From: Pseudanabaena sp. lw0831 | Lineage (GTDB): Bacteria; Cyanobacteriota; Cyanobacteriia; Pseudanabaenales; Pseudanabaenaceae | Reading direction: 5' to 3' | DNA length: 63,262 nt | Assembly: GCF_016584665.1 (NCBI RefSeq) | Contig: NZ_BBJB01000029.1 | Location: 1-63,262 of the forward strand | In this document: one piece after another, positions 1 through 63,262 of the stretch | Numbering within the stretch: the first letter of the stretch is position 1 | Layout: each line of letters starts with the position of its first letter | Program-made: the position numbers and the translations under genes | Notes under the pieces: generated by a model | Database searches by the model: none | What the model was told of the DNA's origin: nothing | What the model saw: the letters and a program-made list of their open reading frames with translations, nothing else

Positions 1-342
1 CCATTCTTCCTCAATATTTTGCAGCACTCGCTTGAGTTGTTTCGATGATTGATTCACCCATTGTTTTATTTGTTCTTGCTGCTCAAGGGTAAACGTGGAT
101 TTACGACCTCGCCCTGCTCGGTCACATAATCCCACCAACTTGAGCCTTTCCCAAGCCACAAACCAGTTATGAATCGTTTTGCGACTCACCCCAAAAATTT
201 GCATCAGTTGCGCTATCCTTATCCCTTGAGCGCTCAAAAGAATACAGTGTGCTCGTTGACGGATTGCAAAGCGGTGACTTTGACGATAGATTCTCCACAG
301 TAGCTTTGTCGTTTCAGGGGAAAGTGGAGCAATTAATCTCAC
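1..342 (-). mobile_element. IS630-type transposase, N-terminal part (runs off the window)
   Basis: An open frame on the minus strand starts with GTG at 340-342 and stays open to the window edge, giving 114 residues. The translation begins RLIAPLSPETTKLLWRIY and holds a helix-turn-helix stretch (QLMQIFGVSRKTIHNWF) followed by GLCDRAGRGRK. This order, HTH then a basic linker, is typical of the DNA-binding N-terminus of IS630-family transposases. The DDE catalytic part would lie to the left of the window, so completeness cannot be judged. I did not resolve a terminal inverted repeat in the A+T-rich spacer 343-457. Confidence 0.7.
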
Positions 343-457
343 AGTAATTAGATCACAATTAAGTAATCCTTAGAATCTTCCCATTACTATGAATATGTGT
401 AAATAATTCTGCATATCTACTTATAGTGTTTTTCAAGCAATCAAGCTGTATTAAAAC

Positions 458-2044
458 ATGATAGAAAACACTCGTGAATTTCTTGCGCAAATCAATAATG
501 CACTGCCTCTTGAAAACAAGTTAAAAACTAGCGATCGCGCCCTATTTATTCTCTACGATCAACTAAATCTCGATGTATTTCCCAAGGAACTAATTGACCA
601 AAAGCCATTATTAATCTTTGTTGAATCTTTAAAATATGCGACAGTAATTCCACACCATAAGCAAAAATTGGTCTATATCCTGAGTGCTCAGCGCCACTTT
701 GCGATCGCCTGCCATAACCAAGGCTTTCCTGTATTGAATTTATTTACTCAAGGCTTTCACGCTGACGCGATCGCGGAGTTTTTGGAGCAATATCCCCAGA
801 TTAATCTTACCTACATGCAGCCATCGGAATGGGATACGCGATCGCAGATGGCGGCTTTAGCAGATAAATTGGGCGATCGCATTACTTTAATTCTCAACAA
901 TTTTTTTATTGCGGATGCGGAGAAATTCAAATCAAAAATTAAAAAAGGTTATCGCCTAGAAAATTTCTATCGGGAACTTCGTAAGCAAACTGGCTACTTG
1001 ATGGCAGATGGGAAGCCCGTGGGAGGTACATGGAATTATGATAAAGAAAATCGTAAGTCTCTGCCAAAAAATGTCTCTATCCCTAAGATTCCAGTAATAG
1101 AACCAGATGTAATTACGCAAGAAGTAATCAAGTTAGTCAAAGACTACTTACCTAATAACTTTGGAAGACTAGCCCAATTTGGCTATGCTGTAACGCGCGA
1201 TCGCGCCTTAGGACTGGCTCAAGCATTCATCGAAACTCGCCTACCAAATTTTGGAGCCTATGAAGATGCAATCAAAGTTGGTGAGCCATTTTTATTCCAT
1301 TCTGTACTTTCGCCCTATCTTAATAATGGTTTATTATTGCCACAGGAGATTTGTGAAATGGCGATCGCAGCTTATGAACAGAAATTAGCGCCGCTAAATT
1401 CCGTTGAGGGTTTTGTTCGTCAGATTTTAGGATGGCGTGAATACATTCGTGTTTATTACGAAGTACAGATGCCACAAGTTAGAGAAAGCAACTATTTTGA
1501 GTTTACTAACGATTTACCGCAACTCTATTGGAATGCAGATACAGATTTACTCTGTCTCAAGGATGCTGTTACTCATGTCTTAAATCATGGCTATTCCCAT
1601 CATATTCAAAGATTGATGGTTTTGAGTAATTTTAGCAATCTCACAAATACAGATCCTCGTCAGCTAAATCATTGGTTTTGGGTTGCATATGTTGATGCTT
1701 ACGAATGGGTCGAACTTCCTAATGTTTTGGGCATGTCTACCTTTGCTGATGGTGGCATACTTGCATCGAAGCCCTATGTTTCTGGGGGTAGTTACATCAA
1801 TAAAATGAGTAACTGCTGCTCACAATGCAAGTATGATGTGAAGCAAAAGACAGGTCGTTCTGCTTGTCCATTTAATTATTTATATTGGAATTTTGTTGAT
1901 CGGCATCGTGATAGCTTTGCTGAGAATGGAAGGGTGTCACTAATGACTAATGTTTATGAAAAGAAAACTGAAGATGAAAAGCTAGCTATTCGCGAATCAT
2001 CAATTCATTTCATAATGAATCTAAAACTCGGCTATTTTGAATAG
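458..2044 (+). CDS. FeS-BCP family photolyase / cryptochrome-like protein (PhrB type)
   Basis: A 528-residue protein of the photolyase/cryptochrome superfamily, iron-sulfur bacterial branch. These are FAD enzymes that use light, typically to repair (6-4) photoproducts in DNA. The C-terminal half is the helical FAD domain, with motifs such as FVRQILGWREYIR and NHGYSHHIQRLMVLSNF. Four cysteines fall at residues 366, 454, 457 and 470. Their spacing, C-x87-C-x2-C-x12-C, is the one I recall for the 4Fe-4S ligands of Agrobacterium PhrB, so the cluster site looks intact. The gene stands alone, and no SD is obvious before the ATG. Whether it repairs DNA or only senses light cannot be told from the sequence. 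Confidence 0.88.
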   Translation: MIENTREFLAQINNALPLENKLKTSDRALFILYDQLNLDVFPKELIDQKPLLIFVESLKYATVIPHHKQKLVYILSAQRHFAIACHNQGFPVLNLFTQGFHADAIAEFLEQYPQINLTYMQPSEWDTRSQMAALADKLGDRITLILNNFFIADAEKFKSKIKKGYRLENFYRELRKQTGYLMADGKPVGGTWNYDKENRKSLPKNVSIPKIPVIEPDVITQEVIKLVKDYLPNNFGRLAQFGYAVTRDRALGLAQAFIETRLPNFGAYEDAIKVGEPFLFHSVLSPYLNNGLLLPQEICEMAIAAYEQKLAPLNSVEGFVRQILGWREYIRVYYEVQMPQVRESNYFEFTNDLPQLYWNADTDLLCLKDAVTHVLNHGYSHHIQRLMVLSNFSNLTNTDPRQLNHWFWVAYVDAYEWVELPNVLGMSTFADGGILASKPYVSGGSYINKMSNCCSQCKYDVKQKTGRSACPFNYLYWNFVDRHRDSFAENGRVSLMTNVYEKKTEDEKLAIRESSIHFIMNLKLGYFE

Positions 2045-2118
2045 TCATGATTTGAATTGGTGGTTATTCTCTACGTTTCAAAGACAATCCGTTTGAGGTT
2101 CTGGTCTATCCTTATATC

Positions 2119-3357
2119 TTATCTGCTTAATTTTGCTAATTCCTTCTTCGTAAATTCCTTTAGCTTTTCATCGCGATCGCTGTTAGAGATCGTCTTCAAT
2201 AATTCCAATGTTTGAGGTTTGTCGCTGTAATATTTGAGAACTGCTTCCAGTGCAGTTTGGCGGGGATTAGTTTCCCATTCTTCCTTTCTTACAAAGGGAT
2301 CGTGGATAGCGCGATCGCATAAAAAATCAAATGTTTGTGGGTCATCTTTCCAGTCTTGAGCGATTGCCTGTACTGCATCACTTCGCACATAACTATTTTC
2401 ATCATAAACAGCACGATCTTTAAGAAAAGTAAGAGTGTTAGAGTCATCTTTCCAATATTGGGCAATCTCTGTTACCGCAGTCCTGCGGACAATCATACCC
2501 TCATCATAAACAGCACGATCTTTGAGAAGAGCAAGGGTGTCAGAGTCATCTCTCCAGTATTTTGCTATCTCATGTATCGCATTACTGCGAACACTATCAA
2601 TTTCATCATTAAGAGCACGATATTTGACTAATGAAAATGTATCTGGATTACCTTTCCAGCCTTTAGCGATTGAGCTTAAAGCAGAACTTCGTACTCTATC
2701 ACTTTCATCATTAATTGCATAGTTTATGAGGAGAGAATGAGTGTTAGGCTCATCTTTCCAGCCTTGGGCTAGTAATGTTACTGAAATTGCTCGTACACAA
2801 TTATCCTCATCATTAATTGCACAGTTTTTTACCAACGTAAGAGTATCAGGGGCATCTCTCCAGCCAAGAGCTATCTCAACTAATGCAACGGTGCGTACTT
2901 GGGAAAGTTCATGAGTAATAACGTAGTCTCTAAGTAGAGGAAGAGTCTCAGGATCGTCTTTCCAACCATGAGCGATCTCTTGTATTGTAATCAATAGTAT
3001 ATCGTAATCATCATCATTAACAATGAAGTCTTTGAGTAGGGGAAGAGTTTCAGGATCGTCTTTCCAGCCTTGAGCAATCTTTTCTATTGCCACCATTCTT
3101 AATGCCCAACACCCATCATTGGCTGCGCGGTCTTTTAATAAAGAAATGGTTTCAGGCTCATCTTTCCAATTTTCTACAATTTCTATTAATGCATCTATTC
3201 GTGCATCATCGCTTTGATCATTGATAATTCGCTCTTTAAGCTGTAGAAATACGTCAGTCTGATCCTTCGAGGTTTGAATTGTCATATATGTTGCCCTGTC
3301 TGCTTCTGTAAATTCAATTTTATTTTGATGTTTGGAACTATCCTTAAGTTTGTCCAT
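2119..3357 (-). CDS. HEAT-repeat protein, paralogue of the neighbouring NACHT-protein tail
   Basis: A 412-residue soluble protein made almost entirely of about a dozen tandem repeats of roughly 31-33 residues. The repeats follow the pattern LLKDRA-x-x-DE-x-x-VR-x-x-AV-x-EIA-x-x-WKDDPDTL, a HEAT-like unit. It ends with the module PQTLELLKTISNSDRDEKLK and then KKELAKLSR, nearly the same as the end of the gene at 3632-4972. It lacks an NTPase domain and may be the detached sensor part of a second NACHT-HEAT gene, or a product of repeat-mediated duplication. The start is the first ATG; residues 1-45 are not repeat-like. The protein-binding role is inferred from the repeat class. Confidence 0.75.
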   Translation of the reverse strand: MDKLKDSSKHQNKIEFTEADRATYMTIQTSKDQTDVFLQLKERIINDQSDDARIDALIEIVENWKDEPETISLLKDRAANDGCWALRMVAIEKIAQGWKDDPETLPLLKDFIVNDDDYDILLITIQEIAHGWKDDPETLPLLRDYVITHELSQVRTVALVEIALGWRDAPDTLTLVKNCAINDEDNCVRAISVTLLAQGWKDEPNTHSLLINYAINDESDRVRSSALSSIAKGWKGNPDTFSLVKYRALNDEIDSVRSNAIHEIAKYWRDDSDTLALLKDRAVYDEGMIVRRTAVTEIAQYWKDDSNTLTFLKDRAVYDENSYVRSDAVQAIAQDWKDDPQTFDFLCDRAIHDPFVRKEEWETNPRQTALEAVLKYYSDKPQTLELLKTISNSDRDEKLKEFTKKELAKLSR

Positions 3358-3460
3358 TCAATTTTGCTAATTTCTCCTTTGCAAATTCCTTTGATTTTTC
3401 ATCGCGATCGCAGTTAGCGATCGCATTCAACAACTCCAATGTTTGGTGTTTATCATAGAA
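3344..3460 (-). pseudogene. Remnant of a third HEAT-gene 3' end
   Basis: Reading the minus strand from 3460 to the TAA at 3344-3346 gives YDKHQTLELLNAIANCDRD and then KEFAKEKLAKLNGQT. This is a diverged copy of the C-terminal module of the two HEAT genes on either side. It has no start codon, is cut at its 5' side by the palindromic element 3463-3643, and overlaps the start of the downstream HEAT gene. It is best read as the severed tail of a former longer HEAT gene. Confidence 0.6.
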
Positions 3461-3462
3461 TT

Positions 3463-3643
3463 GTAGGGGCATAGCATTCCCACAGAAATCTATAAATTTT
3501 CAGGTCGCCTTAATTTGGGAATGCTATGCCCAAATCCTCACAACGCGGGGACAAGCGATCGGTGAAGGCATAGAGGGCAAAGCATTTGCAGATCGAAATT
3601 GTTGCGAGTTTTAAAAATTGTGGCGCAAATGCTATGCCCCTAC
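3463..3643. mobile_element. 181-bp MITE-like element with 16-bp perfect terminal inverted repeats
   Basis: GTAGGGGCATAGCATT at 3463-3478 is repeated as its exact reverse complement at 3628-3643. Inside, the 15-mer at 3467-3481 is also perfectly complementary to 3517-3531, so the left arm can pair with either partner. There is no open frame that could be a transposase. The right terminal repeat supplies the last codons (PVGA and stop) of the HEAT gene 3632-4972, and the left one abuts a HEAT-gene remnant, so it appears to have inserted into the HEAT array. I found no clear target duplication. Confidence 0.7.
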
Positions 3644-4972
3644 GGGATTCTCACTCAATTTTGCTAATTCCTTCTTCGCAAATTCCTTTAATCTTTCATC
3701 AGGATCGTTGTTAGAGACTGTCTTCAATAACTCCAATGTTTGAGGTTTATCGCTGTAATGTTTGAGGATTGCTTCTAGTGCTGTTTGACGGGGATTAACA
3801 AAAGCAAGAGCCACTAGACTTTCTCCCCGAACAAAAGAATCATTGATAGCGCGATCGCATAAAAAATCAAATGTTTGTAGGTCATCTTTCCAGCCTTTGG
3901 CAATCTCTTGTACCGCCGCCATTCGCACATATTCATTCTGATCATTAAGAGCGCGGTCTTTTAGCAAAGGAAGGGTATCAGGGTCATCTTTCCAGCTTTT
4001 AGCGATCATATATACTATTGCCCTTCGCACATATTCATTCTGATCATTAAGAGCGCGGTCTTTTAGCAAAGGAAGGGTATCAGGGTCGTCTTTCCAGCCT
4101 TTGTCTATCTCTTGTACCGCCGCACTTCGCACATATACATTCTGATCGTAAAGAGCGCGGTCTTTTAGCCAAGTAAGGGTATCAGTGTTATATTTCCAGC
4201 CTTTGGCAATCTCTTGTACCGCAGATTCAGAGATAAACGATCTTATCAAAAATCCGAAAATTCCTTGGGTAGAAGAGTCTGGGATGGACTTGAGACATTT
4301 TTTTAACCAAACTAACGTCTCAGAGCTATCTTGCCAAATGATTGCAATGTTATTTATGAGTCTTATTGCTAATTCAGAAGTGAATTTGTAAGGATGCTCT
4401 TGTTCAGCTTCATCTTGTAGTGTTTTTAGCAACTTACGAGAAGTCCTTGCAATCAAATTTTTATTCCTTACCTCAACAAAACAATCTACTGCTAATAAGA
4501 GATTAGATAACCCTTCTTTTTTTAGCCTTTTAAATAATGGAAACGATCCATCAAAAAATGTACTCTTATCAATTTCCTGCTCCAAAAGAAAATCAATAAT
4601 TTCTGCAACAAATCTGGGTTCGATCATTCCCGAAATTAACCGTAAAACCTCATGCCATGACTCATCCTGCCAATGGTTCCCAAACACATCATGAATTAAC
4701 TGTTCAATCGTAAGCGTTTGCGACTCCTTAAACTGCCAAACAAACTCCCACGCACAAAAATACTCCAAAAAAGTACGATGCACAAAACCATAGGAATCTC
4801 CACCCAGATCGCAGAGGATGAAATTGCGCGTATGAAGCTGCTTGATTATCAATCTTGCAACCAATCTAGGTTCTCCCTTTTCAAGAACCGTTCTTAAATG
4901 CTCAGTCAGAATATTTTCTAAATCAATAGCAGCAATTAAATTGCCAGATAAGCCCTTCTTACTTGATTGCAT
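3632..4972 (-). CDS. C-terminal half of a split NACHT-HEAT protein (helical domain plus HEAT repeats)
   Basis: A 446-residue frame from the ATG at 4970-4972. It opens with MQSSKKGLSGNL and continues with YGFVHRTFLEYFCAWEFVWQF, the NACHT-associated winged-helix/helical region, and then HEAT-like repeats (IAKGWKDDPDTLPLLKDRAL) to the end. It lies in the same reading frame as the gene upstream. Between them are only the TGA at 4988-4990 and the codons KVAYY. It is therefore the rest of the same protein and not an independent gene, unless translation restarts at this ATG. The last residues (NPVGA) come from the terminal repeat of the element at 3463-3643, so the native C-terminus has been replaced. 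Confidence 0.75.
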   Translation of the reverse strand: MQSSKKGLSGNLIAAIDLENILTEHLRTVLEKGEPRLVARLIIKQLHTRNFILCDLGGDSYGFVHRTFLEYFCAWEFVWQFKESQTLTIEQLIHDVFGNHWQDESWHEVLRLISGMIEPRFVAEIIDFLLEQEIDKSTFFDGSFPLFKRLKKEGLSNLLLAVDCFVEVRNKNLIARTSRKLLKTLQDEAEQEHPYKFTSELAIRLINNIAIIWQDSSETLVWLKKCLKSIPDSSTQGIFGFLIRSFISESAVQEIAKGWKYNTDTLTWLKDRALYDQNVYVRSAAVQEIDKGWKDDPDTLPLLKDRALNDQNEYVRRAIVYMIAKSWKDDPDTLPLLKDRALNDQNEYVRMAAVQEIAKGWKDDLQTFDFLCDRAINDSFVRGESLVALAFVNPRQTALEAILKHYSDKPQTLELLKTVSNNDPDERLKEFAKKELAKLSENPVGA

Positions 4973-4987
4973 ATAGTAAGCAACTTT

Positions 4988-4990
4988 TCA
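4988..4990 (-). other. In-frame TGA that splits the NACHT-HEAT gene
   Basis: On the minus strand the reading is KDKQAML, TGA, KVAYYMQSSKKG, with no shift of frame. Related proteins, as I recall them, have RKVAYYMQ at this place, so TGA most simply replaces a CGA arginine codon by one transition. The frame from 6643 to 3632 would otherwise be continuous over about 1,000 codons. Confidence 0.75.
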
Positions 4991-6643
4991 CAACATTGCT
5001 TGTTTATCTTTAAGATCAATCGTAATCTTCCAATCTTTCAGCTTGGGATCTTCTAGCAATTTATTTTCTAAGTCCCATTGATGCAACAATACCCGTGAAG
5101 CTTGGTTATACAGTTCTGGACGATCCCTCGGTAACTCCTGATTACGATTTAGAATCGCCATCATCGTCAATAACAAAGGATTTCCCGCCAACTCCTTAAT
5201 CGATCGCGACTCCCTGATCGCCTTCTGCAACCGCTCCCGCTTGCGATCCTTATCCGCACCCGACTCAAAATTCAGATCGTGCCAAAGCTGCACAAACTCC
5301 TGCATTTGCTCGTTATTCAACTCTTGCAGCATAAAGTGCTGAAACCCCGCATCCCTTAACCGTTGTGCCTTATAACCCAACCACCGCGAAGTCGCAACTG
5401 ATCTCACTTTAGGATACTCATTCGTAAAGCGATGGATATCCGTCACCACCTCATCACGCAACGCAGGATCAAACACCTCATCAATCCCATCAAACAGGGC
5501 AATGACATCCCCATTCTTCAACTTTTCATGCAAATCCTGCTGATTCAGCCGACAAGTAATATTCCCACCATGAATAAACGAAACAATATCCTTACATTTC
5601 CCTGCTTGCTTATCACGGGCATAGGTTCGCAACTCCAACAAAAGCGGCAACGGATGCAAAGGCAAATCTCGCACAGGTCGCTCCGCCCAAATCAGCGCCA
5701 GATATTGCAACAGCGTCGATTTTCCCGATCCAGGGTCGCCCAAGATTACCGCATATTTCGCAACGACCTCCTTCGCCAACTCATTCGGATTACCCAAAAC
5801 CTCAAACACCCCCCGAATCGGCTGCTCGACATAGCGCTTGCGATGATTCTCTAACTCCGCTTCGGCAAGTTCCAACACATCCAACTGTCCACTCTCCTGC
5901 AACAGCCGAGATCGATCCTTCGGCAACTCATACACCTGCGGAATAAACTCCTGACATTCCCGTAAATTCTGCGGAATAAAGATCTTCCAGAGCTTCAATT
6001 CGTTGTAATACACCCCAGTCGTATCCAGAGATTCCAACTTCAAGTTGCCATACCTTTCCTGCAACCCTTCTGCATACTTCCCCAAATCAAATACTGGCGC
6101 AATTCCCACTAATTCCTGTGCAGCATCCGCCATTTTATCTAAAGTCTGCACCTCAAAAATCGGACGCAACTTATCCGAATTCTGAACAATCTTCTTTACC
6201 GATTTGATGTAGGACTTACACACAAAATCCCAATCCATATCCTCTGGCAATAGTGGCGAATTCAATGCTGCCCAAGTCCTCACCAACAGCGCCGTATTGA
6301 TCGCCTTACATTCCACATCAAACGCCATCCCCAAGGCTTCGGCAACATCCGCGCGGTCAATAAACTTTTTCAGATAAGGAATGTACTGTTTGATAATCGC
6401 TTCTTGATAATTCGCCTCTTTCAGCTCATCCTCAATCAACTCCAAAAACACCTTCAATGCTTTCCCATATGCTTCCTTCAGCACATCAGGTTCAGGCAAG
6501 CGGATCACCTTTTTTAAACAATCTTTAAAAAAGTCCTTACCATAATCCTTAGCTGCATCCTTCGCCAAATCCTGAAGGATGGGATAAACGACTACACCCG
6601 CCGCCTGTGTCACACCCCAAACCAGTAACCAATCAATGATCAT
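4988..6643 (-). CDS. NACHT NTPase, N-terminal half of a split NLR-like protein
   Basis: A 551-residue frame ending at an in-frame TGA. The N-terminus (MIIDWLLVWGVTQAAG) is a hydrophobic helix seen in cyanobacterial NACHT proteins. A helical region follows, then the NACHT ATPase: Walker A GDPGSGKST near residues 302-310, Walker B ALFDGIDEV near 382-390, and a sensor-like ATSRWLGY. I chose the ATG at 6641-6643 over an upstream TTG because it matches the usual family start and has GGAG before it. STAND NTPases of this architecture are known or suspected immune sensors against phage; that role is inferred here. The frame continues after the TGA as 3632-4972. Confidence 0.8.
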   Translation of the reverse strand: MIIDWLLVWGVTQAAGVVVYPILQDLAKDAAKDYGKDFFKDCLKKVIRLPEPDVLKEAYGKALKVFLELIEDELKEANYQEAIIKQYIPYLKKFIDRADVAEALGMAFDVECKAINTALLVRTWAALNSPLLPEDMDWDFVCKSYIKSVKKIVQNSDKLRPIFEVQTLDKMADAAQELVGIAPVFDLGKYAEGLQERYGNLKLESLDTTGVYYNELKLWKIFIPQNLRECQEFIPQVYELPKDRSRLLQESGQLDVLELAEAELENHRKRYVEQPIRGVFEVLGNPNELAKEVVAKYAVILGDPGSGKSTLLQYLALIWAERPVRDLPLHPLPLLLELRTYARDKQAGKCKDIVSFIHGGNITCRLNQQDLHEKLKNGDVIALFDGIDEVFDPALRDEVVTDIHRFTNEYPKVRSVATSRWLGYKAQRLRDAGFQHFMLQELNNEQMQEFVQLWHDLNFESGADKDRKRERLQKAIRESRSIKELAGNPLLLTMMAILNRNQELPRDRPELYNQASRVLLHQWDLENKLLEDPKLKDWKITIDLKDKQAML

Positions 6644-6791
6644 TGCCCTAAACTCCAAGGATATGACTCAAGGATCTTGCCAGCTAGAGAAAATTCTTAG
6701 ATCCTGCTTTATGTGGTTATTGTATCAAACTAGCTAAAGTTTAGCTGAGATTTTTTGTTTTGCACAAATTCTAATTTTTGAGGCGATCGCA

Positions 6792-6835
6792 AAATAAATG
6801 TAAGGGCAATTCATAAATTGCCTTTACATTTATTT
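6792..6835 (-). terminator. Hairpin at the end of the DUF928-like gene
   Basis: Two 20-nt arms (6792-6811 and 6816-6835) pair with one wobble around a 4-nt loop and overlap the stop codon at 6830-6832. The outer stem is A/T-rich, with U-rich RNA on the exit side. Confidence 0.55.
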
Positions 6836-7642
6836 CACTTGCGGAAATGCGATCGGCTTAGCAGATTTAGCTTCATCGATCAGTTTTAATAATTTTTCTG
6901 ATGATGTGCATCTATTATGTGGGCTGTAGTATATTTTCTGTAGCATTCTCGCACGCTCGCGACGAGCATTTATATCTGTAGGATTTGCCTCTAGCCATTG
7001 GGTATAAGCATCAAAAGCATCATACCAGTAGTAATATTTTGTATATACTTGAGCTTGCTGTAGTTTCGTCGTTGCAGAGCGAATTTCTCGAAATAGACTT
7101 GGATCTGGAACCCGCTGAATGTATGTATTTGTATATTCTGAAAACATATCATCGGAACCCAATAAATACGCCTTCCAAGACTGGACTTCTCCATTTAAAA
7201 CTGAAGGATAGGCGGTTGACAGATTAATCTTGTAAAGTCCGTCTTCTAAATCCAAATTACGTACTCTTCCACTAAAAATGGCTCGACCTCGACTGGGAAT
7301 ATCTTTGTTGCCATATAATTTAAAATTTAATCCTGTGATATTAGAAGGAACGAATGCATCCTTTCTTTTGAGTAGATAAACATAAAAAGTAGGATATTCA
7401 GAAATGGTGCGTCCACCATCCCTAGGTGCGATCGCAACAACGCAATAACTTGGAAGAGAGTGTAAACTTCCCATCTGTCTTGGCTCAATTCCCAAGCCAT
7501 ACTGCGAGTGTTTTGGCTGAGCGATCGCCGCCAAGTCATTACCATAAAGTACCGACAGACAAAGCAAGCTCAAAAATTTACCCGAAAACCTTGTTATCTG
7601 TCTTCGCCAAGCTAAATCCAAAATATCGATCAGTTGCCTCAT
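6830..7642 (-). CDS. Secreted DUF928-like protein
   Basis: The frame is open from 7777, but I place the start at the ATG 7640-7642, giving 270 residues. From there a signal-peptide-like N-terminus follows (basic residues, then FLSLLCLSVLYGNDLAAIAQ). The upstream part only translates two hairpins and is unlikely to be coding. The mature part has YCVVAIAPRDGGRTISEYPTFYVYLL-type sequence, AIFSGRVRNLDLEDGLYKI, a Trp-rich stretch and a helical C-terminus. This resembles the cyanobacterial DUF928 family, proteins of unknown function often found near CHAT or TPR proteins. The family call is from memory of the pattern and is moderate. Periplasmic or exported location is inferred. Confidence 0.6.
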   Translation of the reverse strand: MRQLIDILDLAWRRQITRFSGKFLSLLCLSVLYGNDLAAIAQPKHSQYGLGIEPRQMGSLHSLPSYCVVAIAPRDGGRTISEYPTFYVYLLKRKDAFVPSNITGLNFKLYGNKDIPSRGRAIFSGRVRNLDLEDGLYKINLSTAYPSVLNGEVQSWKAYLLGSDDMFSEYTNTYIQRVPDPSLFREIRSATTKLQQAQVYTKYYYWYDAFDAYTQWLEANPTDINARRERARMLQKIYYSPHNRCTSSEKLLKLIDEAKSAKPIAFPQVK

Positions 7643-7695
7643 GACTTTCACCTCTAGTCGAAATCCTGACAATCCTGCGCCAGAACTATAATCCC

Positions 7696-7728
7696 AAAAC
7701 ACAAAATGGTGAAGCCATTTTGTGTTTT
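7696..7728. repeat. Hairpin with TGAAG loop
   Basis: Perfect 14-bp stem (AAAACACAAAATGG) around TGAAG, upstream of the DUF928-like gene. A second hairpin with the same loop lies 26 nt further on. Confidence 0.6.
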
Positions 7729-7754
7729 TAAAACCCTTACTGGGTTTGTTTTTT

Positions 7755-7788
7755 AATTCACAAAAGTGTGAAGACATTTTTGTGAATT
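7755..7788. repeat. Second hairpin with TGAAG loop
   Basis: Arms AATTCACAAAAGTG and its near-complement enclose TGAAG. It sits next to the hairpin at 7696-7728. Together with the inverted repeat at 7893-7933 it fills much of the 525-nt divergent spacer 7643-8167. Confidence 0.55.
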
Positions 7789-7892
7789 GGTATAACGATA
7801 TTTTAGTAGCTCAACCATAACAAACAAATAAGCATATTGCTGTATGTCGCGCTCATTTATTGTTTGTTTTGTCATACTCAAGACTGGCGACC

Positions 7893-7933
7893 ATTGATAG
7901 AGTTGCAGCGCAAAGAGCCGCAACTCTATCAAT
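7893..7933. repeat. 14-bp inverted repeat in the spacer before ctaC
   Basis: ATTGATAGAGTTGC at 7893-7906 is perfectly complementary to 7920-7933, with a 13-nt loop. It lies between divergent genes, so it is not an obvious terminator. Confidence 0.5.
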
Positions 7934-7960
7934 AGGGTTTGAAGCCTTAAACTAAGGTGA

Positions 7961-8071
7961 ATGTATTTACTGGCACAGTTAGGGACTTTATTTAAGAGCG
8001 ATCCCAAAGAAATTGCTAAAAGATTACAAACAATTGCGCCGCATTCTGTAAATGGATGCAAGTATAGATAA
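7961..8071 (+). CDS. Possible 36-residue small ORF before ctaC
   Basis: An ATG at 7961 preceded at once by AAGGTGA opens a 36-codon frame (MYLLAQLGTLFKSDPKEIAK...) ending at TAA 8069-8071. The composition is protein-like and partly amphipathic, but I recognise no family. It could equally be a remnant. The distance from the SD-like run to the ATG is very short. Confidence 0.2.
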   Translation: MYLLAQLGTLFKSDPKEIAKRLQTIAPHSVNGCKYR

Positions 8072-8167
8072 TATGTCAATTTGTCCTTATTTAGAAAATG
8101 AGCTACCAGTAAGCTCCACTTGACCCAAATGCACTTTATAGGAGCAGCAAGATAGGGCAACCTAATC

Positions 8168-9142
8168 ATGAGAAAAAACAACTTAATTTCAGTAGTCGTC
8201 ATCATTGGGCTGATTTTTGCAGCTAGCATTTGGTACGGGCGCAATAATGGCTTACTTCCAGTTGCCGCAGGTGACGAAGCCGTCTTGTATGACGGACTTT
8301 TTAACACGATCTTAGGGATCGCCTTCGGGTTTTTCCTCGTAGTTGAGGGCGTATTGATTTACTCAATCATCAAATTTCGTCGCCGCAAAGGTGACGACAA
8401 CGATGGTCCCGCCATTCATGAAAACTTAAGCCTTGAGATCGTATGGACAGCGATCCCCACAGTCATCGTCATGTGGGTAGCGATCTACAGCTTTGATGTC
8501 TATACCGCCATGCAAGGAACTCAAGACCTCGGCGGCATGGCTCACGGAGGGATGCATCAGACTGTAGCTAAGGCTGATAAGAGTGGTATGCCCATGTCAA
8601 AAGCGACCCTCGCCTCCTCAAACAGTGACGATGTGCTGATGGCAGGTACTCTTCCTGCTGGTAGTGATGATGTTTTGGCGATCAATGTTAGCGCCATGCA
8701 ATTTGCTTGGATTTTTAACTATACAGACGAAATTGCCACTGCTGAACTGCATGTTCCTGTTGGCAAAAAAATTCGCCTAAACATGAATGCAGTTGATGTA
8801 CTTCATGCCTTTTGGGTTCCCCAATTACGCATCAAACAAGACGTAATTCCTGGCCGCGAAACTTATCTCGAATTCACTCCTCGCGTTGTCGGTGAATATC
8901 CTGTAGTCTGCGCTGAGTTATGCGGTTCTTATCATGGCGGTATGCGGACGACGATGGTAATTGATACTCCTGAAGACTATGCAACATGGTTAAAAGAGCA
9001 GCAAGAAATTGCCAGTAACGATCCCGAAGCGATCGTAGCATCCCGTGCAGCCTCTGTAACCAAAATGTCTGAGCAAGAATACCTCGCAGGTAAAGTCGCT
9101 CAAGCTGGTGGAGATATGCACATGATGCATATGAGTCATTAA
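8168..9142 (+). CDS. ctaC: Cytochrome c oxidase subunit II
   Basis: A 324-residue subunit II of the aa3-type terminal oxidase, which passes electrons from cytochrome c or plastocyanin through the CuA centre to subunit I. Two membrane helices lie in the first 110 residues. The cupredoxin domain follows, with VLHAFWVPQLRIKQDVIPGR and the CuA motif CAELCGSYHGGM complete. Odd points are a Met/His-rich insert between the second helix and the cupredoxin domain (GGMAHGGMHQ) and a Met/His-rich C-terminus (GGDMHMMHMSH), both possible copper-binding segments. It is the first gene of ctaC-ctaD-ctaE; the spacing to ctaD is 49 nt. Confidence 0.96.
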   Translation: MRKNNLISVVVIIGLIFAASIWYGRNNGLLPVAAGDEAVLYDGLFNTILGIAFGFFLVVEGVLIYSIIKFRRRKGDDNDGPAIHENLSLEIVWTAIPTVIVMWVAIYSFDVYTAMQGTQDLGGMAHGGMHQTVAKADKSGMPMSKATLASSNSDDVLMAGTLPAGSDDVLAINVSAMQFAWIFNYTDEIATAELHVPVGKKIRLNMNAVDVLHAFWVPQLRIKQDVIPGRETYLEFTPRVVGEYPVVCAELCGSYHGGMRTTMVIDTPEDYATWLKEQQEIASNDPEAIVASRAASVTKMSEQEYLAGKVAQAGGDMHMMHMSH

Positions 9143-9151
9143 AAGCTGAGC

Positions 9152-9189
9152 ACGAATTACGAATTACCAATTACGAATTACCAATTACC
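9152..9189 (+). repeat. Short tandem repeat between ctaC and ctaD
   Basis: The spacer carries a near-exact tandem duplication of TTACGAATTACCAA directly before the ctaD start. Such A/T-rich short repeats are common in cyanobacterial spacers. Confidence 0.6.
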
Positions 9190-9191
9190 CT

Positions 9192-10862
9192 ATGACCCAG
9201 ACACTCACCCCAATCCAAGGCGCAGGCGCTATGGGAGCCGAACCCCAAAAGACTCTCTGGTGGGAATTTTTTACCTTTAGCGTCGATCATAAAATCATCG
9301 GGATTCAGTATCTCGTTACTTCGTTTGTATTTTATTTAGTAGGCGGACTGCTTGCCTCAATCGTTCGTGCTGAGCTAGCAACCCCAGACTCTGATTTAGT
9401 CGATCCCGCTTTTTACAACAGTCTCTTCACCATGCATGGCACGGTCATGATCTTTTTATGGATCGTACCTGCGGTGACGGGAGGCTTTGGCAACTACTTG
9501 ATTCCCCTAATGATTGGGGCGCGAGACATGGCATTTCCGCGTTTAAATGCGATCGCCTTTTGGTTGACGATTCCTGCGGGGATGCTCTTGATGAGCAGCT
9601 TCTTCTTTGGTCCCGCCTCAACTGGCTGGACGGCTTATCCGCCTCTAAGCATTTTGACAAATGAGCATGTTGGTCAAGTGATTTGGATTGGCAGCATTCT
9701 TTTAGTAGGAACCTCATCGATCTTGGCGGCAGTAAATTTTATTGTGACGATCTGGTCGATGCGGATGCCAGAGATGGATCTGTTCAGTATGCCCCTGTTC
9801 TGCTGGGCAATGATGGCAACTTCAGTACTTGCTCTACTCGCAACGCCTGTATTAGCTGGTGCAATGGTGTTACTGGGCTTTGACTTACTAATTGGCACAA
9901 ACTTTTTTAACCCCACTGGTGGCGGCGATCCAGTCGTGTATCAACACTTATTCTGGTTCTATTCACATCCCGCCGTATATGTGATGGTTTTGCCCGTATT
10001 TGGCATCATCTCTGAAGTTTTACCTCCCCATAGCCGCAAGCCGATTTTTGGGTATAAGGCGATCGCCTATTCCAGCATGATGATTTGCTTTTTGGGTTTG
10101 TTTGTCTGGGCGCACCATATGTTTACAAGTGGCACACCAGATTGGTTGCGCGTATTCTTTATGGTGGTGACATTGCTCGTGTCAGTACCGACGGGGATCA
10201 AGGTATTTAGTTGGGTAGCTACGCTTTGGGGTGGCAAGTTGCGCTTAGATAGTCCTTTGCTGTTTGCGATGGGCTTTATTTCCACCTTTTTGATTGGCGG
10301 TTTAAGTGGAGTGATGCTTGGTTCGACCCCAATCGATATCCATGTTCACGACACTTATTTTGTCGTGGCTCACTTCCACTATGTGTTGTTTGGAGGCAGT
10401 GTATTTGGTATTTACGCGGGGTTATATCATTGGTTCCCCAAAATGACTGGTCGCATGTTGAATGAGTTTTGGGGCAAGGTTCACTTTGTCTTGACATTCA
10501 TTGGAATGCATTTAACCTTTGGCCCCATGCATATTCTTGGTTTGCAAGGAATGCCGCGCCGCGTCGCCCAGTACGATCCTCAATTTGCACCGATTAATGT
10601 GATCTGCACGATTGGAGCATTTATTCTAGCGATTTCCACAGTTCCTTTTGTAATAAACGCCGTTTACAGCTGGTTTAAGGGCGAACAAGCTCCTGATAAT
10701 CCTTGGGATGCTCTGACTATGGAATGGACAACTTCTTCGCCCCCAATTCCCCATAACTGGGTTGGTGAACCTGTCTTATTAACTGGTCCCTATGACTACG
10801 GCGAAGAATATAAAGAAGCTCGCAAAGAAGCCGCGATCGCAGCTTCACAAGCTCTAACTTAA
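9192..10862 (+). CDS. ctaD: Cytochrome c oxidase subunit I
   Basis: A 556-residue heme-copper oxidase subunit I with twelve expected membrane helices. It binds heme a and the heme a3/CuB centre where oxygen is reduced. Visible signatures are TMHGTVMIFLW (heme a ligand His), the CuB region HLFWFYSHPAVYVMVLP with the His-Tyr neighbourhood, WAHHMFTSG (two CuB His), and DTYFVVAHFHYVLFGG (heme ligands). Length and order are normal. It is the middle gene of the oxidase operon, with about 180 nt before ctaE, part of it an inverted repeat. Confidence 0.97.
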   Translation: MTQTLTPIQGAGAMGAEPQKTLWWEFFTFSVDHKIIGIQYLVTSFVFYLVGGLLASIVRAELATPDSDLVDPAFYNSLFTMHGTVMIFLWIVPAVTGGFGNYLIPLMIGARDMAFPRLNAIAFWLTIPAGMLLMSSFFFGPASTGWTAYPPLSILTNEHVGQVIWIGSILLVGTSSILAAVNFIVTIWSMRMPEMDLFSMPLFCWAMMATSVLALLATPVLAGAMVLLGFDLLIGTNFFNPTGGGDPVVYQHLFWFYSHPAVYVMVLPVFGIISEVLPPHSRKPIFGYKAIAYSSMMICFLGLFVWAHHMFTSGTPDWLRVFFMVVTLLVSVPTGIKVFSWVATLWGGKLRLDSPLLFAMGFISTFLIGGLSGVMLGSTPIDIHVHDTYFVVAHFHYVLFGGSVFGIYAGLYHWFPKMTGRMLNEFWGKVHFVLTFIGMHLTFGPMHILGLQGMPRRVAQYDPQFAPINVICTIGAFILAISTVPFVINAVYSWFKGEQAPDNPWDALTMEWTTSSPPIPHNWVGEPVLLTGPYDYGEEYKEARKEAAIAASQALT

Positions 10863-10905
10863 GAAACCATTTAAGAATTGTTTTCTGTGGTCAAAAGCTG
10901 TAAGA

Positions 10906-10979
10906 GATCCCCCTCAATCCCCCTTAAAAAGGGGAAAGAATTTAATTCTCCCCCCTTTTTAAGGGGGGCTGGGGGGATC
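10906..10979. repeat. C/G-run inverted repeat between ctaD and ctaE
   Basis: GATCCCCCTCAATCCCCCTT at the left and its near-complement ending in GGGGGGATC at the right flank a short A/T centre. This is the widespread cyanobacterial palindrome of polyC/polyG arms. It lies inside the operon and could form a strong RNA stem. Confidence 0.7.
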
Positions 10980-11041
10980 GAGAAAGTTTCTAAGCCCAAC
11001 AACCCTTGTCTGTATTTATCCATTTATCCAAACATTTACCT

Positions 11042-11668
11042 ATGCAAGGATCGATCGCTCCAGTTACTGACCCGACGCAAGATGATGCAATCCATGCTCA
11101 TGCCGCCGACGCAGGGCATTACGAACACCCAGATTTACGGGTTTTTGGTTTAATTGTCTTCCTTATTTCCGAAGGAATGTTATTTTTCGGTTTATTCGCT
11201 GCCTATCTAACCTTTCGCTCCGTCGCCCCCTCTTGGCCCCCAGAAGGTACGCCTGAACTCGAATTACTCCTACCAGGCATTAACACAATTATTCTGGTAT
11301 CTAGTAGCTTCGTGATTCACCAAGCCGATCATGCGATCAAAGAGAATAAGGTCAAGGCGGCTCAGCTATGGTTTCTTGCCACTTTTATCATGGGTGCGAT
11401 ATTCATTGCTGGACAAATTTATGAATACCAACATCTAGAGTTTGGTCTGACCACGAATCTATTTGCTAGTACTTTTTATGTGTTAACAGGCTTTCATGGT
11501 TTGCACGTAATTATTGGCTTATCGTTGATTGCAACGGTGTTAGTGCGATCGCTCAAAGCTGGACATTACAGCAATACCAGCCACTTTGGCATTGAAGCTG
11601 CATCTGTATATTGGCACTTCGTCGATATTGTCTGGATTGTCTTATTTTTACTGCTCTATATTCTTTAG
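11042..11668 (+). CDS. ctaE: Cytochrome c oxidase subunit III
   Basis: The frame opens at 11006, but the ATG at 11042 (MQGSIAPVTDP) gives the usual 208-residue subunit III; upstream codons look like spacer. Five membrane helices are visible (FGLIVFLISEGMLFFGLFAA, NTIILVSSSFVIHQADHAI, FIMGAIFIAGQIYEY, YVLTGFHGLHVIIGLSLI, and a last one with YWHFVDIVWIVLFLLLYIL). Subunit III stabilises the oxidase core and carries no metal. It is the last gene of the ctaC-ctaD-ctaE operon, followed by a long hairpin. Confidence 0.95.
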   Translation: MQGSIAPVTDPTQDDAIHAHAADAGHYEHPDLRVFGLIVFLISEGMLFFGLFAAYLTFRSVAPSWPPEGTPELELLLPGINTIILVSSSFVIHQADHAIKENKVKAAQLWFLATFIMGAIFIAGQIYEYQHLEFGLTTNLFASTFYVLTGFHGLHVIIGLSLIATVLVRSLKAGHYSNTSHFGIEAASVYWHFVDIVWIVLFLLLYIL

Positions 11669-11679
11669 GCATAAAGTAA

Positions 11680-11714
11680 AAAATAGAGGCGACGCAATGC
11701 GTCGCCTCTATTTT
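11680..11714 (+). terminator. Terminator-like palindrome after ctaE
   Basis: Perfect 17-bp arms (AAAATAGAGGCGACGCA) around a single base, 11 nt after the ctaE stop and ending in TTTT. Being fully symmetric, it can serve both strands. Confidence 0.7.
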
Positions 11715-11746
11715 GATCAAAAAGCGTTGCATCGCAACTCCTTTTT

Positions 11747-12412
11747 TTATTTCTCAATCTTGAAAGATTTAATAAAGCGATCGGCATCGGCAGCCGCGAT
11801 TTTATCGGCAGCACCTAAAGCAAATACTTGATACAAACGATTGCCTGCAAGACAAAATCTACCCTTCATCGATACATCCGTAGTCTGAACTTTGCCACTA
11901 GCTTCAAAATCACGGCAAGGAACATCTCCAAGCAAGTATTCTTTCTCAGACTTAATTACTCCTTTAAGATTGCCAACCGATCCTTTAACAGAATCTCCTA
12001 GCCCTTTTTGGATATCAGCAGGATTGGCGATTTTGTTGGGAAAATCAGCATAGCCAACGAAATACCCTGATTCACTGGCTTCAGCAATCACCATATTTAG
12101 CTTGATTGTCCCCACATTAGTCTTTTGCTCTTGAGACTGCTCTTGTGGCTTGCTAGGCACTTGCACCGTAAATTTCCCAGCCGATGATTTGTAATCTTGC
12201 CAACTATTAATACCTGTGGTTTCAGGCTTTTCGTCCGCTTTGACTTCTGGCTTTGTGTCATCTTTCGGTTTTTCAGGAGGCTTCTCGGAAGCTGTAGCAG
12301 GAGGTGTTGCAGCTTTCGTAGATGTTGCATTATCAGCTACAGGAATAGATGTCGTGCAAGCACTGACTGTAAATAAGACTAAACCAGCAGCAAGGGAAAT
12401 ATACTTTTTCAT
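11747..12412 (-). CDS. Lipoprotein of unknown function
   Basis: A 221-residue lipoprotein: signal peptide with lipobox VSAC (Cys19), then a low-complexity Pro/Lys/Glu/Thr-rich linker to about residue 66. The C-terminal domain begins INSWQDYKSSAGKFTVQVPS and ends ADADRFIKSFKIEK. The pattern of a profile starting with FTVQVP and ending in RFIKSF is common in cyanobacterial conserved proteins of unknown function. Two cysteines (PCRDF and RFCLAG) could form a disulfide. It is expected to be anchored to a membrane on the outer face. The gene is separate from its neighbours. Confidence 0.65.
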   Translation of the reverse strand: MKKYISLAAGLVLFTVSACTTSIPVADNATSTKAATPPATASEKPPEKPKDDTKPEVKADEKPETTGINSWQDYKSSAGKFTVQVPSKPQEQSQEQKTNVGTIKLNMVIAEASESGYFVGYADFPNKIANPADIQKGLGDSVKGSVGNLKGVIKSEKEYLLGDVPCRDFEASGKVQTTDVSMKGRFCLAGNRLYQVFALGAADKIAAADADRFIKSFKIEK

Positions 12413-12501
12413 GTGCGATTAAGAGATACGACCTTCGATTAGGGAATAAGCTTGAAGCTCGTTAGATACTATATCGTGCCTTGCAAGCGCATTAATAAAA
12501 A

Positions 12502-12548
12502 TTAGAATTGTGGGTTTCCCTCCGATGATGGGAAACCCACAGTTCTAA
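12502..12548 (-). terminator. Hairpin at the end of rsgA
   Basis: 19-nt arms (12502-12520 and 12530-12548) pair with one mismatch around a 9-nt loop and overlap the rsgA stop codon. The minus-strand exit side is followed by A/T-rich sequence. Confidence 0.6.
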
Positions 12549-13621
12549 TCATCGTCGTCTGTTTCTAGATTTTGATGCTCGCTGCGGCGTGACTCGCGGC
12601 GATAGCGTTTTTTCAGTAGCCTTGGCTCCTGTTGTTGCTTCCCATCACTGGTATCTTTCACTTTGACCGAAGCATCAGCATTAGCAGTGTTTTTCAGCTT
12701 TTGTTGATAGGCGATCGCCTCTTCTAAATAGGCGATGTAATGATCATAGCGCTCCCAATCGCCGCGCACCAAGCAATCTGGCTCGTCGCGACGATGTAAA
12801 CAATTATTAAAATGGCAACGTTTTCCTGAAGCCAATCTTTGCATTGCTTCAGGAAAACAATCTGTCAATTCTTGCGGTGTGACGGTCAGATTAGGTTGCA
12901 TAAAACCTGGAGTATCAGCGAGATATCCCCCCGCAGGCAAGGCAAATAGCTCTACATGGCGAGTAGTATGTTTTCCATGTCCTAAGCGTTGAGAAACTTC
13001 CCCGACACGCACTCTTAAATTGGGAATTAATAAATTAATTAGGCTAGATTTACCGACCCCTGACTGCCCTGCCACGACGGTTACGCCAGTTTGTAGATGT
13101 TGAGCAAGTTCGTCAATACCTTCATGGGTGTAGGTACTAATTGCGATTGGTGGATATCCCCATGATTTCAGGCGATCGCGCCATGTCTGCCATATTTGAT
13201 CGCTGACTAAATCGCGTTTATTTAAGCACAACAAAACATCAACCCCAGTACTTTCGGCTTTCACTAAAAAGCGGCTTAGTTGATGCGGATCGAGACTCGG
13301 TTCAGCTAGGGCAAAAACTAATAAAATGCGATCGACATTAGCCACAGTCGGGCGATCGAGCAAATTACGGCGCGGCTCCACTTCCGAGATCGCTCCACGT
13401 CCACCTTGCCAATCTGGTTCTTCGATGGTGATGCGATCGCCTACACAGATCTGTTGACCAATTTTTTTGAGTCGGGCGCGTCGGGTACAGAGTAACTCAT
13501 AAACAAGCTGACTAAATTTTTGACCAGATTCATCTAACAACTCTAGGCTGAAAGCTTGATCTAAGATCACGCGATAATAGTTGGCTTGTACAGCCAAGAC
13601 TGTACCTTTTATAGCCAGCAT
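12545..13621 (-). CDS. rsgA: Ribosome small-subunit-dependent GTPase RsgA (YjeQ/EngC)
   Basis: A 358-residue circularly permuted GTPase that acts in late maturation of the 30S subunit. An OB-fold N-terminus is followed by the motifs in permuted order: NKRDL (G4), then GQSGVGKSSLIN (G1) and DTPGF (G3). A C-terminal zinc site follows, with Cys and His in CFPEAMQRL, KRCHFNNCLH and PDCLV. After residue 310 there is a polar, basic tail (KKRYRRESRRSEHQNLETDDDD) absent from many homologues. It lies in the order dnaJ, TusA-like gene, rsgA, which I recall as conserved in cyanobacteria; 13 nt separate it from the TusA-like gene. Confidence 0.95.
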   Translation of the reverse strand: MLAIKGTVLAVQANYYRVILDQAFSLELLDESGQKFSQLVYELLCTRRARLKKIGQQICVGDRITIEEPDWQGGRGAISEVEPRRNLLDRPTVANVDRILLVFALAEPSLDPHQLSRFLVKAESTGVDVLLCLNKRDLVSDQIWQTWRDRLKSWGYPPIAISTYTHEGIDELAQHLQTGVTVVAGQSGVGKSSLINLLIPNLRVRVGEVSQRLGHGKHTTRHVELFALPAGGYLADTPGFMQPNLTVTPQELTDCFPEAMQRLASGKRCHFNNCLHRRDEPDCLVRGDWERYDHYIAYLEEAIAYQQKLKNTANADASVKVKDTSDGKQQQEPRLLKKRYRRESRRSEHQNLETDDDD

Positions 13622-13634
13622 GGTGTTGATTGCA

Positions 13635-13868
13635 TCATGCTTTTTGGACTGTCAGAGCAAAAAAGCGATCGCGCTTTTCAATGCCTTTTACCTGATGACC
13701 ATCAGAAATCAGGCTATTCGGAACCTGCTCAATTGGCTCACCACCATCTAGTAGGACTTCTAGCAATTGCCCAGTTTCCAGTTTTTCGAGATGCAATTTT
13801 GCTCGCACAAAGCTAAGCGGACAGGGAACACCACGTAAATCGATTGATTTGATTGCCTGTATGCACAT
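13635..13868 (-). CDS. TusA-family sulfur carrier-like protein
   Basis: A 77-residue SirA/TusA-fold protein. The signature is DLRGVPCPLSFVRAKLHLEKL, with the conserved Cys-Pro near residue 17 at the start of the first helix, and the family end GHQVKGIEKRDRFFALTVQK. The usual CPxP motif is CPLS here. TusA proteins relay sulfur for tRNA thiolation and cofactors; this cyanobacterial branch next to dnaJ and rsgA has no proven partner, so the role is inferred. It is probably cotranscribed with rsgA (13-nt gap). Confidence 0.85.
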   Translation of the reverse strand: MCIQAIKSIDLRGVPCPLSFVRAKLHLEKLETGQLLEVLLDGGEPIEQVPNSLISDGHQVKGIEKRDRFFALTVQKA

Positions 13869-13924
13869 ATATTCCTCTACTAAAAGTAGTTAATCAACGC
13901 ACCAAAGGTGTGCAGAATAATTAT

Positions 13925-13973
13925 CCAAACCCTTAGGATTGCACACCTGCGGGGCGCAATCCTAAGGGTTTGG
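13925..13973. repeat. 49-nt palindrome, family with variable middle stem (copy 1)
   Basis: Structure: CCAAACCC, then TTAGGA, a 21-nt apex centred on CCTGCGGGGCGCAA, then TCCTAA and GGGTTTGG. It lies in the dnaJ to TusA-like spacer. Copy 2 at 18291-18339 has identical outer arms and apex core, but a different 6-bp middle stem that still pairs. Confidence 0.75.
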
Positions 13974-14022
13974 GTTTGCAATTAATTATGTCCATCTACT
14001 TACGTTGATTAACTACTAATTC

Positions 14023-15156
14023 TTACTTTTGATTGCCAAATATACCGCCTAAGATGTCACCAATGCCACCTTTAGCGGCATTACCATGTTGCTTCTCTTT
14101 GAGCTTTTCAAGGACTTCCCGCTCTTCATTGCCGATTTTGGTCGGAATATCGATCTTGATTCTGATTAAATGATCGCCGCGAGCGACAGGATTGCCTAAC
14201 TTAGGAACGCCCAAACCTTCTAGGGTCAAGACCGTATCAGATTGTGTACCTGCTGGAATCGTGAGAGGTTTCTTGCCATCAACAGTATTAATCGCAATTT
14301 TGTCACCCAGAATTGCTTGCAAATAGCTGATTTTGATTTCTGATAAAACGTTGATGCCTTCTCGTTCAAACTCATTGTCTGCTTGAACAAACAAGTAAAC
14401 ATAAAGATCGCCTGAGGGACCACCGCGCTGTCCAGCATCACCTTCACTAGATACCCGCAACCTTGTACCACTATCGACACCTGCGGGAATCGTGATTTTT
14501 AGCTTTTTGGTAACTTGGTTTAGTCCTAAGCCATTGCAGCTTTCGCACTTATCCTCAATGGTTTGACCAGTGCCATTACAAGTTGGACAGGTCGAAACTT
14601 GGGTAAAACTGCCAAATGGTGTACGAGTAGCGCGGCGAACTTGACCAGTACCGCTACAAGTGCCGCAAGTGCGAGGGCGAGTGCCTGGTTTCGCGCCACT
14701 ACCTGCACAAGTTCCGCAAGTTTCGAGGTGAGAGATTTTGATTTGCTTCTCACCACCAAACACGGCTTCACGAAATTCTAGCTTTAAATCAAAGCGTAAA
14801 TCTTCACCGCGAGTGGGTCCACTGCGACGGCGAGCTTGCTGCTGCTGTCCCGTGTTAGAAAAGCCACTAAAGAAGCTCTCAAAGATATCGGCAAATCCGC
14901 CCATATCGCCCATGTCAGGTGATCCACCGCCACCGCTTGAGACTCCAGCTTCTCCAAACCGATCGTACCGCGCACGAGTTTCAGGCTCTGAGAGAACCTC
15001 GTAAGCACGGTTAATTTCTTTAAATCGTTCATCTGCCCCCGCTTCTTTGTTGACATCGGGGTGATATTTTCGAGCTAAACGTCGATATGCTCGTTTGATT
15101 TCCTCTTTGTCAGTACTGCGATCGACTCCAAGGATTTCGTAATAATCACGCGCCAT
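14023..15156 (-). CDS. dnaJ: Chaperone DnaJ
   Basis: A 377-residue class I J-protein that stimulates the ATPase of DnaK. The J domain (residues 1-70) has the HPD motif in KYHPDVN. A Gly-rich region follows ([17 protein letters not shown]), then the zinc-finger domain with four repeats ([32 protein letters not shown]), and then the C-terminal substrate-binding domains with [10 protein letters not shown]. All elements are complete. No dnaK or grpE is in the window. It is followed downstream by the TusA-like gene after a 154-nt spacer holding a 49-nt palindrome. Confidence 0.97.
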
Positions 15157-15273
15157 AGGGGGTTTCTCTGTCGCCTAAAGGATTCATAGACAATTATTCT
15201 AATTTAACTAACGTAGCACTGATCGTTTGGTTGTGGATACTCGCAAGGAGTACGTTTTACCGCACATATCCCA

Positions 15274-15304
15274 ATTACAAGCTCAGCTTTGCTGAGCTTG
15301 TAAT
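15274..15304 (-). terminator. Terminator after the ferredoxin gene
   Basis: 14-bp perfect stem (ATTACAAGCTCAGC) around TTT, just downstream of the ferredoxin stop at 15311 on the minus strand. Confidence 0.65.
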
Positions 15305-15310
15305 AAAAAA

Positions 15311-15610
15311 CTACGGTCTAGTCTTTACACTTACATTTCCTTGATTTACCAAGGTTTGACAGGCGAGACGGTAATTATTTGGTTTGTTTTTAAGCTTTTT
15401 TTCTTCAAATTCTGTCTTGGGCGAGAGGTTCTCCAGCCCATCCACAATCTCTACTACACAGGTGGCGCATTGTCCATAACCATTACAGTTGGTGAGCTTC
15501 GCAACAAATTTATAGATATCAATGTTGTTTTCGAGAGCTTTTATGCGAAGGTTAACGCCATCCATAGCGATCGCTTCTTTTCCTTCATTCACAAACGTAA
15601 TGTTCGCCAT
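15311..15610 (-). CDS. 2Fe-2S ferredoxin
   Basis: A 99-residue plant/adrenodoxin-fold ferredoxin. The cluster ligands are visible as [10 protein letters not shown] (C-x5-C-x2-C) and a fourth Cys in YRLACQTLV. The loop is closer to the cyanobacterial ferredoxin-like proteins of bacterial type than to photosynthetic PetF, whose motif is CxxxxCxxC. It would carry one electron in the cytoplasm; the partner is unknown. It is a single gene with its own terminator. Confidence 0.9.
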
Positions 15611-15699
15611 AGCTGAGTGTTAATTGTTTGTTAATTTTTATTACTTAATTATTATCCTATCAAATGGAGGAACATTAAATCTCAGATAGTGAAGAAGCT

Positions 15700-15784
15700 A
15701 GGATATGAAACCAATTTTGGATTTGAAGAAGGTCTGCCAACGTCAGATTTCCTTTAAAACTGATTTTTATAATGAGAATTGCTG
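15700..15784. repeat. Copy of the AATTCTCATTAT-ended palindromic repeat, left end diverged
   Basis: 15756-15784 matches the right end of the element at 31289-31419 (TTTTTATAATGAGAATTGCTG) except for one base further in. 15704-15720 (ATATGAAACCAATTTTGG) resembles its left inner part. The copy lies directly upstream of the LOG-family gene and may contribute promoter or leader sequence. Confidence 0.6.
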
Positions 15785-15858
15785 TAATTAAGCGCAAAGC
15801 TTTCCTCTGTGTTATCCAAAGGCAATAGAATGCCGAGAGCAGCTTAAAATTAATTGAT

Positions 15859-16929
15859 ATGGCTACAATTCCTTCACGTTCAGATATTGAAGCTCTTTCT
15901 CATGATTTGCATAAACTGGTTGACAATCTTGAATCAACCGAGCATGGAGAGCTGATTTACAATGCATTAATGGCGATCGCCCAACTCAGTCAGACCGACG
16001 CAGAGCGCTTAGACTGGAAAATCTTAGCGGGTTCTTTGCGAGATATGCGCCAAGCGATCGCCATGTTTTATCCCTATCGCTTTAATCGTAAAGTGAGTAT
16101 CTTTGGCTCAGCGCGTACTGACGCGAATGCGCCTGAATATCGTCAAGCCTTTGAATTTTCCGAAAAAATCACCAAACAAGGATTCATGGTGATTACTGGT
16201 GCTGGGGGAGGCATCATGGCGGCAGGAAATGAAGGCGCAGGTAATAATTCTTTTGGTTTAAATATCAGTCTGCCCTTTGAGCAATCGAGTAATGGATTTG
16301 TCTCTGAGGCTTCGCGTTTAGTTAGGTTTCGATATTTCTTTACGCGCAAACTTTATTTTATTAAGGAGAGTGATGCGATCGCGCTTTTTCCTGGAGGCTT
16401 CGGCACGCAGGATGAGTTTTTTGAATGCTTAACGCTCTGTCAGACAGGAAGAACAACCCCTCGCCCGATCGTCTTAATCGATAAGCTGGGTGGAGATTAT
16501 TGGAATGACTGGGATGTATTTGTACAGAATAATTTGCTAGAAAGAGGCTTGATTACTAAAGAAGACCGCAGTCTATACAAAATTACCGATGATATTGATG
16601 AAGCTTGCCAATTTATTGCTTCTTTTTATAGTGTTTATCACTCTTGTCGATGGGTTGGTGATTTATTTTTAATTCGTTTGCACATAGAAATTACTGACGA
16701 GCATCTTGAGCGCTTAAATAATAATTTCAGCGATATTTTAATCAGTGGCAAAATCGAACGCAGTTCTGCTCTGCCCAAAGAAGCCAATGAGCCACATATT
16801 CTGGATTTACCTCGGCTAGCTATGCATTTTAATCAACATAGTTTTGGTCGCTTGTATGAGTTAATTTCGGCTATTAATGACACTTGTGATAGCAGTAATC
16901 CCCTAGTTTGTCATCCTGAACAACGCTAA
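15859..16929 (+). CDS. LOG-family (TIGR00730-like) Rossmann protein
   Basis: A 356-residue member of the LOG/lysine-decarboxylase-like family. The signature FPGGFGTQDEFFE (PGGxGTxxE) and the nucleotide-binding GAGGGIMAAGNEGA are complete. Proven relatives hydrolyse nucleoside 5'-monophosphates to free the base, as in cytokinin activation. The protein is longer than the ~200-residue core, with an N-terminal helical part (residues 1-75) and a C-terminal extension. This longer type is usual in cyanobacteria. The substrate here is unknown. A strong hairpin follows at 16933. Confidence 0.88.
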   Translation: MATIPSRSDIEALSHDLHKLVDNLESTEHGELIYNALMAIAQLSQTDAERLDWKILAGSLRDMRQAIAMFYPYRFNRKVSIFGSARTDANAPEYRQAFEFSEKITKQGFMVITGAGGGIMAAGNEGAGNNSFGLNISLPFEQSSNGFVSEASRLVRFRYFFTRKLYFIKESDAIALFPGGFGTQDEFFECLTLCQTGRTTPRPIVLIDKLGGDYWNDWDVFVQNNLLERGLITKEDRSLYKITDDIDEACQFIASFYSVYHSCRWVGDLFLIRLHIEITDEHLERLNNNFSDILISGKIERSSALPKEANEPHILDLPRLAMHFNQHSFGRLYELISAINDTCDSSNPLVCHPEQR

Positions 16930-16932
16930 CTA

Positions 16933-16963
16933 TTAAAAAAGCTAGCTTTGCTAGCTTTTTTAA
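16933..16963 (+). terminator. Terminator between the LOG-family gene and the CCA enzyme gene
   Basis: 14-bp perfect stem (TTAAAAAAGCTAGC) around TTT, 3 nt after the LOG stop and ending in T6AA. Confidence 0.75.
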
Positions 16964-16971
16964 CGAAAAAA

Positions 16972-18285
16972 ATGTATTTAAAAAATTTTGATCGCTTCTT
17001 TAGTCCTTTGCAATGGCAAATTATTTTAACGACAGCGCAGATTGCCCATGATTTAAATGTAAGGGCTTTTGCTGTGGGTGGTATTGTTCGCGATGCCATA
17101 GTTAGAGAAAAACAGCCATCGCCACCTTTACATAACGATCTAGACTTAGTTTTCGACGGAGGAGAACAGGCTGGGATGAAAGTAGCGATCGCTTTGCATG
17201 AACTTTTTCCTGCATCAAAATTACAACTCCATGAAAAATTTCAGACAGCAGCATTAATCTGGCAAGATGCGGATCAAGACTTTGAAATGGACATGGCGAC
17301 AGCGCGGCGCGAGATTTATGCCTTTGCTGGGGCAAATCCACAGGTGAGTGCCACGACCCTCGAAGATGATCTGTGGCGGCGCGATTTCACAGTCAATGCT
17401 TTGGCTATAGAACTCGATCCACAATTGGGAATTAAAGGCGAAGTGATCGATCGCTTCAATGGTCTGGCAGATTTAGCCAATAAACAGGTACGCGCCATTC
17501 GTACAGGCAGCTTTGAGGAAGATCCACGTCGGTTGTTTCGAGCAGTGCGTTTTGCGGTGCGTCTAGATTTTGAGATCGCTCCTGAAACTTACTCAGAAAT
17601 CATGGCAATTACTTCAAGCGGAATCCATGATGCGATCGGTGGAGCTAGACTGCGAGCAGAGTTGCTTTATACTCTTGCCGAGCCAAGAGCAGGTGCAATG
17701 TTTGACCTTTTGCAAAAATTAGGCGCATTGCGATGTATTCATCCAGATTTAAAACTACCCGCAGATTTAGCTAATTCGTTTAAGCATCAATGGCGGCGAT
17801 CGCAATATTGGCTAAAGTTACTCAATCGATTAGAAAATAAAACTTATGCGCCATTGCAACTAGGCTTGGAATTGTTGCTATCCTATTTACCTCATCAAGT
17901 AGCAACGCAAATCGATCTGGGGCTAGCACCTGAACAAAAAACAAGGCAAATAAAATTAGCAGATTTACTAATAAATTTGCCAAATTTAGTAAGTATTAGC
18001 TTAAAGAATTCAGAGATCACCCAAAATCTGCAAAAATTTGATACTCAGACTTTAATATTGGCTGGAGCAAAATGTGAACCTGCTCAACGACGCATCCTTT
18101 GGAGTTATCTAACCCAATGGCAAATTGTCAAATCACCATTAACAGGTGCAGACCTCAAGCAAGTTGGCTATGCTACAGGTAAACAAATGGGCGAAATATT
18201 ACAACGATTAAGATTTGCCACGATTGATCGTGAAATTCAAACTAAAGAAGAGGCGATCGCTTATCTAAGTACTTGTGCCAAATAA
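16972..18285 (+). CDS. CCA tRNA nucleotidyltransferase / poly(A) polymerase-type enzyme
   Basis: A 437-residue class II nucleotidyltransferase that adds or repairs the CCA end of tRNAs (some cyanobacterial members add only part of it). I start at the ATG 16972; the alternative at 16948 lies inside the terminator hairpin. Motifs are AVGGIVRDAI, the DLDLVFDGG metal site, RRDFTVNALAIEL and EDPRRLFRAVRFAVRLDF. A helical C-terminal domain follows residue 230. The tRNA gene at 23436-23508 has no encoded CCA, consistent with a need for such an enzyme. A 49-nt palindrome follows. Confidence 0.93.
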   Translation: MYLKNFDRFFSPLQWQIILTTAQIAHDLNVRAFAVGGIVRDAIVREKQPSPPLHNDLDLVFDGGEQAGMKVAIALHELFPASKLQLHEKFQTAALIWQDADQDFEMDMATARREIYAFAGANPQVSATTLEDDLWRRDFTVNALAIELDPQLGIKGEVIDRFNGLADLANKQVRAIRTGSFEEDPRRLFRAVRFAVRLDFEIAPETYSEIMAITSSGIHDAIGGARLRAELLYTLAEPRAGAMFDLLQKLGALRCIHPDLKLPADLANSFKHQWRRSQYWLKLLNRLENKTYAPLQLGLELLLSYLPHQVATQIDLGLAPEQKTRQIKLADLLINLPNLVSISLKNSEITQNLQKFDTQTLILAGAKCEPAQRRILWSYLTQWQIVKSPLTGADLKQVGYATGKQMGEILQRLRFATIDREIQTKEEAIAYLSTCAK

Positions 18286-18290
18286 ATTAC

Positions 18291-18339
18291 CCAAACCCGT
18301 AAAGTTGCGCCCCTGCGGGGCGCAACTTTACGGGTTTGG
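18291..18339. repeat. 49-nt palindrome, family with variable middle stem (copy 2)
   Basis: Structure: CCAAACCC, GTAAAG, TTGCGCCCC-TGC-GGGGCGCAA, CTTTAC, GGGTTTGG, a perfect 23-bp stem with a TGC loop. Compared with copy 1 at 13925-13973, four of the six middle base pairs differ and all four keep pairing. It follows the CCA-enzyme gene and may act as its terminator. Confidence 0.8.
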
Positions 18340-18409
18340 ATGTGTATCAGTTAAAATGTATCAAAAGCTTTCAGCGCCAATCAGTACAAAAAATTAGGAC
18401 AGACATATC

Positions 18410-19678
18410 ATGAGAGGCGGTATCCGCATCGGCAGCATTTCTGGCATTCCCCTATACATTGATTCATCATGGTTTCTCGTCATCGGCTTTCTTGCCGTTT
18501 GGCTGAGTGCTGCCTATACCAAGTTATCGCCATCTTTTTCTTTAGGCTATGGGGCAATCAACGCTATCCTGTTCTTTTTTTCGATCGCTTTCAATAAAAT
18601 TGCCCATGCCATCATGTCCAAGGCACGCGGTGTTGAAGTTAACGCAATTAATATTCAGTTTATGGGTGGGGCAAGTACGGTTGAGCAGGAAGCTAAAGAT
18701 CCTTTCTCTGTATTTAGTATTGCCATTTCAGGTCCCTTAGTGAGCTTAGTTTTGAGCGCGATCGGGTTTACTGCGGCTTGGCTAATTGCGGGGGATGTGA
18801 TTTTTTCTGGCAATCCAAAAACTATTGAGGCATTACCCGAAAGTATTGGGAGTATGCGCACCATTTGGACAATGATTGCGCTGAATATTGCCCGAATCAA
18901 TCTCATATTTGGGGTGTTTAGCCTCATCCCTGCGCTACCCTTTGAAGGCGGTCATATTCTCAAAGCAGCGGTTTGGAAACTGACAGGCGATCGCTTTACT
19001 GGTATCCGATGGGCAGCGAGATCGGGCCAGTTTTGCGGGATTTTGACGATGATTTTGGGAGGATTGGTAACTCTCAGCAGTCCTATTGGCGGCATTTTTC
19101 TAATTTTTATCGGATGGTTCCTATTTGGTAATGCAGGTGGCTATCTCTATCTCAACAATTTGCAACAAGCTCTACTTGATATTAATGCCGAAGCCGCGAT
19201 GACAAGAGATTTTCGTCTAGTTGATGCCGAGATCTCATTGCGTGAATTTGCTGATAAATTTTTATTGATGGAAGAGAAAGACTCAAATCCCATTTATATT
19301 GCTTCCTCAAATGGGCGCGATCGCGGCATCATTTCGGCTGGAGCGATCCGTAATATTGACAGTAGCGAATGGCAATCAAAATCTTTGCAATCTCTAATTA
19401 AACCCTTTGATGAAATTGATACTGTCGATCTCAAAACGCAAATTTCAACTGTTGTGAATCTCCTCGAACAAAAACAATTACGTTATGTCATCGTGCGATC
19501 TCCCGTTGGCTCGGTAGCTGGAGTCATAGATCATGGAGATATCATCAAGGCTTTAGATGTCAAACTTCTTTGGCGCATTCCTTCTGAATATGTCAAGCAG
19601 ATTAAAGCTGACGGGAAATTTCCTGCAAACTTCCGTTTAGTAGAAATTTGTGAACAGTTAAAGGCATCCAAACAATAA
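18410..19678 (+). CDS. Site-2-protease-like membrane protein with CBS domains, catalytic motifs lost
   Basis: A 422-residue protein with the layout of cyanobacterial M50 site-2 proteases. It has a start like GIRIGSISGIPLYIDSSWF, membrane helices, a PDZ-less core, the SLIPALPFEGGHILKAAVWK region, and a C-terminal CBS pair (about residues 260-400). The zinc motif HExxH is replaced by NKIAH (FNKIAHAIMSKARGVEV), and the second-site Asp of LPLDGG is Glu (LPFEGG). Two zinc ligands or the catalytic Glu are therefore missing, and it is probably not a protease. The frame is otherwise intact, so a sensing or scaffolding role through CBS ligand binding is possible but unproven. Confidence 0.82.
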   Translation: MRGGIRIGSISGIPLYIDSSWFLVIGFLAVWLSAAYTKLSPSFSLGYGAINAILFFFSIAFNKIAHAIMSKARGVEVNAINIQFMGGASTVEQEAKDPFSVFSIAISGPLVSLVLSAIGFTAAWLIAGDVIFSGNPKTIEALPESIGSMRTIWTMIALNIARINLIFGVFSLIPALPFEGGHILKAAVWKLTGDRFTGIRWAARSGQFCGILTMILGGLVTLSSPIGGIFLIFIGWFLFGNAGGYLYLNNLQQALLDINAEAAMTRDFRLVDAEISLREFADKFLLMEEKDSNPIYIASSNGRDRGIISAGAIRNIDSSEWQSKSLQSLIKPFDEIDTVDLKTQISTVVNLLEQKQLRYVIVRSPVGSVAGVIDHGDIIKALDVKLLWRIPSEYVKQIKADGKFPANFRLVEICEQLKASKQ

Positions 19679-19681
19679 GAT

Positions 19682-19722
19682 CAAAAACTGGGTCTAGGTC
19701 TTCGCCCCAGACCCAGTTTTTG
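19682..19722. terminator. Bidirectional terminator between convergent genes
   Basis: 14-bp perfect stem (CAAAAACTGGGTCT) with a 13-nt loop, just after the site-2-protease-like gene and before the 3' end of the minus-strand gene at 19728. Confidence 0.65.
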
Positions 19723-19727
19723 GGCTT

Positions 19728-21197
19728 TTAAAAGCCAACAGAATTTAAGTCTTCTGCAAAGTCTTCCAATGTGACAAAATTAGATGAAGATTTTGAATCT
19801 AAGCCACTGAGAGTAATGGTTTCCATGTTTCCTAATATCCGCTCTATGGTTGTTGCGCCAAGATCTGGTTTTACTTGAACTGTATCTTTATCAATATCTT
19901 TTTTGTTGTTAATAGTTTCTGATTTCGCTTTAATCTGCTCTTCCTCATCCATTATCTGCAAAAATTTATCCAGATTCTGCTTGGGAATTCTTAATTTAAT
20001 TGCCTCTATATCATCTTCTAAATCATCTATATCAGAGTTGTCATTTGACGAGAAATTACCAAACAAATCATCATCTACATTTGTTGGCTTTGTCTCCTCA
20101 TTTACTTGCTGAATAGATAAATCCTCACTTTCACGATAACTATTCGCTGAATCTACATTCATAAAGTCATCAAATAGTGAATCCGAAAAATCAGAATTTT
20201 CAGTTATATCATTAACTATTTGAACTGATTGAGCACTTGGTAATGGCGGTTCTGGAAAATCGTCAAATAATGAATTTACAGTAAGCATTTGCGAATTAGA
20301 TTCTGAGCCTAGATTAGCTATCACATCTTCAGAATTATCTTGCTCAATTTCTGGACTAGCATTGTCTAGCTCTATATCAGGTTCATCAGCTATAGACTCA
20401 GGGGTGCTTTCTGTCAAGTCCAAAGTAAGCCCTTGATGCGTGACTTCTGGCTCATTCTGATCTTGGCTAAGATCCGCAGGTTCTAAAAATATCTTAGTAA
20501 CTAGACGGATTTTGGCTTTTTGCCATTGTTGGCCTGGCTGCAATATTGATAGGTTAGTAATTACTTGATCGCCGTGCTGATCGGTTTTACTCGATTCAGC
20601 GATCGTATCGAGCAAACTTCGCAAATTCGGATTAGATGCAACGGACGCAAATAAGAAGCTAGGCTGACTAATTACCTGAATTAATTCTGTAAGTGTAGTT
20701 AAGCATCGCACAGTACCAACATGTTCATCGGTGAAACGAACAATGATGTCTTGATACTCTTGCAAGTTTTGCTGGATTTGAGACAACTTCTGCACGAGTA
20801 TGACTCCTTTGGGATTGCTTACAAGATTCATATTTTGACCTTGCTCGACATTAGTATCCTTGATAATCGTTGGAGTTGCCACGGACTGCTTAAGATCGTC
20901 GTTGTTGCCAAGATCGATTTCATCCTGCCAAGCTAGATAATGATTATCAGAGCGATAGGTCAGAATTTTGACACGCTTGATCTGACTGACCTGTAAAACG
21001 ATCATGCCTCTATGAATAATTGTCACAACCGCTTTTTGGTTGGGGATCTGGGAAGCTTGTAAGGATATTCTCAGACATTCTGCTTCAAGTTCAGCCTCGG
21101 CATGGATGCCTTTAGATGCTAGAGATCGATTTATCAAAGATGCGATCGCATTGGGATCACCTTGCTTTGCCAAGTCCATAACGCTTAGTTGTGCCAT
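19728..21197 (-). CDS. Acidic cytoplasmic protein with the shared KQGDPNAIA-type N-terminal domain
   Basis: A 489-residue soluble protein of unknown function. Residues 8-99 form a domain that starts LAKQGDPNAIASLINRSL and ends near LAWQDEIDL. The same domain opens the proteins at 46233-47153 and 50085-52760. Residues about 125-235 look like a second folded part (helical, with FTDEHVGTVRCLTTLTELI). The rest is long, very acidic and probably disordered, with repeated DDF/LFDDF motifs (SLFDDFPEPP, SLFDDFMNV, DDLFGNF). These recurring acidic-aromatic motifs could be docking sites. No membrane segment or catalytic motif is seen. The gene stands alone with convergent S2P-like and upstream CP12 genes. 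Confidence 0.75.
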   Translation of the reverse strand: MAQLSVMDLAKQGDPNAIASLINRSLASKGIHAEAELEAECLRISLQASQIPNQKAVVTIIHRGMIVLQVSQIKRVKILTYRSDNHYLAWQDEIDLGNNDDLKQSVATPTIIKDTNVEQGQNMNLVSNPKGVILVQKLSQIQQNLQEYQDIIVRFTDEHVGTVRCLTTLTELIQVISQPSFLFASVASNPNLRSLLDTIAESSKTDQHGDQVITNLSILQPGQQWQKAKIRLVTKIFLEPADLSQDQNEPEVTHQGLTLDLTESTPESIADEPDIELDNASPEIEQDNSEDVIANLGSESNSQMLTVNSLFDDFPEPPLPSAQSVQIVNDITENSDFSDSLFDDFMNVDSANSYRESEDLSIQQVNEETKPTNVDDDLFGNFSSNDNSDIDDLEDDIEAIKLRIPKQNLDKFLQIMDEEEQIKAKSETINNKKDIDKDTVQVKPDLGATTIERILGNMETITLSGLDSKSSSNFVTLEDFAEDLNSVGF

Positions 21198-21402
21198 ACC
21201 CTATTCCCTATTATCTACAAATTTCTCTAGCAACTATAGATGTCCCTCACTATAGCGTTTGCCAAACTGATGAAATACAGAATTGTACCTCAAGTGATTG
21301 AAAAGCGCTGAATCCCCATAGTTGGGGAGTGTCAATTTAAATGTAACTGACAATCTGGCAAATTTGCGGATTTAGAGATAAATTTTAGCGTAATGACGAT
21401 AC

Positions 21403-21437
21403 ATAAGAAAGGGGGCGCTTAGCGCCCCCTTTCTTAT
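21403..21437 (-). terminator. Terminator of the CP12 gene
   Basis: 17-bp perfect arms (ATAAGAAAGGGGGCGCT) separated by one base, 56 nt downstream of the CP12 stop on the minus strand. The rest of the spacer 21198-21492 shows only a small TCCCCATAGTTGGGGA hairpin. Confidence 0.65.
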
Positions 21438-21492
21438 TGAAATTTACAGAATGCTGTTTAGTAACTACATCTGTCATCAACATTTTAAGCAA

Positions 21493-21714
21493 TTAGTCTT
21501 CGTAAAGACGGCACTCAGCCGCATCAGGATTATCGTCACAATAAACTTCTAGGGAGTTTTTACCCTTTGACTGCTTTTGGTGTGACGACTCAGCTTGTAG
21601 CTCTTCAACTGCATCCCAAGCAGCAGCGCATTCCTTGGAGCCAGTACCGCTAACTTCGCAGGTTTCTCTGGCTTGTTTTAGTTCTTCTTGGATCTTCTCT
21701 GTAATATTGCTCAT
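21493..21714 (-). CDS. cp12: CP12, Calvin-cycle regulatory protein
   Basis: A 73-residue CP12. This largely disordered protein links phosphoribulokinase and GAPDH into an inactive complex when its cysteines are oxidised. Both cysteine pairs are present: CEVSGTGSKEC in the N-terminal half and CDDNPDAAEC near the end. The core AAAWDAVEELQAE and the GAPDH-binding tail (CRLYED) are also present. It has normal length for a canonical CP12 and its own terminator. Confidence 0.95.
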   Translation of the reverse strand: MSNITEKIQEELKQARETCEVSGTGSKECAAAWDAVEELQAESSHQKQSKGKNSLEVYCDDNPDAAECRLYED

Positions 21715-21804
21715 GTATTTCTTTAAACTATCTATAACTTAGATGTTAACAGACTGAGGCTAGCTAGACATCATACGTCAGGGGTATAGGAAAATAGTAA
21801 GGGT

Positions 21805-22701
21805 TTAGCTAAGTCCTAGAGTCGATGGGAGCATTCCTGCAAGAATAATAAAGCCGATCCAGACATTTTGACCAAAGGCTTTTTGGTATAACTCACTAGG
21901 AATTTCAGTTTGATTCAGTCTGTTACATTGCCATACCCATAATACTCCAGCCGTGAAGCAAGCAAAGTAGTGTGCGTAACCAAGTTGAATCTCCCAACCT
22001 AGCCAAATCAGGCATCCAAGCGCGATCGCTAAAAATACCGCGATCGCAGATGTCACATATCTTCCAAAAAAGAGGGCGCTAGAATTAACACCAACCTTAA
22101 GATCATCAATGCGATCGCTCATGGCATAAATTGTGTCAAAGCCCATTGTCCAAGCGATCACAGCTGTCCATAACTCCCAAGCATGGCGATCAAGTCCGCC
22201 AGTAACTGCACTCCAAGGGATCAGTACCGCAAATCCCCAAGCGATCGACAAGACTAGTTGGGGCACTGGAAAAAAGCGTTTGCAAGCAGGGTAAATGACA
22301 ATTACAGGTACAGCCGCAAAGCACAGCCCAAAGCTCAGAGGACTGAGATAGGTCGATAGTAAAAATGCACATAGCCCTGCGACTAATAAAACGGCGACCC
22401 CCACTTGCATCGATAAAGTGCGATCGGCTAAAGGTCGGTTTTTGGTGCGATCAACTTGCGGATCAATATCTCGATCCCAAAGATCATTAATCACGCAACC
22501 TGCGGCGCTAGTTGCCAAGCTACCAAGGATCACCACACCCAATAAATCAAGAGGTGGTAATTGATGTTGAGTTTTGGCGGCGGCAACTGTTGCCCACAGT
22601 GCAGGCAACATCAAAATTAGTCTTCCTGCGGGTTTGTGCCAGCGTAGGAGACGCACGATCTTTTGAAATGTTGATTCGTTGTTGGTGAGGCTCGTGGTCA
22701 T
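21805..22701 (-). CDS. UbiA-family 4-hydroxybenzoate polyprenyltransferase (plastoquinone pathway)
   Basis: A 298-residue membrane prenyltransferase with about eight helices. The first Asp-rich motif is NDLWDRDID followed by RTKNRPLA; the second is YAMSDRIDDLKVG. These bind Mg-prenyl diphosphate. The start TFQKIVRLLRWHKPAGRLILMLPALWA is typical of the 4-hydroxybenzoate branch, which in cyanobacteria makes the precursor of plastoquinone. Homogentisate prenyltransferases differ in these motifs, so I favour the 4-HB enzyme. It is a single gene. Confidence 0.9.
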   Translation of the reverse strand: MTTSLTNNESTFQKIVRLLRWHKPAGRLILMLPALWATVAAAKTQHQLPPLDLLGVVILGSLATSAAGCVINDLWDRDIDPQVDRTKNRPLADRTLSMQVGVAVLLVAGLCAFLLSTYLSPLSFGLCFAAVPVIVIYPACKRFFPVPQLVLSIAWGFAVLIPWSAVTGGLDRHAWELWTAVIAWTMGFDTIYAMSDRIDDLKVGVNSSALFFGRYVTSAIAVFLAIALGCLIWLGWEIQLGYAHYFACFTAGVLWVWQCNRLNQTEIPSELYQKAFGQNVWIGFIILAGMLPSTLGLS

Positions 22702-22748
22702 AGTGAATGCGCGTCAAGTCTATTGGAGTAACTATATCAAATACGACC

Positions 22749-22783
22749 CACGAGTCGGCGATGCTCTGCATAGCCGACTCGTG
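22749..22783. repeat. 11-bp inverted repeat upstream of the UbiA gene
   Basis: CACGAGTCGGC pairs perfectly with 22773-22783 across a 13-nt loop, 48 nt upstream of the UbiA start in a divergent spacer. It may be a stray palindromic repeat or an operator. Confidence 0.45.
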
Positions 22784-22891
22784 AATTTATAAGCAAAGTT
22801 GCTGATTACAAAAGTTTTCATGGTTGTTACATTAGTCTTTGGGCGACGAGCATTTCTGTATCTGCAAATTGCAAAAGCATGAGGTTTTGAG

Positions 22892-23380
22892 ATGCGTTTA
22901 ATTAAATCTATTTTCCAAAAATCTGTGGCGACTTTGTTAGTAGGGCTGTCCCTGTCAGTATGTGCTGAAATACACGGGAATAAGGCGATCGCAGAAAATT
23001 TAACGACTGGCTTAACCGATGAACTAGCCAATGACAAAACCTGCGAGGGCACTGGGGGGATTCTTGCCTATGCAGAAACTAAGGACTATGCTCTATACGT
23101 TTGTGCTGATACTAAAGATATGTCTCAACCTCGTTACTATCGGAGTGTAAACAAAAATGGCACTACGGGCGTAAAGCTCACAGCGAGAACCTACAACCCT
23201 AACCAAGGAAATTATTTCGAGTTTCATAATGGTGATTATGTATATATGCTGCAAATCCCATCTGAAAACATTAAAAATCCTGTGCTAGTAGTTGAGTTCC
23301 CCGATGGTTCAGGATACGAGCAGAAGATCACGCGCTTTTTAATGAACGGTGAAGCGCGATCTCCTATATCCAATAAATAA
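22892..23380 (+). CDS. Small secreted protein of unknown function
   Basis: A 162-residue protein. An N-terminal signal peptide (MRLIKSIFQKSVATLLVGLSL..., ending near AEIHGNKAIAEN) is followed by a compact domain with two cysteines that could pair (KTCEGTGG and YVCADT). It is rich in Tyr/Asn, and a beta-rich pattern is likely (YALYVCADTKDMSQPRYYRS, YVYMLQIPSENIKNPVLVVE). I do not recognise a family. It is probably periplasmic. It has its own terminator and no operon partner. Confidence 0.6.
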   Translation: MRLIKSIFQKSVATLLVGLSLSVCAEIHGNKAIAENLTTGLTDELANDKTCEGTGGILAYAETKDYALYVCADTKDMSQPRYYRSVNKNGTTGVKLTARTYNPNQGNYFEFHNGDYVYMLQIPSENIKNPVLVVEFPDGSGYEQKITRFLMNGEARSPISNK

Positions 23381-23410
23381 TAAAAAGCAGCGCGAAGCGC
23401 TGCTTTTTAT
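23380..23410 (+). terminator. Terminator of the small secreted protein gene
   Basis: 14-bp perfect stem (ATAAAAAGCAGCGC) around GAA, starting at the stop codon and ending in T5AT. It also separates the gene from the tRNA 25 nt on. Confidence 0.75.
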
Positions 23411-23435
23411 TTTATGTTAGTATCTATAACCTGTC

Positions 23436-23508
23436 GGGGAATTAGCTCAGTTGGTAGAGTGCTGCGATCGCACCGCAGAGGTCAGGGGTTCGAGCCTCCT
23501 ATTCTCCA
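23436..23508 (+). tRNA. tRNA-Ala, anticodon CGC
   Basis: A complete 73-nt cloverleaf without encoded CCA. The acceptor is GGGGAAT with ATTCTCC, containing the G3-U70 pair that marks alanine tRNAs. The D arm is GCTC-AGTTGGTA-GAGT. The anticodon arm is CTGCG-ATCGCAC-CGCAG with U33 and anticodon CGC at 23469-23471. The variable loop is AGGTC and the T arm AGGGG-TTCGAGC-CTCCT. It reads GCG codons. The HIP1 octamer GCGATCGC lies across the anticodon stem and loop (23464-23471). Confidence 0.93.
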
Positions 23509-23534
23509 TTTTTTAGTAGCAAGGGTAATCCTAT

Positions 23535-23643
23535 GACTAGGCATTGGTCAGCTAAGCGGGGATAGGTGCTGAAACGTCCATTTCATGCCGACAAAAAAGA
23601 CGCAAATACGTCGATCACGCTTTAACTGTCCAGTGCCTATGAC
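23535..23643. mobile_element. 109-bp MITE-like repeat, copy A
   Basis: Imperfect terminal inverted repeats (GACTAGGCATTGGTCAG at the left; CTGTCCAGTGCCTATGAC at the right) flank a core. A 27-nt core at 23593-23619 recurs exactly, in reverse complement, at 43987-44013 within a similar element. There is no coding capacity. Confidence 0.6.
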
Positions 23644-23847
23644 TATTACTCCAATATCTTCTACAAAAGAAATTGCTCCATTATTTGCCAATAATGCTGC
23701 GATATTGCCAAATATTAGTTGGCAAACCTATTCCCAATTATTTCTAGCGCGATTTTAGATGTTTTTTTGCAACAGGCAGAGTCAACTGATGACAATGGTT
23801 TGGTTCGTGATTTTAGGGCTTGGCTGCGACAACAGATAAAAAATTAA
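23639..23847 (+). pseudogene. Possible remnant of a Uma2-family (DUF820) gene
   Basis: From the ATG at 23639 a frame reads MTITPISSTKEIAPLFANNA and then ISWQTYSQLFLARF, ending at TAG; this resembles a Uma2 N-terminus. Shortly after, DVFLQQAESTDDNGLVRDFR and then AWLRQQIKN to TAA (23845-23847) resembles a Uma2 C-terminus. The nuclease core is missing. The last 35 nt overlap the 3' end of hisC on the other strand. Family resemblance is from memory and weak. Confidence 0.35.
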
Positions 23848-24871
23848 TCAAAGCTTGATTTTGTTCGTCAGTACCAACAGTAATCCGTAGCTTATCAGCC
23901 AGACCTTCTTGATTGAAATAGCGAACTAAAATTCCTACTTCTTTTAGCTTTAAATAAATCTCTTCAGCATTACCTTTGGGCGGTGTAGCCAATACAAAAT
24001 TACCGTGAGACTCGAACACCACATATCCAAGATTTTTTAGATCGAGAGTAAGTTTAGTGCGTGAGGTTTTGACTTTTTCAGCGGAGATGTTTTTATATTC
24101 TTGGTCGCGCATAGCGGCAGTCCCCATGGCGATCGCAACGGCATCAATGTTGTAGCTATCTTTAACTTTAAATAGTCCTGACAAAAGCCGAGGATTAGCA
24201 ACCCCAAAACCTAAGCGCAAACCTGCAAGAGAATAACCTTTCGACAAAGTGCGTAACACAATCACATTGTCAAATTCCTGTACCAATGGCAACGCCGAAT
24301 ATTCGGCAAAATCGACATAAGCCTCATCGATCGCCAAAACACCTGAAACTTGCTGCGCCAATTTACGCAAATCATCCAAAGGCACTGAATGACCTGATGG
24401 GCTATTTGGAGAAGCAATGAAGGTTACTGCCCCATTTGCTGCTACAAGTTCAGCGATCGGCAACTGGAAAGTTTCACCATATGGGACTTCGACTATTTCC
24501 GCAGGTTGCATCGCTGATAAAGTCCGATAAAGCACATAAGTTGGCATGGGATAGACAACTTTGCGATCGCGTCCTTCCGCACAAGCCCGAATCAAAATAT
24601 TTAAAATATCATCACTGCCATTGCCAACAATTACCCAATCAGCTGGCACATCTAATACGTCACTTACAGCTTGACAAAATTCATGGGCAAAAGGGTCAGG
24701 ATAGCGCCGCAGAGAATCGCTATCAATATTTTGTAAAGCAGCGATCGCTTTTGGTGAAGGTGGATAGGGATTTTCGTTAGTATTTAGCTTGATGACTTTG
24801 ATACCAGACTTTGGCTGCTCACCTGGAACGTAGCCAGTCATAGCATCAACTGTGGGGCGAAAATAACTCAT
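23813..24871 (-). CDS. hisC: Histidinol-phosphate aminotransferase
   Basis: A 352-residue class II PLP aminotransferase of histidine synthesis, converting imidazole-acetol phosphate to histidinol phosphate. Signatures are KLNTNENPYPPSP near the N-terminus, VGNGSDDILNILIRAC, ASPNSPSGHSVP, DEAYVDFAE and the PLP lysine in RTLSKGYSLAGLRLGFG. Length is normal. The 3' end overlaps a remnant on the other strand. No other his genes are near. Confidence 0.94.
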   Translation of the reverse strand: MSYFRPTVDAMTGYVPGEQPKSGIKVIKLNTNENPYPPSPKAIAALQNIDSDSLRRYPDPFAHEFCQAVSDVLDVPADWVIVGNGSDDILNILIRACAEGRDRKVVYPMPTYVLYRTLSAMQPAEIVEVPYGETFQLPIAELVAANGAVTFIASPNSPSGHSVPLDDLRKLAQQVSGVLAIDEAYVDFAEYSALPLVQEFDNVIVLRTLSKGYSLAGLRLGFGVANPRLLSGLFKVKDSYNIDAVAIAMGTAAMRDQEYKNISAEKVKTSRTKLTLDLKNLGYVVFESHGNFVLATPPKGNAEEIYLKLKEVGILVRYFNQEGLADKLRITVGTDEQNQALINFLSVVAAKP

Positions 24872-24878
24872 GGGGGCA

Positions 24879-24911
24879 AGTAAAAAAGTAAAAAGTAAAA
24901 AGTAAAAAATT
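24879..24911. repeat. Heptamer tandem repeat (AAAAGTA) upstream of hisC
   Basis: Four near-identical AAAAAGTA-type units in tandem lie 8 nt upstream of the hisC start, a typical cyanobacterial short tandem repeat. It places the hisC leader in A/T-rich slippage-prone DNA. Confidence 0.65.
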
Positions 24912-24966
24912 TCGGACTGGCTACTTATTGTATCGCGATCGCCATAGTGCTTATACTGCTTCGCGA

Positions 24967-25001
24967 CTAATAATAGGAACGCTTCGCGTCCCTATTATTA
25001 G
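24967..25001 (-). terminator. Hairpin at the end of rbcR
   Basis: 16-nt arms (CTAATAATAGGAACGC) with one mismatch around TTC overlap the rbcR stop codon. Confidence 0.6.
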
Positions 25002-25924
25002 GTTTTATCTCGAAATACTGGCAAAACTTCGTTACAAAAAGCCTCAGTTGCCTTAGACCGATAACGATTAGGATTACGAATTTGCAATAACATCCGCTTG
25101 ATCACCACTCCGTCAATACGGACTTGTTGCAAAGCCCCCATTTGCAACTCTTTTTCGATTGCTGTTATCGATAAAAATGCTGCCCCCAAGCCAGCTTGCA
25201 CCGCATTTTTGATTGCCTCAATCGAATTTAATTCCATCGCGATCGCCAACTGACGTGGATCAACTCCACTATCGAGCAGCACGCGATCGATCGCTTTGCG
25301 GATCGTCGATTGTGAATCAAGCGTAATAAATTGCAATTTATACAACTCCTCAATCGGTAAAGCTCCCACCTGAGCAAGCGGATGAGAAGTTGGTAGAATT
25401 AGCGCTAGTTCATCTTCGGCATAGGGTGTAATCTCTAAAGAGTCCAGTAAATCCGCAGGGATTTCTCCACCAATAATCGCCAAGTCCACCTGTCCATTAG
25501 CAACACTCCATGCAGTTCGCCTTGTAGAATGAACATGGAGTTGAACCGAGACTTCTGGATATTTCTTGCGAAATAAGCCGATCATTTGTGGCATGAGATA
25601 GGTTCCTGTCGTTTGACTAGCACCTATAATTAGAGTCCCACCATTTAAATTTTGTAAATCATCAATGGCACGACAAGTTTCTTGGCAAAGGCTTAAAATG
25701 CGATCGCCATAGGAAAGTAATAATTGTCCAGCCTCCGTCAACTGTGCTCTTCTGCCCCCGCGATCAAACAAAGGCACATCTAGCTGTCGCTCTAGATGTT
25801 GGACTTGCAAACTAACGGCGGGTTGGGATACATATAGACTATCGGCGGCGCGTTTGAAGCTACCCTCAGCAGCGATCGCCTTGAGAATGCGTAATTGGTC
25901 TAGGGTAAACGGTATGTCGATCAT
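24998..25924 (-). CDS. rbcR: LysR-type regulator of RbcR/CbbR type
   Basis: A 308-residue LysR regulator. The N-terminal HTH reads [20 protein letters not shown] and [20 protein letters not shown], almost word for word what I recall of cyanobacterial and plastid RbcR (Synechocystis Sll0998). The effector domain begins [20 protein letters not shown]. RbcR activates RuBisCO and carbon-concentrating genes; no rbc genes are in the window. It is divergent from the gene at 25944 with only 19 nt between starts, so the two promoters overlap and the regulator may control that gene too. Confidence 0.9.
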
Positions 25925-25943
25925 AGAAGCAGCGTGAGAAAAT

Positions 25944-27005
25944 ATGAGTCGGGAGGTTATTCAAGATTTTTTGAATTCAGCAGGAGTTGTGGGGATCTCC
26001 CTCACAAATCGCCGTATGCGTCCTTATTTCTACGGATTGGATGCCGTATTAGATCGGACAAAGCAAGCATTAGGTCAGGGAGTACTGCAAGTTATTGAGA
26101 ATCTACCAGAAGGGTTTGAATCTTTTGAGTTTCACTTTGCAGGTCATATTGTTTTTATTTACAAGTTGACACATGGATTAGTACTACTAGTACTTACAGA
26201 TAGCCACCTGAAGCTGGCTGACTACAGTCGGGACATTACCAAAATCAAGCATCTGATCGAGACAGATACATACAACACAGTCTCATACTTTAAGCTCTTA
26301 TTAGGTTCGGTAACTCATCCTTCCTTGCCAGGTTCAAATTGGAAGGCAAACACCCCAAGCGTAAATGCTCAAGAGCCATCAACGATACAGAGATTTGTTA
26401 GTCCTGTCACTCCTCCCCATCCAGAGGCGATCGCCGAGACGACATCTCTTAGATCAGTTAACGCAAGAGTCCAAATTGACAAACAACCAAATGCCATCTC
26501 TAGCATAAGAGCAAGCACAACTGCAAGTAATGTAAATGTGCAGACCCAATCAAACACAAATAAGCCTCAAACACCTCCTACATCTGCTGCTACATCTTCC
26601 GCAAACAAGCCTATAGCTACCAATAACCCTACACAAATTACCGATAGTCCTACTAAGCTAGTATCAGCGAAAACTGCCCCGCAAGAGTATAAGTTAGATG
26701 AACTTTTAGCCGCTTTAAACAAACTAAGCCACTTTACAACCCAATATCTGGGGAAGGTCGTAGTCACAAATTATTGGAAATCTTGTCGCCCCACTTCATC
26801 TTGGTTAGCTGAGTTTGAAATAGATCGCAGTGGGCAAATATCACACCCAAAACAAACGGCGATCTCCTGCAATCCAGAGCAAACTCAGCAAATTCAATCA
26901 TGGGTAGTTGCTTATATAAAACGTTGCAAACAAGTAATTCGTAATTTCGATCAAATGCTAGAACAAGACTGTCTTGATAGTCGCCAAAGGCAAATATTAC
27001 TCTAA
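25944..27005 (+). CDS. Conserved protein with two folded ends and a disordered middle, function unknown
   Basis: A 353-residue protein. Residues 1-125 form an alpha/beta domain ([20 protein letters not shown], then [23 protein letters not shown]) of a general Roadblock/profilin-like appearance; this is only a guess. Residues 126-245 are low-complexity Ser/Thr/Pro/Asn. The C-terminal 100 residues ([22 protein letters not shown]...) form a helical domain. No enzyme motif or membrane helix is seen. It is divergent from rbcR across 19 nt. Confidence 0.6.
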
Positions 27006-27043
27006 GGTTCGAGCATTAATAAATAACATGTGCAATTCAAAAC

Positions 27044-27085
27044 CCAAAACTGATGTATCGGTCTTCGCCGACGCATCAGTTTTGG
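27044..27085 (+). terminator. Hairpin after the gene at 25944-27005
   Basis: 12-bp stem CCAAAACTGATG with the opposite arm at 27074-27085 and an inner GGTCTTCGCCGAC apex, followed by TTTT. Confidence 0.6.
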
Positions 27086-27241
27086 ATTTTATTTAATTTG
27101 AGATCCTAATCAAGATCCGATTTTAAGCATTGCATCTAGATTAGATTAGGCAATTTGGCGGGAACTACTCTATGCGTATACCTTAAATGAGCTAAACTAA
27201 TCTTTAATATTAAGGGGAACAATTGTAGAGGCAAGTTAATA

Positions 27242-27736
27242 ATGGCTAAGCGTGTAAGAATTGAGCCTATTGCCCAAGTAGCAGATATTGCAACGAATGG
27301 TGCATTACTGTCTGGCTTAATGGGAGACGAGCTGAGTATTTTAAAAGAATGTGGTGGTCGCGGCATGTGTGCGACCTGTCACGTTTATATTCAAGACGGT
27401 ATGTCTTCGCTTAGCCCAATGGGTAAACGAGAGCAGCGCACTTTAGAAGTCATTACTACCTGTAAACCCAACTCTAGACTTGCTTGTCAAGCCAAAGTGA
27501 TGGGCGAGGGCATTGTGGTTGAACTACCTGTCGGTATGTATGTTCAATCAATTCAAGACATCGAAGCTTTAATTGGACGACGTTGTGAAAAACCATTACT
27601 TAGCCCGATTACTGGACAGACATTGGTCGAAGTTGGTCAATTAATTACGAGATCGGTTGTTCGTCAGCTAGAAAACACCAATTTCAGTGTCGGTGAACAA
27701 TTGGCAAATACGAAAAGAGCTGATATTTTTGAGTAA
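27242..27736 (+). CDS. Ferredoxin-like 2Fe-2S protein of the PSII assembly (PAP) gene cluster
   Basis: A 164-residue protein with an N-terminal 2Fe-2S domain: ligands CGGRGMCATC (C-x5-C-x2-C) and a last Cys in RLACQAKV. A C-terminal extension of about 55 residues follows with no known motif (LIGRRCEKPLLSPITGQTLV). Gene content and order match the Synechocystis slr0144-slr0152 'PSII assembly proficiency' operon as I recall it, where Slr0148 is such a ferredoxin. An electron-transfer role in photosystem biogenesis is inferred from that context. It is first of five genes on the same strand (121 nt to the next). Confidence 0.82.
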   Translation: MAKRVRIEPIAQVADIATNGALLSGLMGDELSILKECGGRGMCATCHVYIQDGMSSLSPMGKREQRTLEVITTCKPNSRLACQAKVMGEGIVVELPVGMYVQSIQDIEALIGRRCEKPLLSPITGQTLVEVGQLITRSVVRQLENTNFSVGEQLANTKRADIFE

Positions 27737-27857
27737 AAAGAATCAGATTAATAGCTGAGCCAAAGCCAGTTTTTCATCTGCTTATTTTTTTATTTTTATT
27801 TGCTTATTCTCAAGACGAGCTTTACGTTAAATAATTTTTGGATAGGAGTATTTATTT

Positions 27858-28538
27858 ATGACTGTTGCTGCAGATCGTCCAAATAGCGCAACTAGAGCGA
27901 AAAGAAAAAATAATCACTATAGTCTGCAAGATTTTTTGCAGCCTGATCTTGAGAAAGGTATCATCGAAGACTGGAACGGCTCAAGAAATATTCTGACCAG
28001 TGAAGATTTCATTATTGGGCTTCAGGAAGGATTAGAAGATGAAGTTGGTGAAGCTTCGGCAGCTGTCATGTATTCGATTGGATGTGAATGGGGGCTACAA
28101 GATGCATTATTTTTTACAAAATGGTTTGAGCGCGATTTTGGGCGCAGTATTCGTCAGACTAATTTGCCTTTCTTGCTAGAAACTTGGTGGTGGCCTTTTA
28201 CATCACAGGGTTGGGGGCGTTGGCAAGTAGATATGAGCGATCGCAAACAAGGATTTATGTTTATTAGCGTTTTCGACTCGGCTGTAGCTCGTAGCCTTGG
28301 CGATGTTGGTAAACCCGTTTGCCACTTATATGCAGGTTTATTCTCAGGATTTTTTACTCATCTAGTGAATAAAGAGCTGGAATGCATTGAGATTCAGTGC
28401 TATTCGATGGGTGAGAACTATTGTAAATTCTTGCTTGGAGGCAAAAATCGGATTGATGCTGCTTCGTTCTGGCTCAATGAAGGCGCAACTACTCGTGACA
28501 TCGAAGGGCGTTTACGCGATGGAGAATTTCTAAAATGA
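27858..28538 (+). CDS. V4R-domain protein, Slr0144-like
   Basis: A 226-residue protein whose second half is a V4R (4-vinyl reductase-like) domain: LYAGLFSGFFTHLVNKELECIEIQCYSMGENYCKFLLGG. V4R domains bind small ligands, sometimes porphyrin-like. It corresponds in order and length to Slr0144 of the PSII assembly operon. A second V4R gene follows three genes on (29351). The stop overlaps the start of the next gene (ATGA at 28535-28538), so the two are translationally coupled. Confidence 0.8.
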   Translation: MTVAADRPNSATRAKRKNNHYSLQDFLQPDLEKGIIEDWNGSRNILTSEDFIIGLQEGLEDEVGEASAAVMYSIGCEWGLQDALFFTKWFERDFGRSIRQTNLPFLLETWWWPFTSQGWGRWQVDMSDRKQGFMFISVFDSAVARSLGDVGKPVCHLYAGLFSGFFTHLVNKELECIEIQCYSMGENYCKFLLGGKNRIDAASFWLNEGATTRDIEGRLRDGEFLK

Positions 28539-28813
28539 GTAGCTCAGACTGGCGTTTACAGCCATTACGTAACTTTTGGCAGGGTGTAAATTGGGAAAAT
28601 CGGGTGATCGCCCCAATCACAAGCAACAACGGCAAAGGCTCGCCGACATTAAGCTTGTTGATGTCGGTAAGGCAATACTTTCGGGCAATTTCATGGACAG
28701 GGATTCCCGAAATTGCCGCCTCCGCATCTGAGCCGAAGCAGAGTAGTAACTCTATTGACGCAAGTAATGAAACTCTTGAAGACTTCCTTGACGATATTTC
28801 CCAATTCTTCTAA
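28535..28813 (+). CDS. Small conserved protein, Slr0145-like
   Basis: A 92-residue protein that overlaps the preceding V4R gene by 4 nt. It has a Trp-rich N-terminal half (WRLQPLRNFWQGVNWENRVIAPI), then an acidic C-terminus ending TLEDFLDDISQFF. No family beyond position in the PAP cluster. Tight coupling suggests it acts with the V4R protein, which is an inference. Confidence 0.65.
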   Translation: MSSSDWRLQPLRNFWQGVNWENRVIAPITSNNGKGSPTLSLLMSVRQYFRAISWTGIPEIAASASEPKQSSNSIDASNETLEDFLDDISQFF

Positions 28814-28879
28814 GCATTGTAAGAGAAGCACTTTGATGTCCCTCTTACTACAACCATTAACTCTCGTGAAATAAGAACT

Positions 28880-29338
28880 ATGATGCCGAAGATTCAAGAA
28901 CTAATTAACCAAGCGCAAGATCGATATCTTGCATCTGACGAACTAGGACTAATGGAAAGTTACATTAGTTCATTGCCTGATCGACTAAAGCTGTATAAAC
29001 TAATTCGCGATCGCGAAATTGATATTTTGCAGACAGTAGCAGACCAAGTCCCAACAGAATTGCCCAATGTAACCGACGAAGAGTTAGAATCTGGGATTAA
29101 AAATTTAATCCTGGTTTTACGCTATAGCTCGATGGCAATGCTACTCAATGATGAAAACTTTTTAAAGCAAAGACTGCTTAATTGGTTGGAAGGGATCATG
29201 TCCATGCGCGATATGCGCCGCCTCAATGAAACCCTTTACAAATTGCTTAATCAAGGACTAAAAACTCAGTTTAGTCCCACCCAGATTTCGCTAATCCAGC
29301 CTTTGATTACCGCCGCCCAAGTCACGCTAATCTACTAG
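28880..29338 (+). CDS. Helical conserved protein, Slr0146-like
   Basis: A 152-residue all-helical soluble protein (RDREIDILQTVADQVPTELP, then LEGIMSMRDMRRLNETLYKLL) with no catalytic motif. By order it corresponds to Slr0146 of the Synechocystis PSII assembly operon. It is 66 nt after the previous gene and 12 nt before the second V4R gene. Confidence 0.65.
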   Translation: MMPKIQELINQAQDRYLASDELGLMESYISSLPDRLKLYKLIRDREIDILQTVADQVPTELPNVTDEELESGIKNLILVLRYSSMAMLLNDENFLKQRLLNWLEGIMSMRDMRRLNETLYKLLNQGLKTQFSPTQISLIQPLITAAQVTLIY

Positions 29339-29350
29339 AGACAAACCGTT

Positions 29351-30007
29351 ATGATTTCTGTCGCTGATCTCATCAAGGAAAATCGCGTCCCTTCTAATTT
29401 CTTTGACTATAACGCTTATGTCAAAGGCGATCTAGAAATTGGGCTACTAGAAAATCGGCGAGGCGATCGCCTTATTGCAGTTCCTGACACATTAATATCG
29501 TCACTTTATGCAGGTTTAGCCAAGGAAACAGGGCAAGCTTCGAGACTAGTTTTGTTTAACTGCGGCAAGTGGTGGGGAAAAAATTTTTATACTCGCTTTA
29601 CTGAATCTCTCGAAGAATATTATTCGCAGTCACTTGCTGAGATGGATATGATTACATTCATTCAAAGTTTGAAAGAATGTTGGCTGACCCACGGCTGGGG
29701 AAAGTTTGAATTCGATCCTCAATACCAAGCTCAAGGATTCATTTTGGTTAAAACTTATAACTCTCCCTATGTTCGGGCGATCGCTGGCAATACTTTGCCA
29801 ACTGGCTATTTAGAGTCAGGTATTCTTACGTCTTTTTTTACGAGACTAACTGGTCGTGAGTTGTTGGCAGTACAGACAACCTGTGAGTCTCTAGGGGCTA
29901 GTTGCAATACCTATATCATCGGCTTATCTGAAAGGCTTCAAATAGTTGATTCATTTCTTGCTGAAGGCTTAACTCACGAGACAATTTTGCAACGAGTGCT
30001 TAAATAA
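29351..30007 (+). CDS. Second V4R-domain protein, Slr0147-like
   Basis: A 218-residue paralogue of the protein at 27858. The V4R-type C-terminus is GYLESGILTSFFTRLTGREL followed by a Cys pair (TTCESLGASC). The middle (KECWLTHGWGKFEFDPQYQAQGFILV) parallels the first protein's WWWPFTSQGWGRWQVDM. The pair is consistent with a heterodimer or with two related ligand binders. It is the last gene of the cluster and is followed by a symmetric terminator. Confidence 0.8.
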   Translation: MISVADLIKENRVPSNFFDYNAYVKGDLEIGLLENRRGDRLIAVPDTLISSLYAGLAKETGQASRLVLFNCGKWWGKNFYTRFTESLEEYYSQSLAEMDMITFIQSLKECWLTHGWGKFEFDPQYQAQGFILVKTYNSPYVRAIAGNTLPTGYLESGILTSFFTRLTGRELLAVQTTCESLGASCNTYIIGLSERLQIVDSFLAEGLTHETILQRVLK

Positions 30008-30040
30008 AAAAGAGACTCGCTTTGCGAGTCTCTTTTTTAT
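30004..30040. terminator. Bidirectional terminator between the V4R gene and PAM68
   Basis: Perfect 17-bp stem (ATAAAAAAGAGACTCGC) around TTT, overlapping the ends of both convergent genes. Confidence 0.75.
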
Positions 30041-30555
30041 TTCTTGGTATTTGTTTTTGTGGGATCTTGATTAGCTTTGACTAGTTGCTGCTGTGATTTC
30101 CAAGCGCCCCTTAAATGTCCAAAGTTGGTTTTGAACTCTTCGCCTCCCCACCAGCTACCCACACGACCTTCATCCCAAGATGCAGAGATAGCTCCGTAGC
30201 TGAGTCCCACGACTCCTATGCCTAGAAACAACATACTCAATAAAACAACTGCTGAAGTTGGTAGATCGACTATGTGTTTGCTTACAAGAAAATAGCTGAC
30301 AATAAATGTTGTTAGCCCCAGCCCTGTAGGAATACCACAGAACAAAGCAGCACGTCGAGTGATACGACGATTAACCTCTTCAGGAATGCCTAGAGAATCA
30401 TTACGCTTCTTGACATTTGAGTTGGTATTGACAGTACTTTTCTGAGCACTTGTTGTCGCAGTAACAGGAGTAGAAGGCGGTTTCTTAGACTCCTTTATTT
30501 TCTTACTGCGATTATTTGGCTCAAAAGGAATCCGTTCTGTGGTTGGTTTACTCAC
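30037..30555 (-). CDS. PAM68-family protein (DUF3464), photosystem II assembly
   Basis: A 172-residue protein. It has a basic Ser/Thr/Lys-rich N-terminus, then IPEEVNRRITRRAALFCGIP, two membrane helices (about residues 85-135) and a C-terminus with SASWDEGRVGSWWGGEEF. This is the cyanobacterial/plastid PAM68 signature. PAM68 helps early photosystem II assembly in the thylakoid membrane. The gene lies downstream of rpsO, as I recall for Synechocystis sll0933. A PSII assembly cluster converges on it. Confidence 0.88.
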   Translation of the reverse strand: MSKPTTERIPFEPNNRSKKIKESKKPPSTPVTATTSAQKSTVNTNSNVKKRNDSLGIPEEVNRRITRRAALFCGIPTGLGLTTFIVSYFLVSKHIVDLPTSAVVLLSMLFLGIGVVGLSYGAISASWDEGRVGSWWGGEEFKTNFGHLRGAWKSQQQLVKANQDPTKTNTKK

Positions 30556-30581
30556 TTTTGCTCCTTGCTTTGGCTATAAAA

Positions 30582-30675
30582 AACCAAAATCTATACCGCC
30601 CGCTACGCGGGCGGTATAGATTTTGGTTCTGCTTTTTTTAATTATGCCGAGGTACTTATGATATGAAGCTATCGC
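30582..30675. repeat. TACCGCC palindrome plus conserved tail, copy 1
   Basis: A 22-bp perfect stem (AACCAAAATCTA then TACCGCCCGC) with TAC loop at 30582-30628. It is followed by a tail AATTATGCCGAGGTACTTAT. Two other copies (32776-32877 and 41998-42080) share the TACCGCC core and the tail. It lies between rpsO and PAM68. Confidence 0.65.
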
Positions 30676-30691
30676 AACTAAACTTTTAAGC

Positions 30692-30961
30692 CTAGCCTCT
30701 TACACCGAGACTTTGGATCAGTTGTTTGTAATGAGCGCGATCTTGATTACGAACGTAAGCAAGTAAGCGCTTACGTTGACCAATGATCTTCAGCAAACTA
30801 CGACGAGATGAAAAATCTTTAGGATGTAACTTCAGATGAGTAGTCAACTGTGTGACACGCTCGGTTAATAATGCAACTTGAACATCTGAAGAGCCAGTGT
30901 CTGTGGGGTGCTTTTGATATTCGGAAAAGATTTCGAGCTTGCGTTCTTGCAACAGTGCCAT
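30692..30961 (-). CDS. rpsO: 30S ribosomal protein S15
   Basis: An 89-residue S15 that binds 16S rRNA in the platform. The start is the ATG 30959-30961 (MALLQERKLEIFSEYQ); the longer frame to 31021 adds residues not found in S15. Signatures are HPTDTGSSDVQVALLTERV, HLKLHPKDFSSRRSL and RKRLLAYVRN. The long upstream leader (30962-31288) may hold the usual autoregulatory structure, but I could not resolve it. Confidence 0.95.
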   Translation of the reverse strand: MALLQERKLEIFSEYQKHPTDTGSSDVQVALLTERVTQLTTHLKLHPKDFSSRRSLLKIIGQRKRLLAYVRNQDRAHYKQLIQSLGVRG

Positions 30962-31288
30962 GATAAAAACTTTAAACGTGTTTTGAGGTGTACGTGACAT
31001 AAACTCGACACTAAATGCCAAATTCGTTGAATTTAGGCGTTACGATGCGAGCTTCCCAACCTCACGATTGGGCATTCCTAGTTGTTCCCAATGTTGGGTT
31101 TTTGCCACTTATCCAGAGAAATAGATTTACTTACTCTTGGACAGTTCGACTGCATAGGCGGTTTCCGTTTCTCAGTAGTCTCTGAGTACATTAGTATGGC
31201 GATCACCATATTTTCTGAAGGCGTTAGCTTTTAGACAAACTAGCATAACATGCTGAGCGCATGTTTTTGTACACAAACAAAAAATAAC

Positions 31289-31419
31289 CAGCAATTCTCA
31301 TTATGAAACCGATTTTGGTATTTCCAGCGCCAAAGGCGCTGGAAATACCAAAATCGGTTTTTTGAAAGCCCGCCTTAGGCGGGCTTTCAAAAAACCGATT
31401 TTTATAATGAGAATTGCTG
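31289..31419. mobile_element. 131-bp palindromic element with CAGCAATTCTCATTAT ends
   Basis: The outer 16-nt ends at 31289-31304 and 31404-31419 are perfect inverted repeats. Inside are two more hairpins: one of about 24 bp (ATTTTGGTATTTCCAGCGCC) and one of about 14 bp (TTGAAAGCCCGCC). The whole can fold as a nested cruciform. Partial copies of the ends occur at 15756-15784 and 42131-42144. It lies in the spacer between the 41-residue gene and rpsO. Confidence 0.75.
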
Positions 31420-31445
31420 AAAAATTACACCAATGCTTCTTACAT

Positions 31446-31480
31446 TAATCCTCAAAATGGCAACGCCATTTTGAGGATTA
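31446..31480. repeat. 16-bp palindrome
   Basis: TAATCCTCAAAATGGC and its perfect complement around AAC. It is one of four successive hairpins in 31289-31564, a spacer without other genes. Confidence 0.6.
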
Positions 31481-31486
31481 AAACAT

Positions 31487-31528
31487 AAAAAGAAGATTGG
31501 CTGTGCTTCGCGCCTCCAATCTTCTTTT
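31487..31528. repeat. Hairpin with GCTTCGCG apex
   Basis: Arms AAAAAGAAGATTGG and complement flank CTGTGCTTCGCGCCT. The right arm ends in T-rich sequence, so it could terminate plus-strand transcription. Confidence 0.5.
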
Positions 31529-31531
31529 TTA

Positions 31532-31564
31532 AGAAATAAGGTAACGCAAAGTGTCGCCTTATTT
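31532..31564 (-). terminator. Hairpin after the 41-residue gene
   Basis: AGAAATAAGG pairs with CCTTATTTCT across a partly paired centre, immediately downstream of the minus-strand stop at 31566. Confidence 0.5.
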
Positions 31565-31565
31565 C

Positions 31566-31691
31566 TCAATGGGCTGAGCCATTACCATGATATTTATCGG
31601 TGTCGTAGAAACCATTACGAGTGCCGAAAAATAAGCAGCTAACGGTAAACAAAATGGTTAAGATCGGTAGAATTACTTTGAGATCGAGCAT
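31566..31691 (-). CDS. 41-residue single-span membrane protein
   Basis: A short minus-strand frame from ATG 31689-31691 to TGA 31566-31568. One hydrophobic helix (VILPILTILFTVSCLFFG) is followed by a polar tail (TRNGFYDTDKYHGNGSAH). Size and layout are those of the tiny thylakoid subunits of photosystems, cytochrome b6f or NDH-1. I cannot match it to a named one. Codon use looks normal and a hairpin sits right after the stop, which supports a real gene. Confidence 0.65.
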   Translation of the reverse strand: MLDLKVILPILTILFTVSCLFFGTRNGFYDTDKYHGNGSAH

Positions 31692-31872
31692 ATTTTGAAA
31701 TGTTTGGATAAAGTGACGCTGATTTATATATTTTAAGCCCAAAAAAATATTAAGAAGGTAACCTGCATTGGCTTTCTTAATGTTTACAGCAATTTACCCC
31801 AATCAGCTAAAAGTATCGCCTCTAAATTAAAAGCAAAAAAAGAGAGTTGAGCCGCGACTCTCTTTTTTGCTT

Positions 31873-32601
31873 TTAATTATTACTACCATCTGTGTTATCT
31901 ACGCTATCACTGGTGGTAGGGCGATAACTTTGCTCAAAGGCATAACGTACAATCTGTGAGCGATTTTCCAGATTCAGCTTAGTCATAATACTACTGAGGT
32001 GAGTTTGGACAGTCCTCGGACTGATCTGCAACCGTTTGCCAATTTCTTTATTGGTAAAGCCTTGGACAACTTGCCAGAAAACTCGCTCTTCAGAAGGGGT
32101 AAGCGTAGTGCGAGAAACAGGAGCCGTAGGCTGCTGAAATAGACGCATATGCTCAGTAGTAGGGCGATGTGGTTCGCGTTTATGTGGAGAGAAGAAATCT
32201 ATATCAGTTTTGCCAATGGTCATGCGATCGCCACTTTTCAACAAAATGGGGAAAGTAATCCTCTGTCCTCGCATAAAAGACCCATTGCGGCTACCAAAAT
32301 CGACTAGGTAGAAGCTGCCAGACTCATTGTTATTGTTGCGACTCTTTGCATCTCCTTTCATGGAAGACTCAAAGCCGTCGTTTTTAGACGCTCCAACGAT
32401 TTGCAATGTGGCGTGGTAGCGTGAAACCCATTTGTCTGTCAACACAATTGAATTGTCATAGCCCCGACCAATTGTCCAGAAATCTGCGTTTATAAGCGGA
32501 ATCATTTGTTGCCCCTCATCTGCATGAACGATCAGATAGGGGTGTGGGTGTAGAAGTGTCACTGAACTATTAGACAACTTTGTTGTGTGCATCTCAATCA
32601 A
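31873..32601 (-). CDS. FHA-domain / LuxR-type HTH regulator
   Basis: A 242-residue fusion. Residues about 22-140 are an FHA domain that binds phosphothreonine: WTIGRGYDNSIVLTDKWVSR, then YHATLQ, DFGSRNGSFMRGQRI. The loop between its strands is unusually long and polar. Residues about 165-225 are a LuxR/GerE helix-turn-helix (LTPSEERVFWQVVQGFTNKE, then RTVQTHLSSIMTKLNL). There is no receiver domain. It probably turns phosphorylation by a Ser/Thr kinase into gene regulation; the target is unknown. Two such kinases lie at 50085-54212, but a link is speculative. Confidence 0.85.
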   Translation of the reverse strand: MIEMHTTKLSNSSVTLLHPHPYLIVHADEGQQMIPLINADFWTIGRGYDNSIVLTDKWVSRYHATLQIVGASKNDGFESSMKGDAKSRNNNNESGSFYLVDFGSRNGSFMRGQRITFPILLKSGDRMTIGKTDIDFFSPHKREPHRPTTEHMRLFQQPTAPVSRTTLTPSEERVFWQVVQGFTNKEIGKRLQISPRTVQTHLSSIMTKLNLENRSQIVRYAFEQSYRPTTSDSVDNTDGSNN

Positions 32602-32775
32602 TTGCCAATATAACTTATTTATATATTGTGAGACGAGTTTAATAAATTTTGAGTTCCTTTTTTGGATTCATGGCTTTTGCTGACATATTCTGTCACGATT
32701 TCTTTTGACATTAATTTTCTGGCATTAAACTATGTTGGTGGTTGCTATACTCACTACAAGTAAATATTAACCCAA

Positions 32776-32877
32776 AAAAAACTGTACCGCCTACGCAGCG
32801 GGCGGTACAGTTTTTTACTCTATTTTTTAGCTATGCTATGGTACTTAAGAATATTAATGAAATGAAGCATATGCTAC
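32776..32877. repeat. TACCGCC palindrome plus conserved tail, copy 2
   Basis: A 16-bp stem AAAAAACTGTACCGCC with complement at 32801-32816, then a tail resembling copy 1 (TATGCTATGGTACTTA). It is the main content of the 330-nt divergent spacer 32602-32931; nothing else is evident there. Confidence 0.6.
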
Positions 32878-32931
32878 TTTTCTCTTATCATTACAAATCT
32901 TAAAAATTCTATGAGTTCTTGTTAAAAAACA

Positions 32932-33351
32932 ATGATTTGGATCGCGATCGCCATACAGTTAATACTTAGCGTAGGATTGCTATGGGCTTCATGGCAGGTC
33001 TGGATACTACGGAGTGCACTCCAATCAACAGTCAAAACTGTAGATGGCTGGACTGAAGCTTGCGAAAATGGCTTACAGGGATCTACTCCTAGCCTTGAAG
33101 TTGCTCTTGGCGGAGTTGGCACGGCGCGAAAGCAATACCAAATATTGCAAAGTCAGTTAGAAAAAATCCGCAAATTATTGTCTGTACTTGTGCGTGGTGT
33201 ATCCTTTTTAGGGAGTCGGTGGCAACAGTCGCGGAAAGGTGCATCGAAGGGTGCGTCAAACTCTCTAAATAATAAACCAAACGGCAAAAACAAAGGGTCG
33301 TCAGCGAGCAAGTCGTCAGGGAGCAAGCATAATGTCAAACGGCGCAGGTAA
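32932..33351 (+). CDS. Small membrane-anchored basic protein, function unknown
   Basis: A 139-residue protein with an N-terminal membrane helix (MIWIAIAIQLILSVGLLWAS), a helical middle, and a very basic Ser/Lys/Asn-rich C-terminus (KGASKGASNSLNNKPNGKNK). The stop overlaps the next start by 20 nt. It forms an operon with the YtxH and DUF948 proteins that follow. Such trios of single-span helical proteins are seen in cyanobacteria with envelope-stress or structural roles suspected; the function is unknown. Confidence 0.65.
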   Translation: MIWIAIAIQLILSVGLLWASWQVWILRSALQSTVKTVDGWTEACENGLQGSTPSLEVALGGVGTARKQYQILQSQLEKIRKLLSVLVRGVSFLGSRWQQSRKGASKGASNSLNNKPNGKNKGSSASKSSGSKHNVKRRR

Positions 33352-33691
33352 ATTTTTCGGTGGATTGATCGTAGGTACTGCGATCGGTGCAGCAGCTGGT
33401 GTATTATTTGCGCCGAGATCAGGCAAAGAAACTCGTCAAGTTTTAAAGCGATCGGCTCAAGATCTACCGCAGCTAGCCGAAGAGTTAGGTTCTAATGTGC
33501 AGTACCAAGCAGATCGCTTTACTGAGCAAGCGCAACGGACTATCGATGAGGCGCTAGTCCGTCTACAAGAGGCGATCGCTACAGGACAAGAAGCTAGCCG
33601 CAAGCTACAGGAGGAATTAGCGCTATCAATGGGTGGTTCGCCAAGTAGTGCGCTCAGTGAAGGTGATCAAGCTATTGAAGATGAAGAATAA
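33332..33691 (+). CDS. YtxH-family protein
   Basis: A 119-residue protein with the YtxH signature GKFFGGLIVGTAIGAAAGVL followed by FAPRSGKETR: a Gly/Ala-rich membrane helix with a basic stop. An amphipathic, coiled-coil-like C-terminus follows. YtxH proteins are single-span proteins linked to general stress in Firmicutes. It starts within the end of the previous gene, so it is translationally coupled. 43 nt separate it from the DUF948 gene. Confidence 0.8.
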   Translation: MSNGAGKFFGGLIVGTAIGAAAGVLFAPRSGKETRQVLKRSAQDLPQLAEELGSNVQYQADRFTEQAQRTIDEALVRLQEAIATGQEASRKLQEELALSMGGSPSSALSEGDQAIEDEE

Positions 33692-33734
33692 GCCCTTAAA
33701 ACAGTCTTGAAAGAGTAAACACCTATAGGAAATT

Positions 33735-34274
33735 ATGTCAGAAGCGATCTTTCTGCTAGGTTTGTCATTTTTATTGGTGGTCGTTTGTCTGACGATTCTT
33801 TTGCTAACGGCAATCCCTGCTTTTCAGGAATTGGCAAAAGCTGCTAATAGTATCATCCGCCTAGCTGACACCTTAACGCGGGAGTTACCAGCGACACTGG
33901 AAGCAATTCGGATGACGGGGCTAGAGCTAAGTGAATTAAGCGATGAACTAAATCAAGGCGCAAAAAGTGCTGGTGAGGCTGTTAAGCAAGTCAATGATGG
34001 AATCAAGGGTGTACGCCAAGGCGCATCTAATGCGACCATCGCTACCAAAAGCGCGTTTGCTGGCTTAAAAGCTGGCTTAAAGTCCCTAGGTCGTCCTCGC
34101 CGTCAAAAGCGATCGCCTTCAGATTTATATCCAGAGAACTTACGATCCAGTAATCTACCTTCTGAGGACTTAGATGACAGTGAAGATGATATATCTAAAC
34201 AAGATCGGCTAGTTACCCCTGATGAAATGCGTTCCGAGGGCTTTATGGGAGATTTGACACCAGATGAAGATTAA
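33735..34274 (+). CDS. DUF948-like membrane protein
   Basis: A 179-residue protein: an N-terminal membrane helix (FLLGLSFLLVVVCLTILLLT), then a long amphipathic coiled-coil region with regular Leu/Ala spacing (LADTLTRELPATLEAIRMTG). A polar, partly acidic tail ends the protein. The pattern fits DUF948. It is the last gene of the three-gene set starting at 32932, followed by a perfect terminator. Confidence 0.75.
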   Translation: MSEAIFLLGLSFLLVVVCLTILLLTAIPAFQELAKAANSIIRLADTLTRELPATLEAIRMTGLELSELSDELNQGAKSAGEAVKQVNDGIKGVRQGASNATIATKSAFAGLKAGLKSLGRPRRQKRSPSDLYPENLRSSNLPSEDLDDSEDDISKQDRLVTPDEMRSEGFMGDLTPDED

Positions 34275-34305
34275 AAATATTTGGTGCATTGCACCAAATA
34301 TTTTT
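34273..34305. terminator. Bidirectional terminator between the DUF948 gene and perR
   Basis: 16-bp perfect palindrome (AAAAATATTTGGTGCA) around one base, ending in T5, overlapping both gene ends. Confidence 0.75.
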
Positions 34306-34723
34306 AAGGTTGACAGCGATCGCAGACACCATTAACAGTTACCTCGTAGCTATCAACTTTTAAACATGCACGAAGTTTCCGAAAACTTAAACCTTCAAAA
34401 GCATCCCACTCAATATCCTCAATCTTGCCGCAACATCTGCATCGAAAATGATGATGTGGCTCTACATTGGCATCATAACGACATACCCCCTGTTCCAATA
34501 AAACTTCTCGCACTAGTCCTGCATCACACAAAGTCTGAAGCGAAAGATAAACCGTTGCTTGAGATGAGGTGGGTGCATCTTGATTTAAATCGTTTAAGAT
34601 CTGGTCAGCAGTTGGATGATCTAGACGCTCAAGTAAATTTGCGTATACGGCAAAACGTTGTGGCGTGACACGCAACCCCTTAGATTTCAAGATTTGCACA
34701 ACCCGAGCTGATTGCTTTTGCAT
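34304..34723 (-). CDS. perR: Fur-family peroxide regulator PerR
   Basis: A 139-residue Fur-family repressor. I start at the ATG 34721-34723 (MQKQSARVVQILKSKG), which has AGGAGGA 7 nt upstream; the frame extends 13 codons further without an SD. The DNA-binding part has LRVTPQRFAVYANLLERLDH and SSQATVYLSLQTL. Metal and zinc sites are seen in EPHHHFRCRCCGKIEDIEW and CDRCQ. It is divergent from a peroxiredoxin gene, the arrangement of Synechocystis slr1738 (PerR) and sll1621, which supports PerR over Fur or Zur. Confidence 0.9.
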   Translation of the reverse strand: MQKQSARVVQILKSKGLRVTPQRFAVYANLLERLDHPTADQILNDLNQDAPTSSQATVYLSLQTLCDAGLVREVLLEQGVCRYDANVEPHHHFRCRCCGKIEDIEWDAFEGLSFRKLRACLKVDSYEVTVNGVCDRCQP

Positions 34724-34940
34724 ATAAACATCCTCCTGATTCTCGCCGCAGTTCCTGATCAAGTCCTTACAGACTAGATTTGCAGTTTTAAAATTTAGCG
34801 ATCATCTTTTAAAAAATTCTCTAAGTAACTAGCCTGTTTAATCACTTGAGTTCTAACTATATCACCTCTATCTAGGAATCACAAATTTATTGAACTTCTT
34901 AAAATAACTAAGTAGTTATGGGTATTGACTAATTTTTAAA

Positions 34941-34955
34941 TCAGAATTATTCTTA
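34941..34955. promoter_or_regulatory. Candidate PerR box upstream of the peroxiredoxin gene
   Basis: TCAGAATTATTCTTA is a 7-1-7 inverted repeat with one mismatched pair and a perfect AGAAT-T-ATTCT centre. It lies 37 nt upstream of the peroxiredoxin ATG in the perR divergent spacer. This is the size and A/T character of known PerR boxes. Confidence 0.5.
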
Positions 34956-34991
34956 GGTTTGTTCAGATAAGCACTAAATCCAGAGAAAAAT

Positions 34992-35564
34992 ATGGCAGTT
35001 ATTGAAACCGTACCAAACGTTGTTTTTAAAACTCGTGTACGTGATGAATCTGTTGAAGGCCCTAACCCATATCGTTGGGAAGACAAAACTACTCAAGATC
35101 TTTTTGCTGGCAAAAAAGTAGTAGTTTTCTCTCTACCTGGTGCATTTACTCCTACCTGCTCATCCAATCACTTACCTCGTTACGAAGAGCTTTATGCAGA
35201 ATTTCAAGCTCAAGGCGTTGATGCAGTGATCTGTATTTCTGTTAACGATGCTTTCGTGATGTTTAAATGGGGCAAGGAAGTCGGCGCTAAAAATGTATTC
35301 TTGCTTCCTGATGGCGCAGGTGAATTTACTCGCAAGATGGGAATGCTCGTTGACAAATCAAATATTGGCTTCGGTCTTCGCTCTTGGCGCTACTCGATGT
35401 TAGTCAATGACTCTAAGATCGAAAAGATTTTCGTAGAACCTGGCTTCGCTGATAATGCTGGTAGCGATCCTTTTGAAGTTTCTGATGCTGACACAATGTT
35501 GGCTTATCTCAAGGGTTCTGAGGCTACAGGTGTATCTGCTCCTCGCCTTGCCTTTGTTGGTTAA
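34992..35564 (+). CDS. Type II (Prx5-like) peroxiredoxin
   Basis: A 190-residue thiol peroxidase. The active-site peptide [20 protein letters not shown] carries the peroxidatic Cys in PTC. Further family marks are [32 protein letters not shown] and a conserved Arg in RSWRYSMLV. It reduces peroxides using thioredoxin or glutaredoxin. It matches Synechocystis Sll1621, and the divergent perR with an intervening operator-like site fits induction by peroxide. A strong terminator follows. Confidence 0.93.
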
Positions 35565-35582
35565 AGCGCCATGCTAAAAGAT

Positions 35583-35631
35583 AAATAACTTTTTAAAAGG
35601 CTTGCAAAGCAAGTCTTTTAAAAAGTTATTT
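35583..35631 (+). terminator. Terminator of the peroxiredoxin gene
   Basis: Long hairpin: 23-nt arms (35583-35605 and 35609-35631) with one mismatch around AAA, 18 nt after the stop. Confidence 0.7.
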
Positions 35632-35676
35632 ACACCTAAGACTTACGCAAGCCTAACGAAATTTATTGAATCTTAG

Positions 35677-35715
35677 ACAGATGTGGGTGCGAGCTTTGCC
35701 CGCACCCACATCTGT
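35677..35715. repeat. 15-bp palindrome before the VOC gene
   Basis: ACAGATGTGGGTGCG and perfect complement, loop AGCTTTGCC. It lies 30 nt upstream of the start of the next gene, so it is not in terminator position for that gene. Confidence 0.55.
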
Positions 35716-35745
35716 CCACAGCAATACCTTGTTGTAGAGAAAGAA

Positions 35746-36144
35746 ATGGCTACACTAAATCGCTTGGAACATGTCAACTTAGCCTGTCATGATATTGAAG
35801 CTAGTCAGGCTTTTTATCAAATTGTGTTCCCTGAATGGCACGTCAGAGCCGAGGATCGGAATGATCAAAGACCTTGGGTTCATTTGGGTGACGACCAGTT
35901 TTATGTTTGTTTAAACCACACACCAAATTTAAAAAGGGTTCATGCAATCTATGAAAATATCGGTGTGAACCATGTCGGATTTGTGATTAACAACGGTGAA
36001 GCGATCAAAGTCCGACTGGAAGAAAATAAGATTGACTATTACACTCTTGCTGCTCCAGAAACCAAGCATCGCATTTACGTCAGCGATCCAGTTGGCAATG
36101 AGATTGAATTAGTTGAATACAATCCTGACTACAGATTACGTTAA
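35746..36144 (+). CDS. VOC-family (glyoxalase/dioxygenase-fold) protein
   Basis: A 132-residue single VOC domain. I start at the ATG 35746 (MATLNRLEHVNLACHDIE); the frame from 35683 runs through a palindrome. Expected metal or structural positions are seen in LEHVNLACHD (His), GVNHVGFVI (His) and DPVGNEIELVEY (Glu). The fold serves glyoxalases, dioxygenases and resistance proteins; the substrate cannot be told. It is followed after 43 nt by a flavoprotein gene on the same strand. Confidence 0.8.
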   Translation: MATLNRLEHVNLACHDIEASQAFYQIVFPEWHVRAEDRNDQRPWVHLGDDQFYVCLNHTPNLKRVHAIYENIGVNHVGFVINNGEAIKVRLEENKIDYYTLAAPETKHRIYVSDPVGNEIELVEYNPDYRLR

Positions 36145-36187
36145 TCATATCGCTTTTAAAAATATCGTCTTGTAAATTTGCACTGCC

Positions 36188-37192
36188 ATGAAACTCTCTA
36201 GCAAAAATCTTAATGAACGCATTGATACTCTCTACGATGCGGTCATCGTTGGTGGTGGTATGGGTGGTCTATCGGCAGCGATCTATCTAGCTCGTTATGG
36301 ATTGAAGTGTCTAGTGATCGAAAAAGGGAAAGGGCGATCGCTATGGATGCAAGATTTGCGTAACTACGTCGGTCTTGATCCTCATACTCCTGGGCGCGAT
36401 ATTTTAAATCATGGAACCAAAACATCTTTAGATTGGGGAGCCGATCATCTGCGTGGTTATGTCGAAGAAGTAATCGAAGAAGGTGAAACTTTTGCCGTAA
36501 AAGTGAAAGTTGGTAAGCAAAATAGTATTTATCCCGTATTTCACAGTAAGTATGTGATTGCCGCTTCTGGCATCATGGACAATTTGCCGCAGCTTGAAAA
36601 CATGCAAAATGTCTATGACTATGCTGGTTATACGCTACATGTCTGCATGATTTGCGATGGTTATGACATGTGGGATCAGAAAGCAGTTTTGATTGCGAAT
36701 ACAGAATCTCAGATCGGTGCTGCTTTTGTTCTGAACTGGTTTACGCCCTATATTTCGGTTCTGACACATGGCTTATGTACAGTTAGCGACACAATGAAAC
36801 AGAAACTTGCTGAACACGGTTATCCATTGTATGAAGCTCCAATCGCTAAGTTCTTAGGTGAAAATCATCAGCTTAGTGGTGTGGAACTTGCCGATGGCAG
36901 GGTTGTCGAGGCAACAACTGGTTTAGTAGGCATGGGTTCCGTTTATCACAATCATTACCTTAAAGGTATTGAAGGTCTAGAATGGGATGGGCAGAACTTG
37001 GTCACAAATGAGATGGCGAAAACTAGCCACGATCGCATTTTTGCCCTTGGCGATTTAAAGAAGGGCTTGAATCAAGTTTCGATCGCAGTTGCCGATGGTA
37101 CTGTTGCCGCAACTCAAATCTGGCGAAATATTCGTCGTGCTAGTCCACCCCGTAAATGGGAAGAGAACATCAAAGTTCCAGCTACGGTTTAA
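36188..37192 (+). CDS. Thioredoxin-reductase-like flavoprotein
   Basis: A 334-residue FAD protein. The dinucleotide motif GGGMGGLSAAIYLARYG is at the N-terminus. A redox CxxC is present as CMIC followed by DG (Cys153, Cys156), as in thioredoxin reductase. The C-terminal FAD motif is FALGDLKKGLNQVSIAVADG. The second, NADPH-binding glycine motif is missing (VLIANTESQIGAAFVL in its place). It therefore resembles the thioredoxin-reductase-like oxidoreductases of cyanobacteria that may use another electron donor, such as ferredoxin. That donor is an inference. It probably forms an operon with the VOC gene. Confidence 0.8.
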   Translation: MKLSSKNLNERIDTLYDAVIVGGGMGGLSAAIYLARYGLKCLVIEKGKGRSLWMQDLRNYVGLDPHTPGRDILNHGTKTSLDWGADHLRGYVEEVIEEGETFAVKVKVGKQNSIYPVFHSKYVIAASGIMDNLPQLENMQNVYDYAGYTLHVCMICDGYDMWDQKAVLIANTESQIGAAFVLNWFTPYISVLTHGLCTVSDTMKQKLAEHGYPLYEAPIAKFLGENHQLSGVELADGRVVEATTGLVGMGSVYHNHYLKGIEGLEWDGQNLVTNEMAKTSHDRIFALGDLKKGLNQVSIAVADGTVAATQIWRNIRRASPPRKWEENIKVPATV

Positions 37193-37225
37193 ACAAAGAA
37201 CCTCGCATAGCGAGGTTCTTTGTTT
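37191..37225. terminator. Bidirectional terminator between the flavoprotein gene and upp
   Basis: 16-bp perfect stem (AAACAAAGAACCTCGC) around ATA, overlapping both stop codons. Confidence 0.75.
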
Positions 37226-37874
37226 AGGTTCCAAACGAGCGATCGCCTGCATCACCTAACCCAGGAACAATCCATCCTTTCTCGTTCACAACTTCATCGA
37301 TACAACCTGAATAGATCTGTACCGATGGAAATTGTTGATTGATTAGTTGTAGGGCTGGCGGAGCACATAGGGCATTAATAATCCGTATTAAGGAAGCATC
37401 TGCTCCTCGCTCTGTCAGCATTTTTAGGGTTGTAATAATCGAGCCACCTGTTGCCATCATTGGCTCGACAATGAAAATGTGTGTTTGCGGTTCAAATCTT
37501 TCTGGCAACCGATTGAGATAACAACTAGCTTCAAGGGTTTCTTCATTACGTACTAAGCCAAGATGATAAACATTTGCTGTTGGTAATAGATTTTGGCAAC
37601 CTTCAAGCATTGACAAACCTGCTCTCAAAATCGGCACAAAAGCCAAGGGAATAGAACCATCGATCAACTGACCTGTCGCAGTTCCCAATGGAGTTTCCAC
37701 ATTTACTTCTTGCACAGGTAGAAATTCTCGGACTGCCTCATAGGTAAGCCATTTACCCATTTCGCTCATCGCGGTTCGGAATAGGGGAACTGGTGTATGC
37801 TTCTCCCGTGCGATCGTGAGCCAGTGACGAATAACAGGATGGGGAGGAACATATACACGCAATTGAGAAGCCAT
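37224..37874 (-). CDS. upp: Uracil phosphoribosyltransferase
   Basis: A 216-residue pyrimidine-salvage enzyme converting uracil and PRPP to UMP. The PRPP loop is IVEPMMATGGS, near-canonical. Other family features are VPILRAGLSMLEG and the C-terminal PGLGDAGDRSFGT uracil site. The length is normal. It is a single gene in convergent orientation to the flavoprotein gene. Confidence 0.93.
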   Translation of the reverse strand: MASQLRVYVPPHPVIRHWLTIAREKHTPVPLFRTAMSEMGKWLTYEAVREFLPVQEVNVETPLGTATGQLIDGSIPLAFVPILRAGLSMLEGCQNLLPTANVYHLGLVRNEETLEASCYLNRLPERFEPQTHIFIVEPMMATGGSIITTLKMLTERGADASLIRIINALCAPPALQLINQQFPSVQIYSGCIDEVVNEKGWIVPGLGDAGDRSFGT

Positions 37875-37997
37875 TGATTTGCTTTGGTATTCTGAATTTA
37901 GATTTAATTAATACAGTCTATAGAGCTGTACAAATTAACATCCTACAGCGCTTTTGGTTTCAGTTTTATGAATTTTATAGCCATGACCACAAAACCG

Positions 37998-38038
37998 ATT
38001 CATAGAGATTCGGCGCTTCGCGCCGAATCTCTATGAAT
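37998..38038. repeat. 19-bp perfect palindrome in a divergent spacer
   Basis: ATTCATAGAGATTCGGCGC and its exact complement around TTC, between upp and the lipoprotein gene, which diverge. No T-run follows; it is unlikely to be a terminator and is more like a mobile palindromic repeat. Confidence 0.6.
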
Positions 38039-38129
38039 ACGTAAGTACTATAAATAGCTAATTGCAAAAAGTCAGCTTTAATCTATAATTCCGATTTATC
38101 ATCTAAGTCAGACATTTAAGGAAATTTTT

Positions 38130-38636
38130 ATGAAAAAATATTTTTTGTGTAATCTAGCGATCGCAGTTAGTCTTTCGGGTGCTGGTGTTTCTTGTACATC
38201 CAGCACCCCAACTTCAACTACTTCTAGCGCGACCGTATCTGCAACTCCTACTGCAACACCTACTGTTGCCTCAAAACCTTCTGCTTCACCAACTCCATCA
38301 GCAACTGCAACCGCTAAACCTTCTGAACCTACTGCATCCGCATCCCCTAAAATCGAAAAGCCTTCTGATACAGTAAGGATTGCAGTTGTGAACAACAGTG
38401 GAAAAGTCTTGAAATCCATCTACATGTCTGCACCCAAAAAAGAAGATTGGGGCGATAATGAGCTTGATGCCCCGCTTAAAGATCGCGAAAAAGCTGATTT
38501 TGAGTGGAAACGTTCAGATTATAAAGGTGATGATGCTGGATGCATTTTCGATATTAGAGCTGAGTATGATGACGGAAAATTTGCCGAGCTAGATCCGATT
38601 GATGTTTGTAAAACCCCTGCAATTAACTTGAAATAG
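38130..38636 (+). CDS. Lipoprotein with Ser/Thr/Pro linker, function unknown
   Basis: A 168-residue lipoprotein: signal peptide with lipobox GVSC (Cys22), then an 60-residue low-complexity Thr/Ser/Ala/Pro stretch. A C-terminal domain of about 90 residues has RIAVVNNSGKVLKSIYMSAP, a WGDNELDAPL motif, and two Cys (GCIFDIRAEYDDG, DVCKTP). A domain with the pattern 'N-S-G..I..-Y-S...WG-D' occurs in various bacterial secreted proteins of unknown role. It is likely anchored in the periplasm. Confidence 0.65.
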   Translation: MKKYFLCNLAIAVSLSGAGVSCTSSTPTSTTSSATVSATPTATPTVASKPSASPTPSATATAKPSEPTASASPKIEKPSDTVRIAVVNNSGKVLKSIYMSAPKKEDWGDNELDAPLKDREKADFEWKRSDYKGDDAGCIFDIRAEYDDGKFAELDPIDVCKTPAINLK

Positions 38637-38638
38637 AC

Positions 38639-38669
38639 AAAAGTTAGAGCACTTTACGCTCTAACTTTT
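38639..38669 (+). terminator. Terminator of the lipoprotein gene
   Basis: 12-bp stem (AAAAGTTAGAGC) with a 7-nt loop and a following T-run, directly after the stop. Confidence 0.65.
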
Positions 38670-38733
38670 TTACTTGTTTGAGCACATAGGAGAACTGGCT
38701 CAGAAGCTTCTCTCCATGAGAGAGGCACAAGAT

Positions 38734-40341
38734 TTAAGATTTTGTACATCGCACAGTAGATAGAAGTCCATACTCTAAACCTTCGGCAAGAGCTTTACAA
38801 GAAGCATCGATAATATTTTTCGATACACCAGCCGTTGACCAACGCCTCTTGCCATTACTGAATTCGATTAATACTCTAGTAGTTGCTTTAGTTCCAGAAT
38901 CACTATTGAGAATTCGTACTTTATAATCGGTGAGATAGAAATTAGCGATTTCAGGATAGAAGCTAATCAGAGCTTTACGAAGCGCGATATCAAGAGCAGC
39001 CACTGGCCCATTACCTTCAGCGGCAGTAAGATGCTCTTCATCTTTGACCATCACCTTAACCGTAGCTTGAGAATTAACCAATCCATTGCTGTGGGTCGAG
39101 TCCGTAGTGCAATAAACATGAAAACTGCTAATTGTAAAAAATTTAGGGCGATCGCCTAATGCTTCGCGAACTAATAGATCAAAACTTGCTTCCGCAGACT
39201 CAAACTGATAGCCGAGTTGCTCTAGCTCTTTAGTCATCTGCAAGATTTGCCGACAGGCGGGATCTTCTTTGCGTAGACAAATGCCGAAGGTTTCGACTTT
39301 GGAGATCACATTGCTGATTCCGGCCTGTTCAGAGATAACGATGCGCCGATTGTTGCCGATGCTTTCGGGTGAAATATGCTCGTAGGTCAGGGGATTGCGC
39401 TGTACGGCGCTGACATGGATGCCACCCTTATGGGCAAAGGCAGAAGCCCCCACAAAGGGCGCATGGTCATCGGGAGCAAGATTAACAATTTCGCTGACTT
39501 GGCGAGAGACTTCGGTGAGCTGGGACAGCTTCTCGGCAGCGAGACAGTCATAGCCCATTTTTAGTTGCAGATTAGGAATCACCGTGCAGAGATTAGCATT
39601 GCCGCAGCGTTCACCATAGCCATTAATCGTGCCTTGTACCATAGTTGCGCCATGCTGGACAGCAGCGATCGCATTAGCGACAGCCAAGCCAGCATCATTA
39701 TGGGTATGAATGCCAATTTGCGGGTTACTTCCCCATTGACGCAACGAATCATTCACGACTTCCGTAATTTTGGCAACTTCATCTGGCATAGTACCGCCAT
39801 TGGTGTCGCAAAGGACAAACCATTCGGCTCCAGCATCAAGAGCTACTTTTAAGGTTTGCAGGGCATATTCAGGATTATTTTTGTAGCCATCAAACCAATG
39901 CTCAGCATCATAGATCAGACGGCGATCGCAACTTTTTAGATAAGCGATCGTGTCGCTGATCATGGCAAGATTTTCGACCAACGTTGTCCGTAATCCTTCG
40001 ATGACATGGAGATCCCATGATTTACCAAAAATAGTGATCCATTTAGTCTCCGCAGCGATAATTGGCACAAGCATGGGATCGTCCTTGGCTTTGATTCCTG
40101 CACGTCTAGTCGAACAGAAGACTACTAGCTCGGCACTACTAAGGCGATATTCTTGCATTCGTCGAAAAAATTCACCATCCTTAGGATTTGCACCTGCCCA
40201 ACCACCTTCAATAAAGGCAACTCCCATCTGATCGAGTCGAACTGCTATGCGCACCTTATCTTCCACTGACAGCGACAACCTTTCGCGCTGTGTGCCATCG
40301 CGAAGGGTTGTGTCGTAGATCAAAATATTTTGATTTTCCAT
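38734..40341 (-). CDS. cimA: Citramalate synthase
   Basis: A 535-residue member of the isopropylmalate/homocitrate/citramalate synthase family. It makes citramalate from pyruvate and acetyl-CoA for isoleucine synthesis. The start is the ATG 40339-40341 (MENQNILIYDTTLRDGTQRE); upstream codons are not typical. Marks include DTTLRDGTQRE (metal Asp), FVLCDTNGG, GIHTHNDAGLAVANA and GTINGYGERCGNANL. A C-terminal allosteric LeuA-like domain follows residue 395. The tatC gene lies 58 nt upstream on the same strand. Confidence 0.92.
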   Translation of the reverse strand: MENQNILIYDTTLRDGTQRERLSLSVEDKVRIAVRLDQMGVAFIEGGWAGANPKDGEFFRRMQEYRLSSAELVVFCSTRRAGIKAKDDPMLVPIIAAETKWITIFGKSWDLHVIEGLRTTLVENLAMISDTIAYLKSCDRRLIYDAEHWFDGYKNNPEYALQTLKVALDAGAEWFVLCDTNGGTMPDEVAKITEVVNDSLRQWGSNPQIGIHTHNDAGLAVANAIAAVQHGATMVQGTINGYGERCGNANLCTVIPNLQLKMGYDCLAAEKLSQLTEVSRQVSEIVNLAPDDHAPFVGASAFAHKGGIHVSAVQRNPLTYEHISPESIGNNRRIVISEQAGISNVISKVETFGICLRKEDPACRQILQMTKELEQLGYQFESAEASFDLLVREALGDRPKFFTISSFHVYCTTDSTHSNGLVNSQATVKVMVKDEEHLTAAEGNGPVAALDIALRKALISFYPEIANFYLTDYKVRILNSDSGTKATTRVLIEFSNGKRRWSTAGVSKNIIDASCKALAEGLEYGLLSTVRCTKS

Positions 40342-40399
40342 TTTTTTATAAAATCCCAAAACTTGTGCTGCCTGATGCTCAGGAAGCACAGGTTATTGT

Positions 40400-41227
40400 T
40401 TATTTACCCATAGCCTTGACTAAGAAAATGCCACCAAAGTACAAAATGGCAACTGCACCAGCGAGCAGACTTTGGGTCATTGGGTCGGTGGATGGAGTTA
40501 AAACTGCGCCAAGGATAACTGCGCCAAGTACCACGTAGCGCCAACCCGCAAGCATTCGGGTGGAATTGACAATACCTGTCATTGCTAATAAGGCTTGAAT
40601 CACAGGGATTTGAAATGCTAAGCCAGTGCTAAATAATAGCAGTAGTACAAATTCAAAATAGCGATCGATTGACCAAAACTGCTCAACCACATCGCCGCCA
40701 TAGCTAATAAAGAAATTTAGGGCAGCAGGGATCAGTAACTCGTAAGCAAAGACAATGCCGAGGACAAATAAAATACTAGAGCCAAACACAATTGGCGCGA
40801 TCGCACGTTTTTCTTTGCGTGTTAGACCTGGCAGAATAAATCGCACAATTTGATACAGGATGGCAGGGCTTGCCACCAATAAGCCACTATAGCCAGCAAC
40901 TTTGATCGATACAAAGAAGTATTCGCCAGGCGCAAGTTGCAAAAATTTTACACCTTGGGCAGGAATTTCCAATAAAGCCACAATTTTGTTAACAAACGCA
41001 AAGCATCCAACTATCCCAACAAAAATGGCAATTAAGGCATAGAAAATCCGCGATCGCAACTCTTCAAGGTGATCAAATAAAGACATCTCGACATCTTCAA
41101 TTACTTCTATATCTTCATTAACAATTGGAGGATCGACAACAGCGATCGCAGCCTCATTTACGTCCTCAATGGCTTGTGTATTAGACAAATCCTTTGGTTG
41201 ATCTGCTTCAGTTACCGTCTCTAGCAT
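40400..41227 (-). CDS. tatC: Sec-independent protein translocase TatC
   Basis: A 275-residue TatC with six membrane helices that recognises twin-arginine signal peptides in the thylakoid and plasma membrane. After an acidic, Glu/Asp-rich N-terminal extension of about 47 residues the classical start [14 protein letters not shown] appears. Also seen are [20 protein letters not shown] and [13 protein letters not shown]. The extension is longer than in E. coli but such extensions occur in cyanobacteria. It precedes cimA by 58 nt; no tatA is in the window. Confidence 0.93.
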
Positions 41228-41366
41228 GGTGTCGTTACTAAAATCTACTTGTCGATTGCTTAACCCGATTGCTTAACAAACTATCAAATAATCGAAGTAT
41301 ATCGATACTATAGCAACCAAACCCAACTTTAGAGTCGTCATCATGCTGCATATGGCATCTCAAAAC

Positions 41367-41409
41367 CCAAAAGATGAGAGGTAGTGCTTAGCAACAACTC
41401 TCATCTTTT
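41367..41409. repeat. Palindrome upstream of tatC
   Basis: CAAAAGATGAGAG pairs with 41397-41409 across a 17-nt loop in the divergent spacer 41228-41584. Confidence 0.5.
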
Positions 41410-41418
41410 GAAGTCTAA

Positions 41419-41447
41419 AAAAAGAGAATTGCGTCGCAATTCTCTTT
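41419..41447. repeat. 14-bp palindrome upstream of the small secreted protein gene
   Basis: AAAAGAGAATTGCG and complement around one base. With the hairpin at 41367 it is the only structure in this 357-nt divergent spacer. Confidence 0.5.
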
Positions 41448-41584
41448 TGGGCTTTGGCGGCTATAGCCATATATGTTAACTTTCTGACATTTGGCTAGAT
41501 CGAAACGATAAAAATGTTAGGTTTAATAGGGGCAAGGAAATATTACATGTTGCAGTTCACCATGTTAAATTTCAGGGGCAGTTA

Positions 41585-41974
41585 ATGGCTTCATTCAAAA
41601 TTTTAGGATTATTGGCGATCGCGAGCACTGTATTTTCCTTAAACACAGACTCTCTGACAGCCCAAGTGACAATTGGCAATGGTTCCCCCAATGCCTTATC
41701 TCCAGCGCATCAGATGCTACTGGAAATGCAACAGAGCAATGCCCCTGCCGTTGGTGGTGGCAGTATGCAGTTGTTGCGATTTACAGATAGAGCCGTCTCA
41801 TTTGCCCCTTTAGAAGGGTTAGATCGACTTTTTAACTGGCAAGTTTCAGAGGAAGAGGGCATTGCGACCGAGAAAACTATGGGCGATCGCGTTGAAAAAT
41901 TCAAGTTAAACCAGCGACAGCAAATAGTTTCCGATAGTCAGATGTTTCAAGCTATTAATCGCATTAATAAATAG
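41585..41974 (+). CDS. Small secreted protein of unknown function
   Basis: A 129-residue protein with a signal peptide (KILGLLAIASTVFSLNTDSL, cleavage likely near TAQ). A polar mature part follows (LLEMQQSNAPAVGGGSMQLL). No cysteine and no recognised domain. The ATG follows the sequence GGGGCAGTTA, a weak SD. It is a single gene followed by a TACCGCC palindrome. Confidence 0.5.
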   Translation: MASFKILGLLAIASTVFSLNTDSLTAQVTIGNGSPNALSPAHQMLLEMQQSNAPAVGGGSMQLLRFTDRAVSFAPLEGLDRLFNWQVSEEEGIATEKTMGDRVEKFKLNQRQQIVSDSQMFQAINRINK

Positions 41975-41997
41975 TTAGGCAAAATGAAATATAAAAT

Positions 41998-42080
41998 CCC
42001 AAAATCTGTACCGCCCGTTGCTCTAGCGGTACAGATTTTGGGAGTGGTTTATTAATTATGCTGATGTATTTACCAAGAAT
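41998..42080. repeat. TACCGCC palindrome plus conserved tail, copy 3
   Basis: 17-bp perfect stem CCCAAAATCTGTACCGC with complement at 42026-42042, and then the tail AATTATGCTGATGTATTTA. Compared with copy 1, the pair next to TACCGCC is G-C instead of A-T and still paired. Confidence 0.65.
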
Positions 42081-42088
42081 AAAAAACA

Positions 42089-42144
42089 AAAAATATTGAG
42101 TGGGTTGCAAAGCAGCCCACTCAATATTTTAATGAGAATTGCTG
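42089..42144. repeat. Hairpin joined to a partial CAGCAATTCTCATTA end
   Basis: A hairpin (AATATTGAGTGGG.. and complement around TTGCAAAGCAG) runs directly into AATGAGAATTGCTG (42131-42144). This is the right end of the element seen complete at 31289-31419. Confidence 0.5.
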
Positions 42145-42169
42145 ATTTTTGTGACTCTAGTACTACATT

Positions 42170-42265
42170 AAATCTTTGCAACCATTATTGAATGATGAAC
42201 ATGAAGTATTGCGAGTATTAGCAAAATTAGCGATCGCCCAAATCAATCGTCAGGCTCAAGAATAA
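42170..42265 (+). pseudogene. Short protein-like remnant
   Basis: After a stop, the frame reads KSLQPLLNDEHEVLRVLAKL and AIAQINRQAQE to TAA 42263-42265. It looks like the end of a helical or HEAT-like protein, with no start codon. Origin unknown. Confidence 0.25.
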
Positions 42266-42270
42266 ATAAA

Positions 42271-42301
42271 ACAAAAAAGGGCGCTAAGCGCCCTTTTTTG
42301 T
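42271..42301 (-). terminator. Terminator of the GH57 gene
   Basis: 15-bp perfect palindrome (ACAAAAAAGGGCGCT) around one base, 7 nt after the stop on the minus strand. Confidence 0.7.
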
Positions 42302-42307
42302 TTTTGA

Positions 42308-43783
42308 TTACAAAGCTTCACCACGTCGATAGAGTTCACGAGCATAGTCTGTCCATGTTCCTTGCCCCCAATAGCGGAAGCAACTAGTTTGGACTAAGAG
42401 ATTGTAGAGCAGAGCTTGCTGGTAATCCGATCGCATAGTAATTGAGGGATCTTGCGCTACTAGTGGATCGTATTTTTTATGGAACTTGGCACTAAGTTTA
42501 TTCATTGGCTCCAATACATTTTCGTAGCCATGCACCCAACTCATACTATTTGTCCATGATGCACCGTCCATATGGAATTGATGGTCACTTGCTTTTAGCT
42601 CGGTAATTGCTTGTTCAACTGTTGCAGTATTGCGATCGCCAATTTGATCAACCTTGCTCCAGACCTTATGCTGTTGTACTGACTGAACTACAGGGTAATC
42701 AAGCGGACTAACACCAGCCGCTTCGATCATTTCGAGATATTCAGTTCCATTTAGTCCCATAACACCTGAACTACCACGACCATTATTTTTAAGTTGATCC
42801 CAGACCAATGGATAATCACGAGGGAATTCATTCATCATTACGCCGCCATTCTCGCCATCAGCAATTTGCGAAACGAGAGAAGGAATCAAAACATTGCCAA
42901 GCATTTTTCTGCTACGACCTTTCGCTTCATGGTAAGGCTGCATTTGGGCAACCAACTTAGTATCTGAGCCTTGGGTCTTAATCAGAGCAGTAATACTTAT
43001 TGATTCGCCTTGAGAATTCATGGCGACGAGACGATTTGGCAAATATTTCTGATCTTGAGTCAGTCCTGAACCATCAAGACATTCCACTGAATGCTCTTGA
43101 ACCATAAGCCAACGATAGCCACATTCCTTGAGGGCTTTGATGTATTCATAGAGAGTGTCAGGATGATTAGGAAGATGCATCTCAGGTGGTGAGAAACCTT
43201 TAACACGCTTTAGAGCATCAATGCCAAAAATAGAAGCAAAATGACTTTGCCATGATTGAATATGGAGCTTCACATCGGGAATTGGCGTGGATGGAATCAC
43301 CGCATGACTCCACATCGTACCGAGCCATTCTACATAGGGCTGATATTGGCGATCGCAGGTAATGCACCTGAGATTATCCAAAATGTCATGGCGCTGCATT
43401 TGCTGCAAGCCCCAGAGCAGATTTCCTGAATAGTCCAGCATAATCCGAGGATTGCTGCCCTGTGCGACTAATTGGGGGATGAAATCTCCCATACGGCTGT
43501 AGCACCATGCAAACACAGAAGCATTGTGATTATCGCCTTCGCCCTGATGTTCAAACATGTTTTGAAGGTTACAAATTAGCGCTCCATTTGCTCCTGCGGG
43601 AATGGTCGGCTGATGCATATGCAATGCACAGGCAAAGGCTGAGGTAATCTCTTCAAGGCGAAGATTATTATAAGGTAGAAATACTGGTGCATCATCTTGC
43701 ACAGCGCGTTGAATTACGTCTTCATTTCCGCAAATGGCTGGGAAATCAGAGGCGACAAAGCTTGATGGTATAGCTGTAATCAA
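42308..43783 (-). CDS. Glycoside hydrolase family 57 protein
   Basis: A 491-residue protein. The start of the catalytic barrel is seen in ALHMHQPTIPAG (HxHQP), followed by NASVFAWCYSRMGDFIPQLV. The likely nucleophile is the Glu of GFSPPEMHLPNHPDTL, and WLMVQEHSVECLDG follows. GH57 enzymes act on alpha-glucans (amylase, branching, 4-glucanotransferase). This cyanobacterial subgroup is not characterised to my knowledge, so the exact reaction is open. No signal peptide, so a role in glycogen or soluble-sugar metabolism is inferred. A 13-bp inverted repeat lies just upstream of the start. Confidence 0.85.
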   Translation of the reverse strand: MITAIPSSFVASDFPAICGNEDVIQRAVQDDAPVFLPYNNLRLEEITSAFACALHMHQPTIPAGANGALICNLQNMFEHQGEGDNHNASVFAWCYSRMGDFIPQLVAQGSNPRIMLDYSGNLLWGLQQMQRHDILDNLRCITCDRQYQPYVEWLGTMWSHAVIPSTPIPDVKLHIQSWQSHFASIFGIDALKRVKGFSPPEMHLPNHPDTLYEYIKALKECGYRWLMVQEHSVECLDGSGLTQDQKYLPNRLVAMNSQGESISITALIKTQGSDTKLVAQMQPYHEAKGRSRKMLGNVLIPSLVSQIADGENGGVMMNEFPRDYPLVWDQLKNNGRGSSGVMGLNGTEYLEMIEAAGVSPLDYPVVQSVQQHKVWSKVDQIGDRNTATVEQAITELKASDHQFHMDGASWTNSMSWVHGYENVLEPMNKLSAKFHKKYDPLVAQDPSITMRSDYQQALLYNLLVQTSCFRYWGQGTWTDYARELYRRGEAL

Positions 43784-43808
43784 AACTTGTAAAACCTCAA
43801 TAAATTAC

Positions 43809-43847
43809 CTAAGAAGTATAGAAGGTGTTTTGTACTATACTTCTTAG
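43809..43847. promoter_or_regulatory. 13-bp inverted repeat upstream of the GH57 gene, possible operator
   Basis: CTAAGAAGTATAG at 43809-43821 and its exact complement at 43835-43847, 13 nt apart. It begins 26 nt before the GH57 start on the minus strand, a position fit for a repressor site or a leader hairpin. The remainder of the spacer to 44092 holds the repeat at 43961-44072. Confidence 0.45.
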
Positions 43848-43960
43848 ATGTAATATTCTAGCGGTTTAGTGATTCTTTTACTGTTAAATAAGCAGAAAGA
43901 AAGCAGTGCAAATACACAAATAATTTTCTCAATTAAATCATTTGTGTCCTGAGATTGAGA

Positions 43961-44072
43961 TACTACTTGGCAATGGACATTTAAGTCGTGATCGACGTAT
44001 TTGCGTCTTTTTTACCTTGTAAAATGGTCATTCCAGATCGCATCCATTAATTAACAGTCCAGTGCCTACTAC
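43961..44072. mobile_element. 112-bp MITE-like repeat, copy B (inverted relative to copy A)
   Basis: The ends TACTACTTGGCAATGGAC and CAGTCCAGTGCCTACTAC form an imperfect inverted repeat. Positions 43987-44013 are the exact reverse complement of the 27-nt core of copy A (23593-23619). The conserved part continues for about 25 nt toward the left end of B. Confidence 0.6.
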
Positions 44073-44092
44073 TTTATCTTTACAGTTACCTT

Positions 44093-44554
44093 TTAACATG
44101 AATATCGAATTTGTATACACATCTCAATAACAATTGACTCTGCCGCTACTACATCATTCATGTCAAGGTCATTTGGGTCAATATCATTGACAATTGAATC
44201 AATTATTTCGTCAGAAAATAGATCGTCAAGACCATCAAACTGCTCAAAAATCTCGTTGACTGAGTCTATTAACTCAGGATCGTATAGATCCATGTAGTCA
44301 AGTTCGTCGCTAATATCTAATTCATCTGTTTCATCTACTTCTTCTGCTTCAGCAGGTTCAACAAGTGGACTAATTAACCCCACAACAAAAGGAGCTATCC
44401 ACAAGCCAGCTCTGATTACTCTTCCCGCAGTCTTAATATATTGTCTTGCTTTTTTCTTCTTCACGGCTTCTTGTTGAAGCTTTTTCATTTCGGCTAAGCC
44501 TTTAACAATATTTTTGATTTTTTTCTGCTTTTCTGCTGTAGAAGTAGAAGCCAT
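44093..44554 (-). CDS. Small acidic protein with one membrane helix, partner of the upstream lipoprotein
   Basis: A 153-residue protein: a basic N-terminus (EMKKLQQEAVKKKKARQYIK), a hydrophobic stretch (AGLWIAPFVVGLISPLV), then a strongly acidic C-terminal half (DETDELDISDELDYMDLYDP). Its ATG overlaps the stop of the upstream lipoprotein gene (TAATG), so they are coupled. I recognise no family. Base composition is A/T-rich compared with most neighbours, which might mean recent acquisition. Confidence 0.55.
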   Translation of the reverse strand: MASTSTAEKQKKIKNIVKGLAEMKKLQQEAVKKKKARQYIKTAGRVIRAGLWIAPFVVGLISPLVEPAEAEEVDETDELDISDELDYMDLYDPELIDSVNEIFEQFDGLDDLFSDEIIDSIVNDIDPNDLDMNDVVAAESIVIEMCIQIRYSC

Positions 44555-44976
44555 TACCTTGTAACCTCAGCCTTATTATTGTTTTGTGAATTATACTCAT
44601 TAATCAATTCAACAGCTTCTGCATATGCTAGCTGCCGCACTTCACGTTCTATAAATTTTTTCCCAATTTTTCTAAGTTCTGAAACAGTTTCAGAAAAAAT
44701 AACATTGGCTAAACTTTGCGTTGAAATTGGTTTTCGATTACTAACTTGTTGTCCAATATACGATGAACCTTTAGATTTACCAGCCTGCTTGATAAAATTT
44801 GATATCGATACTGATGCCGAGTTTGTGTTTGGCAAAACTTTAGGTAGGGGAGGTGGATCTACTTTAGTTACAATCCTTGCTGCATCATCTGTAACACTAC
44901 CAACGCCCTTAGCAATAGAAGAACATCCGCTAACAAGAAACACTACTAAAGTAAGAATCCATAATTTATTTTTCAT
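44554..44976 (-). CDS. Lipoprotein, function unknown
   Basis: A 140-residue lipoprotein if started at ATG 44974-44976: MKNKLWILTLVVFLVSGCSS, lipobox VSGC. The longer frame to 45021 would put 15 polar residues before the signal peptide. The mature part has a low-complexity N-terminal third, followed by a helical C-terminal half (FSETVSELRKIGKKFIEREV). No family recognised. Coupled by TAATG to the acidic protein gene. Confidence 0.55.
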   Translation of the reverse strand: MKNKLWILTLVVFLVSGCSSIAKGVGSVTDDAARIVTKVDPPPLPKVLPNTNSASVSISNFIKQAGKSKGSSYIGQQVSNRKPISTQSLANVIFSETVSELRKIGKKFIEREVRQLAYAEAVELINEYNSQNNNKAEVTR

Positions 44977-45146
44977 GTTTTTGATATTGCTAAGCTTTAT
45001 CTTACTTATTTTATATAGCAATATTTTTCAATTATGTCTATTAACAAATATTAAGAAATACTAATATACTGTTTGTATCTTAAACAATAAATTTTTTGGC
45101 AGCAAAAGAAATTATAGGAATCTTTTTTTGTAAATTAGATTTAAAG

Positions 45147-45199
45147 AAAAAGCCAGCAAAGGCATTATCATTATGATGATGCACTTTTGCTGGCTTTTT
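45147..45199 (-). terminator. Terminator of the Hsp20 gene
   Basis: 14-bp outer stem AAAAAGCCAGCAAA with complement at 45186-45199, and an inner ATCATTATGATGAT stem, downstream of the minus-strand stop at 45240. Confidence 0.6.
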
Positions 45200-45239
45200 T
45201 TTCAGTTCTAATTTGAAATTATTCCAAAAATGAGGTTAA

Positions 45240-45692
45240 TTAGGAAGCAGCAGGTAGCTCGCCAGTGACGTTGACTTTAAAAGCTTTGACTTCATTAGCT
45301 TTGGGCAAGGTCAATGTGAGGATACCATTGGTATATTCAGCTTTCACTTGTTCATGTTCGATCGCTACAGGTAAAGCAAATACACGGTGGAATTTACCAT
45401 AGCTCATTTCGCTCCAGTAGTATCCTTTTTCAGATTCTTCCTTACGTTCAACATGGCGTTCACCAGCAACTGAGATCGAATCCTTGGTCACTTGAATATC
45501 AAGATCCTTAGCTTCGATTTCAGGAAGTGTGAGTCTCAGAGTTAAATAGTCGCCATCATCACGAAGCTCACTAGCAGGAATCCATCCGCCTTTTGCAGTT
45601 TCCTGATCTAGTGGTGCAAACTCACGGAATAAGCGATCAAATTGACGACGAACTTCTTCCATTTCTTGGAAAGGTTGCCAACGTACTAACAT
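45240..45692 (-). CDS. hspA: Small heat-shock protein (Hsp20 / Hsp17 type)
   Basis: A 150-residue alpha-crystallin chaperone. The start is the ATG 45690-45692 (MLVRWQPFQEMEEVRRQFDR) with AAAGG 9 nt upstream; an in-frame GTG inside the SD region is rejected. The crystallin domain spans about residues 40-140 (YLTLRLTLPEIEAKDLDIQV) and ends with the motif GILTLTLPKANE. It binds unfolding proteins and membranes during heat stress. The mRNA leader can fold over the SD, as described for Synechocystis hsp17, so translational thermocontrol is likely. Confidence 0.93.
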   Translation of the reverse strand: MLVRWQPFQEMEEVRRQFDRLFREFAPLDQETAKGGWIPASELRDDGDYLTLRLTLPEIEAKDLDIQVTKDSISVAGERHVERKEESEKGYYWSEMSYGKFHRVFALPVAIEHEQVKAEYTNGILTLTLPKANEVKAFKVNVTGELPAAS

Positions 45693-45696
45693 AAAT

Positions 45697-45725
45697 ATCA
45701 CCTTTAACTATTTCAAAACAACGAT
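45697..45725 (-). promoter_or_regulatory. Candidate RNA thermometer in the Hsp20 leader
   Basis: In the mRNA, AUCGUUGUUU can pair with AAAGGUGAU, which contains the SD, using one bulged G and several G-U/A-U pairs, with a loop of about 10 nt. Such a weak hairpin sealing the SD just before the AUG is the pattern known for the hsp17 thermometer of Synechocystis. Pairing was worked out by eye. Confidence 0.45.
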
Positions 45726-45822
45726 GGAACGTTCAGAAGTAGATTAAGAATTAAGTTAATGTTTCGTACTTCGATTTCGTTCACAGGTTCATTATGAAAT
45801 AACTGCAAAGCCATGAGCAGTA

Positions 45823-45853
45823 GGAGAAACACACTTTTAAAGTGTGTTTCTCC
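45823..45853. repeat. 15-bp palindrome between the Hsp20 gene and the small ORF
   Basis: GGAGAAACACACTTT and perfect complement around one base, in the 310-nt divergent spacer 45693-46002. No other feature is clear there. Confidence 0.55.
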
Positions 45854-46002
45854 GCACAAGTTTTTTAAGTTTTGTAACGAGTCGCGTAGATTGTGCGGTG
45901 ACCGATGACAGGTGAATAAATGAGTCAAAAACTGAGTCGATAAATGAGCCTTTTGAACTCAATTTTTTTGGCAATCTATTAAATATCAGTTGAGGAAAAG
46001 GT

Positions 46003-46197
46003 ATGAGACTATTTTTAAGCAATGGCATTATCGTTATTATCGCGATCGCATCAGTTTTTAGTAATTCTTTGGACGCGATCGCGATCAAGAACCATGAGCG
46101 TAACGATCTGTCTCAGGTTTCTTTAGGTTATCCTGTTAATATTTCGATTATTCATCAAAGCAACCCGCGTCTGCCTCGTCCCAAGGGAAGTCGCTAA
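46003..46197 (+). CDS. Possible 64-residue secreted peptide
   Basis: ATG preceded by TTGAGGAAAAGGT, a good SD. The N-terminus is a signal-peptide-like helix (LFLSNGIIVIIAIASVFSNS, then LDAIA), and the remainder is polar and Pro/Arg-rich at the end (NPRLPRPKGSR). No family known. The SD and signal peptide make it more likely real than a chance frame. Confidence 0.45.
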   Translation: MRLFLSNGIIVIIAIASVFSNSLDAIAIKNHERNDLSQVSLGYPVNISIIHQSNPRLPRPKGSR

Positions 46198-46232
46198 ATT
46201 GATTTGAGAACTCTAAATAATTTTGAGAACCT

Positions 46233-47153
46233 TTATGCTCTCAGCGTTTGCTTCTTGAATGAGATTTTCCTGAGATAGCCGCCAGCGATCGCGACAGGAA
46301 TTGTCAGATAGAGTGCAGTTGTAAAGAACCAAGAAGGCGTGGATGACGGGTTTGTATAATGCATTAAGATCCCTAGACTAGTAGATATAGTGCCAGTTAG
46401 AGCCGCATTAAAGATTTCATTTTGTTTTGCCCAGTGAGCCGAGAAAAAACCTCCTGCACAAGAAAATGTTAGTCCAATACAGAGATAAATAATCAAAAAT
46501 AGATTGCTTGAGAATTCTGATTGCATCTGATATGGGCTTTTCCCTTGAATGGTAAGCAATACAGTGGCGATCGAGGTAAAGAAAAAAACTGTAGCTTCTG
46601 AACTAATTATATCTAGCAAAAATCCATAGATTGCAGCTCTAAGATTTAAGCGACCACTTAATTGTGTGATTAATCGGATTCGTAAATTAGATTTTTTATT
46701 CCAGTCAGATTTATTCGCAGATTCCTTGATTAGTGGTTTTGAATCTGTACTCAGAACCTCTTGAGAATCTTTTGTTTCAGTAATCAAGTTTTGTTGATCT
46801 GCTGGAAGGATCTCAGGTACAATTTCTTGCGTGTCTATCGTTAAATCTATTTTATGGCTCCATCTAGGAATTTCAGAGCTTGTTTGCTTGCCATAAATTT
46901 CTAGCACATTGATATTGGCGATCGCTAAATTTTGGAGCCCTGTCAGAACCATGGACACATATACTGCTTGATTTGGTACTTTCACTGATTCCAGTAAAAT
47001 CTGAAGACAATCTTCGTGGAGTCTAACTGAAGCATTTACTCCCCGACGTTGGAAGGAGCGATTCATCAAGATGGATATAGCTTCTGGGTTTCCTTTTTGA
47101 GCTTGCTCTTTAAGACTGGATACTTTTTTTGGATCTTTTGCTTGGTCTTCCAT
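46233..47153 (-). CDS. Membrane protein with the shared KQGDPNAIA-type N-terminal domain
   Basis: A 306-residue protein. Residues about 14-105 are the shared domain (LKEQAQKGNPEAISILMNRS, VPNQAVYVSMVLTGLQNLAI, RWSHKIDL), also found at the start of the proteins at 19728-21197 and 50085-52760. A polar linker follows to about 175. Then there are four hydrophobic segments (IYGFLLDIISSEATVFFFTS, LFLIIYLCIGLTFSCAGGFF, LTGTISTSLGILMHY, WFFTTALYLTIPVAIAGGYL). The start codon ends 1 nt before the stop of the PrsW-TPR gene, so they form one operon and probably one membrane complex (inference). Function unknown. Confidence 0.7.
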   Translation of the reverse strand: MEDQAKDPKKVSSLKEQAQKGNPEAISILMNRSFQRRGVNASVRLHEDCLQILLESVKVPNQAVYVSMVLTGLQNLAIANINVLEIYGKQTSSEIPRWSHKIDLTIDTQEIVPEILPADQQNLITETKDSQEVLSTDSKPLIKESANKSDWNKKSNLRIRLITQLSGRLNLRAAIYGFLLDIISSEATVFFFTSIATVLLTIQGKSPYQMQSEFSSNLFLIIYLCIGLTFSCAGGFFSAHWAKQNEIFNAALTGTISTSLGILMHYTNPSSTPSWFFTTALYLTIPVAIAGGYLRKISFKKQTLRA

Positions 47154-47154
47154 G

Positions 47155-48879
47155 TTAGCGAACTCCTTTCTTATCTAATTTACGCATGATTTTCTGTTTG
47201 GATTGTTTGACTTCTTCCCAATCAGGATAGAGAACTAGAGCGCGATTATATGATTGTAGAGCTTCGCGATCGCGCCCTAGTTCTTCTAAAACTAAGCCTT
47301 GACTATACATAGCACGGGCATATTGAGGATCGATTTGTACAGCCTTTTCGTAAGCAACGATCGCTTCTGGATAACGTTTTAGGTCGTATAATATATCACC
47401 GCGTTGATGCCAGATATAGGCATAGTTGGCAATCTCGATCGCCTTGTCGATCGCTTTTAAAGCTTCTTGATTTTGCTTAGTATAGCTATGCGCTAAGCTA
47501 CGGATATACCAAGCGAATACATGCCGTGGATTGATCTCAAGTGCGCGATCGGCTGAAGCAAGAGCTTCTGAAAATCGACCTAACCGACCTAACGCATCAC
47601 CTCGATCGGCATAGATATCCGCAAGGCGACTTTTCCCTTTGCTACCTAAATCACCCTTAGCTTGAATTGCTAAATTATAATCTGCTAAGGCTAAGGTGTA
47701 ATTCCCTTGATAAAGGTAAGCTTCAGCACGATTAGAATAAGCCAAAGCATATTCCGAATTAATTTCGATCGCTTGGCTATAGCTGTCGATCGCTAAGTCA
47801 AGATTGCGAAGATAGAAGTATGCAATCCCTTTATAGTTATATGCTACAGAATTTCGTGGATTTTTTCTTAGTATGCGATCGCAGTCGCGAATCACGCCTA
47901 CATAGTCTCTGCGGTCATATTTGGCTTTGACTTGAGAGATGTCGCCATCATCATTGCTAGCAACGGCGCTAGATTCCACCCCACTATTAACAGAACGTCC
48001 AGCTAACTTACTCATGCTCTGAGGTATCCAATAACTAGCCGCGATCGCAGTGGCAACTCCTACTGACCACAAAACTGGAGAATACCAATGCCAAGCCCAC
48101 CATTTACGAATATTTTTATTAGTAATTTGCTTGCTTGATAGATTCTCATCTGTTTTTGGAACTATATCAAGTTTTTGGAAATATCGCACTGTAAAAAAGA
48201 CACTGCCGAACAAACCAATAAACGCTGCTAGAGAACTGAGCCAAGTATGGAGAAATAGCAAAGAGTTAAAAGTACCATGTAGAAGAATCGCGGCAAATAA
48301 TGCTTTAAGAGCAATCCATGGGCGATGTTGAGATGAATTCTTTGCTTCTGCGAGAATGCTGCCCATGATTACACCTGCGATCGCGTGCATCGGTAAACTC
48401 ACAAAGGCTCTGGCTTGAGCTATGTAATGCCCCATTTTGCTATGTAGCATGAACACATACATAATGTTCTCAATGCAAGCAAATCCTAAGCCAATGCAGA
48501 CCGTTAGCATCACGATGTTGGTTTTAGTCTTAAAGGATTCGCTTTTCTTGAATGCTGAAAGCAAAATCAATAGCTTTAAGGCTTCTTCGATGAGTGCTGA
48601 TAGGATGAATCCTCCTAATAAAGCATCTGGCAAAGAGAACGAAGGAGTATCTATTGAGGTATTCATCTGTTGGAAGTAGTTAGCGACTTTATTCCCAGAT
48701 AAAATATAAGCGCCAACTCCTTCAATAAATCCCGCAGGAATGATGCAAGCCATTCCCATCAGAAGCGCTTTGAACTTGTCTTGATAGGGTTCACCAATTT
48801 GGCGATCGCATTCATAGAAGTAACAAAGAATGGCGATCGCGGGTGCGATCGCAATAAAGAAGCTCCAGAATAAAGACAT
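47155..48879 (-). CDS. PrsW-family intramembrane protease fused to TPR repeats
   Basis: A 574-residue protein from the ATG 48877-48879 (MSLFWSFFIAIAPAIAILCY). The N-terminal half is an eight-helix PrsW domain. The conserved residues are all present: SALIEEALKLLILLSAF (EExxK), GLGFACIENIMYVF (Glu), LPMHAIAGVIMGSIL (His) and ILLHGTFNSLLF (His). Residues about 330-565 are TPR repeats (AYNYKGIAYFYLRNLDLAID and similar). PrsW cleaves anti-sigma factors in Bacillus; the substrate here is unknown and the TPRs may present it. It is followed at 1-nt spacing by the shared-domain membrane protein. Confidence 0.88.
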   Translation of the reverse strand: MSLFWSFFIAIAPAIAILCYFYECDRQIGEPYQDKFKALLMGMACIIPAGFIEGVGAYILSGNKVANYFQQMNTSIDTPSFSLPDALLGGFILSALIEEALKLLILLSAFKKSESFKTKTNIVMLTVCIGLGFACIENIMYVFMLHSKMGHYIAQARAFVSLPMHAIAGVIMGSILAEAKNSSQHRPWIALKALFAAILLHGTFNSLLFLHTWLSSLAAFIGLFGSVFFTVRYFQKLDIVPKTDENLSSKQITNKNIRKWWAWHWYSPVLWSVGVATAIAASYWIPQSMSKLAGRSVNSGVESSAVASNDDGDISQVKAKYDRRDYVGVIRDCDRILRKNPRNSVAYNYKGIAYFYLRNLDLAIDSYSQAIEINSEYALAYSNRAEAYLYQGNYTLALADYNLAIQAKGDLGSKGKSRLADIYADRGDALGRLGRFSEALASADRALEINPRHVFAWYIRSLAHSYTKQNQEALKAIDKAIEIANYAYIWHQRGDILYDLKRYPEAIVAYEKAVQIDPQYARAMYSQGLVLEELGRDREALQSYNRALVLYPDWEEVKQSKQKIMRKLDKKGVR

Positions 48880-49082
48880 AACTTGCACCTCTAACTGCAC
48901 CTTGATAATTTGTTGCAAATTTTGCAAATTGCGCGACTCGGTGGCTATCTAGACATAATGTATTACTAGAGTATTACAAGGTATGCAGATTAAAGCAATG
49001 CTTTAAAATTGGTAAGGGTGTTAATATATTTGTAAGACACTGACGACATTTTGTACAAAGATCTTCTTGGGAGTAACCGACA

Positions 49083-49361
49083 ATGCAGATTGCCTTAAGA
49101 CCAGAACAAGAAATATTTGTTTTAGAAAAAATCAATCAAGGCGTTTATGGGAGTACGGAAGAACTCTTTGCTCTGGCATTTCAACTTTTGGAAGAGCATG
49201 AGATTAAAAAAAGAGAGTATGAAAAAAAACAACAAAAAATAATAGAGGTTCGTCAAAAAATCCTTGAAGGGATGGAAGATGTTCGGCAAGGAAGAGTGGT
49301 TGATGGGGAAGTTGTGTTTCAACAACTAGAAGAAAGATTAGAAGCGATGAGACAGAAGTAA
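49083..49361 (+). CDS. ParD-like antitoxin
   Basis: A 92-residue protein with an N-terminal ribbon-helix-helix-like start (MQIALRPEQEIFVLEKINQG, then YGSTEELFALAFQLLEEHE) and a long charged helix that would wrap the toxin. It is followed after 2 nt by a ParE-like toxin gene, the classical order antitoxin-toxin. It would bind DNA and neutralise the toxin. As the toxin gene is now broken, the antitoxin may be an orphan. Confidence 0.78.
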   Translation: MQIALRPEQEIFVLEKINQGVYGSTEELFALAFQLLEEHEIKKREYEKKQQKIIEVRQKILEGMEDVRQGRVVDGEVVFQQLEERLEAMRQK

Positions 49362-49363
49362 GT

Positions 49364-49933
49364 ATGAAAACTTTCTCTTTCTCAGAAGCAGCAGTTCGAG
49401 ATATTAATGAAATCTGTGAATTTTATGGTCAAGAAAATGTTGATGTAGCTAGTAGGTTATTTGATAACATCCGCAAAAAATGCAAGTTATATGCTGAATT
49501 CCCTAATATGGGTAAAAAATATAGCCATTTCATCCCAAATAGGGAAGAGTATTATCAATCTTTTATCTCTAATCTTCGCGGGTTTATCGTTGATGATTAT
49601 GTCGTGTTTTATTGTCCCAAAGCGCTAGTAAAAACTATGCACTTTCAGTGCAAGGCTTTAGCTGAAACCTTTAAAGCAGTTACTATGATTTCTTTGCAGA
49701 ACTTTAGCGTGAGTAAAACCTGCATTATCATCATAGTCACATTACTAAAATAGGAAAACTAATAGAGTTTGGCTGAAGCTACAAATTTAGGACTTTCAGT
49801 CCTAGTCGAACCTATGCACTTCCAGTGCATAGTGGTTCAGTATCCAAGACAAGATGGAATTGATGTTTTCCGTATCATGTCGGGCAAGCAAGACTTGATA
49901 AGTATTTTGGAGGATTTAGACTATGAGCTATAA
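49364..49933 (+). pseudogene. ParE-like toxin gene interrupted by a 228-bp insertion
   Basis: The frame from ATG 49364 encodes a RelE/ParE-type toxin (FSEAAVRDINEICEFYGQEN, FPNMGKKY, GFIVDDYVVFYCPK) up to about 49618. It then runs into foreign sequence and stops at 49751-49753, giving 129 residues with an unrelated tail. The true C-terminus resumes at about 49844 in the same frame (PRQDGIDVFRIMSGKQDLIS to LEDLDYEL, TAA 49931-49933). Removing 228 nt restores a 113-residue ParE. The missing C-terminal strand is needed for activity in known members, so the toxin is probably inactive. Confidence 0.75.
49618..49845. mobile_element. 228-bp insertion in parE with hairpin-ended inverted repeats
   Basis: Near the ends lie ACTATGCACTTTCAGTGCA at 49634-49652 and the related inverted arm at 49811-49833 (CCTATGCACTTCCAGTGCAT, then AGT). 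The arms are complementary to each other with a few mismatches, and each is itself a small TGCACT/AGTGCA hairpin. There is no transposase frame. The insertion borders show only a short CCA-like repeat. Confidence 0.6.
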
Positions 49934-50084
49934 AAAAACAAGATTTATTGTGCGCGAATGAATGAGTTTTGGCACAAAGAACATTAAATAATATTGAAAT
50001 TTCAGTTTTGTTTTACTGCATAGCTCATTAACATTCAGATATAAGTACTTAAAGCGTGCAGTAATCAGTCTCTAACCCATCGTT

Positions 50085-52760
50085 ATGACTACTCCAAATG
50101 AGTACCAATTAGCAAAACAAGGCGATCCTAATGCGATCGCTACATATTTAAATGAAATGCTAAAGGGGCAAGGCATCTCGGCTTCTGCTAAACGTTTGGA
50201 GGAATGCCTATTATTGGCGATCGCATCCGATCCAATTGCCGATCGCGAGACTTTAGTAGATGCAGTAAGACTAGAACTCATCGATCTTGAGTCGAGAAGT
50301 ATTACTAAGGTGCGAATGGGGGCTAGACAAATTGGACAGAAAGATTTTGCTTGGCAAGCTGAGTTTGACTTAGATTATCCAAAGCCATTCCCCAGTCTCG
50401 ATCTATCTTTGGCTATGGATGATGAAGAGGCAAAAGATGGGTTACATGGAATTGGTTATGTAATTCGCGATCGCTATCAGATCTTAGAGATTTTGGGGCA
50501 AGGTGGCAATGGCATCACCTATGCTGCGACTGATTTACAGCAAAACAAAAAAGTGGCGGTTAAGGCTTTATCGTTGCGTCATATGAATGATTGGAAGCAA
50601 ATCGAGCTTTTTGAGAGAGAGGCTAAGGTGTTGTCTCAACTCGATCATGTTGCCATTCCTAAGTATTTTGATTTCTTTACTATTGATACAGAGGAAGATC
50701 GTGCTTTTTATATTGTGCAGGAGTTGGCTCTAGGGCAAAATCTGGCGAAATTGATTGAGGCGGGATGGCGCACTAATGAGAAGGGTGTTAAGAAAATTGC
50801 AGAACAGGTTTTAAATATCTTAATTTATTTGCATGGACTAAGTCCATCTGTAATTCATCGCGATATTAAGCCGCATAACCTGATTTACGGTGATGATGGC
50901 AAGGTGTCTTTAGTTGACTTTGGCGCTGTACAGGATACCTATCGCAGCGCGATGGCGAGAGGTAGTACGGTGATTGGCACGTTTGGCTATATGGCTCCTG
51001 AGCAGTTTCGCGGTCAGGCGGTATCGGCAACGGATTTGTTTTCTTTAGGCGCAACGATTTTATTTATCTTGACTCATCGCTCTCCTTCGGAGTTGCCACA
51101 AGAAAGATTGCGCTATGATTTCCGTTCTAAAATTAAGGTTTCAGAGCAATTTGCCGACTGGTTGCAGAAGATGGTGGAGCCAGATTTAGGCGATCGCTTT
51201 GCTTCTGCGAGTGAGTCTCTAGCAGCTTTACAGAAGAAACAAATTGTCTGGTTTCCAAGAAGAAGACTTTCTTGGAAATCTTGGATTGCGATCGCTGGTA
51301 TCGGCAGTATTTCGGCTGTTTTGATTAGTATTAATAAATGGATGATTTTAAGCTTTTACGATATATATCCCAAAATCTGTTCATTTGATGTGAAACAAAA
51401 TCTTAACTCTAATACAATAACTAAGTTTATATCTGAACAATCAAACAAAAAACTTGAAGACATTCAGAGTTTTACAGAATATGTCAAACAAAGTAAAAGA
51501 AAACCTGAAGATATACAGGAGCTTATAGATTATGTAAAGCAAAGCAAAAAGTTGTCGAATAAGTTCCCAAGTCAAGATACTGATATTGATCGTTGCATCA
51601 CAGAAAATCTTAATGTAGAAATGCTTGATTTCCTTAGTCAGAATGGAACTAAATTAGATTATCAGGGAATTTTATTGTCTACAAAATCAGAGGAAGTTAT
51701 TGATTGGTTAATATCCAAAAAAGTTGATATTAATGCTAAAGATAAAAACAATAAAACAGCACTGTCAAATGCAGTACTAAATTACTTTAATGATGATGGC
51801 AATATCAATATTGTGAAACACCTGATCAAAAATGGTGCAGATATTAATCATCAAGATAATCTTGGACAGACACCTCTTCACTATGCGGTAGTCAAAAAGG
51901 ATGATTATGTGGAATATACTACTGGAACTAGCCCTGATGGTTCTAAACATTACACTGTAGTAAAAACAGATAGTGTTATAGGAAGATATCCTATTAAAAA
52001 AATAGAAGAAAAGGACATGCCGAAGAGACCGATGGATCAACTTAAATTAGTTCCAAAAAGTTCAGATATTATACTCTTTCTACTTCAATCTGGTGCAAAT
52101 ATTAATGTAAAAGATATTTATGGGGCTACACCCTTACATTTCTCAATTGCTGACATGATTGGGACTAGACAATTTCAATGTTTACTCCAAAAGCTAAGCG
52201 ATGAATGTATTGAAGCAGGCTTTCTCCCATTTGTCGAACTTCAATTGTCCTATATGTATAGCAAAAGTAGTAAGACAAAACTTTTAATTGAAAATGGAGC
52301 AGACATTAATACTAAAGACAATAATGGAAATACGCCTTTAGACTATGCATTTCGATATGTCTACGTAGTCGCAAAAGATAGCAAGCATTTTCGTGATTAT
52401 GAGAGATACATCAAAGATTCTTGGCAATTGCAAATACTATATTACCTTTCTAGCAAAGGGGCAAATATTAATAACTTTAGGAAAGAATATTTGCAGATTT
52501 GCTTGATATACGCAATTGATAATGAAGATTTTGATTTTGCAAAGCTTTTAATTGATAAAGGCGCAAACGTTAACGTCAAGAGTAGCTATGATTTTACATA
52601 TTTATATCATGCCTTTAGCGTTGGATATATGCCAATAGTTAAATTGCTAATTGAGAATAATGCAAATGTCAATATGATAAATAGTGATGGTAAAACAGCT
52701 TTATCAGTATCAAGAAATAATGAAATAGCAAAATTCTTAATTGAGAAAGGTGCAAAGTAG
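50085..52760 (+). CDS. Ser/Thr protein kinase with shared N-terminal domain and ankyrin repeats
   Basis: An 891-residue membrane kinase. Residues 5-105 are the shared domain (YQLAKQGDPNAIATYLNEML, ending DFAWQAEFDLDY). A Hanks-type kinase follows, about residues 128-380: GQGGNGITYA, catalytic Lys in VAVKALSL, HRDIKPHNLIY, VDFGAVQDT and GTFGYMAPEQFRGQA. A membrane helix (SWIAIAGIGSISAVLISI) comes next, then about 440 residues with ankyrin repeats (VDINAKDKNNKTALSNAVLN, GADINHQDNLGQTPLHYAV) outside or across the membrane. All catalytic residues are present. The A/T-rich ankyrin part contrasts with the kinase part and may have been added later. It pairs with the kinase 19 nt downstream. Confidence 0.88.
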   Translation: MTTPNEYQLAKQGDPNAIATYLNEMLKGQGISASAKRLEECLLLAIASDPIADRETLVDAVRLELIDLESRSITKVRMGARQIGQKDFAWQAEFDLDYPKPFPSLDLSLAMDDEEAKDGLHGIGYVIRDRYQILEILGQGGNGITYAATDLQQNKKVAVKALSLRHMNDWKQIELFEREAKVLSQLDHVAIPKYFDFFTIDTEEDRAFYIVQELALGQNLAKLIEAGWRTNEKGVKKIAEQVLNILIYLHGLSPSVIHRDIKPHNLIYGDDGKVSLVDFGAVQDTYRSAMARGSTVIGTFGYMAPEQFRGQAVSATDLFSLGATILFILTHRSPSELPQERLRYDFRSKIKVSEQFADWLQKMVEPDLGDRFASASESLAALQKKQIVWFPRRRLSWKSWIAIAGIGSISAVLISINKWMILSFYDIYPKICSFDVKQNLNSNTITKFISEQSNKKLEDIQSFTEYVKQSKRKPEDIQELIDYVKQSKKLSNKFPSQDTDIDRCITENLNVEMLDFLSQNGTKLDYQGILLSTKSEEVIDWLISKKVDINAKDKNNKTALSNAVLNYFNDDGNINIVKHLIKNGADINHQDNLGQTPLHYAVVKKDDYVEYTTGTSPDGSKHYTVVKTDSVIGRYPIKKIEEKDMPKRPMDQLKLVPKSSDIILFLLQSGANINVKDIYGATPLHFSIADMIGTRQFQCLLQKLSDECIEAGFLPFVELQLSYMYSKSSKTKLLIENGADINTKDNNGNTPLDYAFRYVYVVAKDSKHFRDYERYIKDSWQLQILYYLSSKGANINNFRKEYLQICLIYAIDNEDFDFAKLLIDKGANVNVKSSYDFTYLYHAFSVGYMPIVKLLIENNANVNMINSDGKTALSVSRNNEIAKFLIEKGAK

Positions 52761-52778
52761 TAGACATACGGAGGCTCA

Positions 52779-54212
52779 ATGAAATCAATTCATAATATTG
52801 GGGACATAGTTAAAGACTATCGAATTACGGGATTTCTTGGACAAGGTGGTATTGCTACTACCTATATTGCAGAACATCCTCGTGTTGGTGAAGTAGCTAT
52901 TAAAGTTATTGCTTTGAAGCATTTTGAAAATTTTAAAATATTAGAACTTTTTGAAAGAGAGGCTAAAATATTAGCTCAACTCGATCACTTTGCTATTCCT
53001 CACTACCTAGGTTACTTTCAAATTGATAGACCAAGGCAAAGACTTTTTTATATAGTTCAACAGTTAGCCGATGGTGAAAATTTAGCTAATCTCATTGAAA
53101 ATGGATGGAATCCTAACGAATTAGAAATAAAGCAAATTGCTGAAAGAATTTTAGAGATTCTCATCTATCTTCAACAGCTTATTCCTCCTGTAATTCATAG
53201 AGATATTAAACCTCAAAATATTATTTATAATCAATCTGCCAAATCGCAAGACAAAGACAAACTTTTTCTGGTGGATTTTGGTGCAGTACAAGATACCTAT
53301 CACAACTCTCTTACGGGCGGCAGCACAATTGTCGGTACTTATGGCTATATGGCTCCTGAACAGTTTCGCGGTCAAGCAAAACTCAGTACAGATCTTTACG
53401 GATTGGGCGCAACCTTAATTTTTCTGTTAACCCACAAGCATCCATCTGAGCTACCACAAAGAAAACTTAAAATTGATTGGCGATCGCAAATTAATCAAAA
53501 CAAACTAGACAAACATTTTGAAACTTGGCTAGATAGAATGATCGAACCTGCGATCGAGGAGAGATTTAGATCGGCTGAGGAAGCATTAGCCGTTTTACAA
53601 GAAAAAAGAACCTATACAAGCTCCAAGAATTCTCGTCCAATAGCTAGCAAGATTGCTATAACGGAAAGCGAGAATAAGCAAATTATTTCTATCCCACCAG
53701 TTTTGCTACGCAGTAATTACAGTCGCTTTTTTCTTGCTATTCCTATAATCTGGAATATTTTCTTGTTATTCTACTTATGGGTAGTTGTTCAGACAATCCC
53801 ACAAACACTTGATTTTAATCGTATTCTGACTAGCATCTCTTTTAATGCTTTAGTCTTTCTCGTAATTGTTGTACTAGTAAGTGTATGGATACTTTTTGCG
53901 TTTCTGATCGCATGTGCATCTAAAGTAGATATCGAGATTGATGCGAACTCAATCTTAATAAGGCGGAGTATTTTTGGTTGGAGAATCCAAAACACTAGAA
54001 AAATAGGACAAGTTGGGCGTATATTACAGGCAAACCTCAAAAGCATATTACTATCAATAAAACGAGGCTCTCCAATCACAGTCTGTAATTTAACTATTAA
54101 ACGCCGCAATATCCGCTTTGCAGCGTTTCTCTCTGAAGAAGAAAAACAATGGTTGATTGGAGAAATTCAAGACTTTGTGGAAAAGCAAAAACTAAAATTA
54201 GAAGAAGGTTAG
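52779..54212 (+). CDS. Ser/Thr protein kinase with two C-terminal membrane helices
   Basis: A 477-residue Hanks-type kinase, paralogue of the previous gene's kinase part. It has FLGQGGIATTYIAEH, Lys in VAIKVIALKHF, HRDIKPQNIIY, VDFGAVQDTYH and GTYGYMAPEQFRGQA. It lacks the shared N-terminal domain and the ankyrin repeats. After residue 310 two membrane helices follow (FLAIPIIWNIFLLFYLWVVV and ALVFLVIVVLVSVWILFAFL). A beta-rich C-terminus (DIEIDANSILIRRSIFGWRI) looks like a bacterial PH-type domain. It is in an operon with the ankyrin kinase (18-nt gap), so cross-phosphorylation is possible. Confidence 0.87.
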   Translation: MKSIHNIGDIVKDYRITGFLGQGGIATTYIAEHPRVGEVAIKVIALKHFENFKILELFEREAKILAQLDHFAIPHYLGYFQIDRPRQRLFYIVQQLADGENLANLIENGWNPNELEIKQIAERILEILIYLQQLIPPVIHRDIKPQNIIYNQSAKSQDKDKLFLVDFGAVQDTYHNSLTGGSTIVGTYGYMAPEQFRGQAKLSTDLYGLGATLIFLLTHKHPSELPQRKLKIDWRSQINQNKLDKHFETWLDRMIEPAIEERFRSAEEALAVLQEKRTYTSSKNSRPIASKIAITESENKQIISIPPVLLRSNYSRFFLAIPIIWNIFLLFYLWVVVQTIPQTLDFNRILTSISFNALVFLVIVVLVSVWILFAFLIACASKVDIEIDANSILIRRSIFGWRIQNTRKIGQVGRILQANLKSILLSIKRGSPITVCNLTIKRRNIRFAAFLSEEEKQWLIGEIQDFVEKQKLKLEEG

Positions 54213-54400
54213 GATTTATTGCATAGTTATTTGCTTGGTAGAGATACGTATAGTTATCTAGAGCTTCGAGTAAATAGATCTAAAATCCAAAGTATAATCA
54301 TGAAAATTATTGGTTTTTATCTAAATCAACTGGCTAACATCTAAAACATACATCTATATAAAATCTGCTAGAAAGTTTATTTATCTTTATCAAGAAACTT

Positions 54401-55156
54401 ATGAGATTTTTAAAAAAGCATAATTCAGCGATCGCTTGCCTACTCACCTTATTTACATTGACAAATGTAATAGGATGCAGTCAGGAATCTCCCCAAGCAA
54501 AGACTGCCCCAAATACAACAACTCCAGCAATAACAGCTTCACCCGTAGCAGCGAATGCCACAGCCCAAAAGCGAACCTTTACACCTGAGATTGTTAAGGC
54601 TTACGTCGAAGGCTGTCAAACATCGGGTGGAACAAAAACATATTGCAACTGTTTTATCGGGAAAATCAAAGTGTCATTCAGTCCAGATGAATTTGACCAA
54701 GCTGGTGAGACCTTCAAATTAAAAGGCAAGATTCCCGATGCTATAGCCAAATCTATGAAAGCATGTGAACCTGCTCCAGTTCCCACAGCAAAACCAACAG
54801 TTTCTTCAACAAATCAACCACAAAATATTCCTGCATCTGTACCTGCGCCTGCAAACGATAATGCAGAACAACAACTTGCACAACACCTTAAGAAAATTGG
54901 AGCAGTTATGTATGGCACTTATTGGTGTCCATATTGTACTAAACAGAAAAAGCTTTTTGGAGAGGCAATTAGTGAAGTTCAATATGTTGAGTGCGATCCA
55001 ACAGGGAATAATGCAAGCCCAGAGCTTTGTGAGAGCTTTGGTGTGAGGAGCTATCCTACTTGGCAAATTAATGGTCAGTCTTATCGTGGAAGTCGCGATC
55101 TTAAAGATATTGCCACAATTTCTGGTTATACAGGCTCGCGCAACTTTAAATATTAA
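54401..55156 (+). CDS. Lipoprotein with thioredoxin-like domain
   Basis: A 251-residue lipoprotein: signal peptide with lipobox VIGC (Cys26), a Thr/Ala/Pro linker, and a helical domain with Cys pairs (GCQTSGGTKTYCNCFIGKIK). A second Pro-rich linker follows, then a C-terminal thioredoxin-like domain: MYGTYWCPYCTKQKKLFGEA with CPYC, and a cis-Pro region in FGVRSYPTWQING. This last part resembles the Trx domain fused to cyanobacterial VKOR proteins. It would act on disulfides in the periplasm or lumen. The CcdA-like gene starts 5 nt after it and may supply reductant. Confidence 0.82.
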   Translation: MRFLKKHNSAIACLLTLFTLTNVIGCSQESPQAKTAPNTTTPAITASPVAANATAQKRTFTPEIVKAYVEGCQTSGGTKTYCNCFIGKIKVSFSPDEFDQAGETFKLKGKIPDAIAKSMKACEPAPVPTAKPTVSSTNQPQNIPASVPAPANDNAEQQLAQHLKKIGAVMYGTYWCPYCTKQKKLFGEAISEVQYVECDPTGNNASPELCESFGVRSYPTWQINGQSYRGSRDLKDIATISGYTGSRNFKY

Positions 55157-55161
55157 AGTCT

Positions 55162-56022
55162 ATGTCACGCATTAATAAGCTTATCCAAACGTTTTCTAAG
55201 ACTGCCTTTGGGAGATTATTTATTCCGATTACGCTTGGTATTGCTACGATAATTACAATCTTAGGAATGAGCCAAGTTAATTGGATATTACTGTTCCAAC
55301 CAGTTCAAGATTTTGTGCTTCAGGTGGATTCTAGCTATCACAATTGGTTTAGCCAACAGACAACTACAAATCCATTTATATTAGTTCCGTTAGCATATAC
55401 TGGTGGTCTGATTGCTAGTATCTCTCCATGCATATTAGCTTTACTCCCAGTTAATCTTAGCTATATTGGAACCCGTGAGATTACATCACGATGGGATGCC
55501 TTTATCAAAGCTGGCGGCTTTGTGTTGGGAGTTGTAACTGTTCTTTGTATACTTGGACTTTTTTCTTCCCTTGCTGGGTTTGTAATGATTAAATATCGAG
55601 GATACATTCACACTCTTGTGGGAATTATTATCCTTTTAATGGGATTAAGCCTCTGGGGTGTTTTTCGCTTACCCTTACCTCAAACAAACTTTAGGTTGCC
55701 TGCTCTTGGTTCTTATGGAATTGGTTTAACCTTTGCTCTATTAAGTTCTCCTTGTTCTAGTCCAATTCTATTTGCTGTTCTGGCTGCCGCCGCTACTTCA
55801 GGCTCTCAATTTTACAGTGTTTTGGCTATGATTAGTTATGCCTTGGGTTACACTACCATTATTTTCTTAGCCAGCTTATTTACAGGTTTGGCGAAGCAGG
55901 CGCGATCGCTAATGAAGCATTCTGAAATGATTACCCGCATTGGCAGCATTGGCTTAATCCTAATGGGAGGATTTTATCTGATGACAGGTATGCAATGGAT
56001 TATAGCAACATTAAAGATTTAA
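55162..56022 (+). CDS. CcdA/DsbD-type thiol transporter
   Basis: A 286-residue membrane protein. After a long first segment the six-helix CcdA core holds its two conserved cysteines in GGLIASISPCILALLPVNLS and LTFALLSSPCSSPILFAVLA. CcdA passes reducing power from cytoplasmic thioredoxin across the membrane, in cyanobacteria for cytochrome c maturation. Here the gene is 5 nt from a thioredoxin-like lipoprotein, so that protein is its likely partner. It is longer at the N-terminus than usual CcdA, with an extra helix and about 60 residues. Confidence 0.85.
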   Translation: MSRINKLIQTFSKTAFGRLFIPITLGIATIITILGMSQVNWILLFQPVQDFVLQVDSSYHNWFSQQTTTNPFILVPLAYTGGLIASISPCILALLPVNLSYIGTREITSRWDAFIKAGGFVLGVVTVLCILGLFSSLAGFVMIKYRGYIHTLVGIIILLMGLSLWGVFRLPLPQTNFRLPALGSYGIGLTFALLSSPCSSPILFAVLAAAATSGSQFYSVLAMISYALGYTTIIFLASLFTGLAKQARSLMKHSEMITRIGSIGLILMGGFYLMTGMQWIIATLKI

Positions 56023-56044
56023 TCTAGACAATTCAGTTGTGAAA

Positions 56045-58297
56045 TTATCGCAGATAGATATTTTTCCATTTATAGCGATCGCAATCTACCCCAAACACCT
56101 TCACCAAAGCCAGAAAATTACTCCCAGCATAACCAACTATCAAATCTGATTTGCCTTGTAACTGAGGAATGAAAAAATCAAAAATTAATTGGATTTTCTT
56201 CTCACTGCGATAAGCTCTCCAGATGCCATTTCGTAACCGTAAAAGTATTCGCGCTTCGTTAGGGGCTTCCAAATTTTGACATTTAAGTTTAACCAACGCA
56301 CAAGTACGAAATAACCTTAGACACTCAATATCCTGAGTCGCGATCGCCTCAAAAAACTCCTCTAGAATTTGCTCCACAAGCTCTTCCAGCAAATACTTCA
56401 TCAAAAAAGGCTGAAGCGTAAAACATATCTCCACTTCATCGACCACTTTCTCGATCAGCGATCGCCTTTCGAGTGCCGCGAGAACCTCAAAGATTTGAGA
56501 AAAGGGTGGAGGCATCAAAAGATTTTCTCGCAATCTTGCTAAAGTCAGTGGTTCGCGTTCGATTGTCAACCAATAAAGAATCTCTTTCTCTAGTTCGGAT
56601 AGGCGATCGACCTGTTGCTTGAGTAGTGACCTCATGCGATCGCCAATCACGATGGTATTTTCTTGCAAAAATGCTCGCACATCATTCCCAAACACCTCGC
56701 AAATTATCGTGGCAATCATTTTTAGAGCCAATGGATTACCACCGTAAAGAGTTGTAATTTCTTGCAGTTCTCGCTCATTGCCATGACAACCCTTGGCGTT
56801 AAATAGTTCGATTACTTCAGCAATTTCTAAACCTCGCAACCCCAAAGCTCGAACTGGTGAAGATGCTCCCTCATGCATAGCAACTTCTGTGGGCTTCTCG
56901 CGACTGGTCAGCAGCAAACAACTTTGATGGCGATCGCTTGCTAATCTGTTTAAGATTTCTCCATATCCTTCATAGCCTGTCTGATAGAACCCCGTCTGTG
57001 GTTTGACCTTTCCTTCACTACTCAAAAATATGGCTTCCAATCCATCAACGATCAACAAACAACGATATTGCTGGCAATAGTCGATTAGTTGATTGATACC
57101 CTGTTGCAAGTTGTCAATACTTTCTGGCTCCTGAGCATTAGCAAAAAATCGCAGTAAATCTTGCAAAAATTCTTTTGGTGTCGGCGTGGACTGAAGCGAT
57201 CGCCAAATCAAACGCTCGAATTTATCTTGCAAGCGATCGGCACAAGCTACAGCTAGTGAAGTTTTGCCAATTCCACCAATGCCCAAAATCGATACAACCT
57301 TGCAGCGATCGCTTATCAACCAAGTCTCTAGCAACTCTAGCTCATCTTCTCGACCGTAAAAATCTGTCAGATCGGGTGATTCATTCCAATCCTGCTGAAG
57401 TAGAGGAACTGGTAATATGCCCACCGATTTTTTCTGTAAAGCGAATACTTCTTTTTGACTTCTATTGCCACAAATGATGTTGTAAACGGGAACAGGCTGA
57501 ACAATATTTTTGAGCTTTCGCAAGCCTCCATAGACAATTTCTTTTGCTAGATTGCCTTTCACGGTGTCGTAAACTGATTGCGAAATACAAACTCCCATCG
57601 GTTCGCATTCAGCTTGTAAACGTGCGGCAATATTTACGCCATTGCCGATGACATCCCCAGCATTTACAAAAATATCTCCCAAATGAATACCTATGCGGTG
57701 CAATAAAACTTCATGTGGCAAAACATCATTAGTCTGGTGAGTAAGATTAGTTTGAATGGCGATCGCGCAATTTACAGCCTGAATTGCACTTGTGAAATAC
57801 ATTAGTAAACCATCGCCATTAGACTTGATCACTTTCCCCCCCCAATCTAAACATAACTGCTGCATGATCTGAAAGTCATGATTTAAGATCTTGATTGTCT
57901 GAATTTCATCGATCTCCATTTTGGTGCTGAATTCGACTACATCCGTAAAAACTATTGCGGCTAAACGTTTAGACTCCAATAACAGTGAGAAATTTGGGTC
58001 TTGCTCAACTACTTGATTAGATTGATAAGGCTCCACATGAACTGTCGTAAGTACGTCCTGATCTTCTGAGAAATTATTTTCGGAGATCGCTTGCCAATCC
58101 GTTAGCCCCACAGCCAGACAAATAGCAATAAACGTCTCGCGATCGATCGCTATGCCCCGCCAAAATCTTCTCAATGTTGCCTGAGAGGTATGGGCTGCTT
58201 GCCACCAAGCCAATGTCCGCGTTTTTGTCCAGCCTTTACGCCGCCTAGCGCGATCTGCTAATTCAAGCCCTTGTTTTGATGCTTTAAGCGTAGACAT
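56045..58297 (-). CDS. Class III adenylate/guanylate cyclase fused to an NB-ARC ATPase, C-terminal sensor missing
   Basis: A 750-residue fusion. Residues 1-75 are an HTH-like N-terminus common in cyanobacterial NB-ARC proteins (WTKTRTLAWWQAAHTSQATL). A cyclase domain follows, about 110-270: the two metal Asp in IVFTDVVEFS and SNGDGLLMYF, a Lys in VIKSNGD suggesting ATP, and NGVNIAARLQAE with the transition-state Asn/Arg. The NB-ARC domain is about 310-600 (FYGREDELELLETWL, Walker A GIGGIGKTS, LLIVDGLEAIF). The protein stops at SDLIVGYAGSNFLALVKVFG and about 15 residues on, where homologues continue into WD40 or pentapeptide repeats. The start overlaps the stop of an IS5-type remnant (TAATG). 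Confidence 0.85.
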   Translation of the reverse strand: MSTLKASKQGLELADRARRRKGWTKTRTLAWWQAAHTSQATLRRFWRGIAIDRETFIAICLAVGLTDWQAISENNFSEDQDVLTTVHVEPYQSNQVVEQDPNFSLLLESKRLAAIVFTDVVEFSTKMEIDEIQTIKILNHDFQIMQQLCLDWGGKVIKSNGDGLLMYFTSAIQAVNCAIAIQTNLTHQTNDVLPHEVLLHRIGIHLGDIFVNAGDVIGNGVNIAARLQAECEPMGVCISQSVYDTVKGNLAKEIVYGGLRKLKNIVQPVPVYNIICGNRSQKEVFALQKKSVGILPVPLLQQDWNESPDLTDFYGREDELELLETWLISDRCKVVSILGIGGIGKTSLAVACADRLQDKFERLIWRSLQSTPTPKEFLQDLLRFFANAQEPESIDNLQQGINQLIDYCQQYRCLLIVDGLEAIFLSSEGKVKPQTGFYQTGYEGYGEILNRLASDRHQSCLLLTSREKPTEVAMHEGASSPVRALGLRGLEIAEVIELFNAKGCHGNERELQEITTLYGGNPLALKMIATIICEVFGNDVRAFLQENTIVIGDRMRSLLKQQVDRLSELEKEILYWLTIEREPLTLARLRENLLMPPPFSQIFEVLAALERRSLIEKVVDEVEICFTLQPFLMKYLLEELVEQILEEFFEAIATQDIECLRLFRTCALVKLKCQNLEAPNEARILLRLRNGIWRAYRSEKKIQLIFDFFIPQLQGKSDLIVGYAGSNFLALVKVFGVDCDRYKWKNIYLR

Positions 58298-58659
58298 TAG
58301 TTAATTGGGTTAGGGTAATTTTTGAGGTTTTGCATAGCTCTACTTAGCCTAGATAATAGACTAGGCGTTGCTTCTCGACCATCCGCTAAACATACTTGTT
58401 CGCTGATCTTGCGATTGATTTGAGCTATAATTCCCATTCTTGTCCTCCTTTGGAAGTAGAAGTAAACCATCGAATATGGTGGGAAATCATGTGGCAGATT
58501 TTGCCATGTACAACCATTCTTGGTTATGTAGAAAATCCCATTTAGCACTTCCCGAAAGTCTGTTTTTGGTGGTCTCCCAAATTTTGACGGTTTCGGCATC
58601 ATTGGGGCAATTATTTCCCACTCTTTGCTTGATAAATCGGTATTATAGGGTTGGCGCAT
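58297..58659 (-). mobile_element. IS5-type transposase, N-terminal remnant
   Basis: A 120-residue frame beginning MRQPYNTDLSSKEWEIIAPM and NGIFYITKNGCTWQNLPHDF, the DUF4096 N-terminus of IS5-family transposases. QINRKISEQVCLADGREATP is still recognisable, but the following DSQSVK-type catalytic part is lost and an unrelated end follows (SRAMQNLKNYPNPIN). Its stop overlaps the cyclase/NB-ARC start by TAATG. Confidence 0.75.
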
Positions 58660-58769
58660 CTTGATAGGCTGATACTAGACTTCATCAGTATTTATACCTG
58701 TTTTGGTGCGCCCTTGCATTCTTAAATGCTTTCTCAGATTTGTCTAATCACAGAACACTGGAGGTCTTG

Positions 58770-60053
58770 GTGTCAGAGTCTTTATTCGATCAGGCAAGCG
58801 AACGGCTGGCGGATGCGATCGCCCATGTAAATATTTCTGAAGATGCGATCGAGCGATTAAAATCACCGAAAGCGAGTTTGCAAGTTTCCATTCCAGTGCG
58901 AATGGATGATGGAACTCTGAAAGTTTTTCAGGGCTATCGTGTGCGCTACAACGATTTACGGGGTCCAACCAAAGGGGGGATTCGCTTCCATCCCAATGTA
59001 AACATGGATGAAGTAAAGTCCTTAGCATTTTGGATGACCTTTAAATGTGCGGCAGTGAATTTGCCCTTTGGCGGGGCAAAAGGTGGTGTCGCCGTCGATC
59101 CAAAGCAATTATCTAAGTTTGAATTAGAACGACTCAGTCGAGGATATATCAATGCGATCGCTGATTTTATGGGGGCAGATGTGGATATTCCTGCACCCGA
59201 TGTCCAGACTAACCAGACGATCATGGGATGGATGGTGGATGAATATAGCAATATTCAGCGTCGGCTTTGTCCTGCGGCGATTACTGGTAAACCGATCTCT
59301 ATGGGGGGTAGTCTCGGACGCGAAACCGCGACGGGCTTAGGGGCATTTTTTGCGATCGAGACTTTGCTGCCATTGTTAAAAATGCAGCGCGAACAAACAA
59401 CAATAGCTGTCCAAGGATTTGGAAATGTCGGCGCTGCGATCGCCGATCTATTGAGTAAGGCAGGCTACAAGGTTCTAGCGGTAAGCGATTCTAAGGGCGG
59501 TATTTATGCAAAGCAAGGGCTAGATGTGCCGAGCATCATCAGTTATAAAAATTCGACTCGCAGTTTTCAGGCAGTGTACTGCGAGGATTCAGTATGTAAT
59601 ATCGTCGAGCATCAAACGATTACCAATGAGGAGCTGCTCCAGCTCGATGTCGATATTTTGATTCCTGCGGCGCTAGAGAATCAAATCACTGAACATAATG
59701 CTCACGAGATCCGCGCTAAATATATTTTCGAGATCGCGAATGGGCCAGTCACTCCTGCTGCGGATGCAATTTTGGAAAAACGCGGAATCATGGTTTTTCC
59801 TGATATTCTCGTGAATGCAGGTGGAGTCACCGTTAGTTATTTTGAATGGGTACAGAATCGTAGTGGCTTATATTGGACGCTTGAGGAGGTAAACGATCGC
59901 CTCAAACACAGCATGATCGCCGAAACTCTGAGAATCTGGAAAATTGCCGACCAAAAACAAATTTCCATGCGAACAGCCGCCTATGTCCATGCCTTGACGC
60001 GCCTGAGTGAAGCGATCGATGCTAAAGGTACAAGGGCTTATTACACGCAATAA
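58770..60053 (+). CDS. gdhA: Glutamate dehydrogenase
   Basis: A 427-residue Glu/Leu/Phe/Val dehydrogenase. I choose GTG 58770-58772 with GGAGG 5 nt upstream over the TTG at 58740. Motifs are the glutamate-binding RVRYNDLRGPTKGGIRFHP, the catalytic Lys in LPFGGAKGGVAVDP, GETATGLGAFF-like GRETATGLGAFFAIETLLP, and the NAD(P) motif VQGFGNVGAAIADLL. It joins ammonium with 2-oxoglutarate or runs in reverse. The Asp in the cofactor loop region (VSDSKGGIYA) does not decide NAD or NADP. It is followed by a strong terminator and secA. Confidence 0.93.
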   Translation: MSESLFDQASERLADAIAHVNISEDAIERLKSPKASLQVSIPVRMDDGTLKVFQGYRVRYNDLRGPTKGGIRFHPNVNMDEVKSLAFWMTFKCAAVNLPFGGAKGGVAVDPKQLSKFELERLSRGYINAIADFMGADVDIPAPDVQTNQTIMGWMVDEYSNIQRRLCPAAITGKPISMGGSLGRETATGLGAFFAIETLLPLLKMQREQTTIAVQGFGNVGAAIADLLSKAGYKVLAVSDSKGGIYAKQGLDVPSIISYKNSTRSFQAVYCEDSVCNIVEHQTITNEELLQLDVDILIPAALENQITEHNAHEIRAKYIFEIANGPVTPAADAILEKRGIMVFPDILVNAGGVTVSYFEWVQNRSGLYWTLEEVNDRLKHSMIAETLRIWKIADQKQISMRTAAYVHALTRLSEAIDAKGTRAYYTQ

Positions 60054-60054
60054 A

Positions 60055-60093
60055 CCAAATAAAAAGTGTTGCTTCGCAACACTTTTTATTTGG
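60055..60093 (+). terminator. Terminator of gdhA
   Basis: Perfect 18-bp stem (CCAAATAAAAAGTGTTGC) around TTC, just after the stop. Confidence 0.75.
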
Positions 60094-60218
60094 TTTCGCG
60101 ATCGCTTCGGTTATCCGAAGCTTGTAATCTCAACAGTCGGGTAATATATACTTGTAGTCCAAAATCGTATTAAATATCACGTTTGGCGCATCCCCTGTTT
60201 TAACTGCATTCGGTAGCT

Positions 60219-63026
60219 ATGTTTAACTTAAAAAACCTGATTGGCGATCCTAATAAGCGTAAGCTTGACAAACTCCGTCCCGAAGTGGCTCTCATTAACT
60301 CCCTAGCCCCAGAGTTAGCGGTGCTAAGCGATCGCGAATTGCAAGGAAAGACAGGAGAGTTTAAACAGCGCCTCGAAAAAGGGGAACCACTTGACGAACT
60401 ACTCCCTGAAGCCTTTGCTGTTGTCCGTGAGGCAGCCACCCGCGTTTTAGGGCTGCGTCATTATGATGTGCAGATGCTCGGCGGCATGATCCTGCATCGT
60501 GGTGAAATTGCCGAAATGAAAACAGGAGAAGGCAAAACCCTCGTCGCCACCTTGCCTAGCTACCTTAACGCTCTCTCAGGCAAAGGCGTGCATGTAGTCA
60601 CGGTTAACGACTACCTCGCCCGCCGTGATGCAGAATGGATGGGGCAAGTACACCGCTTTCTAGGTATGTCGGTAGGCTTGATTCAAAACTCAATGGAGCC
60701 AATCGAGCGCCGCAAAAATTATGGCTGTGATATCACCTATGCCACCAACAGCGAACTAGGTTTTGATTATTTACGCGACAACATGGCGACTAGCATTGAA
60801 GAAGTAGTGCAGCGCCCCTTTAACTTCTGTGTAATTGACGAAGTTGACTCGATCCTAATTGATGAAGCACGTACTCCCCTAATTATTTCAGGCATGGTCG
60901 AACGCCCGACCGAGAAATATTTAGGCGCAGTCACGATCGCTGCCCAAATGCAGCCAGAAACCCATTATGAAGTTGACGAAAAGCAGCGCAACGTCGTCAT
61001 GACCGATGAAGGTTTTGAGCTTGCAGAAAACCTACTCGGCGTTACTGACTTGTTTGACCAAGCCGATCCTTGGGCGCATTATGTATTTAACGCACTGAAG
61101 GCAAAGGAATTGTTCCTCAAAGATGTGAATTACATCGTTCGCGATGGTGAAGTCACGATCGTTGATGAGTTTACAGGGCGCGTCATGCCAGGTCGTCGTT
61201 GGAGCGATGGATTGCATCAAGCGATCGAGGCAAAAGAAGGTACGGATATTGAGAATGAAACCCAAACTCTCGCCACGATTACCTATCAAAACTTCTTCTT
61301 GCTTTATCCAAAACTTGGTGGCATGACTGGCACGGCAAAAACCGAAGAAGCCGAACTAGGGAAGATCTATAATCTCGAAGTCACAACTATGCCTACCAAT
61401 CGTAAGAGCGGACGTGGTGACTGGTCGGATGTGGTCTACAAAACTGAAGCGGCCAAGTGGCGAGCCGTTGCCGAAGAATGTCGCGAAATGCATGAATCAG
61501 GTCGTCCTGTGCTAATTGGAACTACCAGTGTTGAAAAATCTGAAGTATTAGCGCGGTTGTTGAGTGAAAAAGAAATTCCTCATAATCTCCTCAATGCAAA
61601 ACCAGAGAACGTAGAACGAGAAGCCGAAATCGTTGCTCAAGCTGGTCGTAAAGGCTCGATCACGATCGCTACAAACATGGCAGGTCGTGGTACAGACATT
61701 ATCCTCGGCGGTAATGCTGACTATATGGCACGTTTGAAGGTGCGTGAAAGCTTTATGCCGATGATTGTTCGTCCTGAAGATGACGAAGACTTTACCAATG
61801 AAGGTCAGCGCATGTTTAGCGATCGCCCTCAAAAAGGACAGGGATTCGGATCAACGGATGGCAAAAAGAAAAAGACTTGGAAAGTATCCGATAGTCTCTA
61901 TCCTTGTGAACTCTCCAAAGATGCTCAAGCAATGCTCAAAGAGGCTGTTGATTTTGCGGCTGAGAAGCTTGGTAGAATGAGTCAATCGGAATTGGAAGCG
62001 GAAGAAATGCTGGCGGTTGCTTCTGAGAAAGCACCTACCGATGATGAAGTCATCCAAAAACTTCGTAATGCGTTCACTTTGATCAAGCGGGAATATGAAG
62101 AAGTCACCGATGCTGAGCATGAGCAAGTAACAAAACTGGGCGGCTTACATGTGATCGGCACTGAACGTCATGAATCTCGTCGGGTGGACAATCAGTTGCG
62201 CGGTCGTTGCGGTCGCCAAGGTGACCCAGGTTCGACGAGATTTTTCCTCAGTCTCGAAGATAACTTGATGCGGATTTTTGCAGGCGATCGCGTTGCAGGT
62301 CTGATGAATGCCTTCCGCGTCGAAGAAGACATGCCGATTAGCTCAGGAATGCTCACCAGCGCTCTTGAAAACGCCCAGAAGAAAGTAGAAACATACTACT
62401 ACGACATTCGTAAACAAGTCTTTGAATACGATGAAGTCATGAACAATCAGCGTCGAGCCATCTATGCTGAACGTCGGCGTGTACTTGAGGGTGAGAACTT
62501 ACGCGATCGCGTGATCGAATATGCCGAACGCACCATGGATGATATCGTCAATGCCTATGTTAATCCTGAACTTCCACCAGAAGAATGGAATCTCGTAGCG
62601 ATGGTCAAAAAGATCAAGGAATTTGTGAATCTCTTACAAGATCTCGAGCCAGACCAGCTTGATGATATGTTCTTACCTGAGATGCAAGCATTCCTGCGTG
62701 AAGAAGTTCGCCGAGCCTATGAAATCAAAGAAGCGCAAGTGGAATCCTTGCAAGTTGGTTTGATGCGTCAAGCCGAACGCTTCTTTATCTTGCAGCGGAT
62801 TGATTCTCTCTGGCGCGATCATTTGCAAGCAATGGAATCTTTACGCGAATCGGTTGGTTTACGTGGCTATGGACAGAAAGATCCTTTGATTGAATACAAG
62901 AGCGAAGGCTACGAAATCTTCCTAGACATGATGACCCAAATCCGTCGTGATGTTGTCTACTCTCTATTCGAGTTCGATCCACGACCTCAGCAACAGCCTG
63001 AAACCATCGAAGCTGAATTTGTCTAA
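60219..63026 (+). CDS. secA: Preprotein translocase ATPase SecA
   Basis: A 935-residue SecA, the motor that pushes preproteins through SecYEG in thylakoid and plasma membranes. Walker A is [20 protein letters not shown], then [13 protein letters not shown], the [19 protein letters not shown] Walker B/DEAD-like box, [40 protein letters not shown] and [20 protein letters not shown]. An insert of about 80 residues, rich in Lys and Glu, follows the GGNA motif, as in other cyanobacterial and plastid SecA. The C-terminal zinc finger of E. coli SecA is absent (ends [13 protein letters not shown]), normal for this group. Confidence 0.97.
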
Positions 63027-63034
63027 ATTCAACA

Positions 63035-63069
63035 AATAAAAGGGAGCGCCAAGCGCTCCCTTTTATTTT
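63035..63069 (+). terminator. Terminator of secA
   Basis: 16-bp perfect stem (AAATAAAAGGGAGCGC) around a 3-nt loop, 8 nt after the stop, followed by T-rich sequence. Confidence 0.75.
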
Positions 63070-63105
63070 GAGTTGCCGAGGTAAGTAAGGGGTAGAGTTG
63101 TTCTG

Positions 63106-63262
63106 AATAAGGCTGTTGGGAAAGAGTCTGGTAAAACCAATTTTATTGAGCGGTTTAACTGTACGATGCGACAACATGTCTCTCGATTAGTTCGCAAAAC
63201 GCTCTCCTTCTCTAAAAAACCAGAAAATCACATTGGGGCTATCTGGCTCTTTATTCATTAAT
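63106..63262 (+). mobile_element. IS1-type transposase, C-terminal remnant
   Basis: The frame reads NKAVGKESGKTNFIERFNCT, MRQHVSRLVRKTLSFSKK, PENHIGAIWLFIH and then TAA at 63259-63261. This is the end of an IS1-family transposase (RQRVSRLVRKTLSFSK-type motif). The frame has a stop just upstream (63082-63084) and no start, so only the 3' part is left. The stop falls a few codons before the usual end. Confidence 0.7.

Follow-up and report, generated by a model that had tools for sequence, protein, structure and literature searches.

Conserved loss of the catalytic motifs in a site-2 protease relative with a CBS region from the cyanobacterial genus Pseudanabaena

The S2P-CBS gene and its altered motifs

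The window, by which we mean the whole 63,262-nucleotide stretch of Pseudanabaena sp. lw0831 DNA that was analysed, carries at 18410-19678 on the forward strand an intact open reading frame that begins with ATG and encodes 422 amino acids followed by a stop codon. Pfam assigns residues 52-194 of this protein to Peptidase_M50 (PF02163; E 4.6e-10, 39.7 bits against a cut-off of 27.2) and residues 336-382 to CBS (E 4.9e-05, exactly on the 24-bit cut-off). With phmmer, residues 4-239 align with the archaeal site-2 protease (S2P) 3b4r (MJ0392; E 1.1e-9). In this alignment N62, K63 and H66 lie opposite H, E and H of HELGH, so that N62-K63-I64-A65-H66 is its counterpart, and F178-E179-G-G lies opposite MDGG, with E179 facing D. 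Thus NKIAH (residues 62-66; 18593-18607, forward strand) stands in place of the zinc-binding and catalytic HExxH, as comparison with congeners also indicates. LPFEGG (residues 176-181; 18935-18952, forward strand), read directly in the sequence, replaces LPLDGG, leaving E179 in the window protein at the position of the third-ligand Asp of the (N)PxxPLDGG motif. An earlier sequence-only reading had described the frame as an M50 protein with CBS domains carrying these two changes, and its coordinates and residues were right. Its description of the CBS pair as intact holds in part: CBS 336-382 scores, but it is the one repeat that does so by itself, and a pair depends partly on homology. A further change lay beyond that reading. 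By congener comparison SLIPALPFEGG (residues 171-181; 18920-18952, forward strand) replaces NLIPGLPLDGG, so that the Asn of NxxPxxPLDGG has become Ser in addition to the change of Asp to Glu.

The C-terminal CBS region, delimited by the Pfam match and by dN/dS (below), spans residues 256-422 (19175-19675, forward strand). Alignment reveals an extra loop before the second catalytic motif (residues 126-150; 18785-18859, forward strand). The stretch that follows the HExxH helix (residues 77-85; 18638-18664, forward strand), for which we presume a substrate-holding role from S2P structures, is assigned as a strand only by a weak AlphaFold model of the window protein (10 close sequences; mean pLDDT 44.2). 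A repeat search found two terminator-like inverted repeats beside the gene, one with 20-bp arms between the CCA gene and the S2P-CBS gene (18292-18338) and one with 17-bp arms between the S2P-CBS gene and a convergent gene of 489 amino acids (19682-19722). The former suggests that the S2P-CBS gene is transcribed on its own.

Judged by its sequence, the core of the window protein belongs by descent to the M50/S2P family, and support for an S2P fold likewise comes from sequence homology. The CBS region, whole-length alignment and placement in our tree all agree with membership of the cyanobacterial S2P-CBS subfamily. We therefore regard the protein as an S2P-family member by descent but, going by its defining residues, not as an S2P protease.

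Distribution of the motif loss

Our congener set comprised 26 Pseudanabaena genomes including that of the window, 23 of them from a search of 38 genomes and three from a class-wide search. In the 38-genome search the strain itself and 22 other congeners each yielded one orthologue, with identities of 75-96%. In all 26 congeners the orthologue is a single open frame of 417-424 amino acids; that of one genome (G007, locus L020) ends at residue 417, and its search row therefore runs past the C-terminal stop.

HExxH is missing from every one of the 26 proteins, and none of them has an HExxH elsewhere in the S2P-CBS sequence. Position 62 is N in 20, S in four and T in two, while position 63 is basic throughout (K in 25, R in one). 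Position 66 is H in 23 and R in three, position 179 is E in 23, A in two and D in one, and position 171 is Ser in 26/26. A new His182 is present in 22 of the 26, residue 182 taking four forms. The changes proposed to be shared among orthologues are therefore common to the genus as a class of loss, the exact combination of N-K-x-x-H with E179 occurring in 17/26; the other nine have S or T at 62, R at 63 or 66, or A or D at 179. One of these (L017, S-K-V-A-R) has retained or regained Asp at 179. In sum, no congener retains His62 as zinc ligand, Glu63 as general base or Asn171 of the motif, and 25 of the 26 have also replaced the ligand Asp179.

Outside the genus the picture is the reverse. With the picocyanobacteria set apart, all four residues (H, E, H and D) are kept in 72/72 S2P-CBS copies, namely nine from other genera of the same family, 61 from other families (mostly drawn from the higher-scoring rows of the 38-genome and class-wide searches) and two of Synechocystis type. 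The motif Asn is likewise N in 72/72, against S171 in 26/26 congeners. The nine same-family HExxH copies are 36-48% identical to the window protein over its length, and three further same-family copies also keep the motifs (3/3). Absence of the motif from 26/26 congeners together with retention of all four residues in 72/72 other copies places the loss far beyond chance. The class-wide search gave a match in 287 of 291 genomes, of which a minority of copies were read at the residue level, and rarer HExxH losses may exist elsewhere in the class.

Among the picocyanobacteria (30 copies read, 35 genomes) HExxH is kept in 27/30 and Asp in 30/30. The three remaining copies read YEVLH, HEVFR and RELGN (L115, L123 and L133), which we regard as sporadic, independent erosion at the same site. 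The loop at residues 126-150 was considered as a mark of new function and rejected; it is gapped in most outside copies but is carried by 7/9 of the same-family copies that have HExxH.

Selection and shifted constraint

We estimated dN/dS among the 26 congeners by simple pairwise NG86, using the 131 of 325 pairs with 0<dS<1.5; the other 194 were dropped because dS was at least 1.5, zero or undefined. For the whole gene the median is 0.091 and the maximum 0.158 (131 pairs). Purifying selection with dN/dS well under 1 had been anticipated by the sequence-only reading, for which changes confined to this strain with dN/dS near 1 would have meant simple decay; the changes occur in 26/26 congeners and the median lies far from 1. 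The M50 part has a median of 0.112 and a maximum of 0.226 (131 pairs) and the CBS part a median of 0.067 (129 pairs), a stronger constraint than on the M50 part. On four of ten genome pairs we also compared the gene with its neighbours. S2P-CBS gave 0.054-0.068, LOG 0.048-0.099, COQ2 0.043-0.086 and dnaJ 0.011-0.024; hisC gave 0.062-0.093 on three pairs and, with one copy truncated at the locus end, 0.160 on the fourth. The fastest of the neighbours tested was the convergent 489-amino-acid gene (19728-21197, reverse strand), at 0.143-0.308 over the four pairs. The new residues are conserved despite synonymous variation in their codons (AAA/AAG for K63, AGC/AGT for S171, GAA/GAG for E179). From these sequence comparisons we conclude that the S2P-CBS gene is kept under strong purifying selection.

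Constraint on the two halves of the protein was also examined at positions conserved in HExxH copies. Within the M50 part the genus has fixed a different residue at 19 of 95 such positions, compared with 0-1 in each of six HExxH control clades, which are small (5-9 copies each). Ten of the 19 swaps lie within 8 residues of positions 62, 63, 66, 171 or 179, and four more lie at positions 81-85, where N81, I82, Q83 and M85 are fixed against T, L, F and F. In the CBS part there are 3 fixed swaps in the genus (of 38 positions) and 0-3 in the control clades. The stem branch of the genus clade is long (0.61 changes per column in our tree), which by itself raises swap counts, and the counts alone (19/95 for M50, 3/38 for CBS) do not differ significantly (Fisher p 0.12). 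Retention of the conserved residues does differ, at 57/95 M50 positions versus 33/38 CBS positions (Fisher p 0.004). Binned by identity, HExxH copies show an M50 core whose conservation equals or exceeds that of CBS throughout (with only 9 HExxH pairs at CBS identity of at least 75%), whereas in every bin of the inactive clade the core falls below CBS. On these alignments, constraint in the inactive clade is shifted, with M50 less conserved than CBS and the order seen in HExxH copies reversed.

This reversal, together with the lower dN/dS of the CBS part, is what would be expected if function resided wholly in the CBS module and the old protease core served as a membrane anchor without clients. 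However, a bare anchor would hardly call for many fixed new residues around the old active site, encoded by freely varying codons, nor would it need an M50 dN/dS near 0.11. We consider a mere anchor unlikely, and favour a dead but selectively maintained S2P in which the core still contributes to a regulatory function.

Other M50 proteins of Pseudanabaenaceae

The strain's own genome has four M50 matches above the cut-off, the window gene included, and some weaker ones. In the RseP type both HELGH and LDGG persist in 16/16 Pseudanabaena genomes read, and a longer M50 protein of the strain itself (a 570-amino-acid frame) keeps HEFGH. A further protein, which we call EGY-like purely by resemblance and in which Pfam recognises Peptidase_M50 only, is encoded in the strain's own genome at 85105-86658 of contig C44 (G000; forward strand; 688-2241 of locus L032), with orthologues at L145-L167 and L189-L200. 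In it R-E-x-x-x-R replaces HExxH in 23/23 Pseudanabaena copies of a first set and in 12/12 further same-family copies (3 Pseudanabaena, 9 other genera), so that HExxH is lost in all 35 Pseudanabaenaceae copies read; in other families it is kept in 7/7 and 5/7 copies (12/14). The median dN/dS of the EGY-like gene is 0.075 (144/231 pairs). A third, more diverged M50-like group is without HExxH in 10/10 Pseudanabaenaceae genomes read (L175, from the strain's own genome on G000:C38, and L201, L204-L207, L209, L210, L214 and L234); copies from other families keep it in 8/11, a twelfth region giving no match. Scattered HExxH losses among EGY-like and third-group proteins of other cyanobacterial families were seen at L216, L224, L226, L229 and L232. 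In one same-family locus (L179, G274:C65) a distance of ∼5 kb separates the EGY-like gene (9855-11252) from the S2P-CBS gene (16598-17845). On the copies read, the motif would have been lost early in two M50 groups of Pseudanabaenaceae and later, in Pseudanabaena, from S2P-CBS.

The presence of these relatives raises the question of whether the window protein is a regulatory subunit, in complex either with the active RseP-type S2P, whose HELGH is kept throughout the genomes read, or with the further two M50 proteins, likewise motif-less, that the same genomes retain. Against this, the genes are not neighbours in the one-contig genome G002, where S2P-CBS lies at ∼3.73 Mb, the EGY-like gene at 1.23 Mb, the RseP type at 1.20 Mb and a second weaker match at 0.46 Mb. 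We think such a complex improbable as an explanation of the gene's retention.

Consequences for catalysis

The known S2P mechanism uses a zinc-bound water. With His62, Glu63 and the motif Asn gone, and Asp179 mostly gone, this mechanism should not run, and catalytic zinc binding and cleavage are probably absent from the window protein, as far as its residues can tell. A buried pair of Lys63 and Glu179 may stand in for the metal; this is a guess based on chemistry and on the basic residue found at position 63 in 26/26 congeners. Such a Lys-Glu pair would not be obligatory, position 179 being Ala in two congeners and Asp in one.

The same residues might instead be read as changed chemistry, that is, a hydrolase working with another metal or with none through Lys63, His66, Glu179 or the new His182, and their frequencies give this some colour (K or R63 in 26/26, H66 in 23/26, E179 in 23/26, H182 in 22/26). 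Nevertheless, the substitution of H66 by Arg in three congeners and of E179 by Ala in two and Asp in one, along with three forms of residue 62 and four of residue 182, is too loose for a catalytic set, and we regard a new catalytic activity as very doubtful.

Origin of the motif-less gene

At E<=0.001 we detected no second S2P-CBS gene in any of the 26 congener genomes; a second row in one of them (G017) is a CBS-only match inside a 1055-amino-acid frame. In a quick tree of 109 copies, including 11 of the 30 picocyanobacterial ones, the 26 congeners group together with an SH-aLRT of 100, nested in a family clade (99; next node 93) whose other nine members keep HExxH. The gene order dnaJ-fdx-LOG-(CCA)-S2P-489 aa gene-COQ2 is kept in 4/4 Pseudanabaena loci read, two of which lack CCA. 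The CCA-S2P adjacency recurs in a same-family genome, G107, whose S2P keeps HExxH, while none of the neighbours tested is common to the remaining 8 of the 9 outside loci read. Synteny was accordingly rejected as a guide to a partner gene, the adjacency in G107 being its only recurrence among the nine outside loci.

Nesting within the family, single copy number and a conserved locus together point to one gene in one place that lost its residues on the genus stem. In-place conversion of the S2P-CBS gene along the genus stem is thus the simplest reading of these sequence data. One could suppose instead that a motif-less paralogue or horizontally acquired gene replaced the family's active gene, not being its descendant; the long stem branch and support below 80 for 38 of the 106 inner branches of the tree leave some room for this, but the nested position, the CCA-S2P adjacency in common with G107 and the single copy per genome make replacement highly improbable. 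Decay of a dispensable gene, or sequencing error, is ruled out for practical purposes since, even though the site can erode (3/30 picocyanobacterial copies), the changes are shared by 26/26 congeners with open frames and fixed new residues at a median dN/dS of 0.091.

Proposed function

Loss of the catalytic residues and conservation of the gene under selection are among the marks of a pseudoprotease, and the suggestion that the window protein is a conserved one is supported by genus-wide motif loss with low dN/dS. Our main reading, to which we give a probability of roughly 0.6, is that the window protein is a catalytically dead, selectively maintained S2P that acts as a membrane-anchored CBS regulator. 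A partner-binding role gated by the CBS module would then be the function most probably retained. In such a protein the polytopic core would still dock partners, be they transmembrane or cytosolic; the CBS module would still sense a nucleotide and pass the signal to the partner, giving a scaffold or holdase in place of a protease. The pathway could plausibly be the stress and carbon/nitrogen signalling of the active Synechocystis relative Sll0528.

We also put forward, tentatively and at somewhat less than even odds, a wider reading that joins the three M50 proteins and draws on sequence comparison. S2P-CBS would have had an ancestral non-proteolytic job, as a nucleotide-sensing, partner-binding membrane regulator able to live without the protease, and Pseudanabaenaceae would have lost intramembrane metalloproteolysis stepwise while keeping all three proteins. 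The two other M50 families would have lost HExxH in the family ancestor and S2P-CBS in the ancestor of Pseudanabaena. On this reading they would be the first S2P pseudoproteases from bacteria, and in S2P-CBS a Lys-acid pair would replace the zinc.

A genus with only a motif-less S2P-CBS (26/26 species read) amounts to a natural experiment. The function for which S2P-CBS is kept in Pseudanabaena seemingly has no need for peptide-bond cleavage, so that non-proteolytic S2P functions become a directly testable question. The name "protease" for these Pseudanabaena genes is probably wrong.

Comparison with known systems

The archaeal MjS2P (3b4r), an active zinc protease, has the same core by sequence (residues 4-239 of the window protein) but differs in that its HELGH and MDGG are intact. 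SpoIVFB of Bacillus subtilis combines an S2P core with a CBS domain, as the window protein does. It is catalytically active, however, and its blocking partner is a separate protein. According to PMC9042235, the transmembrane segment of that partner can fill the active-site cleft.

Among cyanobacterial proteins, Sll0528 of Synechocystis shares the M50 core and CBS. In published work, recombinant Sll0528 cleaves beta-casein, an activity blocked by o-phenanthroline, and the protein is needed under salt, cold and osmotic stress (PMC4284730); two-hybrid assays report binding to the regulator RbcR and several other proteins, and the RbcR regulon is lowered in an sll0528 knockout (PMC12014562). We located the Sll0528-type gene in two genomes (L237 and L238) by a published primer, its Synechocystis type being inferred from the primer match; it is 31% identical to the window protein over 389 columns. 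Unlike the window protein, the Sll0528-type copies keep HELGH and LPLDGG, and they sit on another branch of the tree. In these two genomes the published sll0528 start primer matches a site upstream of the M50-CBS frame and in a different reading phase.

The sequence-only reading had likened a conserved pseudoprotease of this kind to eukaryotic iRhoms, with substrates that would be regulated or retained rather than cut. As described, iRhoms and Derlins do resemble the window protein in being an inactive intramembrane protease fold kept for binding clients, although the fold is rhomboid, not S2P, and eukaryotic. iRhoms coexist with active rhomboid relatives. The parallel is thus half right: the conserved pseudoprotease is supported, but our searches of the genus revealed no active copy of the CBS type, which excludes a decoy role towards an active sister of that type.

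EGY3 of Arabidopsis is the closest known case and a nearer parallel than iRhoms. It belongs to the EGY branch of M50 and is not known to carry CBS domains. By its CBS region and its grouping with S2P-CBS copies the window protein falls outside the EGY3 family as that family is generally described. PMC9355673 presents S2P pseudoproteases as a rarity confined to plants, with EGY3 as the only pseudoenzyme of the S2P family. PMC9355673, PMC10978774 and PMC12389704 describe it as stabilising other chloroplast proteins and as stress-related. No bacterial S2P pseudoprotease was apparent from titles and the openings of abstracts, mostly outside subscription journals. EGY3 and the window protein are alike in being S2P relatives without HExxH, conserved over a lineage and set in a photosynthetic membrane system, whereas EGY3 coexists with active EGY1 and EGY2 and Pseudanabaena has a single S2P-CBS gene converted in place. 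The Pseudanabaena case therefore differs from EGY3 in being bacterial, CBS-bearing and unduplicated.
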